A stretch of 64,000 bases of DNA, taken from a virus. Below the pieces are notes generated by a model. The model did not search any database and had not been told where the DNA came from. It was given only the letters and a program-made list of their open reading frames with translations. Each line of letters begins with the position of its first letter. Position 1 is the first letter of the stretch. The translations under genes were made by a program, and so were the position numbers. This document shows, in pieces, positions 1 through 64,000 of this stretch. The DNA lies in the IMG/VR virus record IMGVR_UViG_3300027893_000003, positions 124,001 through 188,000 of that record; one strand, 5' to 3'.

Positions 1-940
1 AAAAACAACCAGTCTTACAAGATGCTACAACATGACATGATCTACACTTATCCGATAACTCAAGGATAGACTCAGTTTTCATAGATGATGCACATTGAAT
101 CATATTGAATATTTCGTCCATCGTCTTAAAAGTATTATCATCTTTGAGAATAGATCCTAACTTAATCCTTGTCTGATTACAATAGTATAGATCAAAGTTA
201 TAGTCAATCAACCCTAAATTCAAATCCCCACAACAACATATCTTCTCTCTATATAGACTATCCATATCAAAGGTATGTAGAATATCTATCATCTCTTGAG
301 TATAGAAGCATATAGGAAATACATGGTCATAACCAAAGGGTATATTCATCCTTCTAAGTTCAGGCACAATGTCTGTAATAACATTAATCCATACTTCTCT
401 ATATTCCTTTAGTATAGACTCGTCAAATATATTAACCTGAGTATCGGGAGAGAGCAATATCATAACCTGTGGGTGCAAATATGTAAATTCAAGTACCTTA
501 TTAACAAATAGATCAGAATCTCCTAGAGGAACAACACAGTGTAGACCTATCTGGTGTACATATTCCTTATACTCCTCGAACTTATTAGGATCAAATACGT
601 AACCATTTATCTTATAGTCTACTCTACCCCTAAAGTGATTCTTCATCAGCATTCTATTAGAAGCATATTTATGCATCGTAGAACCATTAGTGAATATAGA
701 GATAGTCCTATAGTGATTAAGTGATTCCTCAACGACCTCAAGAAATCTAGGATGCAGAGTAGGCTCCCCACCCATTACCTTTAGTTCATGACCTCGTATA
801 TAGTCGGTGTTATCCTGTATAAACTTGATCCACATATCTGCATCCATAACACCCTTAGTCCGGAAGTCTGCATTGAAGCAATGGGGGCACGATTGATTAC
901 ATAGTTCAGTCAATATAATCCTATGTACCAACCTTATCAT
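1..940 (-). CDS. Radical SAM protein with C-terminal SPASM domain (3' end outside window)
   Basis: The reading frame is open from ATG at 940 to the window edge (about 313 codons). The N-terminus has the radical SAM cluster motif CNQSCPHC (C-x3-C-x2-C) and a following MGGEPT. Near the window edge it carries a SPASM-type region: a cysteine after LIDYNFDLYY, then CRSCHVVASCKTGC, the C-x2-C-x5-C-x3-C arrangement that binds an auxiliary 4Fe-4S cluster in this family. SPASM enzymes usually modify peptides (RiPP or sactipeptide chemistry) or act as anaerobic maturases; the substrate here is unknown. GGGAG lies 8 nt before the ATG, which overlaps the end of the upstream gene. Seven small proteins downstream of 3 kb carry the same cysteine spacing, so a link is possible but unproven. 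Confidence 0.85.
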   Translation of the reverse strand, partial: MIRLVHRIILTELCNQSCPHCFNADFRTKGVMDADMWIKFIQDNTDYIRGHELKVMGGEPTLHPRFLEVVEESLNHYRTISIFTNGSTMHKYASNRMLMKNHFRGRVDYKINGYVFDPNKFEEYKEYVHQIGLHCVVPLGDSDLFVNKVLEFTYLHPQVMILLSPDTQVNIFDESILKEYREVWINVITDIVPELRRMNIPFGYDHVFPICFYTQEMIDILHTFDMDSLYREKICCCGDLNLGLIDYNFDLYYCNQTRIKLGSILKDDNTFKTMDEIFNMIQCASSMKTESILELSDKCRSCHVVASCKTGCF

Positions 941-1244
941 ATCCAGTCTCCCAACCCCTAATTAATAGTTTTAGATCACGACCATCAAGGAGTATTATAT
1001 CTGCAACATATTGCTCATCTACTTCAGCATGTCTTGGTCTCAGTATGACAATCTTACCCTCAACCTTATCCCTAACATAATCGACTGCATCATTTGATAT
1101 CTCAGACCAACCTAACAACGAAATCCTCATCTTATGTTTTATCCTAAATCCCAAGTCCACTTCAACGTCATATTTAGTTGTAGTGACAACCTTCTTGATT
1201 AATGCCTGAAACTCCCACCTGAAGTCTTTTACTGACATATTCAT
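921..1244 (-). CDS. Hypothetical protein, 107 aa
   Basis: A soluble, mixed-charge small protein with no motif I recognise. It starts at ATG after TAGGAGTCA, and its stop overlaps the start of the radical SAM gene by 20 nt, so the two are probably translationally coupled. A GRDLKLLIRGWE stretch near the C-terminus looks like a beta-strand pair. Function unknown. Confidence 0.6.
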   Translation of the reverse strand: MNMSVKDFRWEFQALIKKVVTTTKYDVEVDLGFRIKHKMRISLLGWSEISNDAVDYVRDKVEGKIVILRPRHAEVDEQYVADIILLDGRDLKLLIRGWETGYDKVGT

Positions 1245-1250
1245 TGACTC

Positions 1251-1430
1251 CTATTTAGGTTTAACCTTATCCCACAACCAGTCTACGAACATAATGAAAC
1301 CTATAATGCCACCTATGAGAGTTATCCATGCCATAACTTCAGCAGATACAGGAGGCGGTCCTATTTTAAGTTTATCAGTTGGGAATAATATACTCTCCCA
1401 AAACCTTGATAGGTAGTCTATGGGGTTCAT
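1251..1430 (-). CDS. Small single-pass membrane protein, 59 aa
   Basis: Start chosen at MNPID because CAGGAG lies 8 nt upstream; a GTG five codons earlier would bury that site. One hydrophobic segment (MAWITLIGGIIGFIMFVDWL) is followed by a positive tail (WDKVKPK), suggesting an inner-membrane anchor with a cytoplasmic C-terminus. It sits between a small zinc protein and a 107-aa protein in the leftward operon. Holin-like size, but nothing specific supports lysis. Confidence 0.55.
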   Translation of the reverse strand: MNPIDYLSRFWESILFPTDKLKIGPPPVSAEVMAWITLIGGIIGFIMFVDWLWDKVKPK

Positions 1431-1657
1431 ATATAACTCCTGCACAGTTGCTTCATATCCTCAATAATACTTCGTATATCATTGGGACTACTAACACAAT
1501 CACATGAGGGTCCTTGGTAACAGTCGCAGAAATGTATCAACTGACAATGGGGACACTTAAACCATGTCTTCAGTCTTTTCCCACACCTATTACAGTTGAC
1601 CTCATAGTCCCTATTCAACTCATTGTCAATCATCCTGGATATATCGCTGTCTGACAA
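1427..1657 (-). CDS. Small zinc-ribbon-like protein, 76 aa
   Basis: Contains CNRCGKRLKTWFKCPHC (two Cys pairs as in a zinc ribbon) followed by a second Cys-rich stretch, HFCDCYQGPSCDC. The start is a TTG with GGGGGAT about 10 nt upstream. It overlaps the next gene by 4 nt. Metal binding is inferred from the Cys pairs only; partner and role are unknown. Confidence 0.5.
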   Translation of the reverse strand: MSDSDISRMIDNELNRDYEVNCNRCGKRLKTWFKCPHCQLIHFCDCYQGPSCDCVSSPNDIRSIIEDMKQLCRSYI

Positions 1658-1669
1658 TATGCTATCCCC

Positions 1670-2668
1670 CTATATAGAGACGTCATCAAGGTCATATTCA
1701 GTCATTTTAGGTAAGTGTATACTAGAGTCTTCTTCAGTATCATTATCATTGTTTAGTTCTTCATCTGGGATATTCTGACCCTTATTATCAATTCTCTCAA
1801 TATGCTCAATGTCCTTTGTATGCTTAACCATACTGGGGGGTAAATAACCCTCATCCTTCATCCACTCTTTTATAGAGTCTGGACTAAGGTCTTTGGGATA
1901 TACGCAGTACTTGGTTGCCTCAGGTGACATATTTGTGATGTTCAACTTGTCTTGATCGGTTAAGATGAGCAGGATGGGTTGTTGTGCGGAGTCATATATG
2001 GTCTCGTCTATTTTAACTCGGAGACCTGTTATTATGGTAGCTAGTGAGGTATATGATTTGTCATCTGGTATGGGGTGGAGTTTTGTTTCTTTTGTTTGAT
2101 TGTTTGAGTGGAGACAGTTGTTTGCAGAGAGCATATCAAGGGCATGTATGAAGTGAGTATAGGGATGATATGTGGACCAATCAAAATCGGGTTCATATTT
2201 GACGTTTGTAGACCATCTTCCCTGGTGGAAGCGTATAATTTCTTCTAGAAGATCGAATTTTTCTTCAGAATATAGTTGGAGGATGACATCTTTGTTCTTC
2301 CTAATCATATCTGCTGCGATCATGTCGTGAGCATTTGCTGTATGATCTCTCAATTTTGGATTTTCACCATATTTCCAAGCATCATGCAACGCAATTCCAA
2401 GACATATGATGTCTGCATCAACTGATTTTGGTTCTGCTCCATACATTCTCATAACTTTTGTTGCTGCATATAACATCTCATATGTATGCTCAGCAACTGT
2501 GGGAACTCTCCCATCATCTTTATTATGGTATTTCCCAGTAGACGAAGTTGGACGATTCCATATCGCAGTTATTTTGGTCAGCATTGCAGTCCATAGTTTG
2601 AAACCATCCTCTGACATATTCTCTCTCAACAAATCATTCAACAAGATTTCATAATTCACAGATTGCAT
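1670..2668 (-). CDS. HD-domain phosphohydrolase-like protein, 332 aa
   Basis: Residues 55-170 hold an HD-superfamily pattern: EHTYEML (first His), LGIALHDAWK (HD doublet), DHTANAHDM, RFHQGRW and later HALDML (last Asp). HD enzymes are metal-dependent phosphohydrolases, often acting on nucleotides; nucleotide-pool control during infection is a reasonable guess. The last 60 residues are acidic and probably disordered. Start taken at MQSVNYE because GGAGG sits 7 nt upstream, inside the longer open frame. An unusual palindromic region lies just upstream (2731-2754). Confidence 0.7.
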   Translation of the reverse strand: MQSVNYEILLNDLLRENMSEDGFKLWTAMLTKITAIWNRPTSSTGKYHNKDDGRVPTVAEHTYEMLYAATKVMRMYGAEPKSVDADIICLGIALHDAWKYGENPKLRDHTANAHDMIAADMIRKNKDVILQLYSEEKFDLLEEIIRFHQGRWSTNVKYEPDFDWSTYHPYTHFIHALDMLSANNCLHSNNQTKETKLHPIPDDKSYTSLATIITGLRVKIDETIYDSAQQPILLILTDQDKLNITNMSPEATKYCVYPKDLSPDSIKEWMKDEGYLPPSMVKHTKDIEHIERIDNKGQNIPDEELNNDNDTEEDSSIHLPKMTEYDLDDVSI

Positions 2669-2730
2669 CCTACCCTCCATTTTTGAAAAATTTCTAAGAA
2701 AAGCCTATGGCAACAGGTATTCAGAGTCCC

Positions 2731-2754
2731 ATATCGCGATATATACGCGTATAT
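2731..2754. promoter_or_regulatory. Two overlapping CGCG-centred palindromes
   Basis: ATATCGCGATAT (2731-2742) and ATATACGCGTATAT (2741-2754) are perfect palindromes that overlap by 2 nt. They are followed by further ATATAACGCG and ATATACGCC repeats up to 2785. They lie in a 116-nt gap upstream of the HD gene. This is what a multi-site operator looks like; no regulator is identified. Confidence 0.4.
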
Positions 2755-2784
2755 ATGCCGCCATATAACGCGCCATATACGCCG

Positions 2785-3108
2785 TTATGTCATCTTATAT
2801 GGGTCAACTATCACCCACTGCTCGAATTCCCACCGTTTCATATTCACCAATACATCACAATTGTCGTCAGTTCGTATAAAGATCCATCTTCGGTTATATC
2901 CAGTTATGACTCCTTGCTTCCCCCTCACCTCTACTTTGACGTTTATGTTCAGTCTCTTATTAACCATAAAGTAAAAGTAAGATACTAAACTATCTATATA
3001 ATTCTTAGCGGCCAAAGCAATCCCAAATGCGATAACAGTTTGCAGCAAGAACCACCATAGACGCGGTTCAATAGCGTTCAATATGTTAAGTATCTGTTTC
3101 TCCGCCAT
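2785..3108 (-). CDS. Small membrane protein with MscS-like beta domain, 107 aa
   Basis: One transmembrane segment (about residues 16-48, LWWFLLQTVIAFGIALAA) precedes VKVEVRGKQGVITGYNRRW and FIRTDDNCDVLVNMKRWEF. The second part resembles the beta-domain of MscS mechanosensitive channels, where a G-x-V-x-x-I hairpin is followed by an irt..g..v.iPN-like strand. It is much shorter than MscS (about 286 aa) and lacks the pore helix motif, so a channel is unlikely; a regulator or decoy is possible. AAGGAG precedes the ATG. Family assignment is tentative. Confidence 0.45.
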   Translation of the reverse strand: MAEKQILNILNAIEPRLWWFLLQTVIAFGIALAAKNYIDSLVSYFYFMVNKRLNINVKVEVRGKQGVITGYNRRWIFIRTDDNCDVLVNMKRWEFEQWVIVDPYKMT

Positions 3109-3412
3109 TATGTATCTCCTTTTCTTTTAGGTATTCATTAACTATATTAGTAACTATTCTACGTATTTCATCCCGTTTTCCCTTGGCTCTCATGAGTTTT
3201 GGTTGGTATATGTAATCTTTATTGTAGAATTCATGGCCAATATGCGAATAAACCTCATCTAAGTGCTCACAAGCTGCTGAACAATTAGTATAGAGTAGAC
3301 ATTTTGAACAAATTAGGTCATTTATTGGATCTGAGTCATTTTTGACGGAAACGACTATTTCACCGGATTTTACTGATTTCTGAGAAAATTTTTCTTTCAT
3401 TTCGTGGATCAT
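3086..3412 (-). CDS. Four-cysteine SPASM-motif small protein (paralog 1), 108 aa
   Basis: Carries CSKCLLYTNCSAAC, a C-x2-C-x5-C-x3-C motif also found in six other small proteins here and in the SPASM domain of the radical SAM protein at the window start. The flanks are hydrophilic and charged, without a membrane segment. The overlap with the preceding membrane protein suggests translational coupling. Binding of an Fe-S cluster or zinc is inferred from the motif; no enzyme domain is present. Confidence 0.6.
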   Translation of the reverse strand: MIHEMKEKFSQKSVKSGEIVVSVKNDSDPINDLICSKCLLYTNCSAACEHLDEVYSHIGHEFYNKDYIYQPKLMRAKGKRDEIRRIVTNIVNEYLKEKEIHNGGETDT

Positions 3413-3479
3413 CTATTACTCGCCTTTTCTATCTTTTTTTTACGTCCGAGATTTTTACTCATTCTGAGCAAGGGCAATC

Positions 3480-3722
3480 TTATGGGTTCCCAATTTTTAC
3501 CCTATATAAGAGATTCGTAAGCATAAAGGCAAAAGCAACGAATGGGAGCATACATATTAAACAAGCAAATGAACCAGTTAACTTAACCATATCCCACCAA
3601 TCCCCCATTAATTGCTTCCTTTTCTCATACCCCTCCTTTATCTCACATCTAACCCCACATATAGTTATTACTAAGCATTTCGCACAGGGATCCCTTAGTC
3701 GGGGTAATATCCGTTTTTTCAT
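3480..3722 (-). CDS. Four-cysteine motif plus membrane segment (paralog 2), 80 aa
   Basis: Near the N-terminus CAKCLVITICGVRC matches the C-x2-C-x5-C-x3-C family motif. The C-terminal half holds a hydrophobic stretch (FACLICMLPFVAFAFMLTNL), so this member is membrane-anchored with the Cys motif on the N-terminal side. Start at ATG with GAGGAT upstream. A role in a membrane-proximal redox or metal complex is speculative. Confidence 0.55.
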   Translation of the reverse strand: MKKRILPRLRDPCAKCLVITICGVRCEIKEGYEKRKQLMGDWWDMVKLTGSFACLICMLPFVAFAFMLTNLLYRVKIGNP

Positions 3723-3774
3723 ATCCAAATATCCTCAAAAATTTATAGAACTAAATTTTCACCCCTATAAGGCA

Positions 3775-4161
3775 TTAGGTATCCCAGTCTATATACTCTG
3801 AAATCCTCCATCTCCTAACTATTCTCCATATAATCTTCAGTATATCTCGGTCTCTCACTAATTCAGAGAACCTTCTAGTCCCAACTTCAATATCTTCCCT
3901 TTTCAATTCATCCATTATAAACTCTACCCATTTATCATCAAGGGTGAGGATTTTAGGACCAAGTTGCTCCACAGGGACATCCCTGTATAATCTTGGTAAC
4001 ATTCTCCCGCCATAATTCACACACGCCTCAATGGGACAGGTTAGGTTTAACCTCTCATCTTCAGTATTGATACATTCAAAGGGTTCGCTCTCAAAATCGC
4101 ACTGTTGACAGAACATACTTACAGTTATATACTCATTATCTTCATCATGCCTGCCATGCAT
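3775..4161 (-). CDS. Hypothetical zinc-binding protein, 128 aa
   Basis: The N-terminal third holds CQQCDFESEPFEC and CPIEAC, enough for one or two metal sites. The C-terminal half is helical and rich in Arg and Asp (RDRDILKIIWRIVRRWR). GGAG precedes the ATG, and the stop abuts the heptose adenylyltransferase gene region. No family recognised. Confidence 0.5.
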   Translation of the reverse strand: MHGRHDEDNEYITVSMFCQQCDFESEPFECINTEDERLNLTCPIEACVNYGGRMLPRLYRDVPVEQLGPKILTLDDKWVEFIMDELKREDIEVGTRRFSELVRDRDILKIIWRIVRRWRISEYIDWDT

Positions 4162-4571
4162 TATTTTTCAACTCCTCTAATCCTCTCTACAATCTCCGTT
4201 GTGGAGTACCTCTTCAATATGGGTACAAACTTAACCTTTGCAATGTGAGATCCCACGACTTCTCGATCCTTCCAATCTTCACCCTTGACTATAATGTTAG
4301 GTCGTATGGCCTCTATCAACTTCAGTGGGGTTAGTTCATCAAATATGATGACTTTATCAACGAACCTAATAGACTCTAACATCTCTTTTCTCTCGTCTTG
4401 GGGTATAATGGGACGACCTGGACCTTTCAACTCCCTGACGGACTGGTCGCTATTGAGGCCGACTATTACATAGTCACCTAGGGTTCTTGCATACTGAAAT
4501 ACCCTCAAATGACCACAATGTAATATGTCAAAACAACCATTTGTGAAAACAAATATTCTTTCGTCATTCAA
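4161..4571 (-). CDS. D-glycero-beta-D-manno-heptose 1-phosphate adenylyltransferase-like protein
   Basis: Matches the nucleotidyltransferase half of HldE (RfaE domain II) along its length: FTNGCFDILHCGHLRV with the HxGH-type signature (HCGH), VGLNSDQSVRELKGPGRP, VDKVIIFDELTPLKLIEAI, IVKGEDWKDREVVG and YSTTEIVERI. The family transfers AMP to heptose-1-phosphate to give ADP-heptose, the donor for LPS inner-core heptose. In most bacteria this domain is fused to the kinase; here the kinase is a separate gene at 14464-15438. Start at TTG, with GGAGA about 8 nt upstream, giving the usual short N-terminus. Confidence 0.85.
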   Translation of the reverse strand: MNDERIFVFTNGCFDILHCGHLRVFQYARTLGDYVIVGLNSDQSVRELKGPGRPIIPQDERKEMLESIRFVDKVIIFDELTPLKLIEAIRPNIIVKGEDWKDREVVGSHIAKVKFVPILKRYSTTEIVERIRGVEK

Positions 4572-4887
4572 GTTTCTTATCTCCTGCAATTTCCATCAAT
4601 ACCTCTAATACTTCTAAACCATTCACTTGTCTATCTTCATTCTTATTCAACCACTCTACTATTTCTCTGTATGTGAATAAGAATCCTGGACACACCACTC
4701 CACACGTAGGATTTATAAGGCAACCAGTACATATAGTCTTTGATACGTTTATTAGAACCTCTTTTGCTGACAGACCACACTCAAACATATAGTCTAGACC
4801 TATCATCTTTAGTCTTATGTCTCCACCTGATTTATATTCTCCGAGGGAAACCCATAGGGGGCCGGCGGACTCTAACTTTTTATCCAT
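4564..4887 (-). CDS. Four-cysteine SPASM-motif small protein (paralog 3), 107 aa
   Basis: Contains CTGCLINPTCGVVC, the family C-x2-C-x5-C-x3-C motif, with Leu after the second Cys as in most paralogs. The remainder is soluble, with a GGDIRLKMIGLDYM segment. It overlaps the adenylyltransferase start by 8 nt. Function unknown. Confidence 0.6.
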   Translation of the reverse strand: MDKKLESAGPLWVSLGEYKSGGDIRLKMIGLDYMFECGLSAKEVLINVSKTICTGCLINPTCGVVCPGFLFTYREIVEWLNKNEDRQVNGLEVLEVLMEIAGDKKLE

Positions 4888-5074
4888 TACTATTCCTGTT
4901 GTCTAGTACGGTTCTTAAGTCATGTTCATGTATCCAATCGCTTCTACTTAGTTCGGGGCAGTCTTTTTGGGGTGGACAAGTGAATGAACGGCCAATGAAG
5001 AAACCTATAATTAATGCTATGATGATAACCACTAGATGAGATAGTAATTTACTTTTCTTATTGTCTTTTGGCAT
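4880..5074 (-). CDS. Small single-pass membrane protein, 64 aa
   Basis: A lysine-rich N-terminus is followed by one strong transmembrane helix (LLSHLVVIIIALIIGFFIG), then a short hydrophilic tail with two cysteines (CPPQKDC). GAGGAGG lies upstream of the ATG. The topology suggests an inner-membrane protein with its C-terminus in the periplasm; the two Cys could form a disulfide there. Confidence 0.55.
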   Translation of the reverse strand: MPKDNKKSKLLSHLVVIIIALIIGFFIGRSFTCPPQKDCPELSRSDWIHEHDLRTVLDNRNSNG

Positions 5075-5101
5075 TAGTTTCCTCCTCTCTAAGATTATCT
5101 G

Positions 5102-5311
5102 TTATTTAGACCTTCTCTTCGAGGACCTAGATTTGAGACGTTTGATCTTGTAACCTTTCGTCTTATGTGGGGGTAATTTAAAACCTATGAACTCACCTGT
5201 AAACCTGTCGTTAATCTCCATTGGGGTGAGACGTTTGTTGCACTCCGGGCACCTGTATTTTCGAGTATTATCATCTACCCATATGTTCTCGAATTGGCAC
5301 CAGTCATTCAT
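5102..5311 (-). CDS. Small basic zinc-ribbon protein, 69 aa
   Basis: YRCPECNKRLTPMEIND gives one CPEC knuckle, with a single Cys near the N-terminus; the tail is extremely basic (KGYKIKRLKSRSSKRRSK), suggesting nucleic-acid binding. It is the promoter-proximal gene of the leftward run, facing the divergent rightward unit at 5327-5664. Confidence 0.5.
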   Translation of the reverse strand: MNDWCQFENIWVDDNTRKYRCPECNKRLTPMEINDRFTGEFIGFKLPPHKTKGYKIKRLKSRSSKRRSK

Positions 5312-5326
5312 TTTAAAAAACCTTTA

Positions 5327-5342
5327 CTATATATGTTATTTT
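5327..5342 (+). promoter_or_regulatory. Candidate rightward phage promoter (CTATATATGTTATTTT)
   Basis: A variant of the CTATATATATTA motif found at six rightward sites in this window. It stands about 145 nt before the small gene at 5486, in the divergent gap. Confidence 0.35.
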
Positions 5343-5361
5343 GTGGAGAATGTATTTGGCG

Positions 5362-5420
5362 GTAGATCAGGTTGATGTTGTCCTGGTCTACACGGAGGGT
5401 TCCGGAAGTTTAAACCCTCC
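5362..5420 (+). promoter_or_regulatory. Two adjacent hairpins in the leader of the 47-aa gene
   Basis: Arms 5362-5371 and 5382-5391 form a 10-bp stem with one G-U pair. Arms 5394-5401 and 5413-5420 form a perfect 8-bp stem. They lie between the promoter-like motif and the gene, so the transcript would carry a structured 5' leader. A regulatory role is inferred. Confidence 0.4.
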
Positions 5421-5485
5421 ACGCCAGTACTCCGTTTTGCTCGTGAGTAGCCCCATTGTGATCTAAGGGGAAAGGAGGTGATCAT

Positions 5486-5629
5486 ATGTCAGAAGACTAT
5501 GATGACCGTGCCGCTAATGACTTGAGTCAATACCGCTACGAAGCGCGTATGACTCTAGACGATCGTCTTAAACATAAGATGATCAGGCTAATAGAAGTCA
5601 TTATCGACGAACTCACGAGCAGTGAGTAA
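5486..5629 (+). CDS. Small charged protein, 47 aa
   Basis: Predicted from ATG 5486 to TAA. It is preceded by AAAGGAGGTGATC, which can pair with the whole anti-Shine-Dalgarno tail of 16S rRNA. An intrinsic terminator lies 4 nt after the stop. The protein is acidic at the N-terminus and probably forms a single helix towards the C-terminus (KHKMIRLIEVIIDELTSSE). The near-maximal ribosome site and monocistronic layout suggest strong, perhaps early expression. No homology recognised. Confidence 0.7.
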   Translation: MSEDYDDRAANDLSQYRYEARMTLDDRLKHKMIRLIEVIIDELTSSE

Positions 5630-5632
5630 AAC

Positions 5633-5664
5633 AAAAAAAGGAGGTCATCACGACTCCTTTTTTT
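5633..5664 (+). terminator. Intrinsic terminator of the 47-aa gene
   Basis: A7GGAG pairs with CTCCT7 across a 10-nt loop, ending in seven T. Confidence 0.85.
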
Positions 5665-5674
5665 GCCTTGTTAA

Positions 5675-5742
5675 CTATATATATTACTAACTAACTTGTG
5701 TAGTCAAGTGTTGAGAGATGAAGGTCTCCCAACTTTTTTTAT
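5675..5742 (+). ncRNA. Candidate short structured RNA between a promoter motif and a terminator
   Basis: CTATATATATTAC at 5675 matches the rightward promoter motif. It is followed by hairpin ACTTG/CAAGT (5694-5709) and a 9-bp stem with one mismatch (5710-5718 with 5725-5733) that runs into seven T. No frame is open between them, so the transcript would be a 50-60 nt RNA. It ends antisense to the 3' end of the next leftward gene. It could instead only insulate the convergent gene. Confidence 0.45.
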
Positions 5743-5972
5743 TGCATGAATTGTTGTGTTATGTCTCTAAGTTCTGTCATGAAGTCATCTTCTGAACTAT
5801 TATATTCGTACTTCTGATACCATTTTAGTATTACACCGTGAATTAAATGATAGTTGCGACACACACGCATACAAACTGATTTAACTAAACACTCATCACA
5901 TACTACTCTTGTTATAGCAGCTAGGGTATGTCTACCCCACCCTGGTTTCCATTCCCAACCTTTCTCGACCAT
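5739..5972 (-). CDS. Four-cysteine SPASM-motif small protein (paralog 4), 77 aa
   Basis: CDECLVKSVCMRVC gives the C-x2-C-x5-C-x3-C motif. Start chosen at MVEKGW because GGAGAGAG precedes it. An N-terminal Trp/Gly-rich segment and a C-terminal acidic helix flank the motif. It overlaps paralog 5 by 41 nt. Confidence 0.6.
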   Translation of the reverse strand: MVEKGWEWKPGWGRHTLAAITRVVCDECLVKSVCMRVCRNYHLIHGVILKWYQKYEYNSSEDDFMTELRDITQQFMQ

Positions 5973-6177
5973 TCTCTCTCCACTCCTTGACAATTCGATG
6001 AACAGTGTGCCCTAACCCTACGGGGTTTGGAAGATTTGGGGGTATTGAAACTCCATGCTGCCGTAGCATTTTATAGAGATCTACGCAGGGCATACTACAT
6101 ACAGTATACACTAGACACCCTCGACATGAAGTTAAAATTAAATTCGCCAGTCTTTCAGCTTGATCCATATCTACCAC
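5932..6177 (-). CDS. Four-cysteine SPASM-motif small protein (paralog 5), 81 aa
   Basis: CRGCLVYTVCSMPC is the family motif, preceded by an N-terminal helix (DQAERLANLILTS). Directly adjacent to and overlapping paralog 4, so the pair probably arose by tandem duplication, although the flanks have diverged. Metal or Fe-S binding is inferred. Confidence 0.6.
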   Translation of the reverse strand: MVDMDQAERLANLILTSCRGCLVYTVCSMPCVDLYKMLRQHGVSIPPNLPNPVGLGHTVHRIVKEWRENGRERLGMETRVG

Positions 6178-6183
6178 CGTAAT

Positions 6184-6828
6184 CTACAACTTTCCCATGA
6201 TCCATCTTTGTAAATACTCCTTATGTTCCATTTTATAATATTTACCATACTTTGCCACTCTAGTCCTAGGTCTATACATATCAAGGAAATCAACAACATC
6301 AGCTCTAAATTCCGGTTTTCTGATACCAGATATTGCTTTAGTAAAAACCTCTGGATGGATAACAGCAGATCCCATACAAACATAATGAAAAGGAAATTTT
6401 AGTCTAAGTCTGAGATCTCCAAAATCTCTATACATCCTTTTAGCAAGTTCAATCCAATATTCCTCACCCTCAAACAAATGCCAAAAATCACAACCTGGTG
6501 CAGTAAATAGAAGCACTGGTATTCCTAAGTCTTCACATAGTTTTGTTATAGAACCATTTGGTGACTCTTCTTTATCTTTGATCCAATTCCATACAACTGA
6601 ACTAGCAACTCGATTAATACCTGGATCCACAATTAGTTTATCTAAGTCATAAGAATGTTTTCCAATAATATTAAGTTCAAAATCAGTTGATAATTGAAAG
6701 TCATGAAATATTGAACCACCATTATGAATCAACATCTCGACATTTCCGCGTTTGATAACTTCCCCCAAATCTAATTTGGCAGTTTTTATTACATGACCTC
6801 CGATTGCAAGGATTCTTTCTCTATTCAT
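6184..6828 (-). CDS. Conserved-type protein with GGHxIK and HNGxxxHDF motifs, 214 aa
   Basis: ILAIGGHVIKTAKLDLGEVI and MLIHNGGSIFHDFQLSTDFE recall a family of bacterial proteins of deoxyhypusine-synthase-like fold (GGHxIKxGL, then NGAxxxHDFEL) that I remember only loosely. The nearby heptose adenylyltransferase and the kinase at 14 kb make a role in sugar or nucleotide-sugar metabolism conceivable. The rest (FPFHYVCMGSAVIHPEVF) looks like a compact enzyme fold. Assignment uncertain. Confidence 0.45.
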   Translation of the reverse strand: MNRERILAIGGHVIKTAKLDLGEVIKRGNVEMLIHNGGSIFHDFQLSTDFELNIIGKHSYDLDKLIVDPGINRVASSVVWNWIKDKEESPNGSITKLCEDLGIPVLLFTAPGCDFWHLFEGEEYWIELAKRMYRDFGDLRLRLKFPFHYVCMGSAVIHPEVFTKAISGIRKPEFRADVVDFLDMYRPRTRVAKYGKYYKMEHKEYLQRWIMGKL

Positions 6829-7057
6829 CTTTTTCTCTTATGAATTCCATCATATCTCTAAGAAACCAATTCTCTGCTTCTTTTGTATAAGGACGATTCT
6901 CACCTACTTGACCAGTTGCACGTTCAATCCAGTCATACTTGCCTCTACCATCACAGCGGTCACAGATAGTCGTTTTTGGTTGGCTATCTCTAACCAACAC
7001 AACAAGTCCAAGACCATCACATTTGCTACACAAATGTTCGCCTTCTTTCAGCCTCAT
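6821..7057 (-). CDS. CxxCxG zinc protein with DWIERATG signature, 78 aa
   Basis: LKEGEHLCSKCDGLGL and ICDRCDGRGKYDWIERATG give two DnaJ-like CxxCxGxG knuckles followed by a D-W-[VI]-E-x-x-x-G tail. Five related proteins occur at 54-56.6 kb. The motif probably binds one zinc. Start at ATG inside a slightly longer frame that opens with TTG. Role unknown. Confidence 0.6.
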   Translation of the reverse strand: MRLKEGEHLCSKCDGLGLVVLVRDSQPKTTICDRCDGRGKYDWIERATGQVGENRPYTKEAENWFLRDMMEFIREKDE

Positions 7058-7061
7058 TTCT

Positions 7062-7292
7062 TCACCCAAATATCCAATGCATTATATCAAGTAGAATGAA
7101 ATCCCTTACTTTCAATATAAAACCATATAGACCAAAGATTATTAATATAAGGTAGGCAAATCCAAGAAACATTACAACTATAGCAACTAGAGCTAATACA
7201 ACTTTGATCCAATGAAATATCTTACCCCACCAAGGAAGCTCTCTATAATATCTCTCAAATGGTTTAGGATATTTTTGCTTAACCTTTGGCAT
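7062..7292 (-). CDS. Small membrane protein, 76 aa
   Basis: Basic N-terminus (MPKVKQKYPKPFERYYRELP), then one or two hydrophobic segments (KVVLALVAIVVMFLGFAYLILIIFGLYGF). Start at MPKVK overlaps the end of the 46-aa gene by 14 nt, which fits translational coupling; the longer frame would need a TTG start. Could be a holin-class protein, but this is only a topology argument. Confidence 0.55.
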   Translation of the reverse strand: MPKVKQKYPKPFERYYRELPWWGKIFHWIKVVLALVAIVVMFLGFAYLILIIFGLYGFILKVRDFILLDIMHWIFG

Positions 7293-7419
7293 CTTTGTTA
7301 AACAATGACTTAATCCAGGCAATAAGTTTATCAACTAATTCTTTTGCCCATACTGGTTGTTTGAGAAAATTCCAACCTATCACTAAACCCACCAATGCAC
7401 CAAATATGAAATTACCCAT
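7279..7419 (-). CDS. Small hydrophobic protein, 46 aa
   Basis: Short frame from ATG 7419, preceded by GGGAGGAAATTATA. A single hydrophobic N-terminal segment (FIFGALVGLVIGWNFL) is followed by an amphipathic helix ending KSLFNKDAKG. The good ribosome site and its fit between neighbours support it as real. Possibly paired with the next membrane protein. Confidence 0.6.
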   Translation of the reverse strand: MGNFIFGALVGLVIGWNFLKQPVWAKELVDKLIAWIKSLFNKDAKG

Positions 7420-7432
7420 TATAATTTCCTCC

Positions 7433-7639
7433 CTACTCACTTATGCTTTTTGCGATTGTTATCAACTCAGCTTTTCTTTTAGAGGGATTTGTATGGTGTC
7501 TAACATCCGCACACATGATAATTAGATAATCCATATTCTCACAATAATCCTCACAAGTTGCTTTGACTATACACTCTTTACATACTATATCTTTAATAGC
7601 TTTCTTATTCTCATGGTACATACGCATATGTTCTTTCAT
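7433..7639 (-). CDS. Four-cysteine SPASM-motif small protein (paralog 6), 68 aa
   Basis: CKECIVKATCEDYC is the family motif, here with Ile after the second Cys. It is most like the paralog at 8549-8767 (KIICEHCIVKAVC). Lys-rich flanks, no membrane segment. Overlaps the upstream gene by 4 nt. Confidence 0.6.
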   Translation of the reverse strand: MKEHMRMYHENKKAIKDIVCKECIVKATCEDYCENMDYLIIMCADVRHHTNPSKRKAELITIAKSISE

Positions 7640-7977
7640 CTCTTATCTCTCGCAATTTTCCTCTTCAATGCACTTGCACATCTTCCACAAACATTATACT
7701 CTTCTTTTAGATTCTCAAAGGCTATCTCATCTCCAGACCACACCTGACGAGCAGAAGATAGTTTAATACCACAACGAGTTTGATTCCATTTCCTTTGTAT
7801 ATGTACTTTATTACTCTTTGAATTTTCATCACTAATTAAGACAACTTCTGTTGAAGAATACTTTTTTGCTCTCTTCCTTCTTCTTTCTTGTATGATGAAA
7901 TCTGGAACCACACCTCCAAATATAGACCTACAGGGACCTATATGTGCTCTACCACAATCCATACACCATTCAGTCAT
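7636..7977 (-). CDS. Zinc-binding hypothetical protein, 113 aa
   Basis: N-terminal CMDCGRAHIGPC and C-terminal CGRCASALKRKIARDKR supply two Cys pairs, probably one split zinc site, with a basic tail. Start at MTEWC because AAGGAGG lies 7 nt upstream. The middle contains a KWNQTRCGIKL strand. No family recognised. Confidence 0.5.
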   Translation of the reverse strand: MTEWCMDCGRAHIGPCRSIFGGVVPDFIIQERRRKRAKKYSSTEVVLISDENSKSNKVHIQRKWNQTRCGIKLSSARQVWSGDEIAFENLKEEYNVCGRCASALKRKIARDKR

Positions 7978-8031
7978 TTTTTCCTCCTTCATTATTCACG
8001 GATATTTCTATACGTTTCGACTGATACGCTA

Positions 8032-8310
8032 TTAACGTATCTTCACTTGTACATATGTCCCAACAATAATACCACCAATTGTGAAAAATAAAAGATCTAA
8101 GGCCGTATCTTCCCAATTATTTACGGGCCATTGATCAACTGTCTCTCTTGGTAGTCCCAATAAGAAACCACTTATTCCGCCCATGTACCAGTTGGGATCA
8201 CTAGCAACAGGGTATAATGCAATAAGCGCCCAAGCTAAATGAAATAATTGATCAAGTCTTTTCCTCCACTTCTTACCAATCCATTCATCTATCTTATCTT
8301 TTAGACTCAT
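8032..8310 (-). CDS. Membrane protein, two segments, 92 aa
   Basis: Hydrophobic segments near LFHLAWALIALYPVAS and LLFFTIGGIIVGTYVQV are separated by a Trp-rich loop that includes PNWYMGGISGFLLGLPRE. GGAGTAGG precedes the ATG. The architecture resembles phage 2TM accessory proteins; no sequence family recognised. Confidence 0.5.
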   Translation of the reverse strand: MSLKDKIDEWIGKKWRKRLDQLFHLAWALIALYPVASDPNWYMGGISGFLLGLPRETVDQWPVNNWEDTALDLLFFTIGGIIVGTYVQVKIR

Positions 8311-8313
8311 TCC

Positions 8314-8568
8314 CTACTCCGTAGCTAGAGGATCTAAGGGATAATATAAACTGGGCCACTCCTGAGTTTCTTCAGGAAGTTTTTCATTCATGTTTATGGG
8401 TCCAACGAAATCTACTGGTTTTGTACATGCTTGTCTAGCTAGATTTTCATCTGAGAACACGCCCATGATTTCCCACACAAACGGATAATCTTTAATTCCT
8501 TTATCAAGATTTAACCTTCCCACAATCCATAGTTTCATAGTTGGAAATTTAAACTTTGTTTCGCTCAT
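8314..8568 (-). CDS. Hypothetical protein, 84 aa
   Basis: A small soluble protein with PTMKLWIVGRLN and VWEIMGVFSDENLARQAC segments, resembling a small alpha/beta fold. AGAGG sits directly before the ATG, which overlaps paralog 7 by 20 nt. Function unknown. Confidence 0.5.
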   Translation of the reverse strand: MSETKFKFPTMKLWIVGRLNLDKGIKDYPFVWEIMGVFSDENLARQACTKPVDFVGPINMNEKLPEETQEWPSLYYPLDPLATE

Positions 8569-8767
8569 CCTCTTTCATCCTCTTTGCACTATTAACCGCT
8601 AATTGCCATACCTCACTTGGATGTAGCCGCCTTCCTATCTTCTTCTCTATTATTTTCATTTCCTTATATAGAGGGTTAAATACTTCAGAATATAGAACAC
8701 AAGGATCATCGCAAACCGCTTTAACTATACAATGCTCACATATTATTTTACTAACTTCTTTATTCAT
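8549..8767 (-). CDS. Four-cysteine SPASM-motif small protein (paralog 7), 72 aa
   Basis: CEHCIVKAVCDDPC is the family motif near the N-terminus, followed by two predicted helices (YKEMKIIEKKIGRR, EVWQLAVNSAKRMKED). Overlaps genes on both sides. This is the rightmost of the seven copies. Confidence 0.6.
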   Translation of the reverse strand: MNKEVSKIICEHCIVKAVCDDPCVLYSEVFNPLYKEMKIIEKKIGRRLHPSEVWQLAVNSAKRMKEDERNKV

Positions 8768-8978
8768 AAGGTGGTCTCAAAGCAGACTTTCTAATAGCTT
8801 CTTTATTTACTATGAGTTGTAAGTAATCTATGCTTGCTATAGACTTCTTACAAGTTGTGCAGTACTTTATAGGAGTACCACGACCTGTCCACTCCATTCT
8901 AGCAAAATGATTTTCTCCACATATTGGACATTTACACTCAACATCTATCTTTTCTATCGGGGGACCTAATTTGTTCAC
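8760..8978 (-). CDS. Zinc-ribbon hypothetical protein, 72 aa
   Basis: CKCPICGENHFARMEW and YCTTCKKSIAS form a classic two-knuckle zinc ribbon. Start taken at a GTG (MNKLGPP) with GGAGG 7 nt upstream. A single-stranded nucleic-acid or protein-adaptor role is typical of such ribbons but unproven here. Confidence 0.5.
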   Translation of the reverse strand: MNKLGPPIEKIDVECKCPICGENHFARMEWTGRGTPIKYCTTCKKSIASIDYLQLIVNKEAIRKSALRPPYE

Positions 8979-9096
8979 TAGAACCTCCACTAAATATGTC
9001 TACTAAACGCTTCAACATTGAGTCTAGGTGCCTGCCGATTATGATTCCTACAATGGTATAGATGATGGGTTCATAGGTAGACAAATTAAACTTCAT
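8938..9096 (-). CDS. Small membrane protein, 52 aa
   Basis: Short frame from ATG 9096 with GGGAAAG upstream. One transmembrane helix (PIIYTIVGIIIGRHL) lies near the N-terminus. It begins 4 nt after the next upstream gene ends and overlaps the zinc-ribbon gene by 41 nt. Confidence 0.5.
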   Translation of the reverse strand: MKFNLSTYEPIIYTIVGIIIGRHLDSMLKRLVDIFSGGSSEQIRSPDRKDRC

Positions 9097-9099
9097 TTT

Positions 9100-9423
9100 T
9101 TACTTTCCCTTCGGTTTCTCCGGAACTTTCGGATGTGATTTGATTGATTTCTGGACTTGTGACGGAGATTTTCCTTTACCTCTCCAATAGGTTGATGCAT
9201 GAACTTCGTCTTTAACAGCTGCACAAAACGCGTTAGGATCGCTAACCTTCCCTTTCATCTTTTCGACACACAGTTTGAAAAATCCAGGAGATTTGGGTCC
9301 GCCCTTAACTCTCTTTGATAGAGTTAGTCCAAATCTTCTAACACTGTCCCTTGTCCATCCTCTCGGGTATGCTTTAAAACCGGCTTCTTGTAGATAAGTT
9401 AAGTATTCATTGAGTAATTTCAT
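9100..9423 (-). CDS. Basic phage protein, 107 aa
   Basis: A Lys/Arg-rich protein with YPRGWTRDSVRRFG, FFKLCVEKMKGK and DPNAFCAAVKDEV. It resembles short phage proteins that end in a DPxAFCAAxKD..GTxYWRG-type pattern. First gene after the leftward promoter motif at 9451-9469. Molecular role unknown. Confidence 0.55.
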   Translation of the reverse strand: MKLLNEYLTYLQEAGFKAYPRGWTRDSVRRFGLTLSKRVKGGPKSPGFFKLCVEKMKGKVSDPNAFCAAVKDEVHASTYWRGKGKSPSQVQKSIKSHPKVPEKPKGK

Positions 9424-9450
9424 AATCTTCTCCTAAACTTATTTTACCAG

Positions 9451-9469
9451 TTTATTTTATATTTGTTCC
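9451..9469 (-). promoter_or_regulatory. Candidate leftward phage promoter (GGAACAAATATAAAATAAA)
   Basis: Read on the minus strand, one of seven GAACAAA-(A/T)-TAAA sites that stand just upstream of leftward transcription units in this window. It lies about 30-45 nt before the gene starting at 9423. Confidence 0.5.
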
Positions 9470-9525
9470 GGAATATAGGAATAATAACCAACAAAGCATT
9501 AAAAATAATTAAAGGAAGTGTTTCT

Positions 9526-9798
9526 CTATGGTTTAGGAACTTGGTCTGCTCCTGGTGGGGGAGTTGTGGGTACTGGAGGTTTATCTTTTCTCGCAGCTCC
9601 AACCCATCTCTCAACTTTGTTTGAACCAATATATGTTCCCCATAGAATTGCTAGGAGTTCAGGGGTCATTGCAGGGTAAGGCTTTTGAAACCACCAAACA
9701 AAGGGGAACATTCCAACAATCATTCCGGTAAGAATAGTAGCAAAGAAAGCTGTCTTCGATGACTGATTACTTACACTCCATAGGAATTTTAGAGCCAT
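9526..9798 (-). CDS. Small membrane protein with Pro-rich tail, 90 aa
   Basis: Start at MALKFLW with GAGGAG 7 nt upstream, overlapping the stop of the sulfotransferase gene (TAATG). One hydrophobic segment (FFATILTGMIVGMFPFVWWF), then a soluble part and a proline-rich C-terminus. Similar in shape to phage holins with short cytoplasmic tails; it sits 0.75 kb from the spanin-like pair. Confidence 0.5.
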   Translation of the reverse strand: MALKFLWSVSNQSSKTAFFATILTGMIVGMFPFVWWFQKPYPAMTPELLAILWGTYIGSNKVERWVGAARKDKPPVPTTPPPGADQVPKP

Positions 9799-10526
9799 TA
9801 TATACTCCTCATAAGTAGTGGCCACCTTTCTTCTTTATTTGAAAAGAATTCGGTTATCCAATCTCTTTGCTCATCTGTTAAATTCACACTATTACCTGTA
9901 TCTAATTTAACATTATGTCTAACATTTCCTGTAAGTATACAACCTTGAGGTAATCCAGTGAACTTGGCTATTTCTATTCCTTGCTTCTTTGGAGTTGAAC
10001 AATAATCTTCATATCGTATAACCCTATATATTTTCGGATCAAGATTTGATACTTGATTATTTAAAAGTGTTAGTTGCTCATTACAGATAATGGCTGTATT
10101 TCTAAGGTTAGTCCCAAAATTTCTTCGGAAAGATGATAATGTAGACATCATAGGATCTCTAGTCATTATAACTATTTTCAAATTGTCAAATAATTCAATC
10201 ATATCCTTTAAGTCTGGCGTATAACGATCTCCCTTTCCAAAAGGAGCAGACCTCTTATATAATAGAAATTGTTTTCTATTATATTTTTTGAGTAACATAT
10301 CTAAAGTTGGAATTATCTGCTTCTTTGCTCCTTTATACTGCTTTATATCACCAAAACGATCCCACATTAGTTTTGTTAACTCGTTAAACTCATTAATTAA
10401 AGGGTCTTTTATTGGTTTGTAATTTCCTCCAAGAGTTAATACATTGCCGGGAGTACTCATAATTCTAAGCATCATAGTTGTGCCTGAACCAGAGCAACCA
10501 ACAATAAAGATAAAATTATAACTCAC
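9798..10526 (-). CDS. Sulfotransferase-like protein 1, 242 aa
   Basis: The N-terminal P-loop-like 5'-phosphosulfate site FIVGCSGSGTTMML and the 3'-phosphate site KIVIMTRDPMMSTLSSFRR mark a PAPS-dependent sulfotransferase. This family moves sulfate from PAPS to a hydroxyl or amine of a sugar, lipid or protein. The acceptor is unknown. Three further sulfotransferase-like genes and an APS kinase lie within 4 kb on the same strand. No signal peptide, so it acts in the cytoplasm. Confidence 0.75.
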   Translation of the reverse strand: MSYNFIFIVGCSGSGTTMMLRIMSTPGNVLTLGGNYKPIKDPLINEFNELTKLMWDRFGDIKQYKGAKKQIIPTLDMLLKKYNRKQFLLYKRSAPFGKGDRYTPDLKDMIELFDNLKIVIMTRDPMMSTLSSFRRNFGTNLRNTAIICNEQLTLLNNQVSNLDPKIYRVIRYEDYCSTPKKQGIEIAKFTGLPQGCILTGNVRHNVKLDTGNSVNLTDEQRDWITEFFSNKEERWPLLMRSI

Positions 10527-10535
10527 TATATTCTC

Positions 10536-11123
10536 CTATAACGCTAATATTACTGCTATTGCCACCGCTACAGTTCCCACAACTCCAAGTGTAACCTTAT
10601 GTTCTATTCTTTGTTGCTTCAATTCATACTCCAATTGTAAGACTCTATTCTCTGCATTTATCCATAAAGTTCTATATCGTTGAACGGTAACATCTTGGAG
10701 TTTGACTAGTTCTAGCATTGAGTTATAAAGTTCTACTTCAACTTGAACTCTTTGTACAAGAAGGTCAGCAATCTCAGTCATCATCTTACCTTGCTCTATT
10801 TTAGCAACTATCTTATTATGCTCTTTCACAAGGTAACCGATTATCTGAGCATCATCGGGAATTTCCCCTTCCCAATCAAAGTCACTAGTATTCCCCTTTC
10901 TCACAAGATAGATTGGAACAGGTTTATCCATCTTGTGAACCTTCTCCAAAATTTCAGCTAATTTGTCTATTCTAAGTTTAAATGGTTTAGTAAATCTTTC
11001 CTCTACTTCAATTGGTTTAAATTCATCAGGAGGTTCGAATTTTTGTGCTCCTGCACAACTAGTTAGGACTCCAACTCCAAGAATTAGCAAGAAGAGTATA
11101 GGATTCTTTAGGATCTTGAACAT
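10536..11123 (-). CDS. Lipoprotein with C-terminal membrane segment, spanin-like, 195 aa
   Basis: Signal peptide with lipobox (LGVGVLTSCAG) at the N-terminus, a long helical middle (residues 90-165) and a C-terminal hydrophobic segment (LGVVGTVAVAIAVILAL). An outer-membrane lipid anchor plus an inner-membrane helix in one chain is the architecture of unimolecular spanins, which fuse the two membranes at lysis. AAGGAGC precedes the ATG. The upstream gene, overlapping by 65 nt, encodes a coiled-coil membrane protein as in i-spanin/o-spanin pairs. Spanin role inferred from architecture and overlap only. Confidence 0.55.
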   Translation of the reverse strand: MFKILKNPILFLLILGVGVLTSCAGAQKFEPPDEFKPIEVEERFTKPFKLRIDKLAEILEKVHKMDKPVPIYLVRKGNTSDFDWEGEIPDDAQIIGYLVKEHNKIVAKIEQGKMMTEIADLLVQRVQVEVELYNSMLELVKLQDVTVQRYRTLWINAENRVLQLEYELKQQRIEHKVTLGVVGTVAVAIAVILAL

Positions 11124-11430
11124 TTTTTAGCTCCTTAACACTTCTGTTAAGCGTTCGTATTGATCTACCTAAGTCAACTTTTATTTCTTGTACCACTTCT
11201 TTTCTTTGTTCGAATTTGGTCACAAAATCTTGCTGTGCTTTAGCCAAATTTTGTAGACTGTCAACTAGCTTATATATATTCTCCTGTTGCCTCATATTAT
11301 ATTCGAATTGATTTCTTAACATTTCTGACGTTTCAGTTCTCATGCTGAAGAATATAATACCTATGATGACTGCTAGTATGACAATCCCAAAATCTTTTAT
11401 AAAGGTCATAATTTTAGCCATTGTTTCCAT
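11059..11430 (-). CDS. Membrane-anchored coiled-coil protein, i-spanin-like, 123 aa
   Basis: One N-terminal transmembrane helix (FGIVILAVIIGIIFFSM) is followed by about 80 residues of predicted coiled coil (QEIKVDLGRSIRTLNRSVKEL). Rz-type i-spanins have this layout and their genes overlap that of a lipoprotein o-spanin, as here. The downstream lipoprotein itself has a membrane segment, so the pair is not a textbook Rz/Rz1. GGGAG precedes the start. Confidence 0.5.
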   Translation of the reverse strand: METMAKIMTFIKDFGIVILAVIIGIIFFSMRTETSEMLRNQFEYNMRQQENIYKLVDSLQNLAKAQQDFVTKFEQRKEVVQEIKVDLGRSIRTLNRSVKELKNVQDPKESYTLLANSWSWSPN

Positions 11431-11431
11431 A

Positions 11432-12220
11432 TTAATTCTCCCATTCCTCTATTCTGTATCCTAGAAGGTCAAATAACTTTTCATTATGTTCTTTATAAAA
11501 ATCATTAAACTCTCTTTTATCCTTTTTCTTTATAGGTTCATATTTTCTTGACCAAACTTTATATACTTTTTCCTGACTATCCTCGTACATATCATCTGTC
11601 TTTTTATTATACCTCTTAGACGTAGGTATTCTCTCAGTTGGCAATTCAATTAGTTTAGCTCCAATAAAATTATATATCTTTTTCATCTCCTCAGTTAAAT
11701 TAACTTTCATCCTCTCACAAATGTATATATAAATCTGTTCTCTTGGGAAAAATAATAGAACATTATTTGTAAGTAGCTTATGATACATACCCAACTGTAA
11801 ATAGAGTTTTCCCCTAGGTTGACTTTTACAATTATCAAGACTAAATGGCCAACTTAATTTTCTCTGCTGGAGATTCATCTGATAATGTGAATATGCTCGA
11901 TCAATTGGGTTTCTAATACCTATTAATAGCTTAGTGTCTGGAGAATGTTGAGACATAAGTCTCATACACTTTTTATAACCTGCATAATCTGGACTTTTCT
12001 CACCACAAATATCACCCTGAAATCTACTTTTATACCAGTCGACTCCTCTCTTCCAATTATTTAAACCCCAGAATCTCATTTCTGTACCACCACTGACTCC
12101 TGGTCTTATTGGCCCTGCTGGTTTGCACATTGTTACGTCAGGGTGTTTATTTAAATTTAGAAATAGTTGTGTTGTTCCACATTTCATAAAACCTGCTATT
12201 ATAAAGTCTGGAAATTTCAA
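11432..12220 (-). CDS. Sulfotransferase-like protein 2, 262 aa
   Basis: DFIIAGFMKCGTTQLFLNL is a clear 5'-PAPS-binding loop; GEKSPDY and LLIGIRNPIDRAYSHYQ match the following Sulfotransfer family motifs, including the 3'-phosphate-binding Arg and Ser. At 262 aa it has the full length of a single-domain cytosolic sulfotransferase and is the most canonical of the four. It overlaps sulfotransferase 3 by 4 nt. Confidence 0.85.
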   Translation of the reverse strand: MKFPDFIIAGFMKCGTTQLFLNLNKHPDVTMCKPAGPIRPGVSGGTEMRFWGLNNWKRGVDWYKSRFQGDICGEKSPDYAGYKKCMRLMSQHSPDTKLLIGIRNPIDRAYSHYQMNLQQRKLSWPFSLDNCKSQPRGKLYLQLGMYHKLLTNNVLLFFPREQIYIYICERMKVNLTEEMKKIYNFIGAKLIELPTERIPTSKRYNKKTDDMYEDSQEKVYKVWSRKYEPIKKKDKREFNDFYKEHNEKLFDLLGYRIEEWEN

Positions 12221-12912
12221 GATGAATCTCCTAACTCATATTTTGGTCCATCGAATCTATTGAATACATCAATAACTTTATTAAGTCTTGAATCAACCTT
12301 TAGTCCAAAACCATTTCTCTTGTAGTTAAAGGCTCTTCCTGTCCTTACAACTTCGCTATAATTAAAGGGATCTAGATTACAGTGCTTATATATATTTGCA
12401 GTGATCTCTTTAAAATTTAAAACTAAATTCTCGTACTTGATAGTTAAGCATGTCTTCAATTCTGAAATTTCTTGTGTATAATTAGGTATACATTTAAGAT
12501 ACTGATCAAACATTCTTGGTATTTCTTTCTCTATTCTTCGACTCCTATATTTAAACCTTATAATTGAATTCCAAGAATCAAAGGGGTGTCTCACTATTTG
12601 AATTATTCTTGAATCTTTTCCAAATGTTTTATTCCACTGTTTACAATAGTCAACTACAGTAACATTTGATATATGCCTTTTACCCAAAACTCCTTTCTCA
12701 TAAATTAGTTTTTCTCCATAATTAAGTTTGAATTTCGGGTACCTATTATATAAATACTGCTTATTCACAAATCGAAATCCCGGTAAAGATCTACTTCTTA
12801 GAATATGTTCTTCATTAAACATGCCCGCCACTTGGGGATGTTTCTTACAAACTCTGTATGTAAGGGTAGTTCCACTCCTTGGAAAACCAACTACTAATAT
12901 CTTTACTCCCAA
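12217..12912 (-). CDS. Sulfotransferase-like protein 3, 231 aa
   Basis: ILVVGFPRSGTTLTYRVC (5'-PSB loop) and RIIQIVRHPFDSWNSIIRF (3'-phosphate site) are both intact. A TTG start with GGGAG 7 nt upstream is used; no better start is visible. The acceptor-binding C-terminal half differs from paralogs 1 and 2, so the four enzymes may have different acceptors. Confidence 0.8.
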   Translation of the reverse strand: MGVKILVVGFPRSGTTLTYRVCKKHPQVAGMFNEEHILRSRSLPGFRFVNKQYLYNRYPKFKLNYGEKLIYEKGVLGKRHISNVTVVDYCKQWNKTFGKDSRIIQIVRHPFDSWNSIIRFKYRSRRIEKEIPRMFDQYLKCIPNYTQEISELKTCLTIKYENLVLNFKEITANIYKHCNLDPFNYSEVVRTGRAFNYKRNGFGLKVDSRLNKVIDVFNRFDGPKYELGDSS

Positions 12913-12914
12913 TA

Positions 12915-13586
12915 TTATCTCCCTCTTAGGCGCTTATGAAATTTATTAATTTCTCCATATAATTCTCTGGTTCTTTTAATAACTAAATCTTCTATTTCTT
13001 TACTTATTGGTTTTTTAGTAGATGCTCTCCTATGATCTATAGAATTTATTAGTTTTCTAAATTGGCCAACGTCTTGGCGCTTCATATCATCAGTCCAATG
13101 CTCAAACCTGATAATAGGATTTCCTGATTCAAGAAAGTCATACACGATATTATTCCATCTAGTTGTATACCAAATAGCTAATTCTTTTGTATCTATTCCC
13201 CCAAAAGGTTCAGCTTTTTCTGGATGCCTTCGACTATACATTGAACAATAAGCATATACAGGGTTGCGTACAATACACATTGCTTTAACTGAGTTTATTG
13301 TTAGAAACGGACTAAATTTGGAAACTCCGCCACTCAATAAAATTGGCTTTTTTGAGTTATGAATAAATCTTACTAAATTGTCATTAAGAGTGATACTCAT
13401 ATCAAGATCGGTTCCTGTACGATGTTTCCATGCTTTTTGCATGGTCGGTTTTGGCATATGACATATGTCACCATTAGCACCAAGAACCACATCAGGTCGC
13501 ATATACGCATCCATGAATCTACGGATATGGGATGTCGCATGACCACCCCACGGTGCAATTACTACTTTAATATTCTGGTTCTTCAT
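12915..13586 (-). CDS. Sulfotransferase-like protein 4 with altered PAPS loop, 223 aa
   Basis: Start set at MKNQNIK by AAGGA about 8 nt upstream, overlapping the APS kinase end by 20 nt. The N-terminal loop reads VVIAPWGGHATSHIRRF instead of the usual xxxSGTT, while the second site (CIVRNPVYAYCSMYSRR) is conserved. It may be a divergent but active enzyme or one that has lost PAPS binding. Context in the sulfation island supports the family call. Confidence 0.6.
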   Translation of the reverse strand: MKNQNIKVVIAPWGGHATSHIRRFMDAYMRPDVVLGANGDICHMPKPTMQKAWKHRTGTDLDMSITLNDNLVRFIHNSKKPILLSGGVSKFSPFLTINSVKAMCIVRNPVYAYCSMYSRRHPEKAEPFGGIDTKELAIWYTTRWNNIVYDFLESGNPIIRFEHWTDDMKRQDVGQFRKLINSIDHRRASTKKPISKEIEDLVIKRTRELYGEINKFHKRLRGR

Positions 13587-13902
13587 AGTCAGTTCCTTCC
13601 CATAATTCTCCAAAGGGAAGGCAAATTTCAAGACATTCGTTAAGTAATGATTGTGCCTTCCTCCTCCATTCTCTTTTTGGGCTAACACAAGCGACTACAA
13701 CTGTAAACCCCTGTTCCTCTAATAACGTAGCAAATTTTGCTATAAGCATTATATTGTTTTCTCTTCCCTCGTCTGTAAAATCAGAGGGAAAATATTCCCT
13801 TATTTTATCTCCATCTAAAATAATTCCATTTGTTTGTTTTGCAATACGCTTTGCTAAAGTTGTTTTACCAGCCCCAGATCTACCTGTAATCCAATATACC
13901 AT
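13567..13902 (-). CDS. Miniature adenylylsulfate (APS) kinase, 111 aa
   Basis: YWITGRSGAGKTTLAKRIA (Walker A), ILDGDKIREYF and FTVVVACVSPKREWRRKAQS follow CysC in order, and the C-terminus (EGTDYEEPEY) matches the end of CysC (FTGxxxxYExP). It is about 60-80 residues shorter than typical CysC because the KGLYKKARAGE-type lid region is missing. The reaction would be APS + ATP to PAPS, feeding the neighbouring sulfotransferases. The missing lid may change activity; a different small-molecule kinase role cannot be excluded. Confidence 0.7.
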   Translation of the reverse strand: MVYWITGRSGAGKTTLAKRIAKQTNGIILDGDKIREYFPSDFTDEGRENNIMLIAKFATLLEEQGFTVVVACVSPKREWRRKAQSLLNECLEICLPFGELWEGTDYEEPEY

Positions 13903-13919
13903 TATAATCCTCTAATTAA

Positions 13920-14420
13920 TTAATTGTATCCAGTTATTACAACAGCTCCGTGAATAATTTCAACACTCTTCTCAACTACTTCTACACCTTCTTCTTCCGA
14001 TGGAGGTTCAAGCTCTAGATTAGCTCGCATCCTTTCCATGACAGCTAGTGGAAAGTCTGATTCGATTGCTCTTTTGATACAAGTTTCATATGGAGTTTTT
14101 ACATGGATGATTGTTATATCTGCTCCATATTCTTTCCCTAAATTAATAACTCTTTCTCTTCTAAATCTTGTTGTATGTGTTCCATCAAGAACTACATCTA
14201 ATCCTCTAATTAGACTAGCTCTTACCATTGTATTAAATGTACCCCACACAAATTCTTCTAGTCTTGGATCAAATTCAACTCCAAGTGCAAGTCTAATATC
14301 ATCACCACAAATGACTTGGTACTCCCGCAATTCTCGGTCCACTATTGTCGATTTCCCGCTCTTCGGTAGTCCGCACATTATCACCATCTTCGGACTTCTC
14401 TTTTCTTGATCGTTCAGCAT
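13920..14420 (-). CDS. P-loop kinase of the polynucleotide-kinase/AAA_33 type, 166 aa
   Basis: MVIMCGLPKSGKSTIVDREL (Walker A), VICGDDIRLALG and DVVLDGTHTTRFRRERVI (Walker B region) and HVKTPYETCIKRA (lid) follow the order of the kinase domain of T4 Pnk and related small kinases. No phosphatase domain is present. The substrate could be a nucleic acid 5' end or a small molecule; the neighbourhood of sugar and sulfate kinases makes the second option open. Confidence 0.65.
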   Translation of the reverse strand: MLNDQEKRSPKMVIMCGLPKSGKSTIVDRELREYQVICGDDIRLALGVEFDPRLEEFVWGTFNTMVRASLIRGLDVVLDGTHTTRFRRERVINLGKEYGADITIIHVKTPYETCIKRAIESDFPLAVMERMRANLELEPPSEEEGVEVVEKSVEIIHGAVVITGYN

Positions 14421-14463
14421 TCTCTAATCCTTTTTCAATTATTGTCTCATAATAATCCATCTC

Positions 14464-15438
14464 TTACTCCAATAAAAATTGTTTTAATCTAGTTGCTGAT
14501 ATAGCAGCAGTACCAACCTCTGCAACCACCAAACCGGCTGCAGCATTTGCAAGTATTGCTGCCTGCTTTGAGTTTAGTCCAGAGACTAACGATAGAGTAA
14601 AGGTACTAATTACAGTATCACCCGCTCCAGATACATCAAAAACCTTTCTTGCTATTGTAGGTATTTGGATAATTTGATTATCTTCAAAAAGGGTCATTCC
14701 CTTTTCCCCACGTGTTATTAATACTGTCTTACAATTAAGTTTATCGAGTAGTAATCGACCAGCTTCATCTATAGTATCTGTATTTGCCATAAGTTTAGCT
14801 TCATAAGAATTAGGAGTAATTAGTGTGGCCCCTTTATATAATTCTATATTCTGTACCTTAGGATCTACTGCTAAAATAAGATCATTAGGTATAATTGAGC
14901 GAATTCCGTCCATAAGCTCTTGAGTAACAACACCCTTTCCATAATCAGCAATTATAATAGCGTGTAGTATTGGTAATTGGTCAGTAATTGCATCTAGAAT
15001 TTTCTTGGTATATTCTGAGCTAATAGGTTTTGTATCTTCCAGGTCGACTCGAACAACTTGCTGAGAGTGAGCTACTACTCTAGTTTTTACAGTAGTTGGT
15101 CTTCCTTCATCTATTATAATATAGTCGGTAGGGCTGCTTATGCTTATAAGCATTTCTCGTAACTTCCATCCTGTAGAATCACTCCCGATTACTCCACAGA
15201 TTGTAGCATTTCCCCCCAAAGAAATAATGTTATGTACTACGTTTCCGGCGCCTCCGAGCATCATGGATCGCCTTTCAACATTAACTATTGGGACTGGAGC
15301 TTCGGGGGAAACTCTTTTGACATGACCCCATATAAATTCATCTACTATTATATCACCAACAACTAAAATTCGGTTATCTATAAATTTATCAATTCTTTTT
15401 GCCAAAGACTTGTTTGTGAGTTCTCCACTTTTCGCCAT
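14464..15438 (-). CDS. D-glycero-beta-D-manno-heptose-7-phosphate kinase-like PfkB protein
   Basis: A full-length (324 aa) match to the kinase half of HldE (RfaE domain I): ILVVGDIIVDEFIWGHVKRV, SPEAPVPIVNVERRSMMLGG, GGAGNVVHNIISLGGNA, QVVRVDLED and the PfkB signature DVSGAGDTVISTFTLSL with its catalytic Asp. It phosphorylates heptose-7-phosphate at C1. With the adenylyltransferase at 4161-4571 the phage covers two steps towards ADP-heptose; the isomerase and phosphatase steps are not visible in the window and could be supplied by the host. Confidence 0.85.
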   Translation of the reverse strand: MAKSGELTNKSLAKRIDKFIDNRILVVGDIIVDEFIWGHVKRVSPEAPVPIVNVERRSMMLGGAGNVVHNIISLGGNATICGVIGSDSTGWKLREMLISISSPTDYIIIDEGRPTTVKTRVVAHSQQVVRVDLEDTKPISSEYTKKILDAITDQLPILHAIIIADYGKGVVTQELMDGIRSIIPNDLILAVDPKVQNIELYKGATLITPNSYEAKLMANTDTIDEAGRLLLDKLNCKTVLITRGEKGMTLFEDNQIIQIPTIARKVFDVSGAGDTVISTFTLSLVSGLNSKQAAILANAAAGLVVAEVGTAAISATRLKQFLLE

Positions 15439-15461
15439 TTCGCATTTGCCTCCGACCTTTT

Positions 15462-15695
15462 CTAATCGACTTGAGCAATGCCTTGTTTTGGTATATATTT
15501 TTTGCCTTTTTTGATTTCATTGATTATATGTACCGATAGAATTCTGTCTTGTTTTAAAAATAACCTCAATGCCTCAACTGTAATACACTTCGAGATCTCA
15601 GAGTAACAACTTTCTTTTTTACAATAACTCCGATCGCTCCTTACTTCATGGTCATCACATTTTGCGCACGTGCCTAAGATCATAGTTCCTGTCAT
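15462..15695 (-). CDS. Cys-rich hypothetical protein, 77 aa
   Basis: CAKCDDHEVRSDRSYCKKESC offers four Cys for a metal site near the N-terminus; the rest is a basic helical region. AGAGGAATAG precedes the ATG. The spacing differs from the C-x2-C-x5-C-x3-C family, so I do not count it as a paralog. Confidence 0.5.
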   Translation of the reverse strand: MTGTMILGTCAKCDDHEVRSDRSYCKKESCYSEISKCITVEALRLFLKQDRILSVHIINEIKKGKKYIPKQGIAQVD

Positions 15696-15909
15696 TTCTA
15701 TTCCTCTTATAACCCTCTAGTTTTATAAAGTTTCTACATTTCATTGGTTTGATAACATCTACTTCACTAGGATTCTTTGACAATTGCCCAGACAACTCAT
15801 ATATAGTTCCCCATACTCTTGATCCACGGTATCTACAGGTTGCTATTTCTCTCTCACACATATTGAGGCTAACAAACCTATGTCGAAATAAACACCTTAC
15901 AATTTTCAT
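15655..15909 (-). CDS. Basic hypothetical protein, 84 aa
   Basis: Arg-rich, with four scattered cysteines (VRCLFRHRF, NMCEREIATCRYRG, MKCRNF). GAGGAT precedes the ATG. It overlaps the next gene by 41 nt. A nucleic-acid-binding role fits the charge but nothing more can be said. Confidence 0.45.
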   Translation of the reverse strand: MKIVRCLFRHRFVSLNMCEREIATCRYRGSRVWGTIYELSGQLSKNPSEVDVIKPMKCRNFIKLEGYKRNRNDRNYDLRHVRKM

Positions 15910-15912
15910 TTG

Positions 15913-16098
15913 TTAATCCTCAAATAATTCCCAAAAATGATTATTGATAACCTCCTGAATTTCTGGATCAGGATCTTTCTGTTCCTCAAAGAAATTGTAT
16001 AGAAAGTTATGGTGGGTCTCTGCTTCCTCTTTCGTAAGATTCCTATATCCTGGAAAAAGTTTCTCACAGAATTTTACCCACGTTTCAGCATCCAACAT
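15913..16098 (-). CDS. Small acidic hypothetical protein, 61 aa
   Basis: Start at MLDAETW because GAGG lies 6 nt upstream, within the 3' end of the preceding gene. Predicted helical, ending in NNHFWELFED. No family recognised. Confidence 0.45.
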   Translation of the reverse strand: MLDAETWVKFCEKLFPGYRNLTKEEAETHHNFLYNFFEEQKDPDPEIQEVINNHFWELFED

Positions 16099-16513
16099 CC
16101 TGAACCTCATTTCCTGGTTCAATTGAAGGCCCCTCTACTGGAATATCTGCCTTAGCTTCAACTTTTAGTGTAATAGGAACCAATTCATAAGCAATAATAT
16201 CATTCTTAATTCTTTCCCACGTCTCCTTCTCAAAAGGGCCATCCGCTAAATCGTTACCACGAGTCCAGTCTTCTCCAGCTCTTGGTTTTCTTGTGGATAC
16301 TACACAACCAAGGTAACCTTTGTCCTTACTGCGGTCATGAGCAACTATGGCATATTTATGATCATTTGTATATAACCTAACTCGTAGTCGATGCTCATAA
16401 CCTTTCCCATCTCCTTCTCCCTCATCTTCAACGACTTCTAGAAACCTATCAACTCGACAGTATCTAGCAATTTCTTCGAACCATTTTTTCAACTCATCAA
16501 TTTTATTCATCAT
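16085..16513 (-). CDS. Hypothetical protein, 142 aa
   Basis: AAGGAG precedes the ATG. An acidic glycine-rich segment (EVVEDEGEGDGKG) is followed by beta-rich sequence (RLRVRLYTNDHKYAIVAHDR, YLGCVVSTRKPRAGEDW). It looks like a compact globular protein. It is the first gene downstream (leftward) of the RNA cluster terminator. Confidence 0.5.
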   Translation of the reverse strand: MMNKIDELKKWFEEIARYCRVDRFLEVVEDEGEGDGKGYEHRLRVRLYTNDHKYAIVAHDRSKDKGYLGCVVSTRKPRAGEDWTRGNDLADGPFEKETWERIKNDIIAYELVPITLKVEAKADIPVEGPSIEPGNEVQDVGC

Positions 16514-16532
16514 TCACTCCTTCTATAAACGA

Positions 16533-16580
16533 AAAAAATTGAGGGGGTTGCGACCCTTTTAAAAAAGGAGTGGACCCCCT
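16533..16580 (-). terminator. Leftward intrinsic terminator of the RNA cluster
   Basis: On the minus strand TGAGGGGGT pairs with ACCCCCTCA (9 bp) and is followed by a run of seven T. It ends the non-coding transcript that includes the tRNA-like gene. Confidence 0.75.
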
Positions 16581-16665
16581 CAGCCACATCTATCCCAAAG
16601 GAGGACGAGTTCAGCGGCCTTTTTCTAGTGTGGACCGAACTCTACCACGTGCAGGGCCGCAGACA
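16555..16665 (-). ncRNA. Structured RNA module 2, related to module 1
   Basis: Shares with 16755-16850, in the same order, the blocks (plus-strand reading) TTAAAAA-GG-GTGG, CCACATCT, TTTTCT and GGGCCGCAGA. A hairpin is formed by GAGTTC 16607-16612 with GAACTC 16637-16642. The equivalent stem in module 1 has a different sequence but also pairs, as expected for conserved RNA structure. No open frame of note. Function unknown. Confidence 0.5.
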
Positions 16666-16754
16666 CGAATTGACATGACTCAAAACACCACACAAACCCC
16701 CGGCAGATCAGAGGTAAAGGCAGCGGCAATAGCATCGAGGAGATGCGAATCTTG

Positions 16755-16850
16755 TTAAAAAGGGGTGGGCTCCTCAAACCACATCTTCCCTCGGAGTCGG
16801 CTAGTCACAGTCAGGATTTTCTGGTGCGAACTGTGTCTAGGGCCGCAGAT
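16755..16850 (-). ncRNA. Structured RNA module 1, related to module 2
   Basis: Second copy of the module, about 185 nt from the first. Its hairpin is CACAGT 16806-16811 with ACTGTG 16830-16835. Transcription is inferred to be leftward because the tRNA-like gene upstream and the terminator downstream both read that way. Confidence 0.5.
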
Positions 16851-16881
16851 TCGCAGACGGCATGGGCTGGACTCGCACCAA

Positions 16882-16921
16882 CCACTATGCTGAGATCGGA
16901 GGGATTTTTGTAGCATAGTGG
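16882..16921 (-). ncRNA. 10-bp hairpin between tRNA-like gene and module 1
   Basis: CCACTATGCT (16882-16891) and AGCATAGTGG (16912-16921) pair perfectly around a 20-nt loop. It may be a processing signal between the tRNA and the modules. Confidence 0.4.
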
Positions 16922-16931
16922 AGAGATTTTT

Positions 16932-16999
16932 TGGAGCGGGGGAGAGGAGTCGAACCCCTTCTGGACTTGGAAGGTCCATCCCGGCCACCCGGCCTCCGC
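16932..16999 (-). tRNA. tRNA-Gly(UCC)-like gene with shrunken D-arm, 68 nt
   Basis: Read leftward: acceptor GCGGAGG with CCCCCGC (6 of 7 pairs), anticodon arm TGGAC-CTTCCAA-GTCCA (anticodon UCC), T-arm with loop TTCGACT, and an encoded CCA after discriminator T. The D-arm is reduced to CCGG-GTGG-CCGG and the variable region to 2 nt, with no U8. So it is tRNA-like but unusually small. It may be a functional mini tRNA or a decoy; an ordinary tRNA scan may score it poorly. Confidence 0.65.
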
Positions 17000-17011
17000 G
17001 TGTATTCATTT

Positions 17012-17296
17012 TTAAATCTCCAGCGGAGTATTGTGATTTATTTTTCGACGAAGCATTTCTTCTACTATTTTTTCATGTACATTGAAAAGAAATTCAAATG
17101 CTTCTCTCTTCACATTTCCCTTCTTTGTCCATGCTCCATAAAGCATATGACATTTTCTATGTAACTCAATTAATTGAGGATTAGTCAAACTTCTAACTAT
17201 CCTACCACTTACATCCTTCTCAATCTCCTTCAAGCGATTGTATGTGGAGGGCAATCTTTGTATTATTTTCAAATACCTTTCGACTATCGGATTCAT
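17012..17296 (-). CDS. Helical hypothetical protein, 94 aa
   Basis: Almost entirely alpha-helical by composition (IQRLPSTYNRLKEIEKDVSG, FEFLFNVHEKIVEEMLRRK). It ends just upstream of the tRNA-like gene. The ribosome site is weak. No motif recognised. Confidence 0.5.
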   Translation of the reverse strand: MNPIVERYLKIIQRLPSTYNRLKEIEKDVSGRIVRSLTNPQLIELHRKCHMLYGAWTKKGNVKREAFEFLFNVHEKIVEEMLRRKINHNTPLEI

Positions 17297-17307
17297 ATCT
17301 GATTCCG

Positions 17308-17676
17308 TTAGCGAGGACGTTTTAATTGTCTCTTAGCTTGCTCTTTAAGCAAGTTAACATATGAGAAGGTTGAAAGCTTAACATCTTCTTTCATCTCTCC
17401 CTTTTCTCTCTGACTCTCAACCCACTTTGCAAGTTTCTCTTGCATGCCATCAGCCCAGCTAGAAAGGGGTTTATCTCTTTCACGATTCCAGACTTTCAAG
17501 TTAATAAGAGCTTTTGAAATTTCTACCCATCCTTTTTTCTTAATTAGATCCTGAAAATGGGACATTGGAAGATCTTCAACATTCTTTCCCTCAGGAACTT
17601 CAAGAATACCAGGGTGCTCAACCGGAATCTTTACCTTTTGCTCATTGAGCTGATTTAGATACTTGTCAAGTTTCAT
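17308..17676 (-). CDS. Hypothetical protein, 122 aa
   Basis: Lys-rich soluble protein (GILEVPEGKNVEDLPMSHF, ADGMQEKLAKWVESQREK). GGAG precedes the ATG. It is the first gene after the leftward promoter-like motif at 17697-17712. Function unknown. Confidence 0.5.
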   Translation of the reverse strand: MKLDKYLNQLNEQKVKIPVEHPGILEVPEGKNVEDLPMSHFQDLIKKKGWVEISKALINLKVWNRERDKPLSSWADGMQEKLAKWVESQREKGEMKEDVKLSTFSYVNLLKEQAKRQLKRPR

Positions 17677-17696
17677 TATCTGTACTCCTATCTTAA

Positions 17697-17712
17697 TTTA
17701 TAATATGTTCTG
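17697..17712 (-). promoter_or_regulatory. Candidate leftward phage promoter (CAGAACATATTATAAA)
   Basis: One of the GAACAAA-(A/T)-TAAA sites on the minus strand, about 20-35 nt upstream of the gene starting at 17676. Confidence 0.4.
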
Positions 17713-17730
17713 TTTGAACAATAAAATCAC

Positions 17731-18120
17731 TTATATATTGTCCAATGTACCATTTGCTTCATCGAGAGTATTATGAACATTTTGTAGAGATTCTAGAAAA
17801 ATCTCTTTCTGCATTATGAAGTTCTTTGTGGCCTCTTCAAGTTTCTTCATAGATTTATTTGCACAAACTTCTTCTCGGAGATATGACTGAATCTCAAGGG
17901 CCTCTCTAATATCATCTTGACTAAGGTTACAAGTTAGTAACAACAAATTTCCTATTCTCCTTCCTGCACCTTCTATTCTCTGTTGCTCCAATGCTTCCAA
18001 AACTTGCTCATTCGTACACTTGTCTCTCATTACTAGAATTTCTCCTATGAGAGATTTCCCTCCGCTAAAAATAGTTTTCTGTTTACTAGGTTTCAGCACC
18101 TCTAATATTTTTCTTAGCAT
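17731..18120 (-). CDS. MshEN-like domain protein, 129 aa
   Basis: Two consecutive motifs, LIGEILVMRDKCTNEQVLEA and RRIGNLLLLTCNLSQDDIRE, resemble the paired RLGxxLvxxGxIxxxxLxxALxxQ motifs of the MshEN domain found at the N-terminus of type II secretion and pilus ATPases, which binds c-di-GMP in some members. Glycines of the canonical motif are partly replaced, so ligand binding is doubtful. Start at MLRKI with GTGAGG upstream. A helical C-terminus follows. Here the domain stands alone. Confidence 0.45.
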   Translation of the reverse strand: MLRKILEVLKPSKQKTIFSGGKSLIGEILVMRDKCTNEQVLEALEQQRIEGAGRRIGNLLLLTCNLSQDDIREALEIQSYLREEVCANKSMKKLEEATKNFIMQKEIFLESLQNVHNTLDEANGTLDNI

Positions 18121-18505
18121 TATTAACCTCACGCTTATATCTCTCAAATTCAGTTTCTAAGCGGACTAAATTTACTTTTAAAGCATCTATCTCCTTTATT
18201 TTCTCTGCTTGTGGTTCCATTTTAGTTTGAACTATAGACACTTCTCGAGTGAGGTCAGATAAAGTAATTGAACACCCATCCATTGTCTTGACTAAATTTT
18301 CTAACTTTCTACAAATTCTTGCATCACAAGTAATTCTATACTGCTTACAAAGTTCTTCCCACCTTTCTATTGTAAGAGATTCTTTTGCATAATTAAATTT
18401 AAATTTGAAATAGTCTTGAACCAACCATATCAGTAATGCAATACTACCTGTAGCAATCGCTGCAATAATCACGTGCAGAAAGTCATAGAACGTGAATTTA
18501 TCCAT
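18086..18505 (-). CDS. Membrane-anchored coiled-coil protein, 139 aa
   Basis: An N-terminal membrane helix (HVIIAAIATGSIALLIWLV) precedes a long helical region with heptads (EIDALKVNLVRLETEFERYK) and three Cys around ITCDARICRKLE. The layout resembles an i-spanin or a membrane tether; no lipoprotein partner lies next to it. GAGGG precedes the ATG. Confidence 0.5.
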   Translation of the reverse strand: MDKFTFYDFLHVIIAAIATGSIALLIWLVQDYFKFKFNYAKESLTIERWEELCKQYRITCDARICRKLENLVKTMDGCSITLSDLTREVSIVQTKMEPQAEKIKEIDALKVNLVRLETEFERYKREVNNAKKNIRGAET

Positions 18506-19277
18506 CTATTATATCCCTCGGAGAGAGCATCTTCTCTATAACCTCATAGACATCTGAGGGATCTGGTTCAGATGTCATATCTTCTCTGAGACACATTGCT
18601 TTTGCTCTCTCAAGTAGAGCCTCCTGTGCTTTAGAATTCTTCATACCCTTTTCTTCCATTAAATTATAAACTTCTTGTTCAGTAATTTGATCCGGCCGAA
18701 TATGCGTTTTGGCTTCTTTCTTTAAAGTCCTCTTCTTTTTCACAGGTCTCTTTTTTGGTGAAGGAAATCCTTCAGTCAGAAAGCGATCAACAGCATTTTG
18801 CATTCTTTTTAGTCTTTGCTCAACCATCTTACTTGCTTCATCTTCATCGTCGTCAATTATAATCTTTCTCTTATCTCCCTTCTTAGGGATAACAGTTTCA
18901 TCTTCTATTAATTTAACACTAACCTCTTTTTTCTCTTTCTTGATTTCTTCATCTTCTTCGGTAATAACCTTTGCTTCTATTTTTACAGGGTTCACTACCC
19001 TAAATTCACTTCTCCAAGGATCCATATAAAAACCATTTCCTATGATCTCTAATTTAGTCATTAGCAGTTCATCGTCTTTTAGAGATCTCTTGACGACTCT
19101 ATTTAATGCTGGCAAGTCAACAGAGATAGATTCACTACGCACTTCGGCCGGAAATCCATATTCAATATCATCTACTACAACTCGAAGTGTCCCGACCAGT
19201 TCCTTATAATCAATGCCGCCAATTTGAACTTCAAATTGAAGGGTTCTTTTCTCATTGACTTTTAATTTAAGTGCCAT
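18498..19277 (-). CDS. Probable structural or scaffolding protein, 259 aa
   Basis: The first 100 residues are beta-rich (TLQFEVQIGGIDYKELVG), like an Ig-like or baseplate-type domain; the middle is highly charged and probably disordered (IIIDDDEDEASKM, KKRPVKKKRTLKKEAK). It directly follows the tail adhesin block. I recognise no family; a virion accessory role is a guess from position. Confidence 0.45.
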   Translation of the reverse strand: MALKLKVNEKRTLQFEVQIGGIDYKELVGTLRVVVDDIEYGFPAEVRSESISVDLPALNRVVKRSLKDDELLMTKLEIIGNGFYMDPWRSEFRVVNPVKIEAKVITEEDEEIKKEKKEVSVKLIEDETVIPKKGDKRKIIIDDDEDEASKMVEQRLKRMQNAVDRFLTEGFPSPKKRPVKKKRTLKKEAKTHIRPDQITEQEVYNLMEEKGMKNSKAQEALLERAKAMCLREDMTSEPDPSDVYEVIEKMLSPRDIIDG

Positions 19278-19294
19278 AGCAATATCCTCTCTAA

Positions 19295-19513
19295 TTAATC
19301 ATTATTATTATCAAACTTTACTTTGGTCACTTCAATTACTGTAAGGTCTTCCCTTTCTTTAGTTTCTTCTAATTCAACTTTCTTAACCATGACCAAAGGT
19401 CTTTTAATCTCTTCTTCTTCAATACGCAAAACTTCCGCGCCGCCTACTGGGGGAATAAGACCAGGACAGGGACAACAAATTATCCCCTTTGTAGCAACAC
19501 TAGTAGCATTCAT
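19295..19513 (-). CDS. Small hypothetical protein, 72 aa
   Basis: CCPCPGLIPPVGGAE near the start and an acidic beta-rich tail. AGGGAAC precedes the ATG. It sits between the tail adhesin and the 259-aa protein. Function unknown. Confidence 0.45.
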   Translation of the reverse strand: MNATSVATKGIICCPCPGLIPPVGGAEVLRIEEEEIKRPLVMVKKVELEETKEREDLTVIEVTKVKFDNNND

Positions 19514-19530
19514 ATATTTGTTCCCTCAAC

Positions 19531-20646
19531 TTATGGGTCACACAAATAGAGATGATCAATATGGAACAAGTGACCCGCTGACCCATTCGATGTATGAATA
19601 ATCTGTATAATTGCTTGCCCAACTCCACTTACATAATTAGCATTTTGAATTGTAAATTTATAGCTACTCTTCACCACTATACTTGGAAAATCAGTGGTAG
19701 CAGCAGTTAAGTCGTCAAAGACAGAAGTATTAAAGTTCCATGCTCTAATTTTAACATTATGTGCTGGGTTTCCTTGATAGTAACCAGCAAGACAAATATC
19801 AATATTAGATGTTGGTACATCATTAAAATCAAATCTAAAATCAAATCCAGGATTTCCGGCTATCTCGTTTAATATAAGGTATGTATTATTTTCAGTATAG
19901 GTATTAACAATTGTTCCAGAATTAATAGTTCCTGAACTTAAAAGAATTGATTTTGAAAGTCTCCAGTCTGGACTCGTTGTAGTTGCTGTTGAGGTTGTTG
20001 TGGTTGTAGTCGTTGTACTTGTTGTAGTTGACGTGCTTGTAGTTACTGGTGGAGCAGTAGTAGTTGTTACTGTAGTTATAGTTGGTGGAACCGGCATTCC
20101 ATGAGGGTTTCCTGGATTTCCGGGATTTCCACAAGTTACAACCTCATATGTTTCCAGTCTTCCCTCGGCATCATAAGTTGCTGTAATACAATATGTCTCA
20201 ATTACCCCAATATCAGTTCCAACATCTCCAGCATCGTCATAGATTCTAATTCGGCCAGTTATCATACATCCAAATTCGTTGAATGTCGTCTGATCAATAT
20301 AAAAGTTTTCCTGAACAAGGCCAAGAATCCTCTGAAGCAAAGGTACCAAAGTATCAAATGTATTCTCAAACACTTGAATAGTATCCGCTTTACCCCAAGG
20401 GAAATAGGTATCATGATAAGCAATAAGATACCAATCACCAGTTGCGTTTGGGATAAAGCTAGATCTATAATTTCCAAACCCTAATTCCGTAAAAGATACA
20501 GGGACCGTTGCACTTACTTCGGCCCCCGTATCATCGAATATATGATATGTAAACGCAGTGGAATCAATTCCGGGGATTCGATTACCAGCAGTATCAGTAA
20601 CCGTGAAATCTTCATGAATAACATCTCCCACACGACCAATCTGCAT
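19531..20646 (-). CDS. Tail adhesin-like protein with Thr-rich linker, 371 aa
   Basis: Domain 1 (1-110) looks like a beta-sandwich (TDTAGNRIPGIDSTAFTYHI). A Gly/Pro-rich collagen-like GNPGNPGNP stretch leads to a long threonine/serine linker (about residues 195-228). A C-terminal beta domain (about 230-371, GFDFRFDFNDVP) follows, of the type found at fibre tips. The linker resembles those in the next gene. Good AAGGGG site. Likely an exposed host-binding virion protein; the long Thr/Ser linker could be an acceptor for glycosylation or sulfation by the phage enzymes (speculative). Confidence 0.6.
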   Translation of the reverse strand: MQIGRVGDVIHEDFTVTDTAGNRIPGIDSTAFTYHIFDDTGAEVSATVPVSFTELGFGNYRSSFIPNATGDWYLIAYHDTYFPWGKADTIQVFENTFDTLVPLLQRILGLVQENFYIDQTTFNEFGCMITGRIRIYDDAGDVGTDIGVIETYCITATYDAEGRLETYEVVTCGNPGNPGNPHGMPVPPTITTVTTTTAPPVTTSTSTTTSTTTTTTTTSTATTTSPDWRLSKSILLSSGTINSGTIVNTYTENNTYLILNEIAGNPGFDFRFDFNDVPTSNIDICLAGYYQGNPAHNVKIRAWNFNTSVFDDLTAATTDFPSIVVKSSYKFTIQNANYVSGVGQAIIQIIHTSNGSAGHLFHIDHLYLCDP

Positions 20647-20670
20647 TTATTATTCCCCTTGATCCACACT

Positions 20671-21756
20671 CTACCATTTTGTTATGCTACTTGATTCGGC
20701 TCCACTTGTAAAGTCAAGCATAAACTTTCCAAATTCGACATATCTCCAATAGACATCTCCAGTATCATCTGCAATTGTTATGTCATATTTTGAGATTATT
20801 CCTATACCAAGGGTAGGTGGTCTTGCCCAGAACTGAGATTTTGCAGAACTCGCTCCATAAAATGAATCTGAAGTTCCAAATGCCTCAAGAGCAAACATAC
20901 AGGCAGAAGTAAAACCAAACTCAAACATTACTTGACCGTTAACATTATCATCATTTATAATTCCACAAGCAGCTAGGTTTATAAGGCACTGATTTCTCTT
21001 ATCAACTGCTTTCTCGCCTCTAACTTTCCAATCTGCTCGTGGTTCATAACCACCCGTATATGCATCTGTATTGATTGGAAAACTCTCCATCAAGTACCAG
21101 TCATTCTCATCTAGGTTAGATTCGACTAAACCTGGATTATAAGTTGAGTTTGGATAAGAAGCATCTTCATCAGTTCCAAGGACATGATCAATATTCCATG
21201 CATTTGCAAAACAAACATTCGCTTCTGATTGATTATGAACAAAATCTACTCTTTGATTAAACTCTTGTCTATTTTTCCCATAGTCATATCCTGCTTCGTC
21301 CATAAAGATTCCATGGACAGCAAGACTATTCCATTGACTTGCTTTTGTAGTAAAAACAGAATAATCCTGATTTACAGTTACATAACCAAAGATGAGGGCA
21401 TCAGCATTCAATTCTTTCACTCGAGGAATGATTACTTGTGTATTGGCAAAATCACCATGACCTGGATCTTGTACTCCATCTCCAAATACAATCAAATTAT
21501 ATTTAGCAAGGTCTTTAGCAACCTTCTCATTATCCCAACTATTCTGGGCAGAATTAAAAGCATTCAACCAACCATAATAAATCAAAAGGTTTTTCGGTCG
21601 AAAGTACATATCTTCTTCCTCCTCAAAAAAGTAAGTTGTGGTTGTAAATAAATCAGCGTGTATAGTAGTTGTCAAAGTACTAGTTGTTACAGTTGATGTC
21701 GTCGTGCTAGTAGTTGTTTGTGGTGGTGGTTCTGTCGGTTTTGGTTTTTTTGGCAT
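20671..21756 (-). CDS. Spherulin-4-like glycosidase tail protein A, 361 aa
   Basis: A Pro/Thr-rich N-terminal linker (to about residue 50) is followed by a TIM-barrel-like domain: LIVFGDGVQDPGHGDFANTQ, DALIFGYVTVNQDYS and VHGIFMDEAGYDYG. This order (position statement, GYV, GIFxDE) is that of the spherulin-4 family, which includes endo-acting galactosaminidases. The DE pair in GIFMDE is the likely catalytic region. A paralog follows at 21774-23510. Probably a receptor-polysaccharide-degrading spike; CGGAGG precedes the start. Confidence 0.65.
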   Translation of the reverse strand: MPKKPKPTEPPPQTTTSTTTSTVTTSTLTTTIHADLFTTTTYFFEEEEDMYFRPKNLLIYYGWLNAFNSAQNSWDNEKVAKDLAKYNLIVFGDGVQDPGHGDFANTQVIIPRVKELNADALIFGYVTVNQDYSVFTTKASQWNSLAVHGIFMDEAGYDYGKNRQEFNQRVDFVHNQSEANVCFANAWNIDHVLGTDEDASYPNSTYNPGLVESNLDENDWYLMESFPINTDAYTGGYEPRADWKVRGEKAVDKRNQCLINLAACGIINDDNVNGQVMFEFGFTSACMFALEAFGTSDSFYGASSAKSQFWARPPTLGIGIISKYDITIADDTGDVYWRYVEFGKFMLDFTSGAESSSITKW

Positions 21757-21773
21757 ATTATCCTCCGGTAGAA

Positions 21774-23510
21774 TTAAGGATCATAATGAGCAGTAGCAGC
21801 CCAGTCGACAGTAACATTTGGTTCATTATTCCCTTGATCATTCTCAGTTCTTATATCAAAACCACCAGCTGTCTTATTTTGCCACATACAAACAGCAACA
21901 TCGTTTGGATATTGTGCAGACATCACAATAGAATAATTCATATCCGGAAATGCGGTATTAAAGGTAACCGATCCATCTCCTTGATTATTAGTTGTAGTTG
22001 TTCCTGTTTTCATAGTTGGACCGCTACCAGGAGGTGCTGTAGCAGTCACTTGACCAAAAATAGTTATTGAACTATCTTCTGCTCCACTAGAGAAATCTAA
22101 CATAAATTTAGCAAAATCGGTATATCTCCAGTAGATCTGGTTATCACTAATATCATTCTGAACAGATGGAGCAGGGGCCCATACTCTTCCAGCTCCTTTG
22201 ACATCTGGTCGATTCCAGAATTCAACAGTTGCTGAACTTGCTCCATAACCTGTATCTGAAGTTCCATATCCATCTAAAGCAAACATACAGGCAGAGATAA
22301 AACCAAAATCAAATAAGTCTTGTCCATTCGAATTATCGTTATTAATTATTCCACCTGCAACTAAATTAATACCGTATGTATCTCTATGTCCTATTGCTTT
22401 TACACCTCTACTCGCCCATTCAGTTCTAGATTCATAACCGTTATTTCCTGAATATTCAGTTGTATTGATTGGAAAACTTTCAAGGTGTATCCAATCATCT
22501 GCTGTTAGATGAGATTCAACCAAACCTGGATTATAAGTTGAATTTGGATATGAAGGATCATTAGCCGTACCAATAATATGATCCGTGGTCCAAGCATTTG
22601 TCATAACTAAATTTGCACTAGTCTGTGAATGAATGTAGTCAACTAAAGTATTAAATTCGGAACGATCTATTCCATAATCATAACCACACTCATCCATGAA
22701 GATCCCATGTACCTCAAGATCATTCCATTGATCAACTTTGGTTTCAAAATTTGCTTGAGATTGATTTGCAGTTACATATCCAAAGATAAGAGCGCACGGA
22801 TTTAATGCTTTTACCCTTGGTATTATAATCTCAGTATTTGAATAATCTCCATGACCAGGATCTTGTATACCGTCACCAAATATAATCAAATTATATCTGG
22901 CCATATCTTTTGCAACACTTTCGTTATTCCAGCTATTATCCGAATAGTTAAAGGAATTCAACCATCCATAATACGTTAATAGATCAAATGGTTTATAATA
23001 ACCACCTTTATGTAATTCTATCCAATGAAACCCAGTTTTATCATGTATTTCTTCAAGGTTCAGAGTTCGTGCTAGATGCTCAACTTCTCTTCCACCAGGA
23101 CCAATAAACTTCTGAAAGTCAGGATCGTATATAGGATTCTCAGGGGCATTATATAATTCCCTCATAATGCCTATGAGATTCATATAAAGAGTTGTACCCT
23201 TTTTTCCAGTTGTTTGATCTTGAACAACTGCAGGAGTAATTTGTGTAACTGATGTGCCATCTACAATATAAGTATCATCATCGAATCTAGTTCTAAAATA
23301 TAACTCACCCTCTACTGGGTTTGTATAGTATGTCCAACCATCTCCAGCTAATATATCTCCATTTCTAATTGCTTGTATTAAATCTTCACTATTTAAATAT
23401 GCATGAAGTTGGTGTTGAAGAATCTCAAGTTCATCTCCAGGAGGAAGCGCTTGACCCATATCATCTATCAAGAAATCAGATGCTCCCGGATTTTTTAAGA
23501 ATTTCCTCAT
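21774..23510 (-). CDS. Spherulin-4-like glycosidase tail protein B, 578 aa
   Basis: Start at MRKFLKN, overlapping the previous stop as ATGA, with GGAG upstream. Residues 1-55 carry the same N-terminal domain as two other fibres here (SDFLIDDMGQALPPGDELEI). The middle repeats the glycosidase domain of protein A (IIFGDGIQDPGHGDYSNTEI, VHGIFMDECGYDYG). The C-terminus (GSVTFNTAFPDMNYSIVMSA, ending VDWAATAHYDP) resembles the tip domain of phage fibres and H-type lectins. It combines virion attachment, enzymatic and receptor-binding modules. Confidence 0.7.
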   Translation of the reverse strand: MRKFLKNPGASDFLIDDMGQALPPGDELEILQHQLHAYLNSEDLIQAIRNGDILAGDGWTYYTNPVEGELYFRTRFDDDTYIVDGTSVTQITPAVVQDQTTGKKGTTLYMNLIGIMRELYNAPENPIYDPDFQKFIGPGGREVEHLARTLNLEEIHDKTGFHWIELHKGGYYKPFDLLTYYGWLNSFNYSDNSWNNESVAKDMARYNLIIFGDGIQDPGHGDYSNTEIIIPRVKALNPCALIFGYVTANQSQANFETKVDQWNDLEVHGIFMDECGYDYGIDRSEFNTLVDYIHSQTSANLVMTNAWTTDHIIGTANDPSYPNSTYNPGLVESHLTADDWIHLESFPINTTEYSGNNGYESRTEWASRGVKAIGHRDTYGINLVAGGIINNDNSNGQDLFDFGFISACMFALDGYGTSDTGYGASSATVEFWNRPDVKGAGRVWAPAPSVQNDISDNQIYWRYTDFAKFMLDFSSGAEDSSITIFGQVTATAPPGSGPTMKTGTTTTNNQGDGSVTFNTAFPDMNYSIVMSAQYPNDVAVCMWQNKTAGGFDIRTENDQGNNEPNVTVDWAATAHYDP

Positions 23511-24319
23511 ATTCCACATCTCCACGACATTTCAACTTGAACAACAGGGTCTACAAACCTATCTCTAACCCAACATTGAAGAACCCTCCCTTTATCTATA
23601 TCAATATTCAACTCATTATTATAATATACAAGACCTGGGTCTGGTATTTCAAAAGTGAACAACGTTCCATCTAATATAGTCCTTATTTCCATATAGGGAT
23701 CTGAAGCGCCAGTCATACTCGCTACTTTGCACCATACTCCTGTTATAGTTGCGTACCTAAATACAAAATAACCCACATTTGCTGAACTGGGTGCAATACC
23801 AGATACATTCAAATAAGTATTTCTTGATAGAGAAGCTTTACCAAATGCAAAAACGTTCTTGACTGTTGCTAACCATTTACCTCTTGCCTCATCCCAAAAG
23901 CATATGAGAGAATTTAAAGTATCAATCCAAAGAACCGCTGTTGTGTCAGGAGTTGTTAGGGATGACTGAGCAACGGGTTGATATTCTATTTTCCCACTAC
24001 CACTTCTATAGGTTAAGAAATAACTAGGGTTTATACCAGAATCATCAACTTCAATTCCTTTTATCTTATCAGTATTTCTCAATACTTCATGAATTCCATC
24101 TGAAGGTATTGGTATATGGACTGATTGATATCCAGGACCAAAACTTACACTTATATCTCCATTATATACATACTCCAAAAATTCATCATCTTGTTCACAA
24201 TAAGTTCTAAACTCAAGTAAAGTTAAACTAACTGTAGAAGTGGCATCTACTACTTGATTACTAGGCAACCTAATTGGATTACTAGTATTATTCGTTATAT
24301 TGTAGTAGTATACTGCCAT
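23507..24319 (-). CDS. Tail fibre protein with shared N- and C-terminal modules, 270 aa
   Basis: The N-terminal 55 residues (NNTSNPIRLPSNQVVDATST) are a divergent version of the domain in the neighbouring fibres. The C-terminal 130 residues (VFAFGKASLSRNTYLNVSG to VVQVEMSW) match the tips of the 25013 and 26304 proteins. Such sharing suggests modular fibres at one baseplate site. Confidence 0.6.
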   Translation of the reverse strand: MAVYYYNITNNTSNPIRLPSNQVVDATSTVSLTLLEFRTYCEQDDEFLEYVYNGDISVSFGPGYQSVHIPIPSDGIHEVLRNTDKIKGIEVDDSGINPSYFLTYRSGSGKIEYQPVAQSSLTTPDTTAVLWIDTLNSLICFWDEARGKWLATVKNVFAFGKASLSRNTYLNVSGIAPSSANVGYFVFRYATITGVWCKVASMTGASDPYMEIRTILDGTLFTFEIPDPGLVYYNNELNIDIDKGRVLQCWVRDRFVDPVVQVEMSWRCGI

Positions 24320-25005
24320 TATTCATATAACCTTTGTAGTAATAAGCTAGCATATTCAATAGTTACGTTATCATATTTCCAACTAACCTTCGCTCTGATC
24401 TTTACTAAATCATCTGCATTAAGTCTTGTCAAAAACCTCCCTGAATCAAGAGTAACCCGAGTATTAGAGTATTGAGACCAGTCATTTCTTCTTGACCTAG
24501 ATATATCAACTGCATTCTTAGAGGCGATTGTAGTATATTGAATAATTGCAGCATTACCAGTATAGAGGAAAGCAACTTTATAACTTATCGAATAGATTCC
24601 TCCTATTAATGCCTTAACTTCTGTATTACTATTTAATTCAGCATTCTTGGGTGTAACTGATAAACTTGATATTTCTAAATCCTTATAAGTATCATCCGCT
24701 ACTAAAGTTTGAGTCGCATAAACATAACCCTCAATAAATGCTTGTTCAGAGTTATACTCATATTTACCCCAATAGTCTATATAGTATAAAGCATCTGATA
24801 TTGAAAGATTTGAGGTACCATTATTTATGATTATATTTCCTGCTGCTACTTCAACTTTTAATGGATCAGCATTCGCTATTTCTGAAAACTCGAACTGCTC
24901 ATGTAGCGAAACTTGGGAGGACGCTGGGATAGTTACTCCCAGGTCCTCCAGGAATATATCGCTCGTTGTATCGTTGATCGCAATTATATCTTTCCATGTT
25001 GTCAT
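24319..25005 (-). CDS. Tail fibre protein, 228 aa
   Basis: N-terminal attachment-type domain INDTTSDIFLEDLGVTIPAS then EQFEFSEIANADPLKVEVAA, closely similar to the 25013 protein. The remainder is beta-rich with a VSWKYDNVTIEYASL ending. It shares one codon of overlap with the downstream fibre. Virion location inferred from the shared domain. Confidence 0.6.
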   Translation of the reverse strand: MTTWKDIIAINDTTSDIFLEDLGVTIPASSQVSLHEQFEFSEIANADPLKVEVAAGNIIINNGTSNLSISDALYYIDYWGKYEYNSEQAFIEGYVYATQTLVADDTYKDLEISSLSVTPKNAELNSNTEVKALIGGIYSISYKVAFLYTGNAAIIQYTTIASKNAVDISRSRRNDWSQYSNTRVTLDSGRFLTRLNADDLVKIRAKVSWKYDNVTIEYASLLLQRLYE

Positions 25006-25012
25006 TATTCAC

Positions 25013-26287
25013 CTATTCTCTCCAAGCGATCTCAACAATAAGTACTGGATCAGGAACACCAGCAACAGCATCAAGATAAGAATGGAGAAAATCTCCAGCA
25101 GACAGGTCAACGTTTATTGTATTATCGTGGGCACCTTGAGCAGCGGCAATTGATAGTGTGGCTATATTCGTTGCTGTACCATTCTTTCTTATTCTCATAT
25201 CACAAGTTCCAGATGCATCTAGTTGTCCAGAAAGTGAAACTATAGTTGCGTTACGTGGAATACGGAAACCTGAATTATTTGATGCTAGAGTACCAACGCC
25301 GAAACTAAGGTATTGATTCTTTGTATTACCACTTCGACCAAAGAAAAGACTTATTTTTTGGACACTCAACCACTTTGTCCGAACATCGTCATACTCATAG
25401 AGCAGACCATTAATCACTGCCAATTGACCATCAGCAAGTCCAGTAGTTGGAGCAGAAGCTAGATCAGTTAATTCAAGAGGAGCATAACCACCAGAAGCAC
25501 TTAATTGAACTGCACCAGAGTCGACATAGATGGTTCTACCTGCTCCAGGTCCACCTTGATCATATGCTTGGTCTAGTGTATTGCCGGTAAACATTTCAGA
25601 GTCAGCTATTCTTATCCAACCAAGCAAGATCTCGTCATCATAAACCCATAGTGCTGGCAAATCATTGTAATCAAAGTTTACAATGACTGCAGTATTATCT
25701 GCTGGTTGACCAAGATCAGTCCATGTTCCAGTTGTGAGTTCAAAGATGTTCTCAGAAGTTGAATCAAGGTTGATTACTCTATCACCCTCAGTCAGGTGCT
25801 TCATATCAATCCATGCAGTACCATCCCATTTATATAGGTAATCATTATCAGTATCTACATAGAAATCACCTGTATCTGGATTTGCTGGAGGGGTTGCTTG
25901 AATTACAAGAACTCTAGCTTGAACTGGTTCCGTCCATGTAAAGAAACCAAATGGTGGAACATTAGTAAGATTGTCCCAATGAACTTCAGCTTGACCAGAC
26001 GTTTGCAATTCAGTTTTAGAATAATAGTTATCTTTGAGATAATAAATATGAACCATCTCAAGATATTCTTGTCCATCTGCAGCAGATAAGTCTCCATCAT
26101 AACCATAGAGAACTAATTCACCCCCTCCTACTGCTGTTCGAAGATCGTCAGATGCTGCAATTTCTGGATATGTAAATTGATCAGCAAAAGGTATTGTGTC
26201 CCCAGCAGGAACATTTATGCCAAGGTCTTCGATAAACACATCGGCAGTGGAGTCATTTCTAATTTGTAATGTCCACATTTCTGCCAT
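25013..26287 (-). CDS. Multidomain tail fibre protein, 424 aa
   Basis: The N-terminal domain (NDSTADVFIEDLGINVPAGD) is shared with neighbours. A central DTGDFYVDTDNDYLYKWDGT motif is the common DxYxD...YxWdG fibre repeat, and NGLLYEYDDVRTKWLSVQ is a second such hairpin. The C-terminal tip (SGFRIPRNATIVSLSGQLD to PVLIVEIAWRE) is shared with 26304-26756. It is probably trimeric. Confidence 0.65.
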   Translation of the reverse strand: MAEMWTLQIRNDSTADVFIEDLGINVPAGDTIPFADQFTYPEIAASDDLRTAVGGGELVLYGYDGDLSAADGQEYLEMVHIYYLKDNYYSKTELQTSGQAEVHWDNLTNVPPFGFFTWTEPVQARVLVIQATPPANPDTGDFYVDTDNDYLYKWDGTAWIDMKHLTEGDRVINLDSTSENIFELTTGTWTDLGQPADNTAVIVNFDYNDLPALWVYDDEILLGWIRIADSEMFTGNTLDQAYDQGGPGAGRTIYVDSGAVQLSASGGYAPLELTDLASAPTTGLADGQLAVINGLLYEYDDVRTKWLSVQKISLFFGRSGNTKNQYLSFGVGTLASNNSGFRIPRNATIVSLSGQLDASGTCDMRIRKNGTATNIATLSIAAAQGAHDNTINVDLSAGDFLHSYLDAVAGVPDPVLIVEIAWRE

Positions 26288-26303
26288 AGTTAATACCTCC
26301 TAT

Positions 26304-26756
26304 TTATTCTCTCCATGCCAATTCTAATAATAAAGTAGGATAATCAACATTTCCTGTTATATTCTCTAAATAACATTGTAAGAAGTCATTTTCAGATAGA
26401 TCAATATCAAGATCGTCATTCGATTTTCCTGATTCTGCTGCTAAATTTATACTCATAATGTTCGCCGGTGAGTTGTTCTTTCGGATTCTAAATGTACAGG
26501 TAGTTAGATTTTGTGTTTGGATGGTCACGGCAGTGATTGTTGCGTTTCGAGGAATTCGATAACCTACAACATTTGAATATATACTAGAGATAAGGGACAT
26601 CCATCTATCACTTGATATGTTTCGATGGTCGATTCCAAAAGCCACATTTTCTCTGGCAGCACTTATCCATTTCAACCTAAAGAGGTCATAGAATAATAAT
26701 AAACCATTGTCCTGCCTAAATTGGGCTCCGGGTCCAACAAATGTATCTCGTAACAT
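26304..26756 (-). CDS. Short tail fibre tip protein, 150 aa
   Basis: Consists of a DNGLLLFYDLFRLKWIS hairpin followed by the same tip domain as the 25013 protein (VGYRIPRNATITAVTIQTQ, ending LLLELAWRE), without the N-terminal attachment domain. It could be a separate tip, a chaperone-like partner, or a duplication product. Confidence 0.6.
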   Translation of the reverse strand: MLRDTFVGPGAQFRQDNGLLLFYDLFRLKWISAARENVAFGIDHRNISSDRWMSLISSIYSNVVGYRIPRNATITAVTIQTQNLTTCTFRIRKNNSPANIMSINLAAESGKSNDDLDIDLSENDFLQCYLENITGNVDYPTLLLELAWRE

Positions 26757-26770
26757 TTCGATCCTTTTGT

Positions 26771-27070
26771 TTAATCTTCATAGAGGATACTAGACCCAGT
26801 ACTTTTAGTCTCATCATACAACATATCCAACTTATTTCCAGGGAGTTCTCCTGCCGACTCTCTTACATAACTATGTAAGTTATTTTCAAGAGCTTTCAAT
26901 TTCTCGAAAAAATGATAGATATTTTGAACTAGATACATCTCGGTTTGTTCTGGGTCATTTTTGTTTTCTAATACCTCCACAAGATCCGCAAGACCCTCAA
27001 ACATTTCCCTGGAATCTTCAGAAGTTAGTTGTTGAAGAAACTTGTGAGCCATTTTCCCTGTCTTTTCCAT
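26771..27070 (-). CDS. Helical hypothetical protein, 99 aa
   Basis: Start at MEKTGKM with GGGAGAGG upstream. Predicted mostly helical (LEVLENKNDPEQTEMYLVQN region). Placed among tail genes; could be a small structural or assembly factor. No family recognised. Confidence 0.45.
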   Translation of the reverse strand: MEKTGKMAHKFLQQLTSEDSREMFEGLADLVEVLENKNDPEQTEMYLVQNIYHFFEKLKALENNLHSYVRESAGELPGNKLDMLYDETKSTGSSILYED

Positions 27071-27101
27071 TAACCTCTCCCGAAAATAAGTTTTATTTAT
27101 A

Positions 27102-27356
27102 TCAACTAGACCCTTGCCTCTCATCCCTTATTCTTTCTAAATCCTGAATTGCTTGATCAATATATTCTTGTGCATCATCTTCATCATCTTCATCTTCAGA
27201 GACATTAAGGATCCGAATTGCCCTTATAATATCAACAGGTCTAATATCGTTGGCCATGACAATAGATGCTGCTTGTTGCAGCAAAGTAATTGGTGATGTC
27301 TCAACATTAAAAGTTTTTAAGATATTAATAGCATCTTCAAGGTTGGGAACTGGCAT
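27102..27356 (-). CDS. Paralogous helical protein A, 84 aa
   Basis: PNLEDAINILKTFNVETSPI, ASIVMANDIRPVDIIRAIRI and AQEYIDQAIQDLERI align with the adjacent gene (27356-27613), so the two arose by tandem duplication. Acidic linker EDEDDEDD in this copy. CAGGAG precedes the ATG. Function unknown. Confidence 0.5.
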   Translation of the reverse strand: MPVPNLEDAINILKTFNVETSPITLLQQAASIVMANDIRPVDIIRAIRILNVSEDEDDEDDAQEYIDQAIQDLERIRDERQGSS

Positions 27357-27613
27357 CAATAGACTCCTGTTTTTCGTCTGTGTAAACTTCTTACTATATC
27401 TTCAATTTGCTGATCAATATATTCTTGTGCATAAGCATAACCACCCTCTTCTGGTGGGTCAATCAGATTTCTAATTGCATTTACTACATACATAGGTTTA
27501 ATATCATTTGCATAAATAATTGATGCTGCATTTTCTAAAACTTTAGGATCACTTACGCCAATCTGAAAATCCTTTAATATTTTAATAGCGATCCTTATAT
27601 CTGGTATGGGCAT
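27356..27613 (-). CDS. Paralogous helical protein B, 85 aa
   Basis: MPIPDIRIAIKILKDFQIGV, ASIIYANDIKPMYVVNAIRN and AQEYIDQQIEDIVRS parallel protein A. Start at MPIPD with AAAGGA upstream. The pair lies between tail-collar proteins and fibres, suggesting a tail-associated role. Confidence 0.5.
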   Translation of the reverse strand: MPIPDIRIAIKILKDFQIGVSDPKVLENAASIIYANDIKPMYVVNAIRNLIDPPEEGGYAYAQEYIDQQIEDIVRSLHRRKTGVY

Positions 27614-27615
27614 AA

Positions 27616-28038
27616 TTAGTCCTTTGTTGCTATAATACCTACATTGGCGAATGGACGCCAAGAACTTGCAGTTGCTCCACCAGAAGTCGTACCAGAAACG
27701 CCCGTGGGGTCAGTAGTAAATGTGTGATAGTGACTATCATCACCACTACTCTTTAAATTCGGACCAAGGCCAAGTTCTGACGAGGTCACACCTGTATGAA
27801 CGTGAGTTCCGGCATTGAAAGGGTGAGTATGATTTGGTTGGGTCCATGTTCCTCTCTGTTCCCCACCACTACCCGAACCGTCATAACTTGACGAACCATG
27901 GACAGCTAGTACAGCATCTCCAAGAGTAGCGTCAATTGTCCAACCAGTTGGAGCAGCAGCCTGATAAAAGTATTGCTTTACACCAGATGCAAATTGAACT
28001 ACTTCGGGTGGAAAATTTGATGAACTTAGATCAGCCAT
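27616..28038 (-). CDS. Short tail-collar-like fibre protein, 140 aa
   Basis: AAPTGWTIDATLGDAVLAVH, GGEQRGTWTQPNHTH and ASSWRPFANVGIIATKD match the C-terminal collar-type receptor-binding fold of many phage short tail fibres. His-rich HTHPFNAGTHVH probably coordinates metal along the fibre axis, as in T4 gp12-like needles. Near-identical blocks occur at the C-terminus of the 28730-29551 protein. Confidence 0.65.
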   Translation of the reverse strand: MADLSSSNFPPEVVQFASGVKQYFYQAAAPTGWTIDATLGDAVLAVHGSSSYDGSGSGGEQRGTWTQPNHTHPFNAGTHVHTGVTSSELGLGPNLKSSGDDSHYHTFTTDPTGVSGTTSGGATASSWRPFANVGIIATKD

Positions 28039-28382
28039 TAACTATCTCCCTTTAAAAAACTTAGTAATTTTTGGCTAACTTTTTTCTTCTCTGGTTTTAA
28101 CGAAACTATAGAATCTTTTGTTGCTTTTGCAACTCGTCTAAATCCAGTATCCATTGCTTGTGCAAGTTTGTCACCGGTTTTGACTTCTTCATTTCTTTGA
28201 CTCTCAACCGCTTGCTGAATACCTAAGTGATTTTTTTCCATCCTAAGAAGAGAATCAAGTATAGCTTGAAATCTACATAGATCAATAACACTTGTCTTCG
28301 TGGTCTGAGTATCATGCATAGTAAGGGTTATATAATGACCACATTTCTTCCCATCCTTTTCACAGACTCCATCGCAGTACAT
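28038..28382 (-). CDS. Hypothetical protein with N-terminal Cys cluster, 114 aa
   Basis: CDGVCEKDGKKC at the N-terminus and a helical C-terminus (MDTGFRRVAKATKDSIVSL). AAAGGAG precedes the ATG. Sits between two collar-type fibres. No family recognised. Confidence 0.45.
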   Translation of the reverse strand: MYCDGVCEKDGKKCGHYITLTMHDTQTTKTSVIDLCRFQAILDSLLRMEKNHLGIQQAVESQRNEEVKTGDKLAQAMDTGFRRVAKATKDSIVSLKPEKKKVSQKLLSFLKGDS

Positions 28383-28386
28383 CCTT

Positions 28387-28719
28387 TTACTCCTTTGGAT
28401 ATTTCTCCTTTACTGCCAAACACTTATTGAGCCACTCTTTAATATCTGGCCCGACATCAATCCCTTGGTCATACAGATATTTAAACCCTTTCATAATATA
28501 ATCTAATTGATCTTTATGATTAGGATATTCAGGTCCCCTCTTCTCCCTGTGAGTAAATAAATTCTCATCAGGATTTAGAGTATCTTTGATAGATCTCTTT
28601 CTCTCAGTTATAACTTCAGGGTGATCAGAAGCATATGGTTCATCCCCTTTTTTTGTAGGAAATTTTGAGAAGTGGGAAAAGTTTCCTTCTTCATCAAAAA
28701 CCTTATAATAAACAGTCAT
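28387..28719 (-). CDS. Hypothetical protein, 110 aa
   Basis: Charged soluble protein (VYYKVFDEEGNFSHFSKFPT, LNPDENLFTHREKRGPEYPN). GGAG precedes the ATG. Possibly a fibre assembly or tail accessory factor by position alone. Confidence 0.45.
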   Translation of the reverse strand: MTVYYKVFDEEGNFSHFSKFPTKKGDEPYASDHPEVITERKRSIKDTLNPDENLFTHREKRGPEYPNHKDQLDYIMKGFKYLYDQGIDVGPDIKEWLNKCLAVKEKYPKE

Positions 28720-28729
28720 CTAGATTCTC

Positions 28730-29551
28730 CTAATTTCTGGTTGCTATAATACCTACATTAGCAAATGGGCGCCAGGTACTTGTTGTTGCTGCATTTCCTG
28801 TTACTCCACCATGATCATGTGCACCTTCCGCCTCACTCGTTTCAATTTTACCTGCTCCAGTATAACTAGCTGGACCTGAGGTAGAGATCCAAGCAACATC
28901 AACCGCGTCAGTTATAATAGCTGTTACTGATTCTGCTTTATGAGTGACAATAGTTCCAGTTTTATCACTTGCATAGATTGTAACATCGTGAGTATGGTCA
29001 GATTCACCAGTGATTGAATGGTTATGATTCGGTTGGGTCCATGTGCCTGCTTGCACTCCACCACTACCTGAACCAGCATAACTTGAAGAACCATGAACTG
29101 CCAATACTGCATCTCCAAGGGTAGCGTCAATTGTCCAACCAGTTGGAGCAGCAGCCTGATAAAAATACATTTTAGTTCCTGTTACAATACCAAGAATATT
29201 TTCTGCCTCAGTTTCGTCAAGTACATAAGCACCAACTACAATAAACTCAATAATGTCACTTGCAAGAAGGGAAGCACCAAATGTAACTGTAACTGGATCA
29301 GTTTCTTCATACTCATTTGGAAGACTTGGAGCTGCTTCCAAAGTACATTTCTGACCATTTAAATAGACAAAAAGAGTATTTGATCCTGGAGAATAAGGTT
29401 TAGTGAGAGTAAAGACAGTATTACCAGATGCTCCATCAGAACCTACATTTCTCTGATACAATTGAAGACCAGAGATATAAGGTGCATCTCCTTCCGTCGT
29501 AATTTTCTCTAAATAGTGCTCTCCACTAGACGTTTCTTTGACAATTGACAT
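28730..29551 (-). CDS. Tail fibre protein with collar-type C-terminus, 273 aa
   Basis: The N-terminal 120 residues hold VFTLTKPYSPGSNTLFVYLN, a common phage fibre beta domain. The C-terminal 150 residues repeat the collar-type block (AAPTGWTIDATLGDAVLAVH, GTWTQPNHNHS, STWRPFANVGIIATRN) almost unchanged from the 27616 protein. A DVTIYASDKTGTIVTHK segment is shared with the 29570 protein. Confidence 0.65.
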   Translation of the reverse strand: MSIVKETSSGEHYLEKITTEGDAPYISGLQLYQRNVGSDGASGNTVFTLTKPYSPGSNTLFVYLNGQKCTLEAAPSLPNEYEETDPVTVTFGASLLASDIIEFIVVGAYVLDETEAENILGIVTGTKMYFYQAAAPTGWTIDATLGDAVLAVHGSSSYAGSGSGGVQAGTWTQPNHNHSITGESDHTHDVTIYASDKTGTIVTHKAESVTAIITDAVDVAWISTSGPASYTGAGKIETSEAEGAHDHGGVTGNAATTSTWRPFANVGIIATRN

Positions 29552-29569
29552 TTGGTATACTCCCTCATA

Positions 29570-30772
29570 TTAGAACTTAATAATAAAATTAACAACTGCA
29601 ATCGGGTTTAAGACATCTTGACTTGCAGATCCACCTGAATCGGTTGTTCCAGAAGCATTTGCTGATCCTGTTGATCCGCCGTGATCATGATCACCGTCTA
29701 CGTCGCTTGTTTCAATCTTTCCTACTCCAGAAAAAACACCAGGTTTTGACAAACCAGCCCAATCTTGATCAACGCTAATACTATCCTGAAATACTGTTAG
29801 AGGCTCAGGTTTATGAGGAACAATAACTCCAGTTTTATCACTTGCGTAAACAGTAACGTCATGTGTATGATCGCCGTCACTCGCAATTGTGTGTGTATGA
29901 CCACCATCATCGAAGGAATGAGTATGTGATACATCTTTTGTTTCGCTGCCGCCTGTATCACCTACAGCTCGACCACCACCAGGACCATATGGACCTCTTT
30001 GGCGAAGATCGGGTACATTAAAGGTTGCTCCCGCCCCACCCCAAATATAACCTATGGCTGAGTGTAGCTCCGGATAATCTGCTACAAGATATGGACTGCC
30101 ATCACATAATAACCAACCAGGAGGAGCGGCGATTCCAGCAAACATCGTAACTGTACCAGAGGGGACTACATTAAGTAATTGGTTTGCTGTTGGGTCTGGA
30201 TTATAGAATACACCCCAACTCCTAACCTCTCCATTTCCGCCCCCAGTAATTCGCATTCTTAGATCTGTTCCAGTGTTTGAAAATATATGAACTCCTCCAT
30301 TAGCAGTAGTTTCCCAATTTGCTCCACCATCTGCTGTAACTTCTATTGTAGGAGATACTGTGTCGTCATAATCAATATAAACCATACATTCTGTTATTGT
30401 TATTCCTAGTAAAGGATCATAGAAATTTAAACTCTGTAATACTTGACCAGGAGTAAAAGTATACTTATTGTCTGTGGCATCATATGTCATTGTAGAGTTT
30501 AAAAGGTCAACAAATGATTCATCAAGAAACCCATCCCAACCACAATTAAGATATATCGACCGACCAAGCATATCGGCGTACATATCAAACTCAGAACCGC
30601 CGCCTCCACCTGCACCGTACTCTCTCCAACCTGTATCAGTACCGTAGTATCTTAATCTAGTATCTTCTGTATAGATTTCTCTTCCTTCATCTGCTGGAGT
30701 CCATACTGGAAGAGTTGGTACTCGTTGTCCAATAAACGGACCTTCCATCTGGGTTCCATAATTTTTACTCAT
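29570..30772 (-). CDS. Phage tail collar domain protein, 400 aa
   Basis: Residues 200-260 are a textbook tail collar domain: VTMFAGIAAPPGWLLCDGSP, ELHSAIGYIWGG, TFNVPDLRQR. The C-terminus has His-rich HTHSFDDGGHTHTIASDGDH. An N-terminal fibre repeat (EIYTEDTRLRYYGTDTGWRE) precedes it. Probably a trimeric short tail fibre or collar component. Confidence 0.75.
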   Translation of the reverse strand: MSKNYGTQMEGPFIGQRVPTLPVWTPADEGREIYTEDTRLRYYGTDTGWREYGAGGGGGSEFDMYADMLGRSIYLNCGWDGFLDESFVDLLNSTMTYDATDNKYTFTPGQVLQSLNFYDPLLGITITECMVYIDYDDTVSPTIEVTADGGANWETTANGGVHIFSNTGTDLRMRITGGGNGEVRSWGVFYNPDPTANQLLNVVPSGTVTMFAGIAAPPGWLLCDGSPYLVADYPELHSAIGYIWGGAGATFNVPDLRQRGPYGPGGGRAVGDTGGSETKDVSHTHSFDDGGHTHTIASDGDHTHDVTVYASDKTGVIVPHKPEPLTVFQDSISVDQDWAGLSKPGVFSGVGKIETSDVDGDHDHGGSTGSANASGTTDSGGSASQDVLNPIAVVNFIIKF

Positions 30773-30785
30773 TTAGAATCCTCCG

Positions 30786-32033
30786 TTAACCTATTATGAT
30801 AGCGTCGAGAGATACGGTATTCACTGGCATCCATACTCTGAGTTTATAAGGCGGGACAGTGATGAGTTCTTCATGCATGGGATAGATTTTGTCAACCCCA
30901 TCAAAAAATGCACTAGTTACCTGTAGACCTCCAAGGGAAGAAATATCAACATCATAATAATAATTCCCAGCGCTTAGGGTCCAATCACCTGGTGCAGTAA
31001 TGTTATCTCTAACAATACTTGCACCAGCAACGAAATACATATTACCAGGGAAAAACCATATACTAATTGTACTTGGACCTGTTGCTGCACTTATTGCTGT
31101 TCCAACTGTCTGGCGAAAAGCAGGCGGTACAACATTTGTGACTGTACCTGCTTCGGTTGTAGATAAATAAAGAGTATCACCAATAGCAACTGTAACTCCA
31201 GTTTCAACTGGTACGTCATCAGCACGACCGGCCATTCTAACTTTACCGCTGCCATCGGCCTCATAACCAACTTGAATAATAACTGCGTCTGCTTGATGGT
31301 CAATAGAATCGGCAATAGCAGGTTGCATAGCACCACCTGCATCAACATAACCTAATTGACCAACAGTCATTCCAATTGTATCAATATTATCTCTAATTGC
31401 ATTAAATGTTTCCCAACGAGCAGACGTGCCCCAATATAATCTGTCAGTCGACCTTACGTAGATAATTCTAGCCTCATGTTCATCCTGATCAAATGCCGGA
31501 ACTGTATCTTGAACACCTGCAAAGAGAGGAGCATAGACTCGTCTATTTGTTGGAGTTGCTGGGTCAAAATCCCACACATCATCAATTTCAAATGCGGATC
31601 CGCTCCATGATACTTCAACTGCTTTTAGAAATAAATATCTATCAGAATTAAATAATGTTGCAGTTTGACTTGGTAGGATAATTTTGATGGTAGCTTCTGG
31701 GGCGGGTCTAGATTTTGTATAAACATAATCAAGGACAACATAGTAATATCCTATTTCGTTCCACCACCCTCCAGATGGATCAACATAAAAATCCTCATCT
31801 TCAAAATCAACTGTTAGGGTAGCAGTCGTTTGAATCAGTACGTCATCCTTAAAACATTGACCCTCTGAGCATTCGACTTCCGTGGTTGATAATTGTGTGA
31901 CTTCAATTGAATGTGTACCAAATAAACAATTGAGTCCGGTAGTTATCATCCGGGTTAGTCTGTTTACAACATTGCTATGATAAGATGCATAAGGGTCAAC
32001 TATTCTCTCTTGACTTGGAGTCGGATTACCCAT
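30786..32033 (-). CDS. Baseplate or fibre-attachment protein, 415 aa
   Basis: First gene after the leftward promoter motif at 32073-32088. The N-terminus (VVNRLTRMITTGLNCLFGTH) is followed by beta-rich sequence with ARIIYVRSTDRLYWGTSARW hairpins typical of virion fibre proteins. Position at the head of the adhesin block suggests it connects fibres to the baseplate; not proven. Confidence 0.55.
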   Translation of the reverse strand: MGNPTPSQERIVDPYASYHSNVVNRLTRMITTGLNCLFGTHSIEVTQLSTTEVECSEGQCFKDDVLIQTTATLTVDFEDEDFYVDPSGGWWNEIGYYYVVLDYVYTKSRPAPEATIKIILPSQTATLFNSDRYLFLKAVEVSWSGSAFEIDDVWDFDPATPTNRRVYAPLFAGVQDTVPAFDQDEHEARIIYVRSTDRLYWGTSARWETFNAIRDNIDTIGMTVGQLGYVDAGGAMQPAIADSIDHQADAVIIQVGYEADGSGKVRMAGRADDVPVETGVTVAIGDTLYLSTTEAGTVTNVVPPAFRQTVGTAISAATGPSTISIWFFPGNMYFVAGASIVRDNITAPGDWTLSAGNYYYDVDISSLGGLQVTSAFFDGVDKIYPMHEELITVPPYKLRVWMPVNTVSLDAIIIG

Positions 32034-32072
32034 CTTACCTAATCTCCCCTCTTAGGATAAAGTCTATTGTGG

Positions 32073-32088
32073 TTTTAAAATTTGTTCT
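32073..32088 (-). promoter_or_regulatory. Candidate leftward promoter of the tail fibre operon
   Basis: Minus-strand AGAACAAATTTTAAAA, matching the GAACAAA-(A/T)-TAAA motif, 40-55 nt upstream of the 415-aa gene. Confidence 0.45.
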
Positions 32089-32139
32089 AATTAATATCTA
32101 TTGTCAGCATAATCTAATTTTTTGTATTTAGTATATGTT

Positions 32140-32154
32140 CTATATATATTAATT
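32140..32154 (+). promoter_or_regulatory. Candidate rightward phage promoter (CTATATATATTAATT)
   Basis: Exact match to the core motif at 61060. It precedes a structured RNA, not a gene. Confidence 0.45.
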
Positions 32155-32360
32155 TCTAGAGTAGTGGGTTTGTTTCGTTTTTTTAGTGTCTCTGGAGGTG
32201 GTGCAGTAGGATGCACATAATCGGTGGGAGGAACCTGCCGCTGGGAAGTGGTGCGCCCGCCATAATGGGCATTCGGCGGGGGAGTCGTGGCCTCCAGAGT
32301 TCCACACAAACTAAAGGCGAAGAGGGACTAGTTTTTACTCTCTTCGCCTACCTTCTCTTT
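32155..32360 (+). ncRNA. Candidate structured RNA (about 190 nt)
   Basis: Between a promoter motif and a hairpin with U-rich tail. Arms CTCTGGAGG (32190-32198) and CCTCCAGAG (32291-32299) pair perfectly and enclose hairpins GTGCA/TGCAC (32201-32216) and CCCGCC/GGCGGG (32256-32280). A 10-bp hairpin (32315-32324 with 32340-32349) then leads into TTCTCTTTTT. The interior is GC-rich compared with the surrounding sequence. No convincing gene on either strand. Confidence 0.5.
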
Positions 32361-32378
32361 TTATTATTAAATTAATCC

Positions 32379-32397
32379 TTATATATATTAATTACTA
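32379..32397 (+). promoter_or_regulatory. Candidate rightward promoter of the 63-aa gene
   Basis: TTATATATATTAATTACTA, a close match to the rightward motif, 57 nt before the ATG at 32454 and just after the terminator-like hairpin. Confidence 0.4.
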
Positions 32398-32453
32398 ATA
32401 ATTAGACCAGGGTTGATGTTTTCTTTAAAAACCGTAAAAAGAGAGGTTATACG

Positions 32454-32645
32454 ATGTCACCATACATTCAAGATCTTGATCCTGAGATCATTGAGATGAT
32501 TAAATCAAATGATTTAATCAAAGTAAATTTTGAAAGGGAATGTATTGAGTTCTACAGCCCAGGTATCGAGAAACCTATCACAACGATGTCTTTTATGACA
32601 CCAACAGACATCATCAACCAGGCTGTAAAAGACGCTTGTAAGTAG
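32454..32645 (+). CDS. Small acidic protein, 63 aa
   Basis: Soluble protein (LDPEIIEMIKSNDLIKVNFE, FMTPTDIINQAVKDAC). AGAGAGG precedes the ATG, and a long hairpin terminator follows the stop. Monocistronic, like the 47-aa gene at 5486; possibly a small phage regulator. No family recognised. Confidence 0.6.
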   Translation: MSPYIQDLDPEIIEMIKSNDLIKVNFERECIEFYSPGIEKPITTMSFMTPTDIINQAVKDACK

Positions 32646-32647
32646 CG

Positions 32648-32726
32648 AAAAAATTGGTGGGGGCTCCCCGATTCATAACCATTAATTCCGGCACCGCGCC
32701 ATTGGAGTTACCCCACCCAATTTTTT
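32648..32726 (+). terminator. Long intrinsic terminator, probably bidirectional
   Basis: AAAAAATTGG-TGGGG pairs with CCCCACCCAATTTTTT; inner CTCC/GGAG extends the stem. The symmetric A6/T6 flanks allow both directions. Confidence 0.65.
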
Positions 32727-32760
32727 ATATAGTTTTTCCACAAATGAAAGGAGGTAGTGT

Positions 32761-33390
32761 ATGAGGAGAATCTTACTAGTATTTTTTATCATTCTTTCAA
32801 TTGCATTAATATCAACTTTTACCTTAGCCGAAGACAATGTACATGACCCAGGTATAGAGTTGATTGAGTTGCCATTGAAAGCAGACAGTCCTACCATGGA
32901 CAATCCGGGCGAGAACATAAGTTTGCCACCAGGCAAATATGACACCAAAGACCCGGATATCGACACTAAGATTGTCGTTGACAATACTCCAACCTGCGAT
33001 CAAGTCTTCGCAGCGATTGACAAGAAAGAAAAGGCTGGGGTTGCACTCTCTCAATATGATCAAGCAATGCGAGCGAGATGCATAGATCAACCAAAATCCG
33101 AAGATGACGACGAGATTGAAGAATCAAGGGATGAACTGTTTTCTCTTCAATATCCCAAAACCGATCATCAAGAGGTTGGAGGAATAACCAAAATTTGGCT
33201 TGAACGCCATACTACCTGTTGCCCACAAGTACAAGTAGTATGTCCAGGTTGCCCAAAAGGTTACCCGGGTAGTGGACCATCTAATGGTCAATCTGTAAAT
33301 AGTTCATCTCAACCAAACCAGGGCAGCAACGGTTCTTATGCATCCTCACCATCAACGGGTAGTCCAAGAAACGAAGTACAACCGAGATAG
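32761..33390 (+). CDS. Exported protein 1 (signal peptide, Cys motifs), 209 aa
   Basis: A classical signal peptide (LLVFFIILSIALISTFTLAE, cleavage near residue 22) heads a mature protein with a TTCCPQVQVVCPGCPKGYPG Cys cluster and a low-complexity Ser/Gln/Gly tail. AAAGGAGG precedes the ATG. First of six exported proteins in one rightward operon. CC pairs recur in exported protein 5. No family recognised; periplasmic or extracellular location inferred. Confidence 0.7.
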   Translation: MRRILLVFFIILSIALISTFTLAEDNVHDPGIELIELPLKADSPTMDNPGENISLPPGKYDTKDPDIDTKIVVDNTPTCDQVFAAIDKKEKAGVALSQYDQAMRARCIDQPKSEDDDEIEESRDELFSLQYPKTDHQEVGGITKIWLERHTTCCPQVQVVCPGCPKGYPGSGPSNGQSVNSSSQPNQGSNGSYASSPSTGSPRNEVQPR

Positions 33391-33414
33391 CAAAAAAATG
33401 GAAGGAGGACGCCT

Positions 33415-33957
33415 ATGTGGCGTAAGATGTATGTGTTACTTATTTTTGTTGCTGTCTCCTGTGCGCCAAATATGACTGTTTTGGTCGACGGATACCCTAT
33501 GAGTAATGAGCAAGAATATCTAAGGGTCCCGGATCCAGAGGTAGATATAAGGGTTCAGTATTATGCTGCAGGGTGGATAATGAAAGATCTTGGAGGAGAG
33601 GAGTTAGAACCATATCCAATCTATTTCAAGGTCAACGAAAAAATGTATCTTCCTGAGAATGTCAAGGGCGTAACACTCAATGCCTGGATCAAAAATCCGA
33701 AAAACATTGAGTATAAAGTTCAATCGTGGCTAGACGTGTCTAAACCCTTTAAGGGGCGCACCAGGAAGGTTGAGTATGTTAGTGGACCCACTAGCAAACT
33801 TAATAATTATGTCACCATCTATGGTCCTGTTGATCCTGGTTCTACTGTAAAATTGAGAGCCATCCTTTATGATAACCAAGGGCTTCCTTTAGTTGCTATT
33901 GGTGATGCATATTATAAAGTAAGACAACCCAAGAAGGAACAATCCTTCTCTCAATGA
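33415..33957 (+). CDS. Lipoprotein, 180 aa
   Basis: N-terminus MWRKMYVLLIFVAVSCAPNM contains a lipobox-like VSC, so it is probably lipid-anchored after Cys17. The mature part is beta-rich (NVKGVTLNAWIKNPKNIEY, YVTIYGPVDPGSTVKLRAIL). A strong GGAGG precedes the ATG. In the exported-protein operon it may be the outer-membrane anchor or secretion partner (inference). Confidence 0.65.
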   Translation: MWRKMYVLLIFVAVSCAPNMTVLVDGYPMSNEQEYLRVPDPEVDIRVQYYAAGWIMKDLGGEELEPYPIYFKVNEKMYLPENVKGVTLNAWIKNPKNIEYKVQSWLDVSKPFKGRTRKVEYVSGPTSKLNNYVTIYGPVDPGSTVKLRAILYDNQGLPLVAIGDAYYKVRQPKKEQSFSQ

Positions 33958-34070
33958 TCAACAGCGATCAAATCTAAACATGGAAGGGGGTGGTCATAAG
34001 TAGGTTTTAGAGGTAGAGGTATTTACTTTTCAAACTAATTAAATTCCCCTTTGAAAGGAGGAACAAAGAC

Positions 34071-35057
34071 ATGAAGACGAAAGTTATTGTATTACTTTCC
34101 ATCGTTCTGCTGATTTTTGCCGGCCCGGCGCTGGCAGATATCAGTGGTTCGGCCGAACTCTACCAGGGCATGACTGATGAGCAATTCCAGGGTGCCCAGG
34201 CCATTCAGAATGAGGGTGGAGATACTATCGGTGGAGAAATGCTCCAATCATCCAAGAAAGAGATGCTGCTTGAGGCTGATACCTCCGCAACCATCGACTG
34301 TGAAGACTGTGAAGATGCTGTTGTGGGTGGTTTCACCATGCAGAGCGCTCAGGGTGAGGCCATGCAGTTTGATGGTCAAGGTCAACTTGCCACTTTGGGT
34401 GAGGGTTCAATCAACATTGACAAATACTTCACCATGGAAAGTTCCAAAGATGGTACTTGGTCGTTCGACAAGCAGTATGATGAAACGAAGACCGAGTCCA
34501 AGGAAAAGACCAAGGTTGTCGATGAAGATTACGTCGAGTCAAAGACTGAGACCAAAGTAGTCGATGAGGACTCCTCCAGTGAGGGTTCATTTGAAATCGC
34601 TGCGAATGCAGAGTGTACGGATGAGGAAACTGTGACAGAAACCTCAACTGGGACATTCACTGACAACGACACTCAGGAAGACTCTGACTGCCCTGACTGT
34701 GACTATAATAAGTCAGAGTCAGTCACCGAGACAGATACTCACACCTTCTCCGGCGATCTCTCAGGTTCCGGTAGCTCATCTGAATCTTGGGATAAAAGTG
34801 TAACTGAGACCAAAGATAAGTCAGAGAGCTGGGACAAGAGTGTGACCGAGACCAAGGATGAGACCAAGACTAAGTCAGAAACCTTGGCCATGAGCGGATC
34901 CTATGCTGAAAACTGCTCTTTCGAAACTCACCGTGGTACCACCCTTAGTTGGGCTGGAGACGGTGTTGTGGCTGGCCAGGTTCAAGGCGGTTACCAAGCA
35001 GGGTCAGTTAGCAGTTTCACTGCAGCTGGTGTGTTAGAATGTAACGTCCCTCGATAA
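34071..35057 (+). CDS. Exported acidic repeat protein 3, 328 aa
   Basis: Signal peptide (VIVLLSIVLLIFAGPALAD). The mature chain is very acidic, with Ser/Thr-Glu-Lys repeats; ESWDKSVTETKD appears twice, about residues 240-275. Only two Cys clusters (CEDCED, CPDCDYN). A regular low-complexity chain like this is typical of surface fibres or calcium-binding matrix proteins. AAAGGAGG precedes the ATG. G+C by eye is higher than the window average. Confidence 0.65.
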   Translation: MKTKVIVLLSIVLLIFAGPALADISGSAELYQGMTDEQFQGAQAIQNEGGDTIGGEMLQSSKKEMLLEADTSATIDCEDCEDAVVGGFTMQSAQGEAMQFDGQGQLATLGEGSINIDKYFTMESSKDGTWSFDKQYDETKTESKEKTKVVDEDYVESKTETKVVDEDSSSEGSFEIAANAECTDEETVTETSTGTFTDNDTQEDSDCPDCDYNKSESVTETDTHTFSGDLSGSGSSSESWDKSVTETKDKSESWDKSVTETKDETKTKSETLAMSGSYAENCSFETHRGTTLSWAGDGVVAGQVQGGYQAGSVSSFTAAGVLECNVPR

Positions 35058-35089
35058 GAACCTCCGATCACTGAGAAAGGAGTGACCAC

Positions 35090-35542
35090 ATGAGGAAGAC
35101 AATAGTCTTTCTAGTTCTCGTGTTGGTCTTCGTACTCACTAGTTCCGTCTATGCGGACGATGGTGCCACCAATGCCAATACGGATGCTAAGCAGGTCATA
35201 TATCAAGAGTACGATCAGAGCACACGTCTTGAAAATCGTGCTCAGGGTCTTACGGTAACAGCTGAAGATGTCGGTTTGGATTATGATGCTAAGTATTGGG
35301 CCATGCCCGCTGATGCAGAAATGAGTCAGATTTCCGATCAGGAAGTCATTCAGGTAATCCAATCAACAACTGATCTCAACTGTACAGATAAGACTCGTGT
35401 GTTTACATCCGGTGGTGCTAACGCTTATCAGACCAATGTGCAGAATCAAGTTGGTCTTGCAGCTAACGGATATATCGGAGTTCAAACGGGAACTAGTACA
35501 CAAACATCCACCAGTTCAGTTGTATCAACGTCAACTAACTAA
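35090..35542 (+). CDS. Exported protein 4, 150 aa
   Basis: Signal peptide (LVLVLVFVLTSSVYAD) followed by a polar, Asn/Gln/Thr-rich mature protein (YQTNVQNQVGLAANGYIGVQ) with a Thr/Ser tail. The composition is reminiscent of minor curlin-like or other amyloid-forming subunits, without a recognisable curlin repeat. AAAGGAG precedes the ATG. Confidence 0.6.
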   Translation: MRKTIVFLVLVLVFVLTSSVYADDGATNANTDAKQVIYQEYDQSTRLENRAQGLTVTAEDVGLDYDAKYWAMPADAEMSQISDQEVIQVIQSTTDLNCTDKTRVFTSGGANAYQTNVQNQVGLAANGYIGVQTGTSTQTSTSSVVSTSTN

Positions 35543-35572
35543 CCCTACATAAACATTAAGGAGGCAAAAGAC

Positions 35573-36439
35573 ATGAAGAAAGTCTTAGCTATACTGTTGG
35601 CTGTTGCACTGGTCTCCTTTGCGGTACCGTCTCTCGCTGATCCGCCCAAGGATCTCGATGCATCTCTGACAATTGGTCAACCCAGTGGAGTTGATGGTAT
35701 TGTTTGGAACAACCATGAAACCTGTTGTGCCGAACAGTCCATGATTGATCTCTCAATTGAGAGTCTCAGTCTCAGCTGGAATCCTGTGTTCAATGATCAG
35801 TTGATTGTAGACATCAACATCGACGAGAGTTACAGTGCTAGCAGCGATGCCACTGCAGACTCTACCGCAACTTCTGATTCGGATGCGGATGCAAATGCAA
35901 ACGCTACTGGAGACAGTGATGCAACCGCTAATGCAAATACTAGCGGAGAGGGCGAAGCTATTGAAATAGCTGGTGCTGGTGCCCTGAGCGGTTCAGGAGC
36001 CGTTGCTGGCGCTGGTGCCCTTGCTATGTCCGATTCTGAAGCAGAAGCAGAATCAGAAACCGAGGTCGAGGCTGACTTCGATTCTGACACTGACATAGAC
36101 ATTGACATTGACTGGATGCCAACTTATGGAATAGCTGGCGAACTGTTGATGGAAAATGTTGTTCTCTTGGCCATGCAGCAGAGTGGTGGTCATGAGTCAT
36201 GTGTCGGCGCTGCAGTAAGCATGGTTGGTGATGCTGATCTTGATCTTGAAGCGAACAATGTGTTCATACAAGAGCAGGTACAGCGGCCAGTGTTTGATGG
36301 CGAAGGTGTCCTTGTTGGAGCTTCTGGAGTCCAGCAACAGGCATCTCAGTCATATACCAAACTCACCATCAACAGCGCAGGATCGGTCCCGGTATTGGAC
36401 GGGTCCATCACCTATAATGAGGGACTCGGCGGTCTCTAA
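35573..36439 (+). CDS. Exported Ala/Asp/Ser-rich protein 5, 288 aa
   Basis: Signal peptide (VLAILLAVALVSFAVPSLAD). The middle has long low-complexity runs (SDATADSTATSDSDADANAN; GAGALSGSGAVAGAGALAM; SETEVEADFDSDTDIDID), which could be extended or aggregating. ETCCAEQ echoes the CC pair of exported protein 1. AAGGAGG precedes the ATG. A bulk surface-fibre component is a plausible reading; direct evidence is lacking. Confidence 0.6.
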   Translation: MKKVLAILLAVALVSFAVPSLADPPKDLDASLTIGQPSGVDGIVWNNHETCCAEQSMIDLSIESLSLSWNPVFNDQLIVDINIDESYSASSDATADSTATSDSDADANANATGDSDATANANTSGEGEAIEIAGAGALSGSGAVAGAGALAMSDSEAEAESETEVEADFDSDTDIDIDIDWMPTYGIAGELLMENVVLLAMQQSGGHESCVGAAVSMVGDADLDLEANNVFIQEQVQRPVFDGEGVLVGASGVQQQASQSYTKLTINSAGSVPVLDGSITYNEGLGGL

Positions 36440-36461
36440 GCAGGAAAGGAGGAAAGACCCT

Positions 36462-37244
36462 ATGAGGCGTAAGCTATTCATTCTGGTCGCACTACTTTCC
36501 TGCTTGGTGCTGAGTGCGCCTGCTGTTTTCGCTGATGCTATTGCAAATGGTGACAACTCCAACGCTAATGAAGTTGATAACCAGAACCTTAGCAACAATG
36601 AGCAGTCGCAACTTCAGATAGGTGGGAGTCCTAGTGCAACCATCACTACGTATGGTTCGGAGATTCCCAGAAGCTTCCCGGTACCGGGCGATGTTAATTA
36701 CCCCGGATATCCACAGTACTTCGGTCAGCCCACAGAGGACTACAACTTCCAGAAAGCAGGCGTTATGTTGCTCTTCAAGAAGGTGTGGACTCGTGCTGAA
36801 CTGGAGGCCATGGCAGGCGGTAGGATCAAGATCAATGCGAAATCCTTAGTTCCTATAAAGAAGAAGGACGAGAAAGCTGCTGAGGATACCATTGAGATTA
36901 TAATTAAGCGACCTTCATACCCCGTTCAGCAGGTTGGTCTTATTTATGTATCAAGCAAGAATGTAGACTCAACCTCAATGGAGGTATTGGCGGCTGCTGC
37001 TCTTTCCGCTCTAGACATGGGAGCCAAAACGTTGTTTCTGACTGCAGAAGGTTATTCTCGTGTAATCAAGGCCTTCGGGTGGGGCGTTGGTTTTAGCTAC
37101 ACTCAGGCATGGATTGAGACTGCCAAAAACAATCAGAACAGTGGTGGTGTTGGTTCCGGTGGTTTCGGATTCTCCGGCGGTGAGGCTGGATATAGGAGTA
37201 AACCCTGGATTCAAATGTTTGCTCTGAAGCCTTTAGCGGAGTAA
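36462..37244 (+). CDS. Exported protein 6, 260 aa
   Basis: Start at MRRKLFI, not the upstream in-frame codons, because GGAAAGGAGG lies just before it and a signal peptide follows (LVALLSCLVLSAPAVFAD). The mature region contains Asn-rich NSNANEVDNQNLSNNEQ, a globular part (AAALSALDMGAKTLFLTAEG) and a Gly-rich stretch (GGVGSGGFGFSGG). Last gene of the operon; a 13-bp hairpin terminator follows. Confidence 0.65.
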   Translation: MRRKLFILVALLSCLVLSAPAVFADAIANGDNSNANEVDNQNLSNNEQSQLQIGGSPSATITTYGSEIPRSFPVPGDVNYPGYPQYFGQPTEDYNFQKAGVMLLFKKVWTRAELEAMAGGRIKINAKSLVPIKKKDEKAAEDTIEIIIKRPSYPVQQVGLIYVSSKNVDSTSMEVLAAAALSALDMGAKTLFLTAEGYSRVIKAFGWGVGFSYTQAWIETAKNNQNSGGVGSGGFGFSGGEAGYRSKPWIQMFALKPLAE

Positions 37245-37266
37245 CCAGCTTCATATGACAATTAAC

Positions 37267-37318
37267 CCCTACTGACGAGTCTTCTCTGCTCGTCAGTAGG
37301 GCAACTTTAATTTTTTTT
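37267..37318 (+). terminator. Intrinsic terminator of the exported-protein operon
   Basis: CCCTACTGACGAG (37267-37279) pairs perfectly with CTCGTCAGTAGGG (37289-37301), then a T-rich run. Confidence 0.85.
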
Positions 37319-37894
37319 ATGGACGACATTATGAACCTTTGGTTAGAAGAAGAACAGATTTCTAAGTGGGCATATGAATATTGCAGAGATGTAAAGAACC
37401 TATTTGAAGTCGCTAATTTAATTACATCTCCAAAGTGGGCATATGAATACTGTAGGTGGGTTAAAGATGATATTAGAATCAGGCGTCGAATAACTGCCTC
37501 CGAATATGCCTATTTCTATTGTAGGTTCTGTGTGGATTATCCAACCATACGAAAATATATAACCGAACCAGAGGATGCATACTATTATTGTAAAGAGATC
37601 GAAAATCGCCCAGAGGTAAGAAAGTATATAACGGACTCTTACTGGGCATACATTTATTGCAGGGAAGTAGAACAAGATCCTGAGGTAGCAAGGTATATAA
37701 CGATTCAGAACCTCTCAATGGTTTATTCTGTAAATACAGCTTCTAATTCGGATGAACTCATATTGAAGGAAACAGAGGTTCTTGAACTTATAGATAAGGA
37801 AACAAAAGAGGCATGTATAGACTCTGCCATTGAGAGTCATAAGAAATTAAAACATACTAAAGCTAACAACGTGATAACGAAAAAATTGGGGTGA
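37319..37894 (+). CDS. Protein with five 23-residue AYxYC tandem repeats, 191 aa
   Basis: After a short N-terminus the chain repeats five times at 23-residue period: WAYEYCRDVKN..., WAYEYCRWVKD..., YAYFYCRFCVD..., DAYYYCKEIEN..., WAYIYCREVEQ..., each with an I-T or equivalent near its end. Conserved Ala-Tyr-x-Tyr-Cys suggests packed helical repeats with an aligned row of cysteines. The start lacks a Shine-Dalgarno and sits directly on the T-run of the terminator, so leaderless or read-through translation is possible. Related AYxYA-type repeats exist in other phage and bacterial proteins, as I recall; function unknown. Confidence 0.65.
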   Translation: MDDIMNLWLEEEQISKWAYEYCRDVKNLFEVANLITSPKWAYEYCRWVKDDIRIRRRITASEYAYFYCRFCVDYPTIRKYITEPEDAYYYCKEIENRPEVRKYITDSYWAYIYCREVEQDPEVARYITIQNLSMVYSVNTASNSDELILKETEVLELIDKETKEACIDSAIESHKKLKHTKANNVITKKLG

Positions 37895-37914
37895 CGCCCT
37901 TTTAGCATCACCCC
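37880..37914 (-). terminator. Leftward intrinsic terminator of the Ros-finger gene
   Basis: On the minus strand GGGGTGA pairs with TCACCCC, followed by AATTTTTT. Confidence 0.6.
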
Positions 37915-37974
37915 GTAACTGAGTGGTAAATTCTTCTCGTTAAGTGAGATAGTAATTTGTTATTTGTTCTACAC

Positions 37975-38679
37975 TTATTTGGAAATTAGTTTCTGAACCT
38001 CACTAACCTTTGGAACCCTTGAGTTGACAGTGATAATCTTCCAACCATCTCGTTTCAATTTTTCATTTCTACGAGGATCTTCAAAGGCCATCCTGTTGTG
38101 CCAAAAGGCATTTGGGAATTCAAAGTCGATCTTATTTATAGGGTCAGCCATATCTGTGATAAATTCATATTCAAGATGATTTGTCATGAGGAATTTCTTT
38201 ATCAGATAGTTGTTCTGAATAAAGGGATACTTCTGTCTCAAAAATTTGAGAATTTGAATTTTATCTCTTGGACTTCGAACATCTTCATCCTCAACATTAT
38301 ATGGTTCAGGATCCTTAACTTCATCACTTTGGAAGAGATCGCTTAGATCTGTATCTTGAAGTTTTTCTTGAATTTCTTCAATTGTCGGGGCATGCTCATC
38401 ATCTAATACTTCGTCGTCAGTAATTACGTCGTCTTCACCGGTTTGGTTTAAATCAACTTCAACAGGTTTCTCTTTGAAAATCTCAGGTTTAGATTGTACC
38501 TGTGACATTGTTAAGGAGAACATCTTTCCAGAAGTTGGTGCATCAGGATATTTCGCCTTATATTCATCAATAGACATGTTGTGTTTTCTCCGAGTGTGGG
38601 ATCCAGTTAATACTTTGTAGGCTCCTCCACACTCTTGACAAATTACTTCACCCTTCTCGCTAAATTCGGGATATTTCAT
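37975..38679 (-). CDS. Ros/MucR-type zinc finger fused to a Vsr/DUF559-like nuclease domain, 234 aa
   Basis: [20 protein letters not shown] plus [13 protein letters not shown] is the Ros/MucR zinc-finger pattern (C-x2-C...H...H, then a YKxKYP-like helix). After an acidic linker, the C-terminal 80 residues ([20 protein letters not shown] and [20 protein letters not shown]) resemble the end of very-short-patch-repair and DUF559 nucleases (iD-E/H...R...L...Gw.vi.v). It could be a free-standing homing-like endonuclease or a DNA-repair enzyme. It has its own leftward promoter motif. Confidence 0.6.
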
Positions 38680-38705
38680 TGAGTTTCTCCTTTCTCGATT
38701 TGAGC

Positions 38706-38722
38706 ATTTATATTTTGTTCTG
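38706..38722 (-). promoter_or_regulatory. Candidate leftward promoter of the Ros-finger nuclease gene
   Basis: Minus-strand CCAGAACAAAATATAAA, the best match to the leftward motif. It is only 10 nt before the divergent gene at 38732. Confidence 0.5.
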
Positions 38723-38731
38723 GAGTTAGCT

Positions 38732-39100
38732 ATGTATCACTACCTAATTGGTTTACGAGTTAACGAACGTAAAAGTCTTGAAACAGGAGAATTGATTTAT
38801 CATGTTGATTCTGTATTTACCTATACAGAAGATGATGTTGAGAATGTCAGACTTACAATAGAGGCATTAAAGAATGAAATGTGGCCTACTACAGATGAAG
38901 AAGCTGCTAAAGCATTTGGAACCTCAGGGTTGCTTACAAGTCTTGGTGGATTTCTCATGAGAGCAAGACAAAACAACCTTACTGTCTGTCATTTTTATAG
39001 TAATTTAAATTTGGACAATGAATGGTTCGATATCTTCTTTAGAACAAATAATAAGGAATATTTGTCAAAGAAGATCAGAGAAGCAAGAGTCAACATCTAA
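38732..39100 (+). CDS. Hypothetical protein, 122 aa
   Basis: Soluble alpha/beta-like protein ([39 protein letters not shown]). GGAG precedes the ATG. First gene of a rightward accessory group that leads to the tRNA-like RNA and the TIGR array. No family recognised. Confidence 0.5.
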
Positions 39101-39116
39101 TTTGTAGAGGAATAAT

Positions 39117-39290
39117 ATGCTAATTAACATGAGAAAAGTCTTTGAAGATGTGATAGGGAGACATCTTAACGAGAAAGTTGAAGTAATTAAAATTGATCTC
39201 AAGACCTCTAACAGTTGGTTAGTCGGTACCAGAGACCATGGTACTTTTACAATAACTAAGGAGACAGACGGGGGCTTCTCCGTTTTCTAG
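39117..39290 (+). CDS. Small hypothetical protein, 57 aa
   Basis: AGAGG precedes ATG 39117; the frame ends at TAG 39288-39290, just before the ribosome site of the next gene. The chain looks like a helix followed by a beta hairpin (VIKIDLKTSNSWLVGTRDHG). Coupled in the same transcript as its neighbours. Confidence 0.55.
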   Translation: MLINMRKVFEDVIGRHLNEKVEVIKIDLKTSNSWLVGTRDHGTFTITKETDGGFSVF

Positions 39291-39307
39291 GGAGGGGAGA
39301 GGATGTT

Positions 39308-39616
39308 ATGTTTAAACTTAGACACGTGGTGCTCACAGCAGTAGCTGTTGCCGCATGGATAACTGGACTGTTATCAATGTTTGTTGGTTCAGTCATTGGT
39401 CTCCTTATCCATGTAAGTAGACTGGGATACTATTGGTATAGTATTACAGTCATTTCGATATTATGTGGAATATCACTAATAATTGTTTCCACAAAAGTGT
39501 ACATAAAGTACCATAATAAGTTAGAATTATTAAGAATCGAAGCAGAGATTGATTTGGAACTTTCGGATATCGGACTAATAGACAGCAAATCCGAAGGCCG
39601 TTCTTCCTATAATTAG
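39308..39616 (+). CDS. Two-segment membrane protein, 102 aa
   Basis: Hydrophobic segments around VVLTAVAVAAWITGLLSMFV and ITVISILCGISLIIVSTKVY, then a cytoplasmic charged tail. GGGGAGAGGA precedes the ATG. Could be holin-like or a membrane receptor of the accessory group; no family recognised. Confidence 0.5.
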   Translation: MFKLRHVVLTAVAVAAWITGLLSMFVGSVIGLLIHVSRLGYYWYSITVISILCGISLIIVSTKVYIKYHNKLELLRIEAEIDLELSDIGLIDSKSEGRSSYN

Positions 39617-39654
39617 AGAGAGGCGCATATGAGAGATACACAGGAAACTCTAAT

Positions 39655-39800
39655 GGTAGGGGGAATGGCAACCGGAATGCTGGATGGTTGTTCTACCACC
39701 ATCCAAGACGGTCGGGAGGACTCTTTTCCAAAGTTGGCGGTCTTTCCTCCTTTCAACTGCCAATACCGTCTTTGGGTTCGATTCCCACCCCCTACCACCC
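39655..39800 (+). ncRNA. tRNA-like structured RNA with pseudoknot-forming insertion
   Basis: The 5' GTAGGGG (39656-39662) and 3' CCCCTAC (39789-39795) form a perfect 7-bp acceptor. Before the 3' arm stands a T-arm with loop TTCGATT and 4 of 5 stem pairs. Between them, instead of standard arms, are a 7-bp hairpin (39682-39688 with 39698-39704) whose loop holds TCT, and an 8-bp stem AAGACGGT/ACCGTCTT (39705-39712 with 39765-39772). That stem encloses crossing helices GGAGGA/TCCTCC and TTGGC/GCCAA. A terminator follows 5 nt later. A 57-codon frame (39630-39803) overlaps and is the alternative explanation. Confidence 0.5.
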
Positions 39801-39805
39801 TTTAG

Positions 39806-39838
39806 AAAAAAAGGTACTCGTTATGAGTACTTTTTTTT
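39806..39838 (+). terminator. Intrinsic terminator after the tRNA-like RNA
   Basis: A7 G GTACTC pairs with GAGTAC T8. It separates this RNA from the repeat array 18 nt further on. Confidence 0.8.
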
Positions 39839-39849
39839 AGTAATTTATT

Positions 39850-41383
39850 CTGCAAAGTGAACCATCGTGAAACAGATTACCTGAGCGAGAGAGTGAACCA
39901 AAGGAGAGAAATAGGAACCCTCCTAACCTCAGTGAACCTAACTTTATCAGTATCTAAACAGAATGAGTGAACCATGCATCCAGAAAAATTCATACCCGCC
40001 GAGTGAACCTGTGGTACAATTAATCCAATCAGTCTAGTGAACCAAGATAAAGAAGTATCTAAGAATCTTAAGTGAACCAAAATTGAGCAGAAATCAAATG
40101 ACGAAAGTGAACCAGTAGTGATCAAAAAACTCAGACGTGGCGAGTGAATCAGAAGTGAGGATAATAACCAGAAAACGGGAATGAACCGGTCTGGGCGAGA
40201 AAACCATTCAAGGAAAGTGTAAAAAACCAGTCGGTGCAGGGCACCTTAGAGTGTACCAATCCGAAATTAGTGTGAACCAAGCGAGGCCAGAAGACCAGGA
40301 TTTTTGAGTGGACCGTTTTGGCGAAGTAACCCATCGTTGGAAAGTGAACCAGATAAAGACACAAAAAATCATCATTGTTAAGTGAACCATAGCATATCAG
40401 GTAACCGATGCAAGGAGTGTACCTACGTTGGCTAGAAAATCCCGTACATGAAAGTGAACCAAAGTCTACAGCTAAACCATTATAGTCCAGTGAACCAATA
40501 AGCCCGGAGAAAACCTGGGAGCTGCAGTGAACCAGTTGAAGGCAGTTATTCATGATGACTGAGTGAACCCAAAAAGTCATGCAAACCCATTTTTCAAAGT
40601 GAACCAACGACGAAAAAAATCTAATATGATAAAGTGGACCATTCCCCTGTAATAATTCACATTCACCAAGTGAACCACCCAGCAACAGAAACCCAGTGCG
40701 CCGGAGTGAACCAATCTAAGGAAAAAAACCAATTTTTGAATAGTGAACCAACAGGGAGCAGAGGAATCCAGCGACACGGAGTGGACCATAAAATGTCAGA
40801 AACCCAAAAATTTGAGTGAACCAAGTGGGGGAGATTAACCTGAAAAAAGAGTGAACCGTCCTCTCGCAGAAACCCAGCGCGTTGGAGTGGACCAAGTTAC
40901 GTAGTAAAAACCCAATTGCCGAGTGAACCCGGAATGGATAAACAACCTAAGACGATAAGTGAACCAGGTGGGGGAGAATATTCCGAAGAAAAAAGTGAAC
41001 CTAGAATTGGGAGAAATCCTGTGGGTGTTAGTAAACCATGTAATTACAGCAACCCATTTCTATAAAGTGGACCTTCAAGCACAAAAAAATCAGAACTCAA
41101 AAGTGAACCGTATTGGCAAGGAAAAACCATTTGTTGGCAGTGAACCATCATTTGATAAAATTCAAACATCCGGAGTGAACCAGAAGTCCGCAGTATCCAA
41201 CGAACATGAGTGAACCTATATCTCTTAAAAAATCTAGAAGAAAAAGTGTACCAAGGAATAAGAAAAATCAATAAATTGTAGTGTACCAAGAGAAGCGTGT
41301 TTCCGATTCCAAAGAATCGAGACGTACCGGCACGTAGAGTGAACCATCGAATTAAAGAATCCCATATATATATAGTGAACCAA
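39850..41383 (+). repeat. TIGR-type array: about 43 units of 36 nt with two short boxes and two spacers
   Basis: The octamer AGTGAACC (variants AGTGGACC, AGTGTACC) recurs about 43 times, almost always at 34-39 nt intervals (commonly 35-37). Examples of the G position: 40851, 40887, 40923, 40959, 40995, 41031, 41067, 41103. Halfway between copies lies a second weaker box ending in AAAxCC or AAATC. Each box is followed by a variable 9-10 nt stretch that differs from unit to unit. This repeat-spacerA-repeat-spacerB design with 36-nt period is that reported for TIGR arrays, whose 36-nt tigRNAs carry two guides. One unit is shortened to 21 nt (40251-40272) and one interval near the end is 58 nt (41281-41339). 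The last box overlaps the ribosome site of the tas-like gene. Confidence 0.85.
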
Positions 41384-41394
41384 GGAGAAGTGTT

Positions 41395-42558
41395 ATGGCT
41401 AAGGAAGTTTTAGAACCTATAAAATCAATCGCAGATGTTTTCAAGGGCAGAGGTTTTAGCATACCTGTGCAACCTGTACCTGAGTTGTGGAGTCCAAAGA
41501 TTGAATTGAGAGGATTAATTAGAGGATATGACGATATTCAGAGGGATAGGATCAGGATGGGAAATAGGATTCTTGGTAATCTATATCGTCGCTTTGGACT
41601 AAAACCGGGAGAAAAGAAAGAAGGTCTTTATGGTCTCCCAAAAGAGTTAATGGGACTTATCTCTAGAGAATACAAGAGAATCACTGACGGTGTTGTGATA
41701 AACATGAAAGAGATTCCTAAGATTATGAAGGATGCACACCCTGGTATAATCTCTGGTGAAATTATGTTTATATTTGTTGACACCTATATATCTCTTGTCA
41801 AACAGGAGTACAAGATCAATAAGCAAATTGAGAAATTTCTTGATGAGTTTCCAATCTGGACAGAATTCCTGAAAGGACTTGAAGGAGTTGGTCCTACAAT
41901 GGGCGGCGTTCTTGTGAGCGAACTTGATCCTCATAGGGCAAACCATGTCACCGCATTTTGGAGTTATGCTGGTCTTGACGTGGTATGGACTCTAGATGAG
42001 ATCGAAGGTGAAGAGGTTGTCAGAGGAGAAGGTAGAAGTAAGAAATCTCACCACTTAGTCGATAGGGAATATACAGATAAGTCTGGTAAAACCAAAACAA
42101 AGAAGAGTATAACATATTCCCCATACCTAAAAACAAAACTCCATGTCCTGGCAACCAGTTTCCTTCGTAAGCAAGATAATATTTATTCACCTATTTTCTA
42201 TGATTACAGAACTAGAATGCAGGGAAGAAGGGAGTTCTTCATAAGAGCTCTAAGGCAAAAACAAATCCTCTATAAAAAAGACCCCCATGATTCTGAGGGA
42301 ACCCTGACCATTAACTCTGAGAAATATGAGTTATGTAAGAAATGGTTGGCAAAACAGAAAAAACAACCAACTCTAAAAGAAGCAAAGAAGTTTGTCTTGA
42401 GTAATATCATAAGCGATAACCATATAAAGAATATGAGTATTCGCTATATGCTCAAAATATTTCTTCTTGACTTCTGGAGGAAGTGGAGGGAGTTAGAAGG
42501 ACTACCGATATCCGCTCCATATGAAGAAGAAAAATTGGGTATCGTACATTCTAGGTGA
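41395..42558 (+). CDS. Tas-like protein: Nop/IS110-type domain, no visible nuclease, 387 aa
   Basis: Residues 150-200 (FLKGLEGVGPTMGGVLVSEL then DPHRANHVTAFWSYAGLDVV) match the helix-hairpin domain shared by IS110-family transposases (Transposase_20) and Nop-like RNA-binding proteins. The C-terminus (PYLKTKLHVLATSFLRKQDN, IRYMLKIFLLDFWRKWRELE) continues the same family. There is no DEDD/RuvC N-terminus and no HNH Cys pairs, so it resembles a nuclease-less Tas protein. The N-terminal 100 residues are helical. The 36-nt array abuts the start codon (AGGAGAAGTGTTATG). Likely partner of the tigRNAs; effector activity unknown. Confidence 0.8.
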   Translation: MAKEVLEPIKSIADVFKGRGFSIPVQPVPELWSPKIELRGLIRGYDDIQRDRIRMGNRILGNLYRRFGLKPGEKKEGLYGLPKELMGLISREYKRITDGVVINMKEIPKIMKDAHPGIISGEIMFIFVDTYISLVKQEYKINKQIEKFLDEFPIWTEFLKGLEGVGPTMGGVLVSELDPHRANHVTAFWSYAGLDVVWTLDEIEGEEVVRGEGRSKKSHHLVDREYTDKSGKTKTKKSITYSPYLKTKLHVLATSFLRKQDNIYSPIFYDYRTRMQGRREFFIRALRQKQILYKKDPHDSEGTLTINSEKYELCKKWLAKQKKQPTLKEAKKFVLSNIISDNHIKNMSIRYMLKIFLLDFWRKWRELEGLPISAPYEEEKLGIVHSR

Positions 42559-42580
42559 GTCACCATTTCTCACTTTCCTT

Positions 42581-42620
42581 AAAGACCCCAAGTTATTAAT
42601 ATACTTGAGGTCTTTTTTTT
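42581..42620 (+). terminator. Intrinsic terminator after the tas-like gene
   Basis: AAAGACC pairs with GGTCTTT, with inner AAGT/ACTT, then eight T. Confidence 0.85.
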
Positions 42621-42641
42621 GGTTATATAAAAAACCTCCTG

Positions 42642-42658
42642 CTATATATATAACTTAT
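42642..42658 (+). promoter_or_regulatory. Candidate rightward phage promoter (CTATATATATAACTTAT)
   Basis: Matches the rightward motif and lies 52 nt before the ATG at 42694, right after a terminator. Confidence 0.45.
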
Positions 42659-42693
42659 TAAGATAAAACATTTTGGAAAGGAGGTTATTATTT

Positions 42694-42996
42694 ATGAAGT
42701 ACGTATGTGTAAAATGTAAATATACTTGGTCGGTTAACGTTGAGAATCATAGCCTCGTCAAAATATTCCTTCTTAATCTGCAAGAAAAATGGATAAATAA
42801 GATTTTTACCAAAGGCAATAATAACCACCATCTATCAGGAGGTCTCTGTGATCAATGTATCACTGACTATGTACGAGCAAAGCAGATAAAGAACGGATTC
42901 GAAGATTGCTTCAAACGAGCTGTCGAGGTGTGTGGAAGAGATGATTGTAACTACCACGATCTTTGCTGTCGTGGGTTAGGGAAAAAGGAGGGGTAA
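42694..42996 (+). CDS. Zinc-binding hypothetical protein, 100 aa
   Basis: CVKCKYTW at the N-terminus and CDQCITDY at mid-chain form a split zinc-ribbon. The C-terminal VCGRDDCNYHDLCCRG is a second Cys cluster, similar to but not matching the C-x2-C-x5-C-x3-C family. Start at ATG 42694: AAGGAGG lies upstream, inside the longer TTG-started frame. Confidence 0.6.
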   Translation: MKYVCVKCKYTWSVNVENHSLVKIFLLNLQEKWINKIFTKGNNNHHLSGGLCDQCITDYVRAKQIKNGFEDCFKRAVEVCGRDDCNYHDLCCRGLGKKEG

Positions 42997-42999
42997 CCT

Positions 43000-43353
43000 A
43001 TGCTTACAAAAAAAGAAGCCGCTTTGGCAGTCGTTGGTGAATTCTGTCTCAATAAAAGAATGGGACCTGAGGACTTAACAGATGAGCATGTATATTTATC
43101 GTCAAAACTCGCTGTTGCTATGGAGTACCTCAATTTAATTAAAAGCGATGAAGCAAAGAAGCATGCAGCAACTCGTGGAGGAACTCTAGATAAGGTGGTC
43201 CTATATTACTTTTCAGACAGCGGTGTAAAGACTCTAAGTTTTAGAGAAATCTTCGATCTCTTACCCGAGGATAACAAGAAATCAAAAATTGAATGGAAAA
43301 ACGTCAAACCCGATAAGGAGACCGGTGTTATCAGATGGAGGGATATCAAATGA
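43000..43353 (+). CDS. Hypothetical protein, 117 aa
   Basis: Charged soluble protein (LTKKEAALAVVGEFCLNKRM, SFREIFDLLPEDNKKSKIEW). A ribosome site (GGAGGGGTAACCT) precedes the ATG. It overlaps the next small gene by 4 nt (ATGA). Function unknown. Confidence 0.55.
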   Translation: MLTKKEAALAVVGEFCLNKRMGPEDLTDEHVYLSSKLAVAMEYLNLIKSDEAKKHAATRGGTLDKVVLYYFSDSGVKTLSFREIFDLLPEDNKKSKIEWKNVKPDKETGVIRWRDIK

Positions 43354-43490
43354 AAACATTAAAGGGATTAATTGCCACTTTGGTTTCCCTCCTCCTTATC
43401 CTTATCATCTTGGGTTTTAGATTAATAACCTGGTTTTGGGATGCAAGTCCCCCAGAAATCGAAATTTCAGAAATAGAAAGGAGGATCTAA
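43350..43490 (+). CDS. Small membrane peptide, 46 aa
   Basis: ATGA overlap with the gene before and TAATG overlap with the gene after show tight translational coupling. One transmembrane helix (LIATLVSLLLILIILGF) and a short acidic tail. The site GGAGGG precedes it. Perhaps a toxin-sized or lysis-related peptide; not testable from sequence. Confidence 0.55.
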   Translation: MKTLKGLIATLVSLLLILIILGFRLITWFWDASPPEIEISEIERRI

Positions 43491-43669
43491 TGAAGTATCT
43501 TGCAGTTTATCTTCCTTTAATATTAATGGTGTGCTGCTTTCTATTGGCCTGGTTTTCTACAGAGGAGAAAAAGGAAGAGGTTGAGGAAAAACCAATTTCC
43601 CCTAAAGTCGCCTTCATTAAAGAGAGTATGATTCCTTGGAGGAGACAGGGAGGAACATGGAAAGACTAA
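43490..43669 (+). CDS. Small membrane protein with charged tail, 59 aa
   Basis: Start at ATG 43490, overlapping the previous stop, with AAAGGAGG upstream. One membrane segment with two Cys (LPLILMVCCFLLAWF) and an EEKKEEVEEK tail. The longer in-frame opening upstream is rejected because it would cross the previous gene. Confidence 0.55.
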   Translation: MKYLAVYLPLILMVCCFLLAWFSTEEKKEEVEEKPISPKVAFIKESMIPWRRQGGTWKD

Positions 43670-43676
43670 AAAACGA

Positions 43677-43716
43677 AAAAATAACCCCCGAGTGTGAATC
43701 ACCCGAGGGTTATTTT
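43677..43716. terminator. Bidirectional terminator between the accessory and head operons
   Basis: AATAACCC pairs with GGGTTATT; T-runs follow on both strands, so it can end the rightward small-gene operon and the leftward capsid operon. Confidence 0.75.
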
Positions 43717-43737
43717 TGTTGTTATTTTTTTGTCGAA

Positions 43738-45192
43738 TTACGCTCCAATTGTCAGTGTAGCAATACCCAGTGGCCTGACCAACGAAGTCGCATAACGACT
43801 CAAGATGGTCAGAGATGGAGTATATCCAAGTGGGTATGGATGCAACACGGCAGGAACGTATGGACAGTAGTAGTAGACAACCTTCAGTTCTTCCACTGGT
43901 TTGTAAACGATGACCATGGTACCTTGTGGAACAACGGCACTGGTTAGAACTCGCCACTTGCCACCTGCAACAGTAGCAGAGCGATAGCCGAAGTCACCGT
44001 CAACAGTTGAGGTTCCAGTGTAATTGAAAGTCTGAATATCTTCCAGAATAGCAACATCAAGCGGGTTGGCCGCAATGGTGTTACCTGCTTCAATATTAGT
44101 GTCTGTGTAGATCTGGGCAGACAGCACATTCAGAACTGGAATAATATTCTCATGCCAATACTTAGTACCCCAAGTATATCCTACAGGTGGAGTACGGTTG
44201 AAGGTATCCTGGTGAGTTGCTGGGTTCAGCCTTGTGTTGCCCGTAATCAAGGCATTGATAATCTCCCTATCAATGTCAAGGGCGATCTGTTGACCAAGGA
44301 TATTGACGATTTCAGCCTGCATGGACAGATCAAACAGAGCTCTCATGTCCTGCTCCATATTAATCGTCCAGTTTGCAGAGATCTGGCGATCCCTAGCATA
44401 GAGGCGTACCTTGTCAACATTCAGCTTGACGTATGGATTTACCCTATTCTCTTCAAGTGAAGTAGTGCAGGTAAACCTGATAACGGTGACAACTCCAGTA
44501 GCACTGGAAATGTCAACAGTACCATTGAGATAGTCAACTTTACCGGAGATTACGTCATCACCAACACCAGTGACTGTTACTCCGCCAGAGAAGTGACCCT
44601 CAACGGCAGGGATGATTGAAACTTCGGTCCAAGCAGTACCATCCGCGCTAACAGCGGTGATTTCGAAGTCACGTTCAATGTGAACTTCTGTGCTGGTTAG
44701 ACCGATCAATGCCAGGACATCGTATGCCTTACTTGGAACAGGCATCGTGGCTGCCACAGGAGTACCAACAGCTGGACCCTGCGAAATATCAGTGGCCTGC
44801 GCGGGTGCTGGGTACCCAGTTGCGTCACCATGTCTGTAAAAGGTGGCGGTCAAGAAGGCCTTGATTGTTTCCGGTTTGTCCATCGGCGAAACAGTGATAA
44901 GTTCCTTAGCGATCAGCTTCGGATAAAACACGCGCAGAATTGGCAGAGTCAAAGTTTCATATGGGTTGATCTGAAACATTGAATTTTCCAGGAGGTTGAT
45001 CCTGGTGTTCTCAGCCAATTGTAGGAAGTTCTTGCGGTCTTTCTTATCCTCAATGGACTCAGCAAGACTTGTAACATAAGCCTCAAACGCGGAATCATCT
45101 ACAAGTACGGCCTTCAGATTTCCAGGTTTTGATGGATCAATACCGGAAATCTTCTTCGTAGTCCTGTAGCATTCCATTAAGAGTTCTTTCAT
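43738..45192 (-). CDS. Major capsid protein, T4 gp23-like, 484 aa
   Basis: N-terminal ENSMFQINPYETLTLPILRV and ITVSPMDKPETIKAFLTATF and central ARDRQISANWTINMEQDMRA, AEIVNILGQQIALDIDREII are typical of T4-like HK97-fold capsid subunits. A beta-rich insertion (about residues 150-235, SGGVTVTGVGDD) is absent from T4 gp23 and may be a surface decoration domain. A cleavage site for the prohead protease was not identified. AAGGAGG precedes the ATG. Higher G+C than neighbours, which fits high expression. Confidence 0.85.
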   Translation of the reverse strand: MKELLMECYRTTKKISGIDPSKPGNLKAVLVDDSAFEAYVTSLAESIEDKKDRKNFLQLAENTRINLLENSMFQINPYETLTLPILRVFYPKLIAKELITVSPMDKPETIKAFLTATFYRHGDATGYPAPAQATDISQGPAVGTPVAATMPVPSKAYDVLALIGLTSTEVHIERDFEITAVSADGTAWTEVSIIPAVEGHFSGGVTVTGVGDDVISGKVDYLNGTVDISSATGVVTVIRFTCTTSLEENRVNPYVKLNVDKVRLYARDRQISANWTINMEQDMRALFDLSMQAEIVNILGQQIALDIDREIINALITGNTRLNPATHQDTFNRTPPVGYTWGTKYWHENIIPVLNVLSAQIYTDTNIEAGNTIAANPLDVAILEDIQTFNYTGTSTVDGDFGYRSATVAGGKWRVLTSAVVPQGTMVIVYKPVEELKVVYYYCPYVPAVLHPYPLGYTPSLTILSRYATSLVRPLGIATLTIGA

Positions 45193-45222
45193 ATACTACC
45201 TCCTTGTCTCATTAATGTAGTC

Positions 45223-45639
45223 CTACACTCTTGAAAATCTCTTACTTACCATATTTGTTATTTCTCTCAACTGATGATTTAACTTTTCCTCTGATAAATT
45301 ATCGACTATTTTTAAAAGAACCACCATCTGGTTCCTCATAGCCCCTTCATGAACTAACCCAGTTGAAACCAATTTTGCAATTCTTTCAACTAGAGTTTTC
45401 ACCTTCTTCTTTCTCTTGTGCTCCTTCATTAATTGTTCTAGTTCTTCTTTTTCTTTATAAATTCTTTTTCTGAGGTTTTTATAACGCTCCTTCAATTCCT
45501 CAAGTTGATTTGCCTTTTCTCGATAAATATCGTCGAGTAAAGGATGAACGCCCTCAACTATTTTTTCAGCAAGATGTAATTTCGATTTATTGATGTTTTT
45601 TAGATCAACGTCAGGAATTGAAGTTTCAACTATTTTCAT
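45223..45639 (-). CDS. Coiled-coil protein between protease and capsid, possible scaffold, 138 aa
   Basis: Long charged helices (LEELKERYKNLRKRIYKEKE) around the centre. In T4 the scaffold gp22 is encoded at this position, between gp21 and gp23. Overlaps the next coiled-coil gene by 4 nt. Role inferred from position and helical content. Confidence 0.5.
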   Translation of the reverse strand: MKIVETSIPDVDLKNINKSKLHLAEKIVEGVHPLLDDIYREKANQLEELKERYKNLRKRIYKEKEELEQLMKEHKRKKKVKTLVERIAKLVSTGLVHEGAMRNQMVVLLKIVDNLSEEKLNHQLREITNMVSKRFSRV

Positions 45640-45950
45640 AGTTCACTTCCTAAAGATTCGAGAAGCATTTCTCTGAGACTCATCGTCTCTTCTTCGATAT
45701 TAGATATTTTTTCAGTTACTTCGGTTCTAATTTTCGTTGCTTCTTTTAGAAGGTTCTCTTGTTTAGTAACCTTCTTTTGTTGAATTTCAACTTGGTTTTC
45801 AACTGACTGCAGTTTTTCCCGTGCTTGAAAATTTTCATCATTCATACAAATTAGGAAAATTCTGTCTACGACTTCCGAGATAAAGTTCTCGGAGGATGGA
45901 TTTTTGTTTTGTTCTAACTTTTTACCTAAACTAGTTTTTTTAATTTGCAT
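45636..45950 (-). CDS. Coiled-coil protein, possible scaffold component, 104 aa
   Basis: Strong heptad pattern (QVEIQQKKVTKQENLLKEAT). It lies between the prohead protease and the second coiled-coil gene. Both could be core proteins degraded on maturation, as for T4 gp22, gp67 and gp68 (established for T4, inferred here). Confidence 0.45.
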   Translation of the reverse strand: MQIKKTSLGKKLEQNKNPSSENFISEVVDRIFLICMNDENFQAREKLQSVENQVEIQQKKVTKQENLLKEATKIRTEVTEKISNIEEETMSLREMLLESLGSEL

Positions 45951-45963
45951 AAGCTAAATCCCC

Positions 45964-46003
45964 AGATTCTATCTAAGCGGAAAACAGTAGGAAGATAGAA
46001 TCT
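45964..46003. other. 11-bp inverted repeat after the protease gene
   Basis: AGATTCTATCT (45964-45974) and AGATAGAATCT (45993-46003) pair perfectly, but no T-run follows on the minus strand. It may be an RNA processing site or attenuator between the protease and the scaffold genes. Confidence 0.45.
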
Positions 46004-46671
46004 TATACCCAAGTCTTGAAGAATTGAATCATTCGAGTCTCAACTAATTTATCAAAATAATTTGCTAAATAACAAGTACCGTCTGCTGTACAGACAGTTT
46101 CACAATCACAGTTTTCAATTAACAAAGATTTATTCTCAAACTTCATCTCTTTAAAGTCAACTACTGCAGATGAATGACTAGGTAGGGATACGGAGTCATA
46201 AGTAATGATCATTAACGGACCTTCAACCTCATTATATTCTCTCATCCTTTTTAAGGATGCCATTCCCCTCATACTCATTCCAATACCAGAACGATCTTTT
46301 AATAGACCTAAAAGGATTGCTCCGTTGGGAGTATTGGTCGTCTCTAATTCTCCTATTAGTTGCTTCCCCCTCCAATCATAATCACGAATTAGATGAGATA
46401 CCTCTTTTAGCATAACTGTTGTTTGTCTGACTTCATCAAACTGATTTCCTGTAGGAACCGGGTGATCTAACTCGCCCAAAAATGCGCGTCGACTCATACG
46501 ATTCTCAACTTCTTTCATTCCCTCAGCTAGGACAGCTTGTGGATATAACCTCTTATTCTGGTTGACTTGATCGGCAGTTTGAAGAACCATACGAAATATT
46601 GCTTTACCCGGTTCTTCTCTCATTAACTTAGCTTCTTGCATAATTGCACTTTCAATAAAAAAGTGTGACAT
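46003..46671 (-). CDS. Prohead core protease, T4 gp21-like, 222 aa
   Basis: NQNKRLYPQAVLAEGMKEVE, AFLGELDHPVPTGN (His), GIGMSMRGMASLKR (Ser) and LMIITYDSVSLPSHSSAV follow the gp21-type prohead protease family with its catalytic His and Ser. It would cleave scaffold and capsid N-termini during head maturation. A C-terminal ENCDCETVC stretch carries several Cys. Confidence 0.8.
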   Translation of the reverse strand: MSHFFIESAIMQEAKLMREEPGKAIFRMVLQTADQVNQNKRLYPQAVLAEGMKEVENRMSRRAFLGELDHPVPTGNQFDEVRQTTVMLKEVSHLIRDYDWRGKQLIGELETTNTPNGAILLGLLKDRSGIGMSMRGMASLKRMREYNEVEGPLMIITYDSVSLPSHSSAVVDFKEMKFENKSLLIENCDCETVCTADGTCYLANYFDKLVETRMIQFFKTWV

Positions 46672-46682
46672 AGCAGCACCTC

Positions 46683-47681
46683 TTATTTGCTTTTAAGCAT
46701 CTCCTTTGTAACATTAATATCTTTTACCGCCCAAGCATCCCAACAGAAATCATTGATATAATCATAAGAGAGATAACCGTAACCCTTTTCTCCCCAATTT
46801 GTTCCCCATGAATTCTTAAATTTAACTAATTTCTTTTTAGAATCATAACCAACGAGACATATGGCATGACCACCATAGAGGATATCTGATCTTGCTGGAT
46901 ATGGCACATATCCATCATTACCAACGAAGAATATCTCTTCATAGCAACCAATCCCAGCAACACATGGTCCAATATTACTCAATGTCCATTCAATCTGCTT
47001 TATGCCTTCTAGTCTATAATAGTGACCACACATAGTCCAAAGGGCAATCATTTTAGCCCACCTTTTTGGACTACCTAAAGTTCTATCACTATATGGCCAT
47101 GCTTTTTCAGGCGGAACTCCCATTTTTTGAAGAATCTTAAGAGCATATCTAAAACTTGTACCCTCTTGGTTTGGCCAAGCATCAATTTCTTTTGTCTTAT
47201 GATATAACCATTGCTCTGATAAATCGTAGTGTTTAGCTTTCCTTCTATATACCTTTCCCTTTATTATTTCATTAATATGTTCTTTTTGTTCTTGCCATTC
47301 TTTCATCGCAACAACTGCAAAACCAACGCAAGAACCTTTTTGACCTTGATCTTTTACTGGAGACATTTTACTTGTGTGATCTACGGATAGAGAATAAGAG
47401 AGTGGTTTATCAATAAGTTTAGAAATTCTATAATCTCTCATGTCAAGAGGGTCTGGTTTATAATTGAGAGAGTATGGAAATGACTGTGTTCTTTTTTTCT
47501 CGCCAGGTCTTTGAATTACCACAGGAATATCAATAATATAATTTGAAATACCTGCTGATCTCAATTGATTAAAAATTAAATCTCGGTTAAAATCATTAAG
47601 CTCTATTATACAGGGGGTTCTCACTTGACTGTGGCCCGTATTCAGGAGAAACCCTCTCTGGTTTATCCTCAATCTTGGCAT
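46683..47681 (-). CDS. Papain-like (C1A) cysteine peptidase with N-terminal head-protein domain, 332 aa
   Basis: Catalytic Cys in VKDQGQKGSCVGFAV, His in YGGHAICLVGYDS and Asn in KFKNSWGTNWGEKGYGY are all present, with the usual C1A spacing. The N-terminal 85 residues (NTGHSQVRTPCIIELNDFNR) match the small protein at 51159-51455 in the same operon. Start at MPRLRIN with GAGGAG upstream, overlapping the acidic protein gene by 86 nt. Location within the head gene cluster suggests a second maturation protease or a protein injected into the host. Confidence 0.8.
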   Translation of the reverse strand: MPRLRINQRGFLLNTGHSQVRTPCIIELNDFNRDLIFNQLRSAGISNYIIDIPVVIQRPGEKKRTQSFPYSLNYKPDPLDMRDYRISKLIDKPLSYSLSVDHTSKMSPVKDQGQKGSCVGFAVVAMKEWQEQKEHINEIIKGKVYRRKAKHYDLSEQWLYHKTKEIDAWPNQEGTSFRYALKILQKMGVPPEKAWPYSDRTLGSPKRWAKMIALWTMCGHYYRLEGIKQIEWTLSNIGPCVAGIGCYEEIFFVGNDGYVPYPARSDILYGGHAICLVGYDSKKKLVKFKNSWGTNWGEKGYGYLSYDYINDFCWDAWAVKDINVTKEMLKSK

Positions 47682-48522
47682 CCCGTCTCTCCTCTTTAGT
47701 CTTTGCATTATAATATTTCTTTAGTAGAGTATATACTCTCTCAAGAAATTCATAATATAGAACAATTATACTATTCATCTTATCCTTAAACAAATCAACA
47801 TTTGCAATCATAACTCGGAAGACTTCAATTGATTGAGATACTATATGACGTAACTTTAGGAGAACTTCATCAGTAGATGAAGACAGATGATGATCAAGAG
47901 AAATTAATCTCGCATATATCTTCTTTAATTCATAAATACGACCAACTTCTCCTGGTGTTTCAGGTCCTGTATCTTCCTCACCTGGCATACCTGGTATACC
48001 TGGCATACCCGGTATACCTTCTTCTTCACCTGGCATCTCTTCTCCCGGCATACCTGGTATATCTTCTTCACCACCCGCAGGTTCTTCGACAGGTTCTTCC
48101 TCTTCTTCGGGTTGTTCACTTATCTTTCTTGGTAATATATCAACCTTTTTTATCTTTTCTTCCTTTTCTTTATCCTCAGTATCTTCATCAAACTCACCAA
48201 CAGAAGGAGGCTGCTGTAAAGGAACGGGTTGCTCAGTTGCTAATTTTTCATGCTCCTTTTCTTCCTCTTCTTGTTCTTCAACTTTTTTATTTGTCAGACC
48301 ATAACCTTCTACTGGTATTGTACTACCAATTGCAGTTGTAGGGGGCACAATAGGTCCAATCGCAGTATAAGTTGCATAATCTTCCCATCCAGTAGCTGCT
48401 CTAGGGTCATAATAAGTTATTACATCTTGTGATTGACGCCTAAAACCATGTGGACCCCAGAACATTGTACTATTCATCGTAGTTGTTAATTCATCGAGTA
48501 TTTTTTGAAGTCTTTCGGACAT
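47596..48522 (-). CDS. Acidic, Pro/Glu-rich head protein, 308 aa
   Basis: N-terminal domain with FWGPHGFRRQSQDVI, a long Glu/Pro region with collagen-like GMPGEEMPG and GIPGMPGIPGMPG repeats, then a helical C-terminus (YARLISLDHHLSSSTDEVLL). It lies between portal and protease genes. Likely a head-interior or portal-associated protein; not recognised by family. Confidence 0.5.
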   Translation of the reverse strand: MSERLQKILDELTTTMNSTMFWGPHGFRRQSQDVITYYDPRAATGWEDYATYTAIGPIVPPTTAIGSTIPVEGYGLTNKKVEEQEEEEKEHEKLATEQPVPLQQPPSVGEFDEDTEDKEKEEKIKKVDILPRKISEQPEEEEEPVEEPAGGEEDIPGMPGEEMPGEEEGIPGMPGIPGMPGEEDTGPETPGEVGRIYELKKIYARLISLDHHLSSSTDEVLLKLRHIVSQSIEVFRVMIANVDLFKDKMNSIIVLYYEFLERVYTLLKKYYNAKTKEERRDAKIEDKPERVSPEYGPQSSENPLYNRA

Positions 48523-48534
48523 AACATTATCTCC

Positions 48535-50436
48535 TTAGAATGCGCCTCCACCAAATCCTGGAGTTTCCTCTTCTTTCTCAGTACCCATCCCTTTATCAAT
48601 ATCCTCATCAACCTTATATTTCTCAATTTCAGACCAGTCAATTTGACTAAGATATTTCTTCTTGGCATATTCTTTTGGTATGCCTATTCTATCCATTGTA
48701 TCAATCATATTCGCTAGATCACTTAGGTACCTTGCTTCTCTTTCAAATTGTAGAGATTTGGGTGGAGCGAGAGCTATTAGAACTGTATCTAATAACTCCA
48801 GTGCAATATCCGGTTTAACAAGAGTTATGACCTTATATAACAAGTTATTTATTTGATGAGTAAAATATTTTTGATGACCAACAATCGTCCTCGCAAATAA
48901 AATATTCTCTTCTGATAGAGCAGCTTTACTTGAGAGATTTTCCTCAATATTTAGAAAACTAGCAGGAACTCCAAGACACGCAACAATACTATCTCTCATA
49001 AACTTCAACTCATCAACCTTACCCCTAACATCCACACCACCTTCATTAAAAGTACTAACGTCAACGAATGCTTTCCCATCTTTCTGAGGAATATAAATAT
49101 CTTCAAATGTAGTAATCATGCTTGGAATAGTATCAACTGTACCAAATGAATCTAAACTAATTTTTCTCTTTCTAAACTCCTCTTTCATTTTCTCAATTGC
49201 TTTCTTAGCATCACGCGGCAATCCAATCTCTATTGCAACTTTTCTCTTCTCAATAGATCTTGTTAATCTGTGGATTGCTAAAGCAGTTTCCAAAGCAATC
49301 AAGACTTTTGCATTATATTGGCATGCATCAAATATGGATTCTCCGTATGGAAAATATTTATCTGATGGAATATGAAAGTGTTCTATTTTGTCAGCAGGTA
49401 CAAACCTAATATTTAACGATCTAGAAAAATCTGAGGTTTTTATCATTGTTCTAATAATATCTTTCAAGTCCTCGTTATCTTGTAATTCTTTTGCTTGAGG
49501 AATTCTTTTCTCAATGTTTTTTAGGATTGCAAGACAGATGTTATTAACTATTTGATCTTGAATTGCTAATTGAGGAATTGACAGTGCTCTAGGAAATATT
49601 AAATAACCAAAACAGAGAGGAAAAAGATCGCTTTGAAGTTTTACTACAAATTTTGGTTCATGGTAAACTAAATGTACATCATTTAAATTCATTTCATCTT
49701 CTTCATCATCATCTTTACTTTTTTCTCCCTCTTCTGATACTTCTGCTTCTGTAAAGGCAGAATAATCAATAGTAATTTTTGTATTAAAATCAGACTTCTT
49801 AAATTCATCACTTTCTATTACTATAGTTTCCTTATCTGTATTTATCTTATTTGCATCTAAATACTGGTGATATTCTGCAATTATGGCTCTAGATGTCAAT
49901 GCTGTTTTTGTATCTGCAATCTCGCAAAAATAATCACCAAACTTTAAAGTGTTTCTAACTATCCTAGTTAAATGTTGCTCAAGTTTTACCCTCTTGATAA
50001 TCTCCTCTACAAGATTCACTATTGTCTCAGTCGATATTTCATCTGTTATTTGTTCAATTGGTTTAATATCAAGAGAAATTTTTGTAATGTCATCTGGTGA
50101 AAGAATATTATCTGTTAAAACACTTAGGGCCCTGAAACAATAACTTATATTTGAGACGATTGCTTCATATGTTCTATAGCGCATTAACCTCCCACCTTGA
50201 CCCATCATTGCAGGAGTTGCTGCTTGTCCAAATAAACCTTGTCCACCAGTACCAATATCTATTTGACCACTCTTAGCAATAACAGAACGCACTAAGTCTA
50301 TATATCCATTTCTTCCGGATTGAGACTTATACATTGAAATGTCTCGAACCGCTTTATCTAATGTTTTATCAATCTTTGTAGTTTTTACTCCAAGGACTGA
50401 CGATTTTAATTTATCAAATGTATCACTGAGTGGCAT
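48535..50436 (-). CDS. Portal protein, T4 gp20-like, 633 aa
   Basis: RFVPADKIEHFHIPSDKYFP, PYGESIFDACQYNAKVLI, DIYIPQKDGKAFVDVSTFNE, CLGVPASFLNIEENLSSK and ENILFARTIVGHQKYF follow the gp20 portal family. The length (633 aa) is close to but longer than T4 gp20 (524 aa) because of an acidic insert near EEGEKSKDDDEEDEMN. It forms the dodecameric DNA gate at the head vertex in this family. Confidence 0.85.
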   Translation of the reverse strand: MPLSDTFDKLKSSVLGVKTTKIDKTLDKAVRDISMYKSQSGRNGYIDLVRSVIAKSGQIDIGTGGQGLFGQAATPAMMGQGGRLMRYRTYEAIVSNISYCFRALSVLTDNILSPDDITKISLDIKPIEQITDEISTETIVNLVEEIIKRVKLEQHLTRIVRNTLKFGDYFCEIADTKTALTSRAIIAEYHQYLDANKINTDKETIVIESDEFKKSDFNTKITIDYSAFTEAEVSEEGEKSKDDDEEDEMNLNDVHLVYHEPKFVVKLQSDLFPLCFGYLIFPRALSIPQLAIQDQIVNNICLAILKNIEKRIPQAKELQDNEDLKDIIRTMIKTSDFSRSLNIRFVPADKIEHFHIPSDKYFPYGESIFDACQYNAKVLIALETALAIHRLTRSIEKRKVAIEIGLPRDAKKAIEKMKEEFRKRKISLDSFGTVDTIPSMITTFEDIYIPQKDGKAFVDVSTFNEGGVDVRGKVDELKFMRDSIVACLGVPASFLNIEENLSSKAALSEENILFARTIVGHQKYFTHQINNLLYKVITLVKPDIALELLDTVLIALAPPKSLQFEREARYLSDLANMIDTMDRIGIPKEYAKKKYLSQIDWSEIEKYKVDEDIDKGMGTEKEEETPGFGGGAF

Positions 50437-50438
50437 AT

Positions 50439-50882
50439 TTATTCTCCGGTAGTTTCCTCGCCCTCGTCAATTTCTTTTTCAATCATTGCTGTCATGGCAT
50501 CTCGCCTTATCTCATCATCTTCATATTTAGTATTAAAGAACTCAGTTATATTAAAGATAAGAGTATCGAGATTTCCATAAATATAAGTGAACTCTTTTGT
50601 CAATTTAGGGCCCATTAATTTAAGTACTAAACCTATAAAATCTTTTGTAATAACATTAAACTGCTCATCTGGAACTCTCGTTGCTTCAAGAGAATAGACA
50701 AGCATTCTGTCTTTATGAATTATCTCATATGCTTTTTCTAAATGATAACCAAGTGTAGTAGCATACGATGGGAAATTTTTTATTGCCTCCATTCTCTTTC
50801 TTGAATCTTGATATCTATTGAATAGAAACAATAGTGCACAAAATGCTATAGAAGCTAAACCTACAGGGATGTATGGTGACAC
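50439..50882 (-). CDS. Membrane-anchored hypothetical protein, 147 aa
   Basis: N-terminal hydrophobic segment (VGLASIAFCALLFLFNRY), then a soluble helical domain (PSYATTLGYHLEKAYEIIHK) and an acidic tail. GTG start with GGAG upstream. A membrane segment next to portal is unusual; prohead assembly at the membrane (as in T4, where gp20/gp40 initiate there) is one possible explanation. Confidence 0.45.
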   Translation of the reverse strand: MSPYIPVGLASIAFCALLFLFNRYQDSRKRMEAIKNFPSYATTLGYHLEKAYEIIHKDRMLVYSLEATRVPDEQFNVITKDFIGLVLKLMGPKLTKEFTYIYGNLDTLIFNITEFFNTKYEDDEIRRDAMTAMIEKEIDEGEETTGE

Positions 50883-50883
50883 A

Positions 50884-51162
50884 TTATTCTCCGTCAGTAA
50901 CGACGTCCTCGCTTTCTATACTTTCGGTTTCAGTCACAGTTTCTTTAACTAGTTCACCTTCATCATTTACTTCGGAGACTACAATTGAGCACACTCGCGA
51001 TGGCCTAACTATAACTGACCCCGAAGTGGTCTCTAATATTGTTACATTACTAGCTTCAAGAAGTTTTGAAAGGTTCTCGGCATATGATACCAAATCTCTT
51101 TCATCGTTGTCGTGAACTTCAATAGGGTCCGCATTTTCGTGGATTATTTTAATAACCTTCAT
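50884..51162 (-). CDS. Small acidic protein, 92 aa
   Basis: Beta-rich centre (SNVTILETTSGSVIVRPSRV) and acidic C-terminus. Overlaps the 51159 gene. Head-operon accessory protein of unknown role. Confidence 0.45.
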   Translation of the reverse strand: MKVIKIIHENADPIEVHDNDERDLVSYAENLSKLLEASNVTILETTSGSVIVRPSRVCSIVVSEVNDEGELVKETVTETESIESEDVVTDGE

Positions 51163-51455
51163 TTTTCTTCCAAAATTCTATCAAGGGTTGACTGGCCCTC
51201 GAACTCTTCGACACCAACTACTTCTTCAATATCCTGAGGGACTTTCATAACTAAACTTTCTTCGAAAGGCGCCTCATTCTTAATTATGTCTTCAACTTCA
51301 TATTTCATAATTCCTCTAGACTGTATATTCATCATAATAAAATCGAATTCTTTATCGGTAACATCCAAAGTAACTGGAGTTCTTACTGGCCGACCTCTAA
51401 ATATTATTACATGATTCGCTTCATGAATCTTCACTCTTCGTTTTTCTTTTTTCAT
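51159..51455 (-). CDS. Small protein matching the papain-like N-terminus, 98 aa
   Basis: RRVKIHEANHVIIFRGRPVR followed by TPVTLDVTDKEFDFIMMNIQ and SRGIMKYEVEDI align without gaps to the first 55 residues of the papain-like peptidase (RLRINQRGFLLNTGHSQVRT, then PCIIELNDFNRDLIFNQLRS). The domain thus occurs once alone and once fused to a protease. Start at the ATG downstream of GGAAA. Confidence 0.55.
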   Translation of the reverse strand: MKKEKRRVKIHEANHVIIFRGRPVRTPVTLDVTDKEFDFIMMNIQSRGIMKYEVEDIIKNEAPFEESLVMKVPQDIEEVVGVEEFEGQSTLDRILEEK

Positions 51456-51473
51456 GGCATTTTCCAAAAATCC

Positions 51474-51521
51474 AAAAAAATAGACTCAACAGTGAAGGAA
51501 GACTGACCTCCACTGTTGAGT
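51474..51521 (-). terminator. Leftward intrinsic terminator after the acidic core gene
   Basis: ACTCAACAGTG (51484-51494) pairs with CACTGTTGAGT (51511-51521), followed on the minus strand by seven T. Confidence 0.8.
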
Positions 51522-51533
51522 TCTATTTAAGTT

Positions 51534-52415
51534 CTAGACAATTACTTCATCTGAGCTAATGTCAGGAGTGTCATCTTCCTCAATTTGCTCTTTGAAGATT
51601 TGAAAGGACTCATACATCTCTTCCATCTCTTCTTTATCCAATCCGCCTGCACCAGCTATCTTTTGAATAGGAATTTGCTCTTCAATAGCTTCCTCTTCCT
51701 CTTCCTCTTCTTCTTCCATTTCTTTGTCGACGTCTAACTCTTCTTCTTCCTCTTCTTTCTCTTCCTCCGCTTCTTCATCCTGCTCAGCGACGGGTGCAGC
51801 TTCCTCTTCCTCTGCTTCCTCGTCTGCTTCTTCCTCTTCCATCTCAGAGATCAGCTTTTCGATAACTGCATTTTCAACTGAGTCATCTTCCTCGACGACC
51901 TGTGACTCTAGTTTTGCAGGCTCAACTTGCCCCTCACCATCTTTACCTTTACGTGGCGGAAGTTCTTTTTCATCTCCAGAAAGACCAGCAGGCTCCTCGG
52001 GAACCATTTGCTCTTCTACTTCCTCAGTCTCTTCCTCTTCCTCTTCCACATCCATTTCTTCCTGCTCCATAGCCATCGCATCTTCAGTATCATCTTTGGA
52101 CTTTTTGACTGATTCTGGTTCATCGGCAAGAGCAGCTTTGTCCTTGCCCACAGTCACAATATCCTTATTGACGACAGACTCTTCTTCATCAAGGGATATG
52201 GTAACGCCTTCATCCTGTTCCTGCTTAAAATAATACCTTTCAAGGATTGATGCGGCATCTTTGTGGGTGGGTAGTTCGCCATCGCCCTTATAACTGAGTA
52301 TAGGATCGAGGAATGGACCCAACGTATCTACATTTTTCGGAGTATCGGTATAATCCGAAAGAGCCTCCTTCAGTAAGTTAGCATACGATACCTTTTTAGT
52401 TTTTTTCTCGCTCAT
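51534..52415 (-). CDS. Highly acidic Glu-rich head-core-type protein, 293 aa
   Basis: Residues 80-255 are dominated by Glu (EEEEEETEEVEEQMVPEEPA); the N-terminus (SYANLLKEALSDYTDTPKNV) and C-terminus (LDKEEMEEMYESFQIFKEQI) are structured. Acidic, helical proteins serve as prohead core in T4-like phages. It has its own promoter motif and a strong terminator, so it can be expressed separately at a high level. Confidence 0.5.
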   Translation of the reverse strand: MSEKKTKKVSYANLLKEALSDYTDTPKNVDTLGPFLDPILSYKGDGELPTHKDAASILERYYFKQEQDEGVTISLDEEESVVNKDIVTVGKDKAALADEPESVKKSKDDTEDAMAMEQEEMDVEEEEEETEEVEEQMVPEEPAGLSGDEKELPPRKGKDGEGQVEPAKLESQVVEEDDSVENAVIEKLISEMEEEEADEEAEEEEAAPVAEQDEEAEEEKEEEEEELDVDKEMEEEEEEEEEAIEEQIPIQKIAGAGGLDKEEMEEMYESFQIFKEQIEEDDTPDISSDEVIV

Positions 52416-52473
52416 AATAATTCCTCCCTAATCTTTTTTTCCTCCTCAAAGGTTTTATTATCTTCTCAAATTG

Positions 52474-52489
52474 TTTATTTTTTGTTCTT
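52474..52489 (-). promoter_or_regulatory. Candidate leftward promoter of the acidic core gene
   Basis: Minus-strand AAGAACAAAAAATAAA, matching the leftward motif, 60-75 nt upstream of the gene starting at 52415. Confidence 0.4.
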
Positions 52490-52521
52490 TATTTGGTTGG
52501 TATTTGCAGTAAGATATAATC

Positions 52522-54033
52522 TCATATTGTCATACCCTGGAAAGCAATGTCATCCATAGGAGTTGTACCAATACGAGATTCTGCTCTTTCTTCCTTTGAT
52601 ACAGCAACAACGTTTCCATTTACAAATTTATATTTATCAAAATTAGCATGAAAGTCTATAGCTACATTTGATTTTCCACTTCTGTTTTTTCCAACAAATA
52701 CATGAACTTTGCTTTCCTCTGTAACATTTCTAGCAAGTAATGCCACAAAATCAGCATGCTCGACTTTCTTGATTGACTCAGATATCATACCAAGATGAAG
52801 CTCTCTTGCATTGTTTATTCCATCATAAACTTGACGACCCAATTGACTAGCTGTAATTACTGGAATTTTATAATAACTTGAGATACCTTTAAGAGATAGA
52901 GCAATGTGACCTAACTCTATCCTATAATATTCATGTCTACGATCTGGTCTGAGCAAATCAAGATAATCAACATATAAACCTTTAATAGATTCCTGACCAT
53001 ATTCAGAAATTGCATCATTCACAATAGGCATGAGATCATTAGGGGTAATTGAATATGCAGGAAAGAATTTCATAATTATTGTACTGCCTTTTTGCTTGAG
53101 TTTTTCAATTATTGCTTTCCTTATATCCATCCCCTTCTTCACATCATCAACTGCTTGCGCAGTTGTTCTATCATATAATGGTTGATATGTTCTTAAATAT
53201 GCATCACTCAAAGAATTCTCAAGAGTGATATAAATATAAACCCTTTCGATCTCATCTCCTTGATAACATCCATCTAATACGGGATCAAATATGGTTGCAG
53301 AATTAATTATCATGTTATTTATTAAAGTTGATTTCCCTGCACTGGTCCCCCCACCAAAAATATATAATCTTTCTGTCTCAAAACCTCCATTCATAACATC
53401 AGCATCAAAAACTCTAAAACCAGTTGAAACTTTATTCTTACTTGTATATTTATCAACTATCTCTTCTAAGATAGGAGTATGATCATCTTTAATAAAATCT
53501 AGAGAAGCAGATGCTTCAATATCTGAACTTCGACTGTGTTCCATTACATTTACATATAATCTTTTTATCTCACCCTCATAATTCGTTACTAAATCATCAA
53601 TTGCTTCGAAAGAACCATCTTTAATTAACTCAACTAATCTAACTAGTTCATTATAATTTGAAAACATTGAGGCTGCTTTTCTATGTATTCTTATATGATC
53701 TATATTTCTTGCAATCTCTTGACTAACCAGTTCTTCACTAGACTTTGCTTCGAGAAAATCTTTTAAACCTGAATATTTCTTACCCATACCAGTCAGGCTA
53801 GAGATTATTGCATCATTACTCCTTCCTTCAAGTCTAAGTGAGCAAACTCTCTTAAGACAATCCCATTTATTTCTTGAGGTAACTGGGATACCCGTATTAT
53901 CTTTCCCTTCGAAGAAATCGAGAATCTCTAAAATGTCTCGAGATATTGTATTATCTCTTCTAACTTTTGTTCCTTCGGGAGATTTGCAAAATAATACTGA
54001 GAAGCAAACATTAAGAAATGCCTCTGTTATCAT
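52522..54033 (-). CDS. Replicative DnaB-type helicase, T4 gp41-like, 503 aa
   Basis: Walker A LYIFGGGTSAGKSTLINNMI, ERVYIYITLENSLSDAYLRT, Walker B KGLYVDYLDLLRPDRR and the sensor VITASQLGRQVYDGINNARE follow the RecA-like DnaB C-terminal domain; DFVALLARN continues it. The N-terminal 150 residues are helical and more divergent. GAAGGAG precedes the ATG. Hexameric 5'-3' unwinding at the replication fork is the known family function. Confidence 0.8.
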   Translation of the reverse strand: MITEAFLNVCFSVLFCKSPEGTKVRRDNTISRDILEILDFFEGKDNTGIPVTSRNKWDCLKRVCSLRLEGRSNDAIISSLTGMGKKYSGLKDFLEAKSSEELVSQEIARNIDHIRIHRKAASMFSNYNELVRLVELIKDGSFEAIDDLVTNYEGEIKRLYVNVMEHSRSSDIEASASLDFIKDDHTPILEEIVDKYTSKNKVSTGFRVFDADVMNGGFETERLYIFGGGTSAGKSTLINNMIINSATIFDPVLDGCYQGDEIERVYIYITLENSLSDAYLRTYQPLYDRTTAQAVDDVKKGMDIRKAIIEKLKQKGSTIIMKFFPAYSITPNDLMPIVNDAISEYGQESIKGLYVDYLDLLRPDRRHEYYRIELGHIALSLKGISSYYKIPVITASQLGRQVYDGINNARELHLGMISESIKKVEHADFVALLARNVTEESKVHVFVGKNRSGKSNVAIDFHANFDKYKFVNGNVVAVSKEERAESRIGTTPMDDIAFQGMTI

Positions 54034-54389
54034 CCTTTCTCCTTCCCAAGCAATTCTGAAATTATCATTTCATCAATCTCCATTGCAATTTTGTTACTCA
54101 TTGCTTGAATAATTTCTTTTTCAATATCTACTTGTGCTTTTAGAAACGTTGTTTTTCCGTGCATCCTTGGATAATTAATAGCAACTCCTTTTGTCTTTAT
54201 ATCAATGACTCCGGAAGTATCTATATTTACCTTTCTTCTCTTTCCAACAATATTCTCGACCCAATCCAGATGTCCATCTCCGTCGCACTTTGGACACATA
54301 GATAGAAAAGCTTGATTATTCTTATTACAGCGGTAGTACATTCCTGTACCATCACATTTATCACACTTATATCTCTCATACTCGTTCAT
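54030..54389 (-). CDS. CxxCxG zinc protein with DWVENIVG signature (member 2), 119 aa
   Basis: YKCDKCDGTGMYYRC and MCPKCDGDGHLDWVENIVG form the DnaJ-like paired knuckle plus the family tail. The C-terminal half is unique to this member (VAINYPRMHGKTTFLKAQVD). It overlaps the helicase gene by 4 nt, so it may be co-regulated with replication. Confidence 0.6.
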   Translation of the reverse strand: MNEYERYKCDKCDGTGMYYRCNKNNQAFLSMCPKCDGDGHLDWVENIVGKRRKVNIDTSGVIDIKTKGVAINYPRMHGKTTFLKAQVDIEKEIIQAMSNKIAMEIDEMIISELLGKEKG

Positions 54390-54651
54390 ATATCATCCTA
54401 TGTAACCAGTCGAAGATCTTTCTTGCGTATGATTTGTCTCGCCAATATTGCTGAGGCATTCTAGGATCAGGTCCAACTATATTTCTAATCCAGTCAACCT
54501 TTCCAGCAGTACCACAAAGGGGACAAGAAAGTGTTTCCTTAACTCCCCATTTGGGTTTTCGATATATATAACCGGAACCTTTGCAATACGGGCAGATAAG
54601 TTCGCCCTCATTCAGTTTTAACTTTATCCACCGCCACAACGATACCATCAT
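54376..54651 (-). CDS. CxxCxG zinc protein with DWIRNIVG signature (member 3), 91 aa
   Basis: NEGELICPYCKGSGY and SCPLCGTAGKVDWIRNIVG carry the family motif, with a GTAG variant in the second knuckle. The C-terminus is short and basic. The start is uncertain: the open frame begins inside the previous gene by 44 nt. Confidence 0.55.
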   Translation of the reverse strand: MMVSLWRWIKLKLNEGELICPYCKGSGYIYRKPKWGVKETLSCPLCGTAGKVDWIRNIVGPDPRMPQQYWRDKSYARKIFDWLHRMIYERV

Positions 54652-55066
54652 AAAGAGCCTGCCTCGCTTTCGCCTCTACTTCTTCTATGGTTTTATATAT
54701 CTCTTTTCGTGCTTCATCAGGAGGAGTCATTAAATTTCCAAATATTTTTGCGTATGGAGTTTTCATCATTTCTTCATGCTTTTCCATCTCTTTATCAATT
54801 TCACTTATAACTCTTACCCTCCACATTTGCAATACTGCATCTATAATAGCTTTTGGACTATCTTCAAGACCTTCTCTAAACCCTTCTTCATTTGTCAAGT
54901 ACATAATCCAGAATTTGAAAGATACTAAAGCAAGACCTCCAAGGAATTCTGACCATAAATAGTAGAAGGGATTATCATAATTTTTTGACCCGGCTATCTT
55001 TTCTGCAAAATATCTAGCGGCATCGTCCTTAATCGACTCTTTTGACTTTTCCTGTTTCTCTGTCAT
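54608..55066 (-). CDS. Helical hypothetical protein, 152 aa
   Basis: Start at MTEKQEK with GGGAG about 11 nt upstream. Predicted soluble helices and one moderately hydrophobic stretch (SEFLGGLALVSFKFWIMYL). Inserted between members of the CxxCxG family. Function unknown. Confidence 0.5.
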   Translation of the reverse strand: MTEKQEKSKESIKDDAARYFAEKIAGSKNYDNPFYYLWSEFLGGLALVSFKFWIMYLTNEEGFREGLEDSPKAIIDAVLQMWRVRVISEIDKEMEKHEEMMKTPYAKIFGNLMTPPDEARKEIYKTIEEVEAKARQALYDGIVVAVDKVKTE

Positions 55067-55310
55067 ATTTAAAAACACTCCCATATTTGGGTCTTTGCCT
55101 CTTACCTACAGCATTCTCGACCCAATCTAGTTTTCCTGCTCCATTACATTTCTCACAATCCTTGACCCAGTAACTTCTAACATATGGTTGAGTATACGGC
55201 CATTCACCTTTCCTTTTTTGGATAACTCCCCAACCATTACAAGTATCACATATTAATTCACCTTCTTCTAAATCAAGTCCAGTTGCTTTAAGTGAGCAAA
55301 CTGACTCCAT
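55029..55310 (-). CDS. CxxCxG zinc protein with DWVENAVG signature (member 4), 93 aa
   Basis: EEGELICDTCNGWGV and DCEKCNGAGKLDWVENAVG form the family core. Start at MESVCS is chosen because it lies just after the previous stop; the longer open frame would overlap its neighbour, and the ribosome site is weak in both cases. Confidence 0.55.
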   Translation of the reverse strand: MESVCSLKATGLDLEEGELICDTCNGWGVIQKRKGEWPYTQPYVRSYWVKDCEKCNGAGKLDWVENAVGKRQRPKYGSVFKYDRETGKVKRVD

Positions 55311-55320
55311 CTTATTTTCT

Positions 55321-55614
55321 TTATGATTCTGAGATAATCTTAAATCGTTTTTTGACTCTTCTTGGTTTGTCACTATCATGTTTCCCCACAACATTCTCAA
55401 CCCAATCTAATTTACCCTCCCCCTTACAAGTAGGGCATTGTTTATCAACTATATAGCAATCTTCCTCAATAAATTTACATAGACCATCTGTAAGAGGAGA
55501 ACGGAATTGCTTCTCCTTTACCAAACCACTACCATCACAATGATCACAAAAAACCTCGCCTATTTCTAGGCGAGGTCTTATCCTTTTTACTCGATACTTT
55601 TTTACTTTAACCAT
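55321..55614 (-). CDS. CxxCxG zinc protein with DWVENVVG signature (member 5), 97 aa
   Basis: IGEVFCDHCDGSGLV and QCPTCKGEGKLDWVENVVG, separated by 30 residues, form the family core. A basic tail follows (RRVKKRFKII). It overlaps the endolysin gene by 8 nt. Confidence 0.6.
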   Translation of the reverse strand: MVKVKKYRVKRIRPRLEIGEVFCDHCDGSGLVKEKQFRSPLTDGLCKFIEEDCYIVDKQCPTCKGEGKLDWVENVVGKHDSDKPRRVKKRFKIISES

Positions 55615-56194
55615 ATTGTTTCGCTACTTTAAGGCGCTTAGACCATCCTCTCATATATTTTTCCAACTTTGGATTATTCTTGGATATGCTTGCGTATCTA
55701 GCTCCCTGAAATACATTCAACCACAGAAGAACTAATTCAGGCGGATCATAACTTAAAAGAGTTTTAAGAGCCTTAATTGTATTCTTGCCAACATCTCCAT
55801 CTTCAGAAATATCTGCATAAAGATGACCTTCTCTATTTAGAAGGTTAAGAGTCTGTTGTAGAAACATTGATGCCCAATAAACTCCCATATTCACCCCAGT
55901 ATCAAACATCTCAATTGCAATATCATCATCTGGAATCAAATCTCCACAAAGATGATCCCAGAAAGTTATCTTATAAAATTCTTTGATGCATTCTTGTAAA
56001 TCTTCATCACCATCTAGATTCTTTGGGAAGTTGGGTTCATTTTTCTTCTTGTCAATTACTGCCCAACCTCTCCAAGTTGGATGACGATCTCTTGCAACAC
56101 CTTTATAAGTCTCTCCACCTGGATCATCTGGATCATGCACATATCCGCCTTCGTGACCCATTGTCACTTCAAATGCCTTGTCAAAATCTGCCAT
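55607..56194 (-). CDS. GH108-type endolysin (muramidase), 195 aa
   Basis: Start at MADFDKAF because AGAAGGAG lies upstream; the longer frame would overlap its neighbour fully. TMGHEGGYVHDPDDPGGETY carries the catalytic Glu of GH108 lysozymes, and EMFDTGVNMGVYWASMFLQQ with NREGHLYADISEDGDVGKNT is the peptidoglycan-binding half common in this family. It cleaves the glycan strands of the cell wall. No signal peptide, so release depends on a holin. Confidence 0.8.
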   Translation of the reverse strand: MADFDKAFEVTMGHEGGYVHDPDDPGGETYKGVARDRHPTWRGWAVIDKKKNEPNFPKNLDGDEDLQECIKEFYKITFWDHLCGDLIPDDDIAIEMFDTGVNMGVYWASMFLQQTLNLLNREGHLYADISEDGDVGKNTIKALKTLLSYDPPELVLLWLNVFQGARYASISKNNPKLEKYMRGWSKRLKVAKQYG

Positions 56195-56564
56195 TTTTTG
56201 CTCCTTCTTTTGGGTTTGCGAGCGTAAACCAAGTTTTTCCATTATAGATTTTAAGAACGTCCTTATCCTTATCATAGAATGCTGTCCCCTCCTCTAGTTT
56301 TGGTGGGGGATCTCCAGCTATGATACCGGTTACTGCTCTTGGTCTCCAATCACAATCATCACTTCTATTCTCTTCTCTTTTTCCAACTATATTTTCAATC
56401 CAATCGAGTTTCCCGTGTCCAAGACACACTGGACATTTAAGGAAAGGAGTACGAAGCAATTCATCCTCATTTAGAATACGCCCCCAACCATTACATGGTT
56501 TACACAAATATTCACCCTTTTGGAGATTTATATTTGGGTTTACTTTATCTACAAAAGGTCTCAT
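56181..56564 (-). CDS. CxxCxG zinc protein with DWIENIVG signature and fibre-like tail (member 6), 127 aa
   Basis: QKGEYLCKPCNGWGR and KCPVCLGHGKLDWIENIVG form the family core. The C-terminus (GTAFYDKDKDVLKIYNGKTW) is the short beta hairpin common in phage virion proteins, so this member at least may be structural. The start overlaps the previous stop (TAATG). Confidence 0.6.
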   Translation of the reverse strand: MRPFVDKVNPNINLQKGEYLCKPCNGWGRILNEDELLRTPFLKCPVCLGHGKLDWIENIVGKREENRSDDCDWRPRAVTGIIAGDPPPKLEEGTAFYDKDKDVLKIYNGKTWFTLANPKEGAKNGRF

Positions 56565-57970
56565 TAGAACCTCAATGGACAAGATGAATCTAGGTGAATA
56601 AATTCATCTTTTGCTAGAAATCTTTTGACTACGTATTCACAATATTCTTCATCAAGAGTTGTTAGCATATCTAGAGACCTTATTAAACTGTTTGTCTTTG
56701 CTTTCTGCTTTCTTGTTATTCTTTCATGATTAAACTTTCTCGTTACTAATTCTACACCCCTATTAAACTCTTCCAACTGTCTGGCCTCATATAGTGGATA
56801 TAATTCATCTGTGCGTTGTTTTGAAACTTCTTGTATTTGTCTCATTGATTCTAAGGAGTACAACATAGAGTAGATTTTTACAACGTCGTGAAAAGTTCCC
56901 TCTCCATCTTTTTGATAAATATCTGAGGCTTCATTTAGAGATAATTGTTTGAAACCATATCTATTGGCCATATTATTTAATTCTGTACTATAAGCATCAA
57001 TTACTCGTCTGTTATTCCTACCGAATCTTCTATTGAGATAGGATGTTTTTATATACATCTTTACAACCATATCATTAACCCTATCATAAACTAATATATA
57101 CCTTGCTCTATTCAACTGTTTAAAGGCCGCTCCAGCTGAATCGTATGATATAGTTAGATCTATATTATGAACCTTCTTAACATGAGTTTTGAAGAACTCA
57201 TAGAAAAATATATCTCTAGGATTTCCAATTCCAAGAACATGAAAATGTAAATAATTCCTTTTATTTCTTTTTGCTTCGTTTAGTAGAGGAATTAAAGGAA
57301 TAATATAAGTGATACATGGAGTGACAGAATCAGATGAAAGGTTTGCAACCATACCTCCAGTTCCATGGTGCTCAAATTCAACAAATAAATTATCATCCCG
57401 CATAATTTTCATAAATATATCCCAAAGAGCAGGAGTTCTAAAATGGTGAATATAAATTAACTTATTTCTTATAGCCTTTGGAAAACTGGCGGCCTTAGTA
57501 TAAGACATATAATTCCACTTATAGATATCATCAAACGTCTCAAAGAATTTTGGATGACCCCCTTGACCAGGAGGTAGGTCTAATACAAATGCTCGATCAT
57601 AGACATCTTGATGTCTTTCTAAGAAGTCATGATATATCTCAAAAAGTCCTTTCGTTTGCTCTAAATCCAAATCTCCCACACTAACCTGAAATCCACCAGA
57701 GTCTACAACTAATTCAGAGTGGCCAAATATTGTACCCTGTTTCATACCTCTTAACATTTCTGCTTCATTATCAGCATATCCCTTCATATTCTTTCTTTTT
57801 CGAAGGTTTTGACCAAAAGAATGCAGAAATGTATTGCAGGTTTTATCAAAGAAATCGGATAAAGTATCACGAGTGAAATGATTATCAAAACCTCTCTCAG
57901 GGTCCCTATAGAAATTCTCTAATATATTATTTAGAGTTTGGACACCCGCACAAATATAATCTGACCGCAT
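56564..57970 (-). CDS. TGT/DpdA-like DNA or tRNA guanine transglycosylase, 468 aa
   Basis: LVVDSGGFQVSVGDLD carries the DSGGFQ signature with the active-site Asp. VLDLPPGQGG, HFHVLGIGNPRDIFFYEFF and LTISYDSAGAAFKQL continue the TIM-barrel in order; the last gives a second Asp at the expected nucleophile position. Phage TGT paralogs (DpdA) insert 7-deazaguanines into DNA. With QueE nearby, DNA modification is the likely role, but a tRNA target cannot be excluded. Longer than bacterial TGT, with a helical C-terminus and no clear zinc site. Confidence 0.75.
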   Translation of the reverse strand: MRSDYICAGVQTLNNILENFYRDPERGFDNHFTRDTLSDFFDKTCNTFLHSFGQNLRKRKNMKGYADNEAEMLRGMKQGTIFGHSELVVDSGGFQVSVGDLDLEQTKGLFEIYHDFLERHQDVYDRAFVLDLPPGQGGHPKFFETFDDIYKWNYMSYTKAASFPKAIRNKLIYIHHFRTPALWDIFMKIMRDDNLFVEFEHHGTGGMVANLSSDSVTPCITYIIPLIPLLNEAKRNKRNYLHFHVLGIGNPRDIFFYEFFKTHVKKVHNIDLTISYDSAGAAFKQLNRARYILVYDRVNDMVVKMYIKTSYLNRRFGRNNRRVIDAYSTELNNMANRYGFKQLSLNEASDIYQKDGEGTFHDVVKIYSMLYSLESMRQIQEVSKQRTDELYPLYEARQLEEFNRGVELVTRKFNHERITRKQKAKTNSLIRSLDMLTTLDEEYCEYVVKRFLAKDEFIHLDSSCPLRF

Positions 57971-57988
57971 ATTACACTCCTATCTCGA

Positions 57989-58004
57989 TTTTTTTATTTG
58001 TTCC
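57989..58004 (-). promoter_or_regulatory. Candidate leftward promoter of the TGT/DpdA-like gene
   Basis: Minus-strand GGAACAAATAAAAAAA, matching the leftward motif, about 20-35 nt upstream of the ATG at 57970. Confidence 0.45.
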
Positions 58005-58061
58005 ATATTATAAAAAAATATTCTTGGTAAGTCAAGCATAAAATGGAATAGGTTTAACGGG

Positions 58062-58523
58062 TTAGTACTTACCAGGAAGATTTATAATATAGAACCTATT
58101 GTCGAGATATTTCCTAAGGATCGGTTTCACTTCGGAAAGCCACTTAAGTTTTCCATTGTGACAACCAGGTCTTGGTAGGATCACTTTTTGCCAACCCATT
58201 TCATCGGTCAATTTTACAAGTTGTTTTGCTGAAGATTCAAGCAGATTTATATCTGCTTTCTCCCACCAATTATGTTTAACTGGAAAAGATAAAATGAATG
58301 TATTCTCTAATTTCCAAATAATCTGAACTATATTTCCTTTCTCTTTAATTAAACCTCCCAAGGATTTATCAATACCATCAAATTTATCTCTTGCTTGTTT
58401 AGCGTTTCCAGCTCCCATTACACAACAACCATTCTTTTTTACAAATCCATTTGTGGTAAGACATATTGCATCAGCGAGTTTGACCACCTTTTCGCTGAAC
58501 ATGTCTGCCACTATTTCGTTCAT
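58062..58523 (-). CDS. Macro-domain-like protein, 153 aa
   Basis: DAICLTTNGFVKKNGCCVMG followed by AGNAKQARDKF matches the ADP-ribose-binding loop of macro domains (N-G-x3..G-x-G-x-A). PRPGCHNGKLKW is the second loop. Phage macro domains can remove ADP-ribose from proteins or nucleic acids; catalytic competence is not clear here. Start at MNEIVAD with AAAGGA upstream. Confidence 0.7.
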   Translation of the reverse strand: MNEIVADMFSEKVVKLADAICLTTNGFVKKNGCCVMGAGNAKQARDKFDGIDKSLGGLIKEKGNIVQIIWKLENTFILSFPVKHNWWEKADINLLESSAKQLVKLTDEMGWQKVILPRPGCHNGKLKWLSEVKPILRKYLDNRFYIINLPGKY

Positions 58524-58635
58524 TCTTTTTCCTTTCGTTGTACTTTTGAATATTCTCTTCAATCTCTTTAAGCAAATAAGGAGGGCCGCTTAAATGTGGT
58601 GCAATTAATCTTTGTAACATTGTGCCTTTAATCAT
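58471..58635 (-). CDS. Small basic hypothetical protein, 54 aa
   Basis: Starts 3 nt after the thymidylate-synthase-like gene ends, with GGGGG upstream. It shares its last 53 nt with the start of the macro-domain gene in another frame. Predicted helix, then an Arg-rich tail. Plausible but unproven. Confidence 0.4.
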   Translation of the reverse strand: MIKGTMLQRLIAPHLSGPPYLLKEIEENIQKYNERKKNERNSGRHVQRKGGQTR

Positions 58636-58637
58636 AA

Positions 58638-59501
58638 TTATTCCCCCTTAAACATAAAACCCTCTTCTTTCATTCTGACGCATTTGGCCAGATCAAAAGC
58701 ATAATCATAAATATGGAGACCTTTAGATGCACAAACTATTTCTCCATCGTCAACTCCAATTTCTGCTGCCATATATTCTTTCAATAATTGGATCGCTGCT
58801 AAGTTTGCAGGGAAACCATTCCATAAATCCCACGATCTAAAATAAGGGAAAAAATGTAACTTATTGTCTTGAACTCTTGTATCAATATGTCTTAAACACG
58901 GTGGATCTTTTAAAACAATATCACTTGGACTAGCAACCTGTAAAACCATCTGATTATTTCTATGACCTTTATTTTTATAAGTCCATATTACCCAATTAAC
59001 TTGACTCAAAAACCACATCTCATTTCCTCGAGAATCAAATTCTAAAGGAACAACCTCTCGATTATCCCAACAAGCATCAGTATAGACTAAACACTCTTCA
59101 TCTGTTTTATGACCGTCTAAAAACTCTTTTCTTCTATAGTAGTAATCAAGAGGCATAGAGACTTTATTTATTCTCTGTCCGTAAGTATATGATTCTTTCT
59201 CAGAAACTAAATCAGTCATTAAATATGGTAAGTAGTCATCTAAATAATCATCAGCAACAGGATTAGGTATCCCATATTGCTCTGGTATCCTAGGGAGTAA
59301 TCTACTACTATCGGGTAAATACATATGTTCTTTATTTCCTGGATCTTTTATTCCAACTACAACATAATCAAATTCAAGTCGCTTCTGACCAGCATATGAG
59401 CCTTGGTCAATCTTGAAAACTCGCCCATTTTCAATCATTTCAAATAATGTTCTAAACCATGCATCTTCGAGTGTTGTTGCTTCTATTTTCACTATATTCA
59501 T
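58638..59501 (-). CDS. Thymidylate synthase-like protein, 287 aa
   Basis: The C-terminal half carries DPPCLRHIDTRVQDNKLHFF (catalytic Cys) and YFRSWDLWNGFPANLAAIQL, with the RS-x-D pair and an Asn at the position that favours dUMP over dCMP in ThyA-type enzymes, then GLHIYDYAFDLA. The N-terminal half is divergent from ThyA. It could make dTMP or a hydroxymethyl-dUMP; Asn favours uridine substrates. Next to QueE and the TGT-like gene it fits a nucleotide-modification cluster. Confidence 0.75.
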   Translation of the reverse strand: MNIVKIEATTLEDAWFRTLFEMIENGRVFKIDQGSYAGQKRLEFDYVVVGIKDPGNKEHMYLPDSSRLLPRIPEQYGIPNPVADDYLDDYLPYLMTDLVSEKESYTYGQRINKVSMPLDYYYRRKEFLDGHKTDEECLVYTDACWDNREVVPLEFDSRGNEMWFLSQVNWVIWTYKNKGHRNNQMVLQVASPSDIVLKDPPCLRHIDTRVQDNKLHFFPYFRSWDLWNGFPANLAAIQLLKEYMAAEIGVDDGEIVCASKGLHIYDYAFDLAKCVRMKEEGFMFKGE

Positions 59502-60046
59502 CGCCAGCTCCTAGGCGGTGGAGTTGTACTCGTTGTTGAAGTAGCAGGCCATGTGGTAGTTGTTCTGGGAAACTGATTTTTCTCAAAATCTATTCTTAAT
59601 TCCTGTATTTTTTCAAAGAATTCAAACTTATCATCTATATCAATTGGGTCTCTTTGCTCAACAATCTCGTCATCATCAACTATTGTAACCTTTTCACACT
59701 CCTTACAAATAACCAATTTTTTATTTACATTATCACCCTTTATATGACTCCATGACCATTTACGCACAACTTCTATCCATTCAATACTGCCACAAGGACA
59801 AAAAACTTTGTGAAACCATTCAAGGGTTTCTGCTAGAGGTCCAGTAGAAGGATCATAAGGCCATGCTGTACTAAAACTATGGCTATGACTATGCCCCGGT
59901 ACCGCATGAGTATGACCTTGCGTAACTCCAGTATAGGAATGACCATGACCCATACTATGGTTATGAGAAACCACTTGGGAATTTACTGGTCCTCCATTAA
60001 GGGCCTCTTTTGCTTTTCTAATCTTCTCTTTTACTTTCTTAAGCAT
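59498..60046 (-). CDS. His-rich protein with zinc-type Cys pairs and Thr/Pro tail, 182 aa
   Basis: A basic start is followed by a His-rich repeat region (VSHNHSMGHGHSYTGVTQGH to HSHSHSFS), then CPCGS and CKEC pairs, and a TTTTWPATSTTSTTPPP tail. Metal storage or coordination along a beta-structure is likely. The tail resembles the Thr linkers of the tail adhesins. Overlaps the thymidylate synthase gene by 4 nt. Confidence 0.5.
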   Translation of the reverse strand: MLKKVKEKIRKAKEALNGGPVNSQVVSHNHSMGHGHSYTGVTQGHTHAVPGHSHSHSFSTAWPYDPSTGPLAETLEWFHKVFCPCGSIEWIEVVRKWSWSHIKGDNVNKKLVICKECEKVTIVDDDEIVEQRDPIDIDDKFEFFEKIQELRIDFEKNQFPRTTTTWPATSTTSTTPPPRSWR

Positions 60047-60309
60047 TACTCTCTTACAACTCCATAGATTTCACCATATGCTAATACTTTATAAAGTTTT
60101 CCTTTATAAAGAATATCTTGCCCTCCGGCCCTATGGCACATAATAATATCATTGGGTTTAATCGTCTCAATTGTTTCTCCAACAGACATTACTTTTCCAT
60201 TAATTTGTGGATTTTTAGTGGCTGTATCAGGAACAATTATTCCAGCTTCAGTTTTTGGTTCTTCTTTTAGAACTTCAACTACCACTTTATCCATCACTGC
60301 TTGAATCAT
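60046..60309 (-). CDS. GroES-like co-chaperonin, 87 aa
   Basis: DKVVVEVLKEEPKTEAGIIV and PDTATKNPQINGKVMSVGET followed by DIIMCHRAGGQDILYKGKLY follow the GroES fold, including the mobile-loop region. T4 and its relatives encode a GroES substitute (gp31) to fold the capsid protein with host GroEL; that role is probable here. No GroEL is in the window. Confidence 0.75.
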   Translation of the reverse strand: MIQAVMDKVVVEVLKEEPKTEAGIIVPDTATKNPQINGKVMSVGETIETIKPNDIIMCHRAGGQDILYKGKLYKVLAYGEIYGVVRE

Positions 60310-60323
60310 TCTCTTCTCCTCTC

Positions 60324-60995
60324 TTAGATAAATTCGAACATTAAATGCATTCTCGTTGAAATGTTTACTTTAAACTTTTCAGCCATATCCAATACAAATG
60401 GTGTATTCTTTAATAGTTCTTCTCTATTGCATCCTTGTGGCATCAAATAGATCCTATCATTGATATCCATATCAGAAATCTTTTCAATAAAATTATAATC
60501 CTCACGAGTCCTGTTATATACAACTTTTATATAAACATTTTTACGAGTTTTAGCCCATTTAGTCATCTCAACTGCATCATCTACTTCATGTGGATAAAAC
60601 ATCTTAGGAGAGTAAATATAGTTGATATTATCTTGTGTACTTTGTTTATAGAGGTCTCTTAAGCGATAACCATTTGTTTCAACGTTTGCAGATTTATACT
60701 TTAACATCCTCAATAATAGAATCGTATCTTTATAATGTGGATCCCATGTGGGTTCTCCACCAGTTATCATCAAACCACATTTCTGATCATCTATTATATT
60801 TTGTAATTCTTGTAAGGAATATTCTGCTTCTGGACTAACTCTCATCTTAACTAATGTATCGCACCAATTACAAGGGTTCTTATGATCAACTCGATCGCAA
60901 TGTTTAAATCTGATAAGAAGCATTGATTTACCAGTATCTGGTCCTTCGCCCTGCCATGTTTGAATACATTCGATTGCTTTGATTCTCCGTTTCAT
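60324..60995 (-). CDS. queE: 7-carboxy-7-deazaguanine synthase (QueE)-like radical SAM enzyme, 223 aa
   Basis: TWQGEGPDTGKSMLLIRFKH, the cluster Cys in KHCDR...PCNWCDT, and LMITGGEPTWDPHYKDTILL match QueE throughout, with the family's characteristic long first Cys spacing. QueE converts carboxy-tetrahydropterin to 7-carboxy-7-deazaguanine. The upstream and downstream Que enzymes are not in this window. AGGAG precedes the ATG. Confidence 0.85.
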   Translation of the reverse strand: MKRRIKAIECIQTWQGEGPDTGKSMLLIRFKHCDRVDHKNPCNWCDTLVKMRVSPEAEYSLQELQNIIDDQKCGLMITGGEPTWDPHYKDTILLLRMLKYKSANVETNGYRLRDLYKQSTQDNINYIYSPKMFYPHEVDDAVEMTKWAKTRKNVYIKVVYNRTREDYNFIEKISDMDINDRIYLMPQGCNREELLKNTPFVLDMAEKFKVNISTRMHLMFEFI

Positions 60996-61009
60996 TTGAC
61001 TCCTTTCTG

Positions 61010-61026
61010 TTTTTTATTTTGTTCTC
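61010..61026 (-). promoter_or_regulatory. Candidate leftward promoter of the queE unit
   Basis: Minus-strand GAGAACAAAATAAAAAA, matching the leftward motif, about 15-30 nt before the ATG at 60995. Confidence 0.5.
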
Positions 61027-61059
61027 AATCTCAAGTTCTTTTTCTCATATCTAAAGTTG

Positions 61060-61075
61060 CTATATATATTAATTT
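61060..61075 (+). promoter_or_regulatory. Candidate rightward phage promoter (CTATATATATTAATTT)
   Basis: Exact core of the rightward motif, 55 nt before the first membrane-protein gene and back-to-back with the leftward motif. Confidence 0.5.
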
Positions 61076-61114
61076 TAAAGAGAAATTGGCTATGTCTTTT
61101 AAAGGAGGATAATC

Positions 61115-61378
61115 ATGAAGAATTTTCTAAAGAAACTTTTCAAAAGCATTTTCATTTTCATAGGCGGTCTTCTCAGGAACGCTATTGCTTTTGCACTTGG
61201 CGTATCAGTGTTTCTAGTGATTGTCTACATGGGAATGAAAGGTGTTCCGTTTCCGGAACTCTTTGGTCCTGTAATACTCATAGGAACAGGGGTCCTTGTA
61301 GCAAGAATGAATAAGACCGCTGAGGTCTTTTCAACCGTAAGTGGTTTCGTTCTTACCTACATCTTCGTCATGTTGTAA
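61115..61378 (+). CDS. Small membrane protein A, 87 aa
   Basis: Basic amphipathic start (MKNFLKKLFKSIF) followed by three hydrophobic stretches (IFIFIGGLLRNAIAFALGVS, PVILIGTGVLVARM, GFVLTYIFVML). AAAGGAGG precedes the ATG. First of three similar-sized membrane proteins with a shared promoter. Holin-like size and topology, no proof. Confidence 0.55.
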   Translation: MKNFLKKLFKSIFIFIGGLLRNAIAFALGVSVFLVIVYMGMKGVPFPELFGPVILIGTGVLVARMNKTAEVFSTVSGFVLTYIFVML

Positions 61379-61385
61379 AACCAGA

Positions 61386-61420
61386 TGGAATGGAGAGGGA
61401 TTGATATCCTCTCCATTCCA
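61386..61420 (+). other. 13-bp perfect inverted repeat between two membrane genes
   Basis: TGGAATGGAGAGG and CCTCTCCATTCCA flank a 9-nt loop. No T-run follows, so it is more likely an RNA-processing or stabilising hairpin than a terminator. Confidence 0.55.
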
Positions 61421-61439
61421 TTACTTCAGGAGAAGATAA

Positions 61440-61655
61440 ATGGATATAAAAACAATTTTTAGAAATTTACTATCGTTTGCTGCTGGAGTAATTATTTTTC
61501 TGATTATTAATATAGCCAGGTCAAAGTTTGGAGTTTCTCAAGTTCCAATAATGATTATTCTCCTTATGATAGGTATTTTTATCGGTGTAAAAAGTAAAGG
61601 TGTTGAGTTCATATCCTTCATGGGCGGATACCTTATTGCTTACGTAGTAATATAG
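61440..61655 (+). CDS. Small membrane protein B, 71 aa
   Basis: At least two hydrophobic segments (LLSFAAGVIIFLIINIA, VPIMIILLMIGIFIGV) and a third near the end (FMGGYLIAYVVI). AGGAGA precedes the ATG. The size and segment pattern resemble protein A, so the genes may be old duplicates. Confidence 0.5.
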   Translation: MDIKTIFRNLLSFAAGVIIFLIINIARSKFGVSQVPIMIILLMIGIFIGVKSKGVEFISFMGGYLIAYVVI

Positions 61656-61664
61656 GAGAAGAGC

Positions 61665-61907
61665 ATGAAAAGAAATCTCTTATGTTTTTTAACAGGTTTG
61701 ATTGGAATGATTTCTCTATTATCATGTAAAACTTCTGGTTTAGCAATTACTAGCTTAATTATATCAGCACTAGCAATTGGTTTGTTTGCAGCAGATATAA
61801 AAGAGGGTTTTACATGGAAAACATTTACCAGAACCTTTATAGGAATTGGTGGATATTTAGCAGGTGCGATTATTGTGATAGCCTTTATCCCACAATTTCT
61901 AAAATAG
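61665..61907 (+). CDS. Small membrane protein C, 80 aa
   Basis: Hydrophobic segments (LLCFLTGLIGMISLLSC, LAITSLIISALAIGLFAAD) and a C-terminal one (IGGYLAGAIIVIAFIPQF), parallel to protein B (GGYLIAYVVI). AGGAGA precedes the ATG. LLSC could be read as a weak lipobox, but it follows no clean signal peptide. Confidence 0.5.
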   Translation: MKRNLLCFLTGLIGMISLLSCKTSGLAITSLIISALAIGLFAADIKEGFTWKTFTRTFIGIGGYLAGAIIVIAFIPQFLK

Positions 61908-61918
61908 TGATTATCGAA

Positions 61919-61992
61919 ATACTGAGTTAGGCATTTTAATTACCTTCCCCCAACTCAGTATAGGGAGTGACGATGCCCACTCCCTTTTTTTT
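61919..61992 (+). terminator. Hairpin plus intrinsic terminator of the membrane-protein operon
   Basis: ATACTGAGTT/AACTCAGTAT (61919-61928 with 61952-61961) precedes GGGAGTG/CACTCCC (61963-61969 with 61978-61984) and eight T. Confidence 0.8.
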
Positions 61993-64000
61993 CTAGATTG
62001 TCATTAGTTCCTGCTTCGGACTCATTACTGGTTCTAATATTAAACTAAATCTATCCTCCCATGCAAATTTTAACATTGCACTAACATCAACTACATAATA
62101 TGACGGTAGAGATATTTCCTCATCTGGAAGAGATATATAGTCCAATTTCCTACCATTTGCTAAGAATTTTTGGTTATATTTTTCAGCTACGTCTGGAGGA
62201 GCTTTCATGAGGTCTATGCCATTTAATTTGAATAGATAACCTTTTGAACCAACATCAAAAATCTTATACTCCAATTCATTCCAATTTAACATTGAGATTA
62301 CTCCAGGAGGTACTTTTTTATAATGATCTAATCTCCTCGTAAATGCAGAAGGGCGAGCGACTCTTTTATCACCTGCTCTTATCTTATGAATAAATGAAGT
62401 TTTTCTTGAGTGAATAAAATCCATAATTTTCTTTAATGATACTTCTTCTGACTTCAGAATTAGATCCAATAAATCACTTAGAGATTGTTTTGTATAGCTC
62501 GGATAATCACTTCGTTTCGTTGCAATACCCATATTTACTATTTCATCTGTTTTCCTTCCCTCTTGCGAAGTTACATAAATTGCATAATGTTTCTTAGCTA
62601 AAAACAAACCTCTCTTAATAACTAGCTCATTCTTTAACTCAAGACGATTTCTTTCTAGAGGAACATTATGATTAGTAACTAATGGCATAATGATCTTATT
62701 GTTCAAAAATAATTGAATTTCATCACACCAACTTTCAATTTGCTTCATTAACTCATCTTCTGATTTATTTTTATCTACAATATCATCAAATGATACAAAT
62801 AAACTATCAGTATCTCCCGTAATGATAAACTCAGTATCTCTTGTAACATCACCATACATTTCTTGCTTTGTCAGTGGTTCAGGAGCTTCGTATTTAGAAG
62901 CTTTCTTTTTAATCATATCAACATAATTATTTCCATGAATGATTGAGGTTTTCAAAGCTTCTTGACCACTTAGAGTGATACTACTTCCGAGATCGTCATG
63001 GTAGAATCTAAAGAAATGGTTTGTAAGAATTCCATATAAAGCGTTAGCTAAAACTTTGTAAACTAATTGACGACCATAGTACATATCATGTAAATGATCT
63101 TCCCCTGCTTGTTTGGCATCAAACATTTTGTCTTTATATTCTTTTCTAGAAATCAGTAAATGGTCCAAAACCTCCGAATAAACGGAAACCTCTTTATCAT
63201 GTGGTTTATAGAAACATCCATTTATTGTATATGTAAGGTTTGCATCTTTGACCTTCTTAATAAAATCCTCTTTCTTGACTGTCATTTCTTTATTAAGAAA
63301 ACCAGGATCATAGATTATAGTGAACTCTTCCGGGAGATTATCCAGTTGATATACAAAGTCATATCCTAACGTATGATCTTTAAACTTTGCAACAAATGTG
63401 TTTATCCCAATGTTATAGGTTAAGATTAGACTTGGATATAGGGATGTGAAATCAAAATCAACAATATACTCATGTATACCTGTTCTCGGTTCCTTGACAA
63501 ATGCTCCAGGAATTGAAGCTTCTTTTACTTTATGGACATTTGCATTCCTTGAAGCAAAACCTTTATCTTTCAAAAATGAAATCACTAAGCTGTCAAGTTT
63601 CCCAAGATTACTAAATGCTCCAGCAAAACTAGAGCTACCAATTTTTCTAATTTCATTTTCTAAAACTATAAGTCGGAGTTTATTATCTATTCGTAGAATC
63701 AATTCAACGTCTTTTATGTTATAGTCAATTGCTCCATTAATATCTTTCTCATATTTCTCCGAGAAGTTCTCACCAACATCTGTTTTCTCTTCTCCCAACT
63801 CCTCCTGAGCGATTGTTCCAAGACGATAATTTTCTTTCTGTGTAAATGTGAAGCTTCTATATAATCTAAGCAGATCAAGAACTACTAACCCAGCAATCTC
63901 ACAATATTGTCTTTTCTCATCAATTGAGAATGATACTTCATTAAATTTTGAGAGTGATTCTTGCTTTATTCTTAGTTTTCTGCATCTGTTATAAATATAA
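61993..64000 (-). CDS. Family B DNA polymerase (5' end outside window)
   Basis: The frame stays open to the window edge, so the true start is beyond 64000. YNIKDVELILRID gives exonuclease motif III. FDFTSLYPSLILTYNIG (motif A), KVLANALYGILTNHFFRFYH (motif B) and FIITGDTDSLFVSFDDI (motif C, DTDS) are all intact. The part seen (about 669 aa) holds the end of the exonuclease and the whole palm, fingers and thumb. T4 gp43-like replicative polymerase is the likely role. Confidence 0.9.
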   Translation of the reverse strand, partial: YIYNRCRKLRIKQESLSKFNEVSFSIDEKRQYCEIAGLVVLDLLRLYRSFTFTQKENYRLGTIAQEELGEEKTDVGENFSEKYEKDINGAIDYNIKDVELILRIDNKLRLIVLENEIRKIGSSSFAGAFSNLGKLDSLVISFLKDKGFASRNANVHKVKEASIPGAFVKEPRTGIHEYIVDFDFTSLYPSLILTYNIGINTFVAKFKDHTLGYDFVYQLDNLPEEFTIIYDPGFLNKEMTVKKEDFIKKVKDANLTYTINGCFYKPHDKEVSVYSEVLDHLLISRKEYKDKMFDAKQAGEDHLHDMYYGRQLVYKVLANALYGILTNHFFRFYHDDLGSSITLSGQEALKTSIIHGNNYVDMIKKKASKYEAPEPLTKQEMYGDVTRDTEFIITGDTDSLFVSFDDIVDKNKSEDELMKQIESWCDEIQLFLNNKIIMPLVTNHNVPLERNRLELKNELVIKRGLFLAKKHYAIYVTSQEGRKTDEIVNMGIATKRSDYPSYTKQSLSDLLDLILKSEEVSLKKIMDFIHSRKTSFIHKIRAGDKRVARPSAFTRRLDHYKKVPPGVISMLNWNELEYKIFDVGSKGYLFKLNGIDLMKAPPDVAEKYNQKFLANGRKLDYISLPDEEISLPSYYVVDVSAMLKFAWEDRFSLILEPVMSPKQELMTI

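What the first reader, a model, noticed from the sequence alone, without database searches (positions are those of the whole stretch)
39850..42558. Phage-encoded TIGR-Tas system: 36-nt dual-spacer array with a nuclease-less Nop/IS110-like protein
Seen: about 43 copies of AGTGAACC at 36-nt mean spacing over 1.5 kb, a second half-unit box (xAAAxCC), and two non-repeating 9-10 nt stretches per unit. The array ends exactly at the ribosome site of a 387-aa gene with an IS110/Nop-type domain. Known: TIGR-Tas systems (reported in 2025) use 36-nt tigRNAs with two guides bound by Nop-domain Tas proteins, also found in viruses. Inferred: this is such a system, of the type without HNH or RuvC. The array is unusually long, and the effector has no cleavage domain, so it may silence targets, recruit another nuclease or process phage RNA.
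Basis: partly seen in the sequence, partly recalled or inferred. Interest (0 to 1): 0.95.

Follow-up and report, generated by a model that had tools for sequence, protein, structure and literature searches.

The report
Phage TIGR-TasA guide array, nuclease-less
A large bacterial virus carries two long libraries of about 65 tiny paired guide RNAs plus one guide-binding protein without DNA scissors; it is a genuine member of the recently described TIGR-Tas systems, and comparing related viruses shows that some guides are kept almost unchanged while others are replaced, so what they aim at becomes a testable question, although their targets are still unknown.

Summary
Window 39856-41381 has 29 exact and 42 near-exact AGTGAACC boxes (chance mean 2.2 in the whole window), alternating with a second AG-(n)-CC box, with two unique ~9-10 nt stretches per ~36-nt unit. 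It runs into the ribosome site of a 387-aa gene. The protein is a Tas: a 35-sequence profile hits TasR (8e-50) and TasH (1e-46) far above IS621 (5e-12), and the AlphaFold model's (pLDDT 81) 11 best PDB matches are all TasH or TasR. No HNH or RuvC was found, so it is TasA. A DNA-box search of IMG/VR, blind to protein, found 33 more contigs with a Tas homolog beside such an array.

New here: the 224-kb phage has a second, tas-less array (27 units) 132 kb away, syntenic in three other contigs. 34 guide families are shared between related phages: mostly collinear, some 18/18 identical while a flanking gene is 73% identical; whole units turn over, and some guides sit in the other array in relatives.

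Targets were not found: none in the phage itself or E. coli rRNA. Exact matches in a Desulfobacteraceae cas7e gene and in a phage terminase are leads within chance. Silencing by DNA binding is inferred.

The parts
39806..39838 (+). terminator-like hairpin with T run just before the array; upstream boundary of the unit
   Evidence: consensus scan, 15 pairs; not evidence of function
39856..41381 (+). TIGR array: about 41 units; edge box AG-TGAA-CC(A), spacer A 9-11 nt, loop box AG-n-CC(A), spacer B 9-11 nt, ~36 nt per unit
   Evidence: 29 exact and 42 near-exact boxes; identical in L018 and L019
40216..40271 (+). irregular unit inside the array (AGTGTAAAAAACCAGTCGGTGCAGGGCACCTTAGAGTGTACCAATCCGAAATTAG), nearly identical in L020 while neighbouring units differ
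   Evidence: alignment with L020; fold not better than shuffles
41280..41337 (+). irregular hairpin-like unit inside the array; sequence differs in L020 but the predicted hairpin is similar
   Evidence: z -1.45 here, about 0 in L020: weak
41382..41388 (+). ribosome-binding site AAGGAGA of the tas gene, directly after the last edge box
   Evidence: read from sequence
41395..42558 (+). tasA gene, 387 aa: Nop-type Tas protein without HNH or RuvC domain
   Evidence: PF02371 9.5e-6; TasR 9mty 3e-13, TasH 1.4e-5; profile 8e-50 and 1e-46; AlphaFold model pLDDT 81.4 with 11 best PDB matches all TasH/TasR
42581..42620 (+). terminator-like hairpin and T run after tasA (AAAGACCCCAAGT...ACTTGAGGTCTTTTTTTT)
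   Evidence: read from sequence; not listed by the scan, whose loop limit is 8

Best explanation
This is a phage-encoded TIGR-TasA system. The array is transcribed (inferred) and cut into ~36-nt tigRNAs (inferred from characterised relatives). [quoted passage not shown] Lacking a nuclease, it most likely acts by staying bound and bending the DNA, blocking transcription or replication of foreign or host DNA in the infected cell; the phage's own genome holds no match. One TasA probably serves two unlinked arrays, about 65 regular guides in all (38 + 27). The guide set is inherited, partly held constant by selection, exchanged between the two arrays, and renewed by replacement of whole units.
For: Array anatomy matches the published dual-repeat TIGR array. 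The protein clusters with TasR/TasH by profile and fold and above IS110 and Nop5. 33 contigs found only by array boxes carry a Tas homolog on the same strand, nearly all 2-540 nt away. One tas gene in the record but two arrays with the same boxes, both also in G002. Shared, collinear guides with 18/18 identity while a flanking gene is 73-74% identical; guides in swapped arrays. No self-target above shuffles.
Against: No RNA or binding data. No target confirmed, so dual-strand DNA targeting and silencing are unproven for this protein. The Foldseek superpositions have high rmsd (8-10 A) and TM about 0.4-0.6, so domain arrangement is not established. That TasA uses the distant array is inferred from shared repeats only. 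The selection argument rests on few phages and on guides found by their similarity.
Confidence: 0.72

Rival explanations
1. Anti-immunity variant: the TIGR-TasA guides silence host defence genes, in particular CRISPR cas7 genes, early in infection.
For: The most conserved guide (identical in four arrays) matches 18/18, gap 0, in the KRTWRTS motif of a type I-E cas7 gene of a Desulfobacteraceae genome, with 1 mismatch in a second species. A guide of L020 fits a type I-C cas7 gene with 1 mismatch in the 9+9 core. In 186 Cas ORFs two guides had synonymous hits at <=1 mismatch versus 0.05 in shuffles. No exact IMG/VR target for the first guide.
Against: 24 exact hits equal the chance expectation, and one cas hit among them is not strong; part of the Cas set was chosen with that guide. 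The L020 pattern hit seven unrelated places and no second cas7c. No hit in 30 further cas7c loci. No excess in 1.1 Mb of the genome carrying the exact cas7e site. Host unknown.
Confidence: 0.1
2. Inter-phage competition: guides bind genes of other phages, such as the terminase, and block their replication or expression.
For: One guide family (FDE[V/I]LQ when read as codons) has an exact gap-0 match in a terminase-like ORF, FDEVLQSWDCSFKDLDSSDYVVGQVWG (gene named from its sequence, not by a profile). Inter-element competition is one function proposed in PMC12045711.
Against: It is one of 28 hits; no excess of guide matches in related jumbo phages or other viral contigs beyond preselected ones. 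Three other guides had no coherent viral target.
Confidence: 0.3
3. An RNA-targeting, snoRNA-like guide system: the guides pair with RNA (rRNA or mRNA) rather than DNA.
For: Nop fold shared with Nop5 of box C/D RNPs.
Against: No rRNA matches above shuffles, E. coli rRNA only; closest relatives bind dsDNA and had no activity on RNA (PMC12045711); Nop5 match weak (E 0.24).
Confidence: 0.06
4. Not a guide system: an ordinary tandem repeat or leader of an IS110-type transposase gene.
For: The array directly precedes the gene; the only Pfam match is named for IS110 transposases.
Against: Variable stretches are unique yet conserved between phages. A second array with the same boxes stands without tas. 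33 other contigs show the same pairing. No RuvC domain, and profile and fold are nearer Tas than IS621.
Confidence: 0.03

Closest known systems
TIGR-TasA, dual-repeat type (Faure et al. 2025, PMC12045711)
   Same: Alternating edge and loop repeats, ~9-nt spacers, ~36-nt unit, matching end boxes in both repeats, adjacent Nop-only protein, phage-borne
   Different: About 41 units (paper: most often 5-15); a second, unlinked array without tas; boxes AG...CC instead of UG...CCA of TasR; two irregular units in the array; 387 aa protein against about 270-330 aa in most relatives here
TasR (9mty) and TasH (21kl, 9w04 and others)
   Same: Nop region matched by profile and fold
   Different: They carry RuvC or HNH nuclease domains; none found here
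IS110 / IS621 bridge-RNA recombinases
   Same: Related RNA-binding region (PF02371; profile 5e-12; Foldseek E 0.016)
   Different: No RuvC (DEDD) domain here; guides in long arrays, no transposon ends examined
Archaeal box C/D sRNP protein Nop5
   Same: Distant fold match (3id5, 3pla; E 0.24)
   Different: No Rfam snoRNA hit; methylation partners not searched for

Membership tests
TIGR-Tas | Array of two alternating 8-12-nt repeats with ~9-nt spacers, ~36-nt unit | tested here: met
TIGR-Tas | Edge and loop repeats share their start and end boxes | tested here: met
   AG...CC in both; the parser favours these letters, so read the raw units as well
TIGR-Tas | Adjacent Nop-domain protein that groups with Tas rather than IS110 or Nop5 | tested here: met
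   no tree was built
TIGR-Tas | Array begins and ends with truncated edge repeats and is followed by a terminator | tested here: inconclusive
   The array lies upstream of tas and its last full box abuts the ribosome site; a terminator-like hairpin follows tas
TIGR-Tas | Processing into 36-nt tigRNAs bound by Tas | not testable with these tools
   no RNA data
TIGR-Tas | Dual-strand DNA targeting by spacers A and B | not testable with these tools
   target searches gave only chance-level hits
TasA subtype | No HNH or RuvC nuclease domain | tested here: met
   Pfam; 9mty match begins at residue 121, after its N-terminal part
IS110 transposase | N-terminal RuvC-like (DEDD) domain | tested here: not met
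   No Pfam match besides PF02371
Box C/D sRNP | K-turn RNA with L7Ae and fibrillarin partners | not tested
   Only Rfam was run, without a snoRNA hit
CRISPR array | Identical 25-36-nt repeats with similar-sized spacers | tested here: not met
   8-9-nt repeats, two kinds; cas genes were not searched for in the phage

The most novel reading that the evidence does not exclude
A phage uses a nuclease-less TIGR-TasA with dozens of guides as a programmable silencer of host immunity genes, cas7 among them: a guide-RNA counter-defence whose guide set is inherited, selected and shuffled between two unlinked arrays.
Probability: 0.1. Interest if true: 0.93.

Novelty: new variant of a known kind. Interest (0 to 1): 0.6.

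Why it matters
The targets and origin of TIGR spacers, and what TasA does without a nuclease, are stated open questions in PMC12045711. A set of related phages whose guides can be aligned one to one shows which guides are held constant and which are replaced. That gives a short list of guides worth testing, and it suggests that arrays are inherited and can exchange units between two loci although no adaptation gene is known for them.

Tried and rejected
(1) Self-targeting: four geometries, no excess over shuffled A/B pairs. (2) rRNA targeting: none, E. coli rRNA only. (3) Synonymous tracking: many orthologous guide pairs look like synonymous codon changes when read as A + rc(B). A permutation test gave z of -1.4 to -5, but all geometries gave a signal, differences cluster at certain positions, and mod-3 cross-tallies against the marginals were at best borderline, so I do not claim it. 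(4) cas7e, cas7c, P-type ATPase, terminase: each a striking single hit among a chance-level number. (5) Excess of synonymous near-matches in 1.1 Mb of a Desulfobacteraceae genome plus cas regions: none beyond the cas7e hits; peptide-level matches to Cas-region proteins equal to shuffles. (6) Related jumbo phages and other viral contigs as targets: no excess. (7) Scans for further conserved guides in IMG/VR: 2, 28 and 14 hits with no shared gene that I trust. (8) First structure job with a two-sequence alignment failed (pLDDT 33); repeated with 35 sequences. (9) Named phages: no Tas relative by tblastn in INPHARED.

Full report
WHAT IS THERE. Between a terminator-like hairpin (39806-39838) and another after the gene (42581-42620) lies one likely transcription unit: an array (39856-41381) and a 387-aa gene (41395-42558). 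AGTGAACC occurs 29 times on the + strand in the array; shuffles of the whole window give 2.2 on average and never more than 6. With one mismatch allowed there are 42 boxes, usually 34-39 nt apart, modal 36. Between boxes sits a second box, AG-nnnn-CC. The two remaining stretches of 9-11 nt are unique: 1 of 2850 pairs of spacers is at least 8/9 alike. The identical array occurs in two further IMG/VR contigs.

THE PROTEIN. Alone it matches PF02371 (9.5e-6), TasR 9mty (3e-13) and TasH (1.4e-5). I collected relatives without using protein similarity: a DNA pattern of three GTGAACC boxes was scanned through IMG/VR, and ORFs in those contigs were then compared with the protein. Thirty-three of the contigs carry a Tas homolog (17-42% identical) on the same strand as the array, nearly all 2-540 nt from it. 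A profile of all 35 sequences hits TasR at 8e-50 and TasH at 1e-46, IS621 only at 5e-12. The AlphaFold model from that alignment has pLDDT 81.4, pTM 0.77; its best 11 PDB matches are all TasH or TasR chains, followed by IS621 and Nop5. Pfam shows no HNH or RuvC domain, and the match to 9mty covers only its part from residue 121 on. This is a TasA.

WHAT IS UNUSUAL. The window lies in a 223,954-bp virus record with T4-like head proteins. The record has one tas gene found by protein search but a second array with the same boxes, 27 units, at about 31150-32132, with no tas beside it. Both arrays are also in a 277-kb contig of the same phage type. The second array is syntenic in L063 and L116 of related phages, and its guides are also in L071. 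A more distant relative (L039; major capsid protein 67% identical) has an array next to the capsid gene, again with no tas on the contig fragment. Most other phages with related capsid proteins show neither this array nor tas, though many are fragments. That one TasA serves both arrays is inferred from the shared repeats.

HOW THE GUIDES EVOLVE. Across nine arrays (264 units) 34 guide families are shared. Orthologous guides are mostly in the same order: 8 between the window array and L020, 7 between the second array and L063, 15 between L063 and L116. Among guides shared with L063/L071/L116, three are 18/18 identical and three 17/18, while the gene after the second array is only 73-74% identical; neutral drift at that divergence would rarely leave 18/18 (0.735^18 = 0.004 per guide, my calculation). 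Most other units have no counterpart, so units are replaced whole. Some guides changed array: GAAGTCCGC/ACGAACATG and ACAGGGAGC/GCGACACGG are in the tas-side array here but in the second array of the relatives, and two guides of the second array are in the tas-side array of L020. So arrays are inherited, partly under purifying selection, renewed, and exchange units. This rests on a handful of phages and on families found by similarity, which favours conserved ones.

WHAT THEY AIM AT: NOT SOLVED. The phage's own genome has no matches beyond shuffled guides; E. coli rRNA has none. The most conserved guide has no exact target in IMG/VR and 24 exact hits in 85,000 prokaryote genomes; about 22 are expected by chance from the collection size (my calculation). 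One of the 24 is gap-free in the conserved KRTWRTS motif of a type I-E cas7 gene of a Desulfobacteraceae genome, with a one-mismatch hit in a second species. A guide of L020 fits a type I-C cas7 with one mismatch in its 9+9 core, but the same pattern hits seven unrelated places and no second cas7c. In a set of 186 Cas ORFs two guides had synonymous hits at up to one mismatch against 0.05 in shuffles, but one of the two had been used to choose part of the set. Another guide family fits a terminase-like motif, one of 28 viral hits. General excess tests in bacterial and viral DNA were negative apart from preselected hits. I treat all of these as leads. A tempting pattern, that differences between orthologous guides look synonymous, did not survive controls. 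The host is unknown; Desulfobacterota were searched only because of the cas7e hit.

MECHANISM. From the characterised members (PMC12045711) the expected path is: long precursor, 36-nt tigRNAs, Tas dimer, spacer A on one strand and spacer B on the other, strong DNA bend. Without a nuclease the simplest outcome is a roadblock on the target. What is shown here is the anatomy, the family membership and the evolution of the guides; processing, DNA binding and silencing are inferred. My estimate is about 0.95 that this is a TIGR-TasA locus and about 0.6 that it acts by binding and silencing DNA that is not its own.

COMPARISON AND NOVELTY. It is a member of TIGR-Tas by the features that could be tested. 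It differs from the published description in array length (paper: most often 5-15 units), in having a second, unlinked array without tas, in the AG...CC boxes and in two irregular units, one hairpin-like. In the papers held here I found no report on guide conservation between related phages; most subscription journals are not in that library.

Noticed in passing
window 39655-39800: A tRNA-like RNA directly upstream of the array: acceptor-like stem GGTAGGGGG/CCCCCTACC, T-arm-like GGGTTCGATTCCC and a large structured insert; folds much better than shuffles (z -4.3) but is not called by ARAGORN and only weakly resembles tRNA-Sec in Rfam (22 bits).
   Followed up: partly
L010 (G000:C1:20001-40000) 8841-10878 and 16716-16793: tRNA genes (Trp, Cys, His, Pro) surround the second array; tRNA-His ends about 270 nt before it.
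   Followed up: no
L010 9209-9745; L116 463-1050; L063 1896-2483: A stand-alone protein that looks like an HNH endonuclease by eye (CQYCG...IDHxIPKSRxG) is conserved upstream of the second array; it could be coincidence, or a nuclease partner for TasA.
   Followed up: no
L039 11576-13442: A related phage (capsid protein 67% identical) has two sub-arrays with the same box on either side of a 195-aa ORF next to its capsid gene, and no tas on the fragment.
   Followed up: partly
L137, L097, L083, L160 and about 30 other loci: TIGR arrays beside Tas homologs are common in IMG/VR; L137 has about 42 boxes.
   Followed up: partly
L245, L261, L373, L365: Some Desulfobacteria Cas7 proteins (types I-E and I-C) seem to carry large insertions, seen as split Pfam matches in long ORFs.
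   Followed up: no
window 14464-15438 and 11432-13688: The phage encodes a protein resembling the sugar kinase RfaE and sulfotransferase-like proteins (named by eye, not searched).
   Followed up: no
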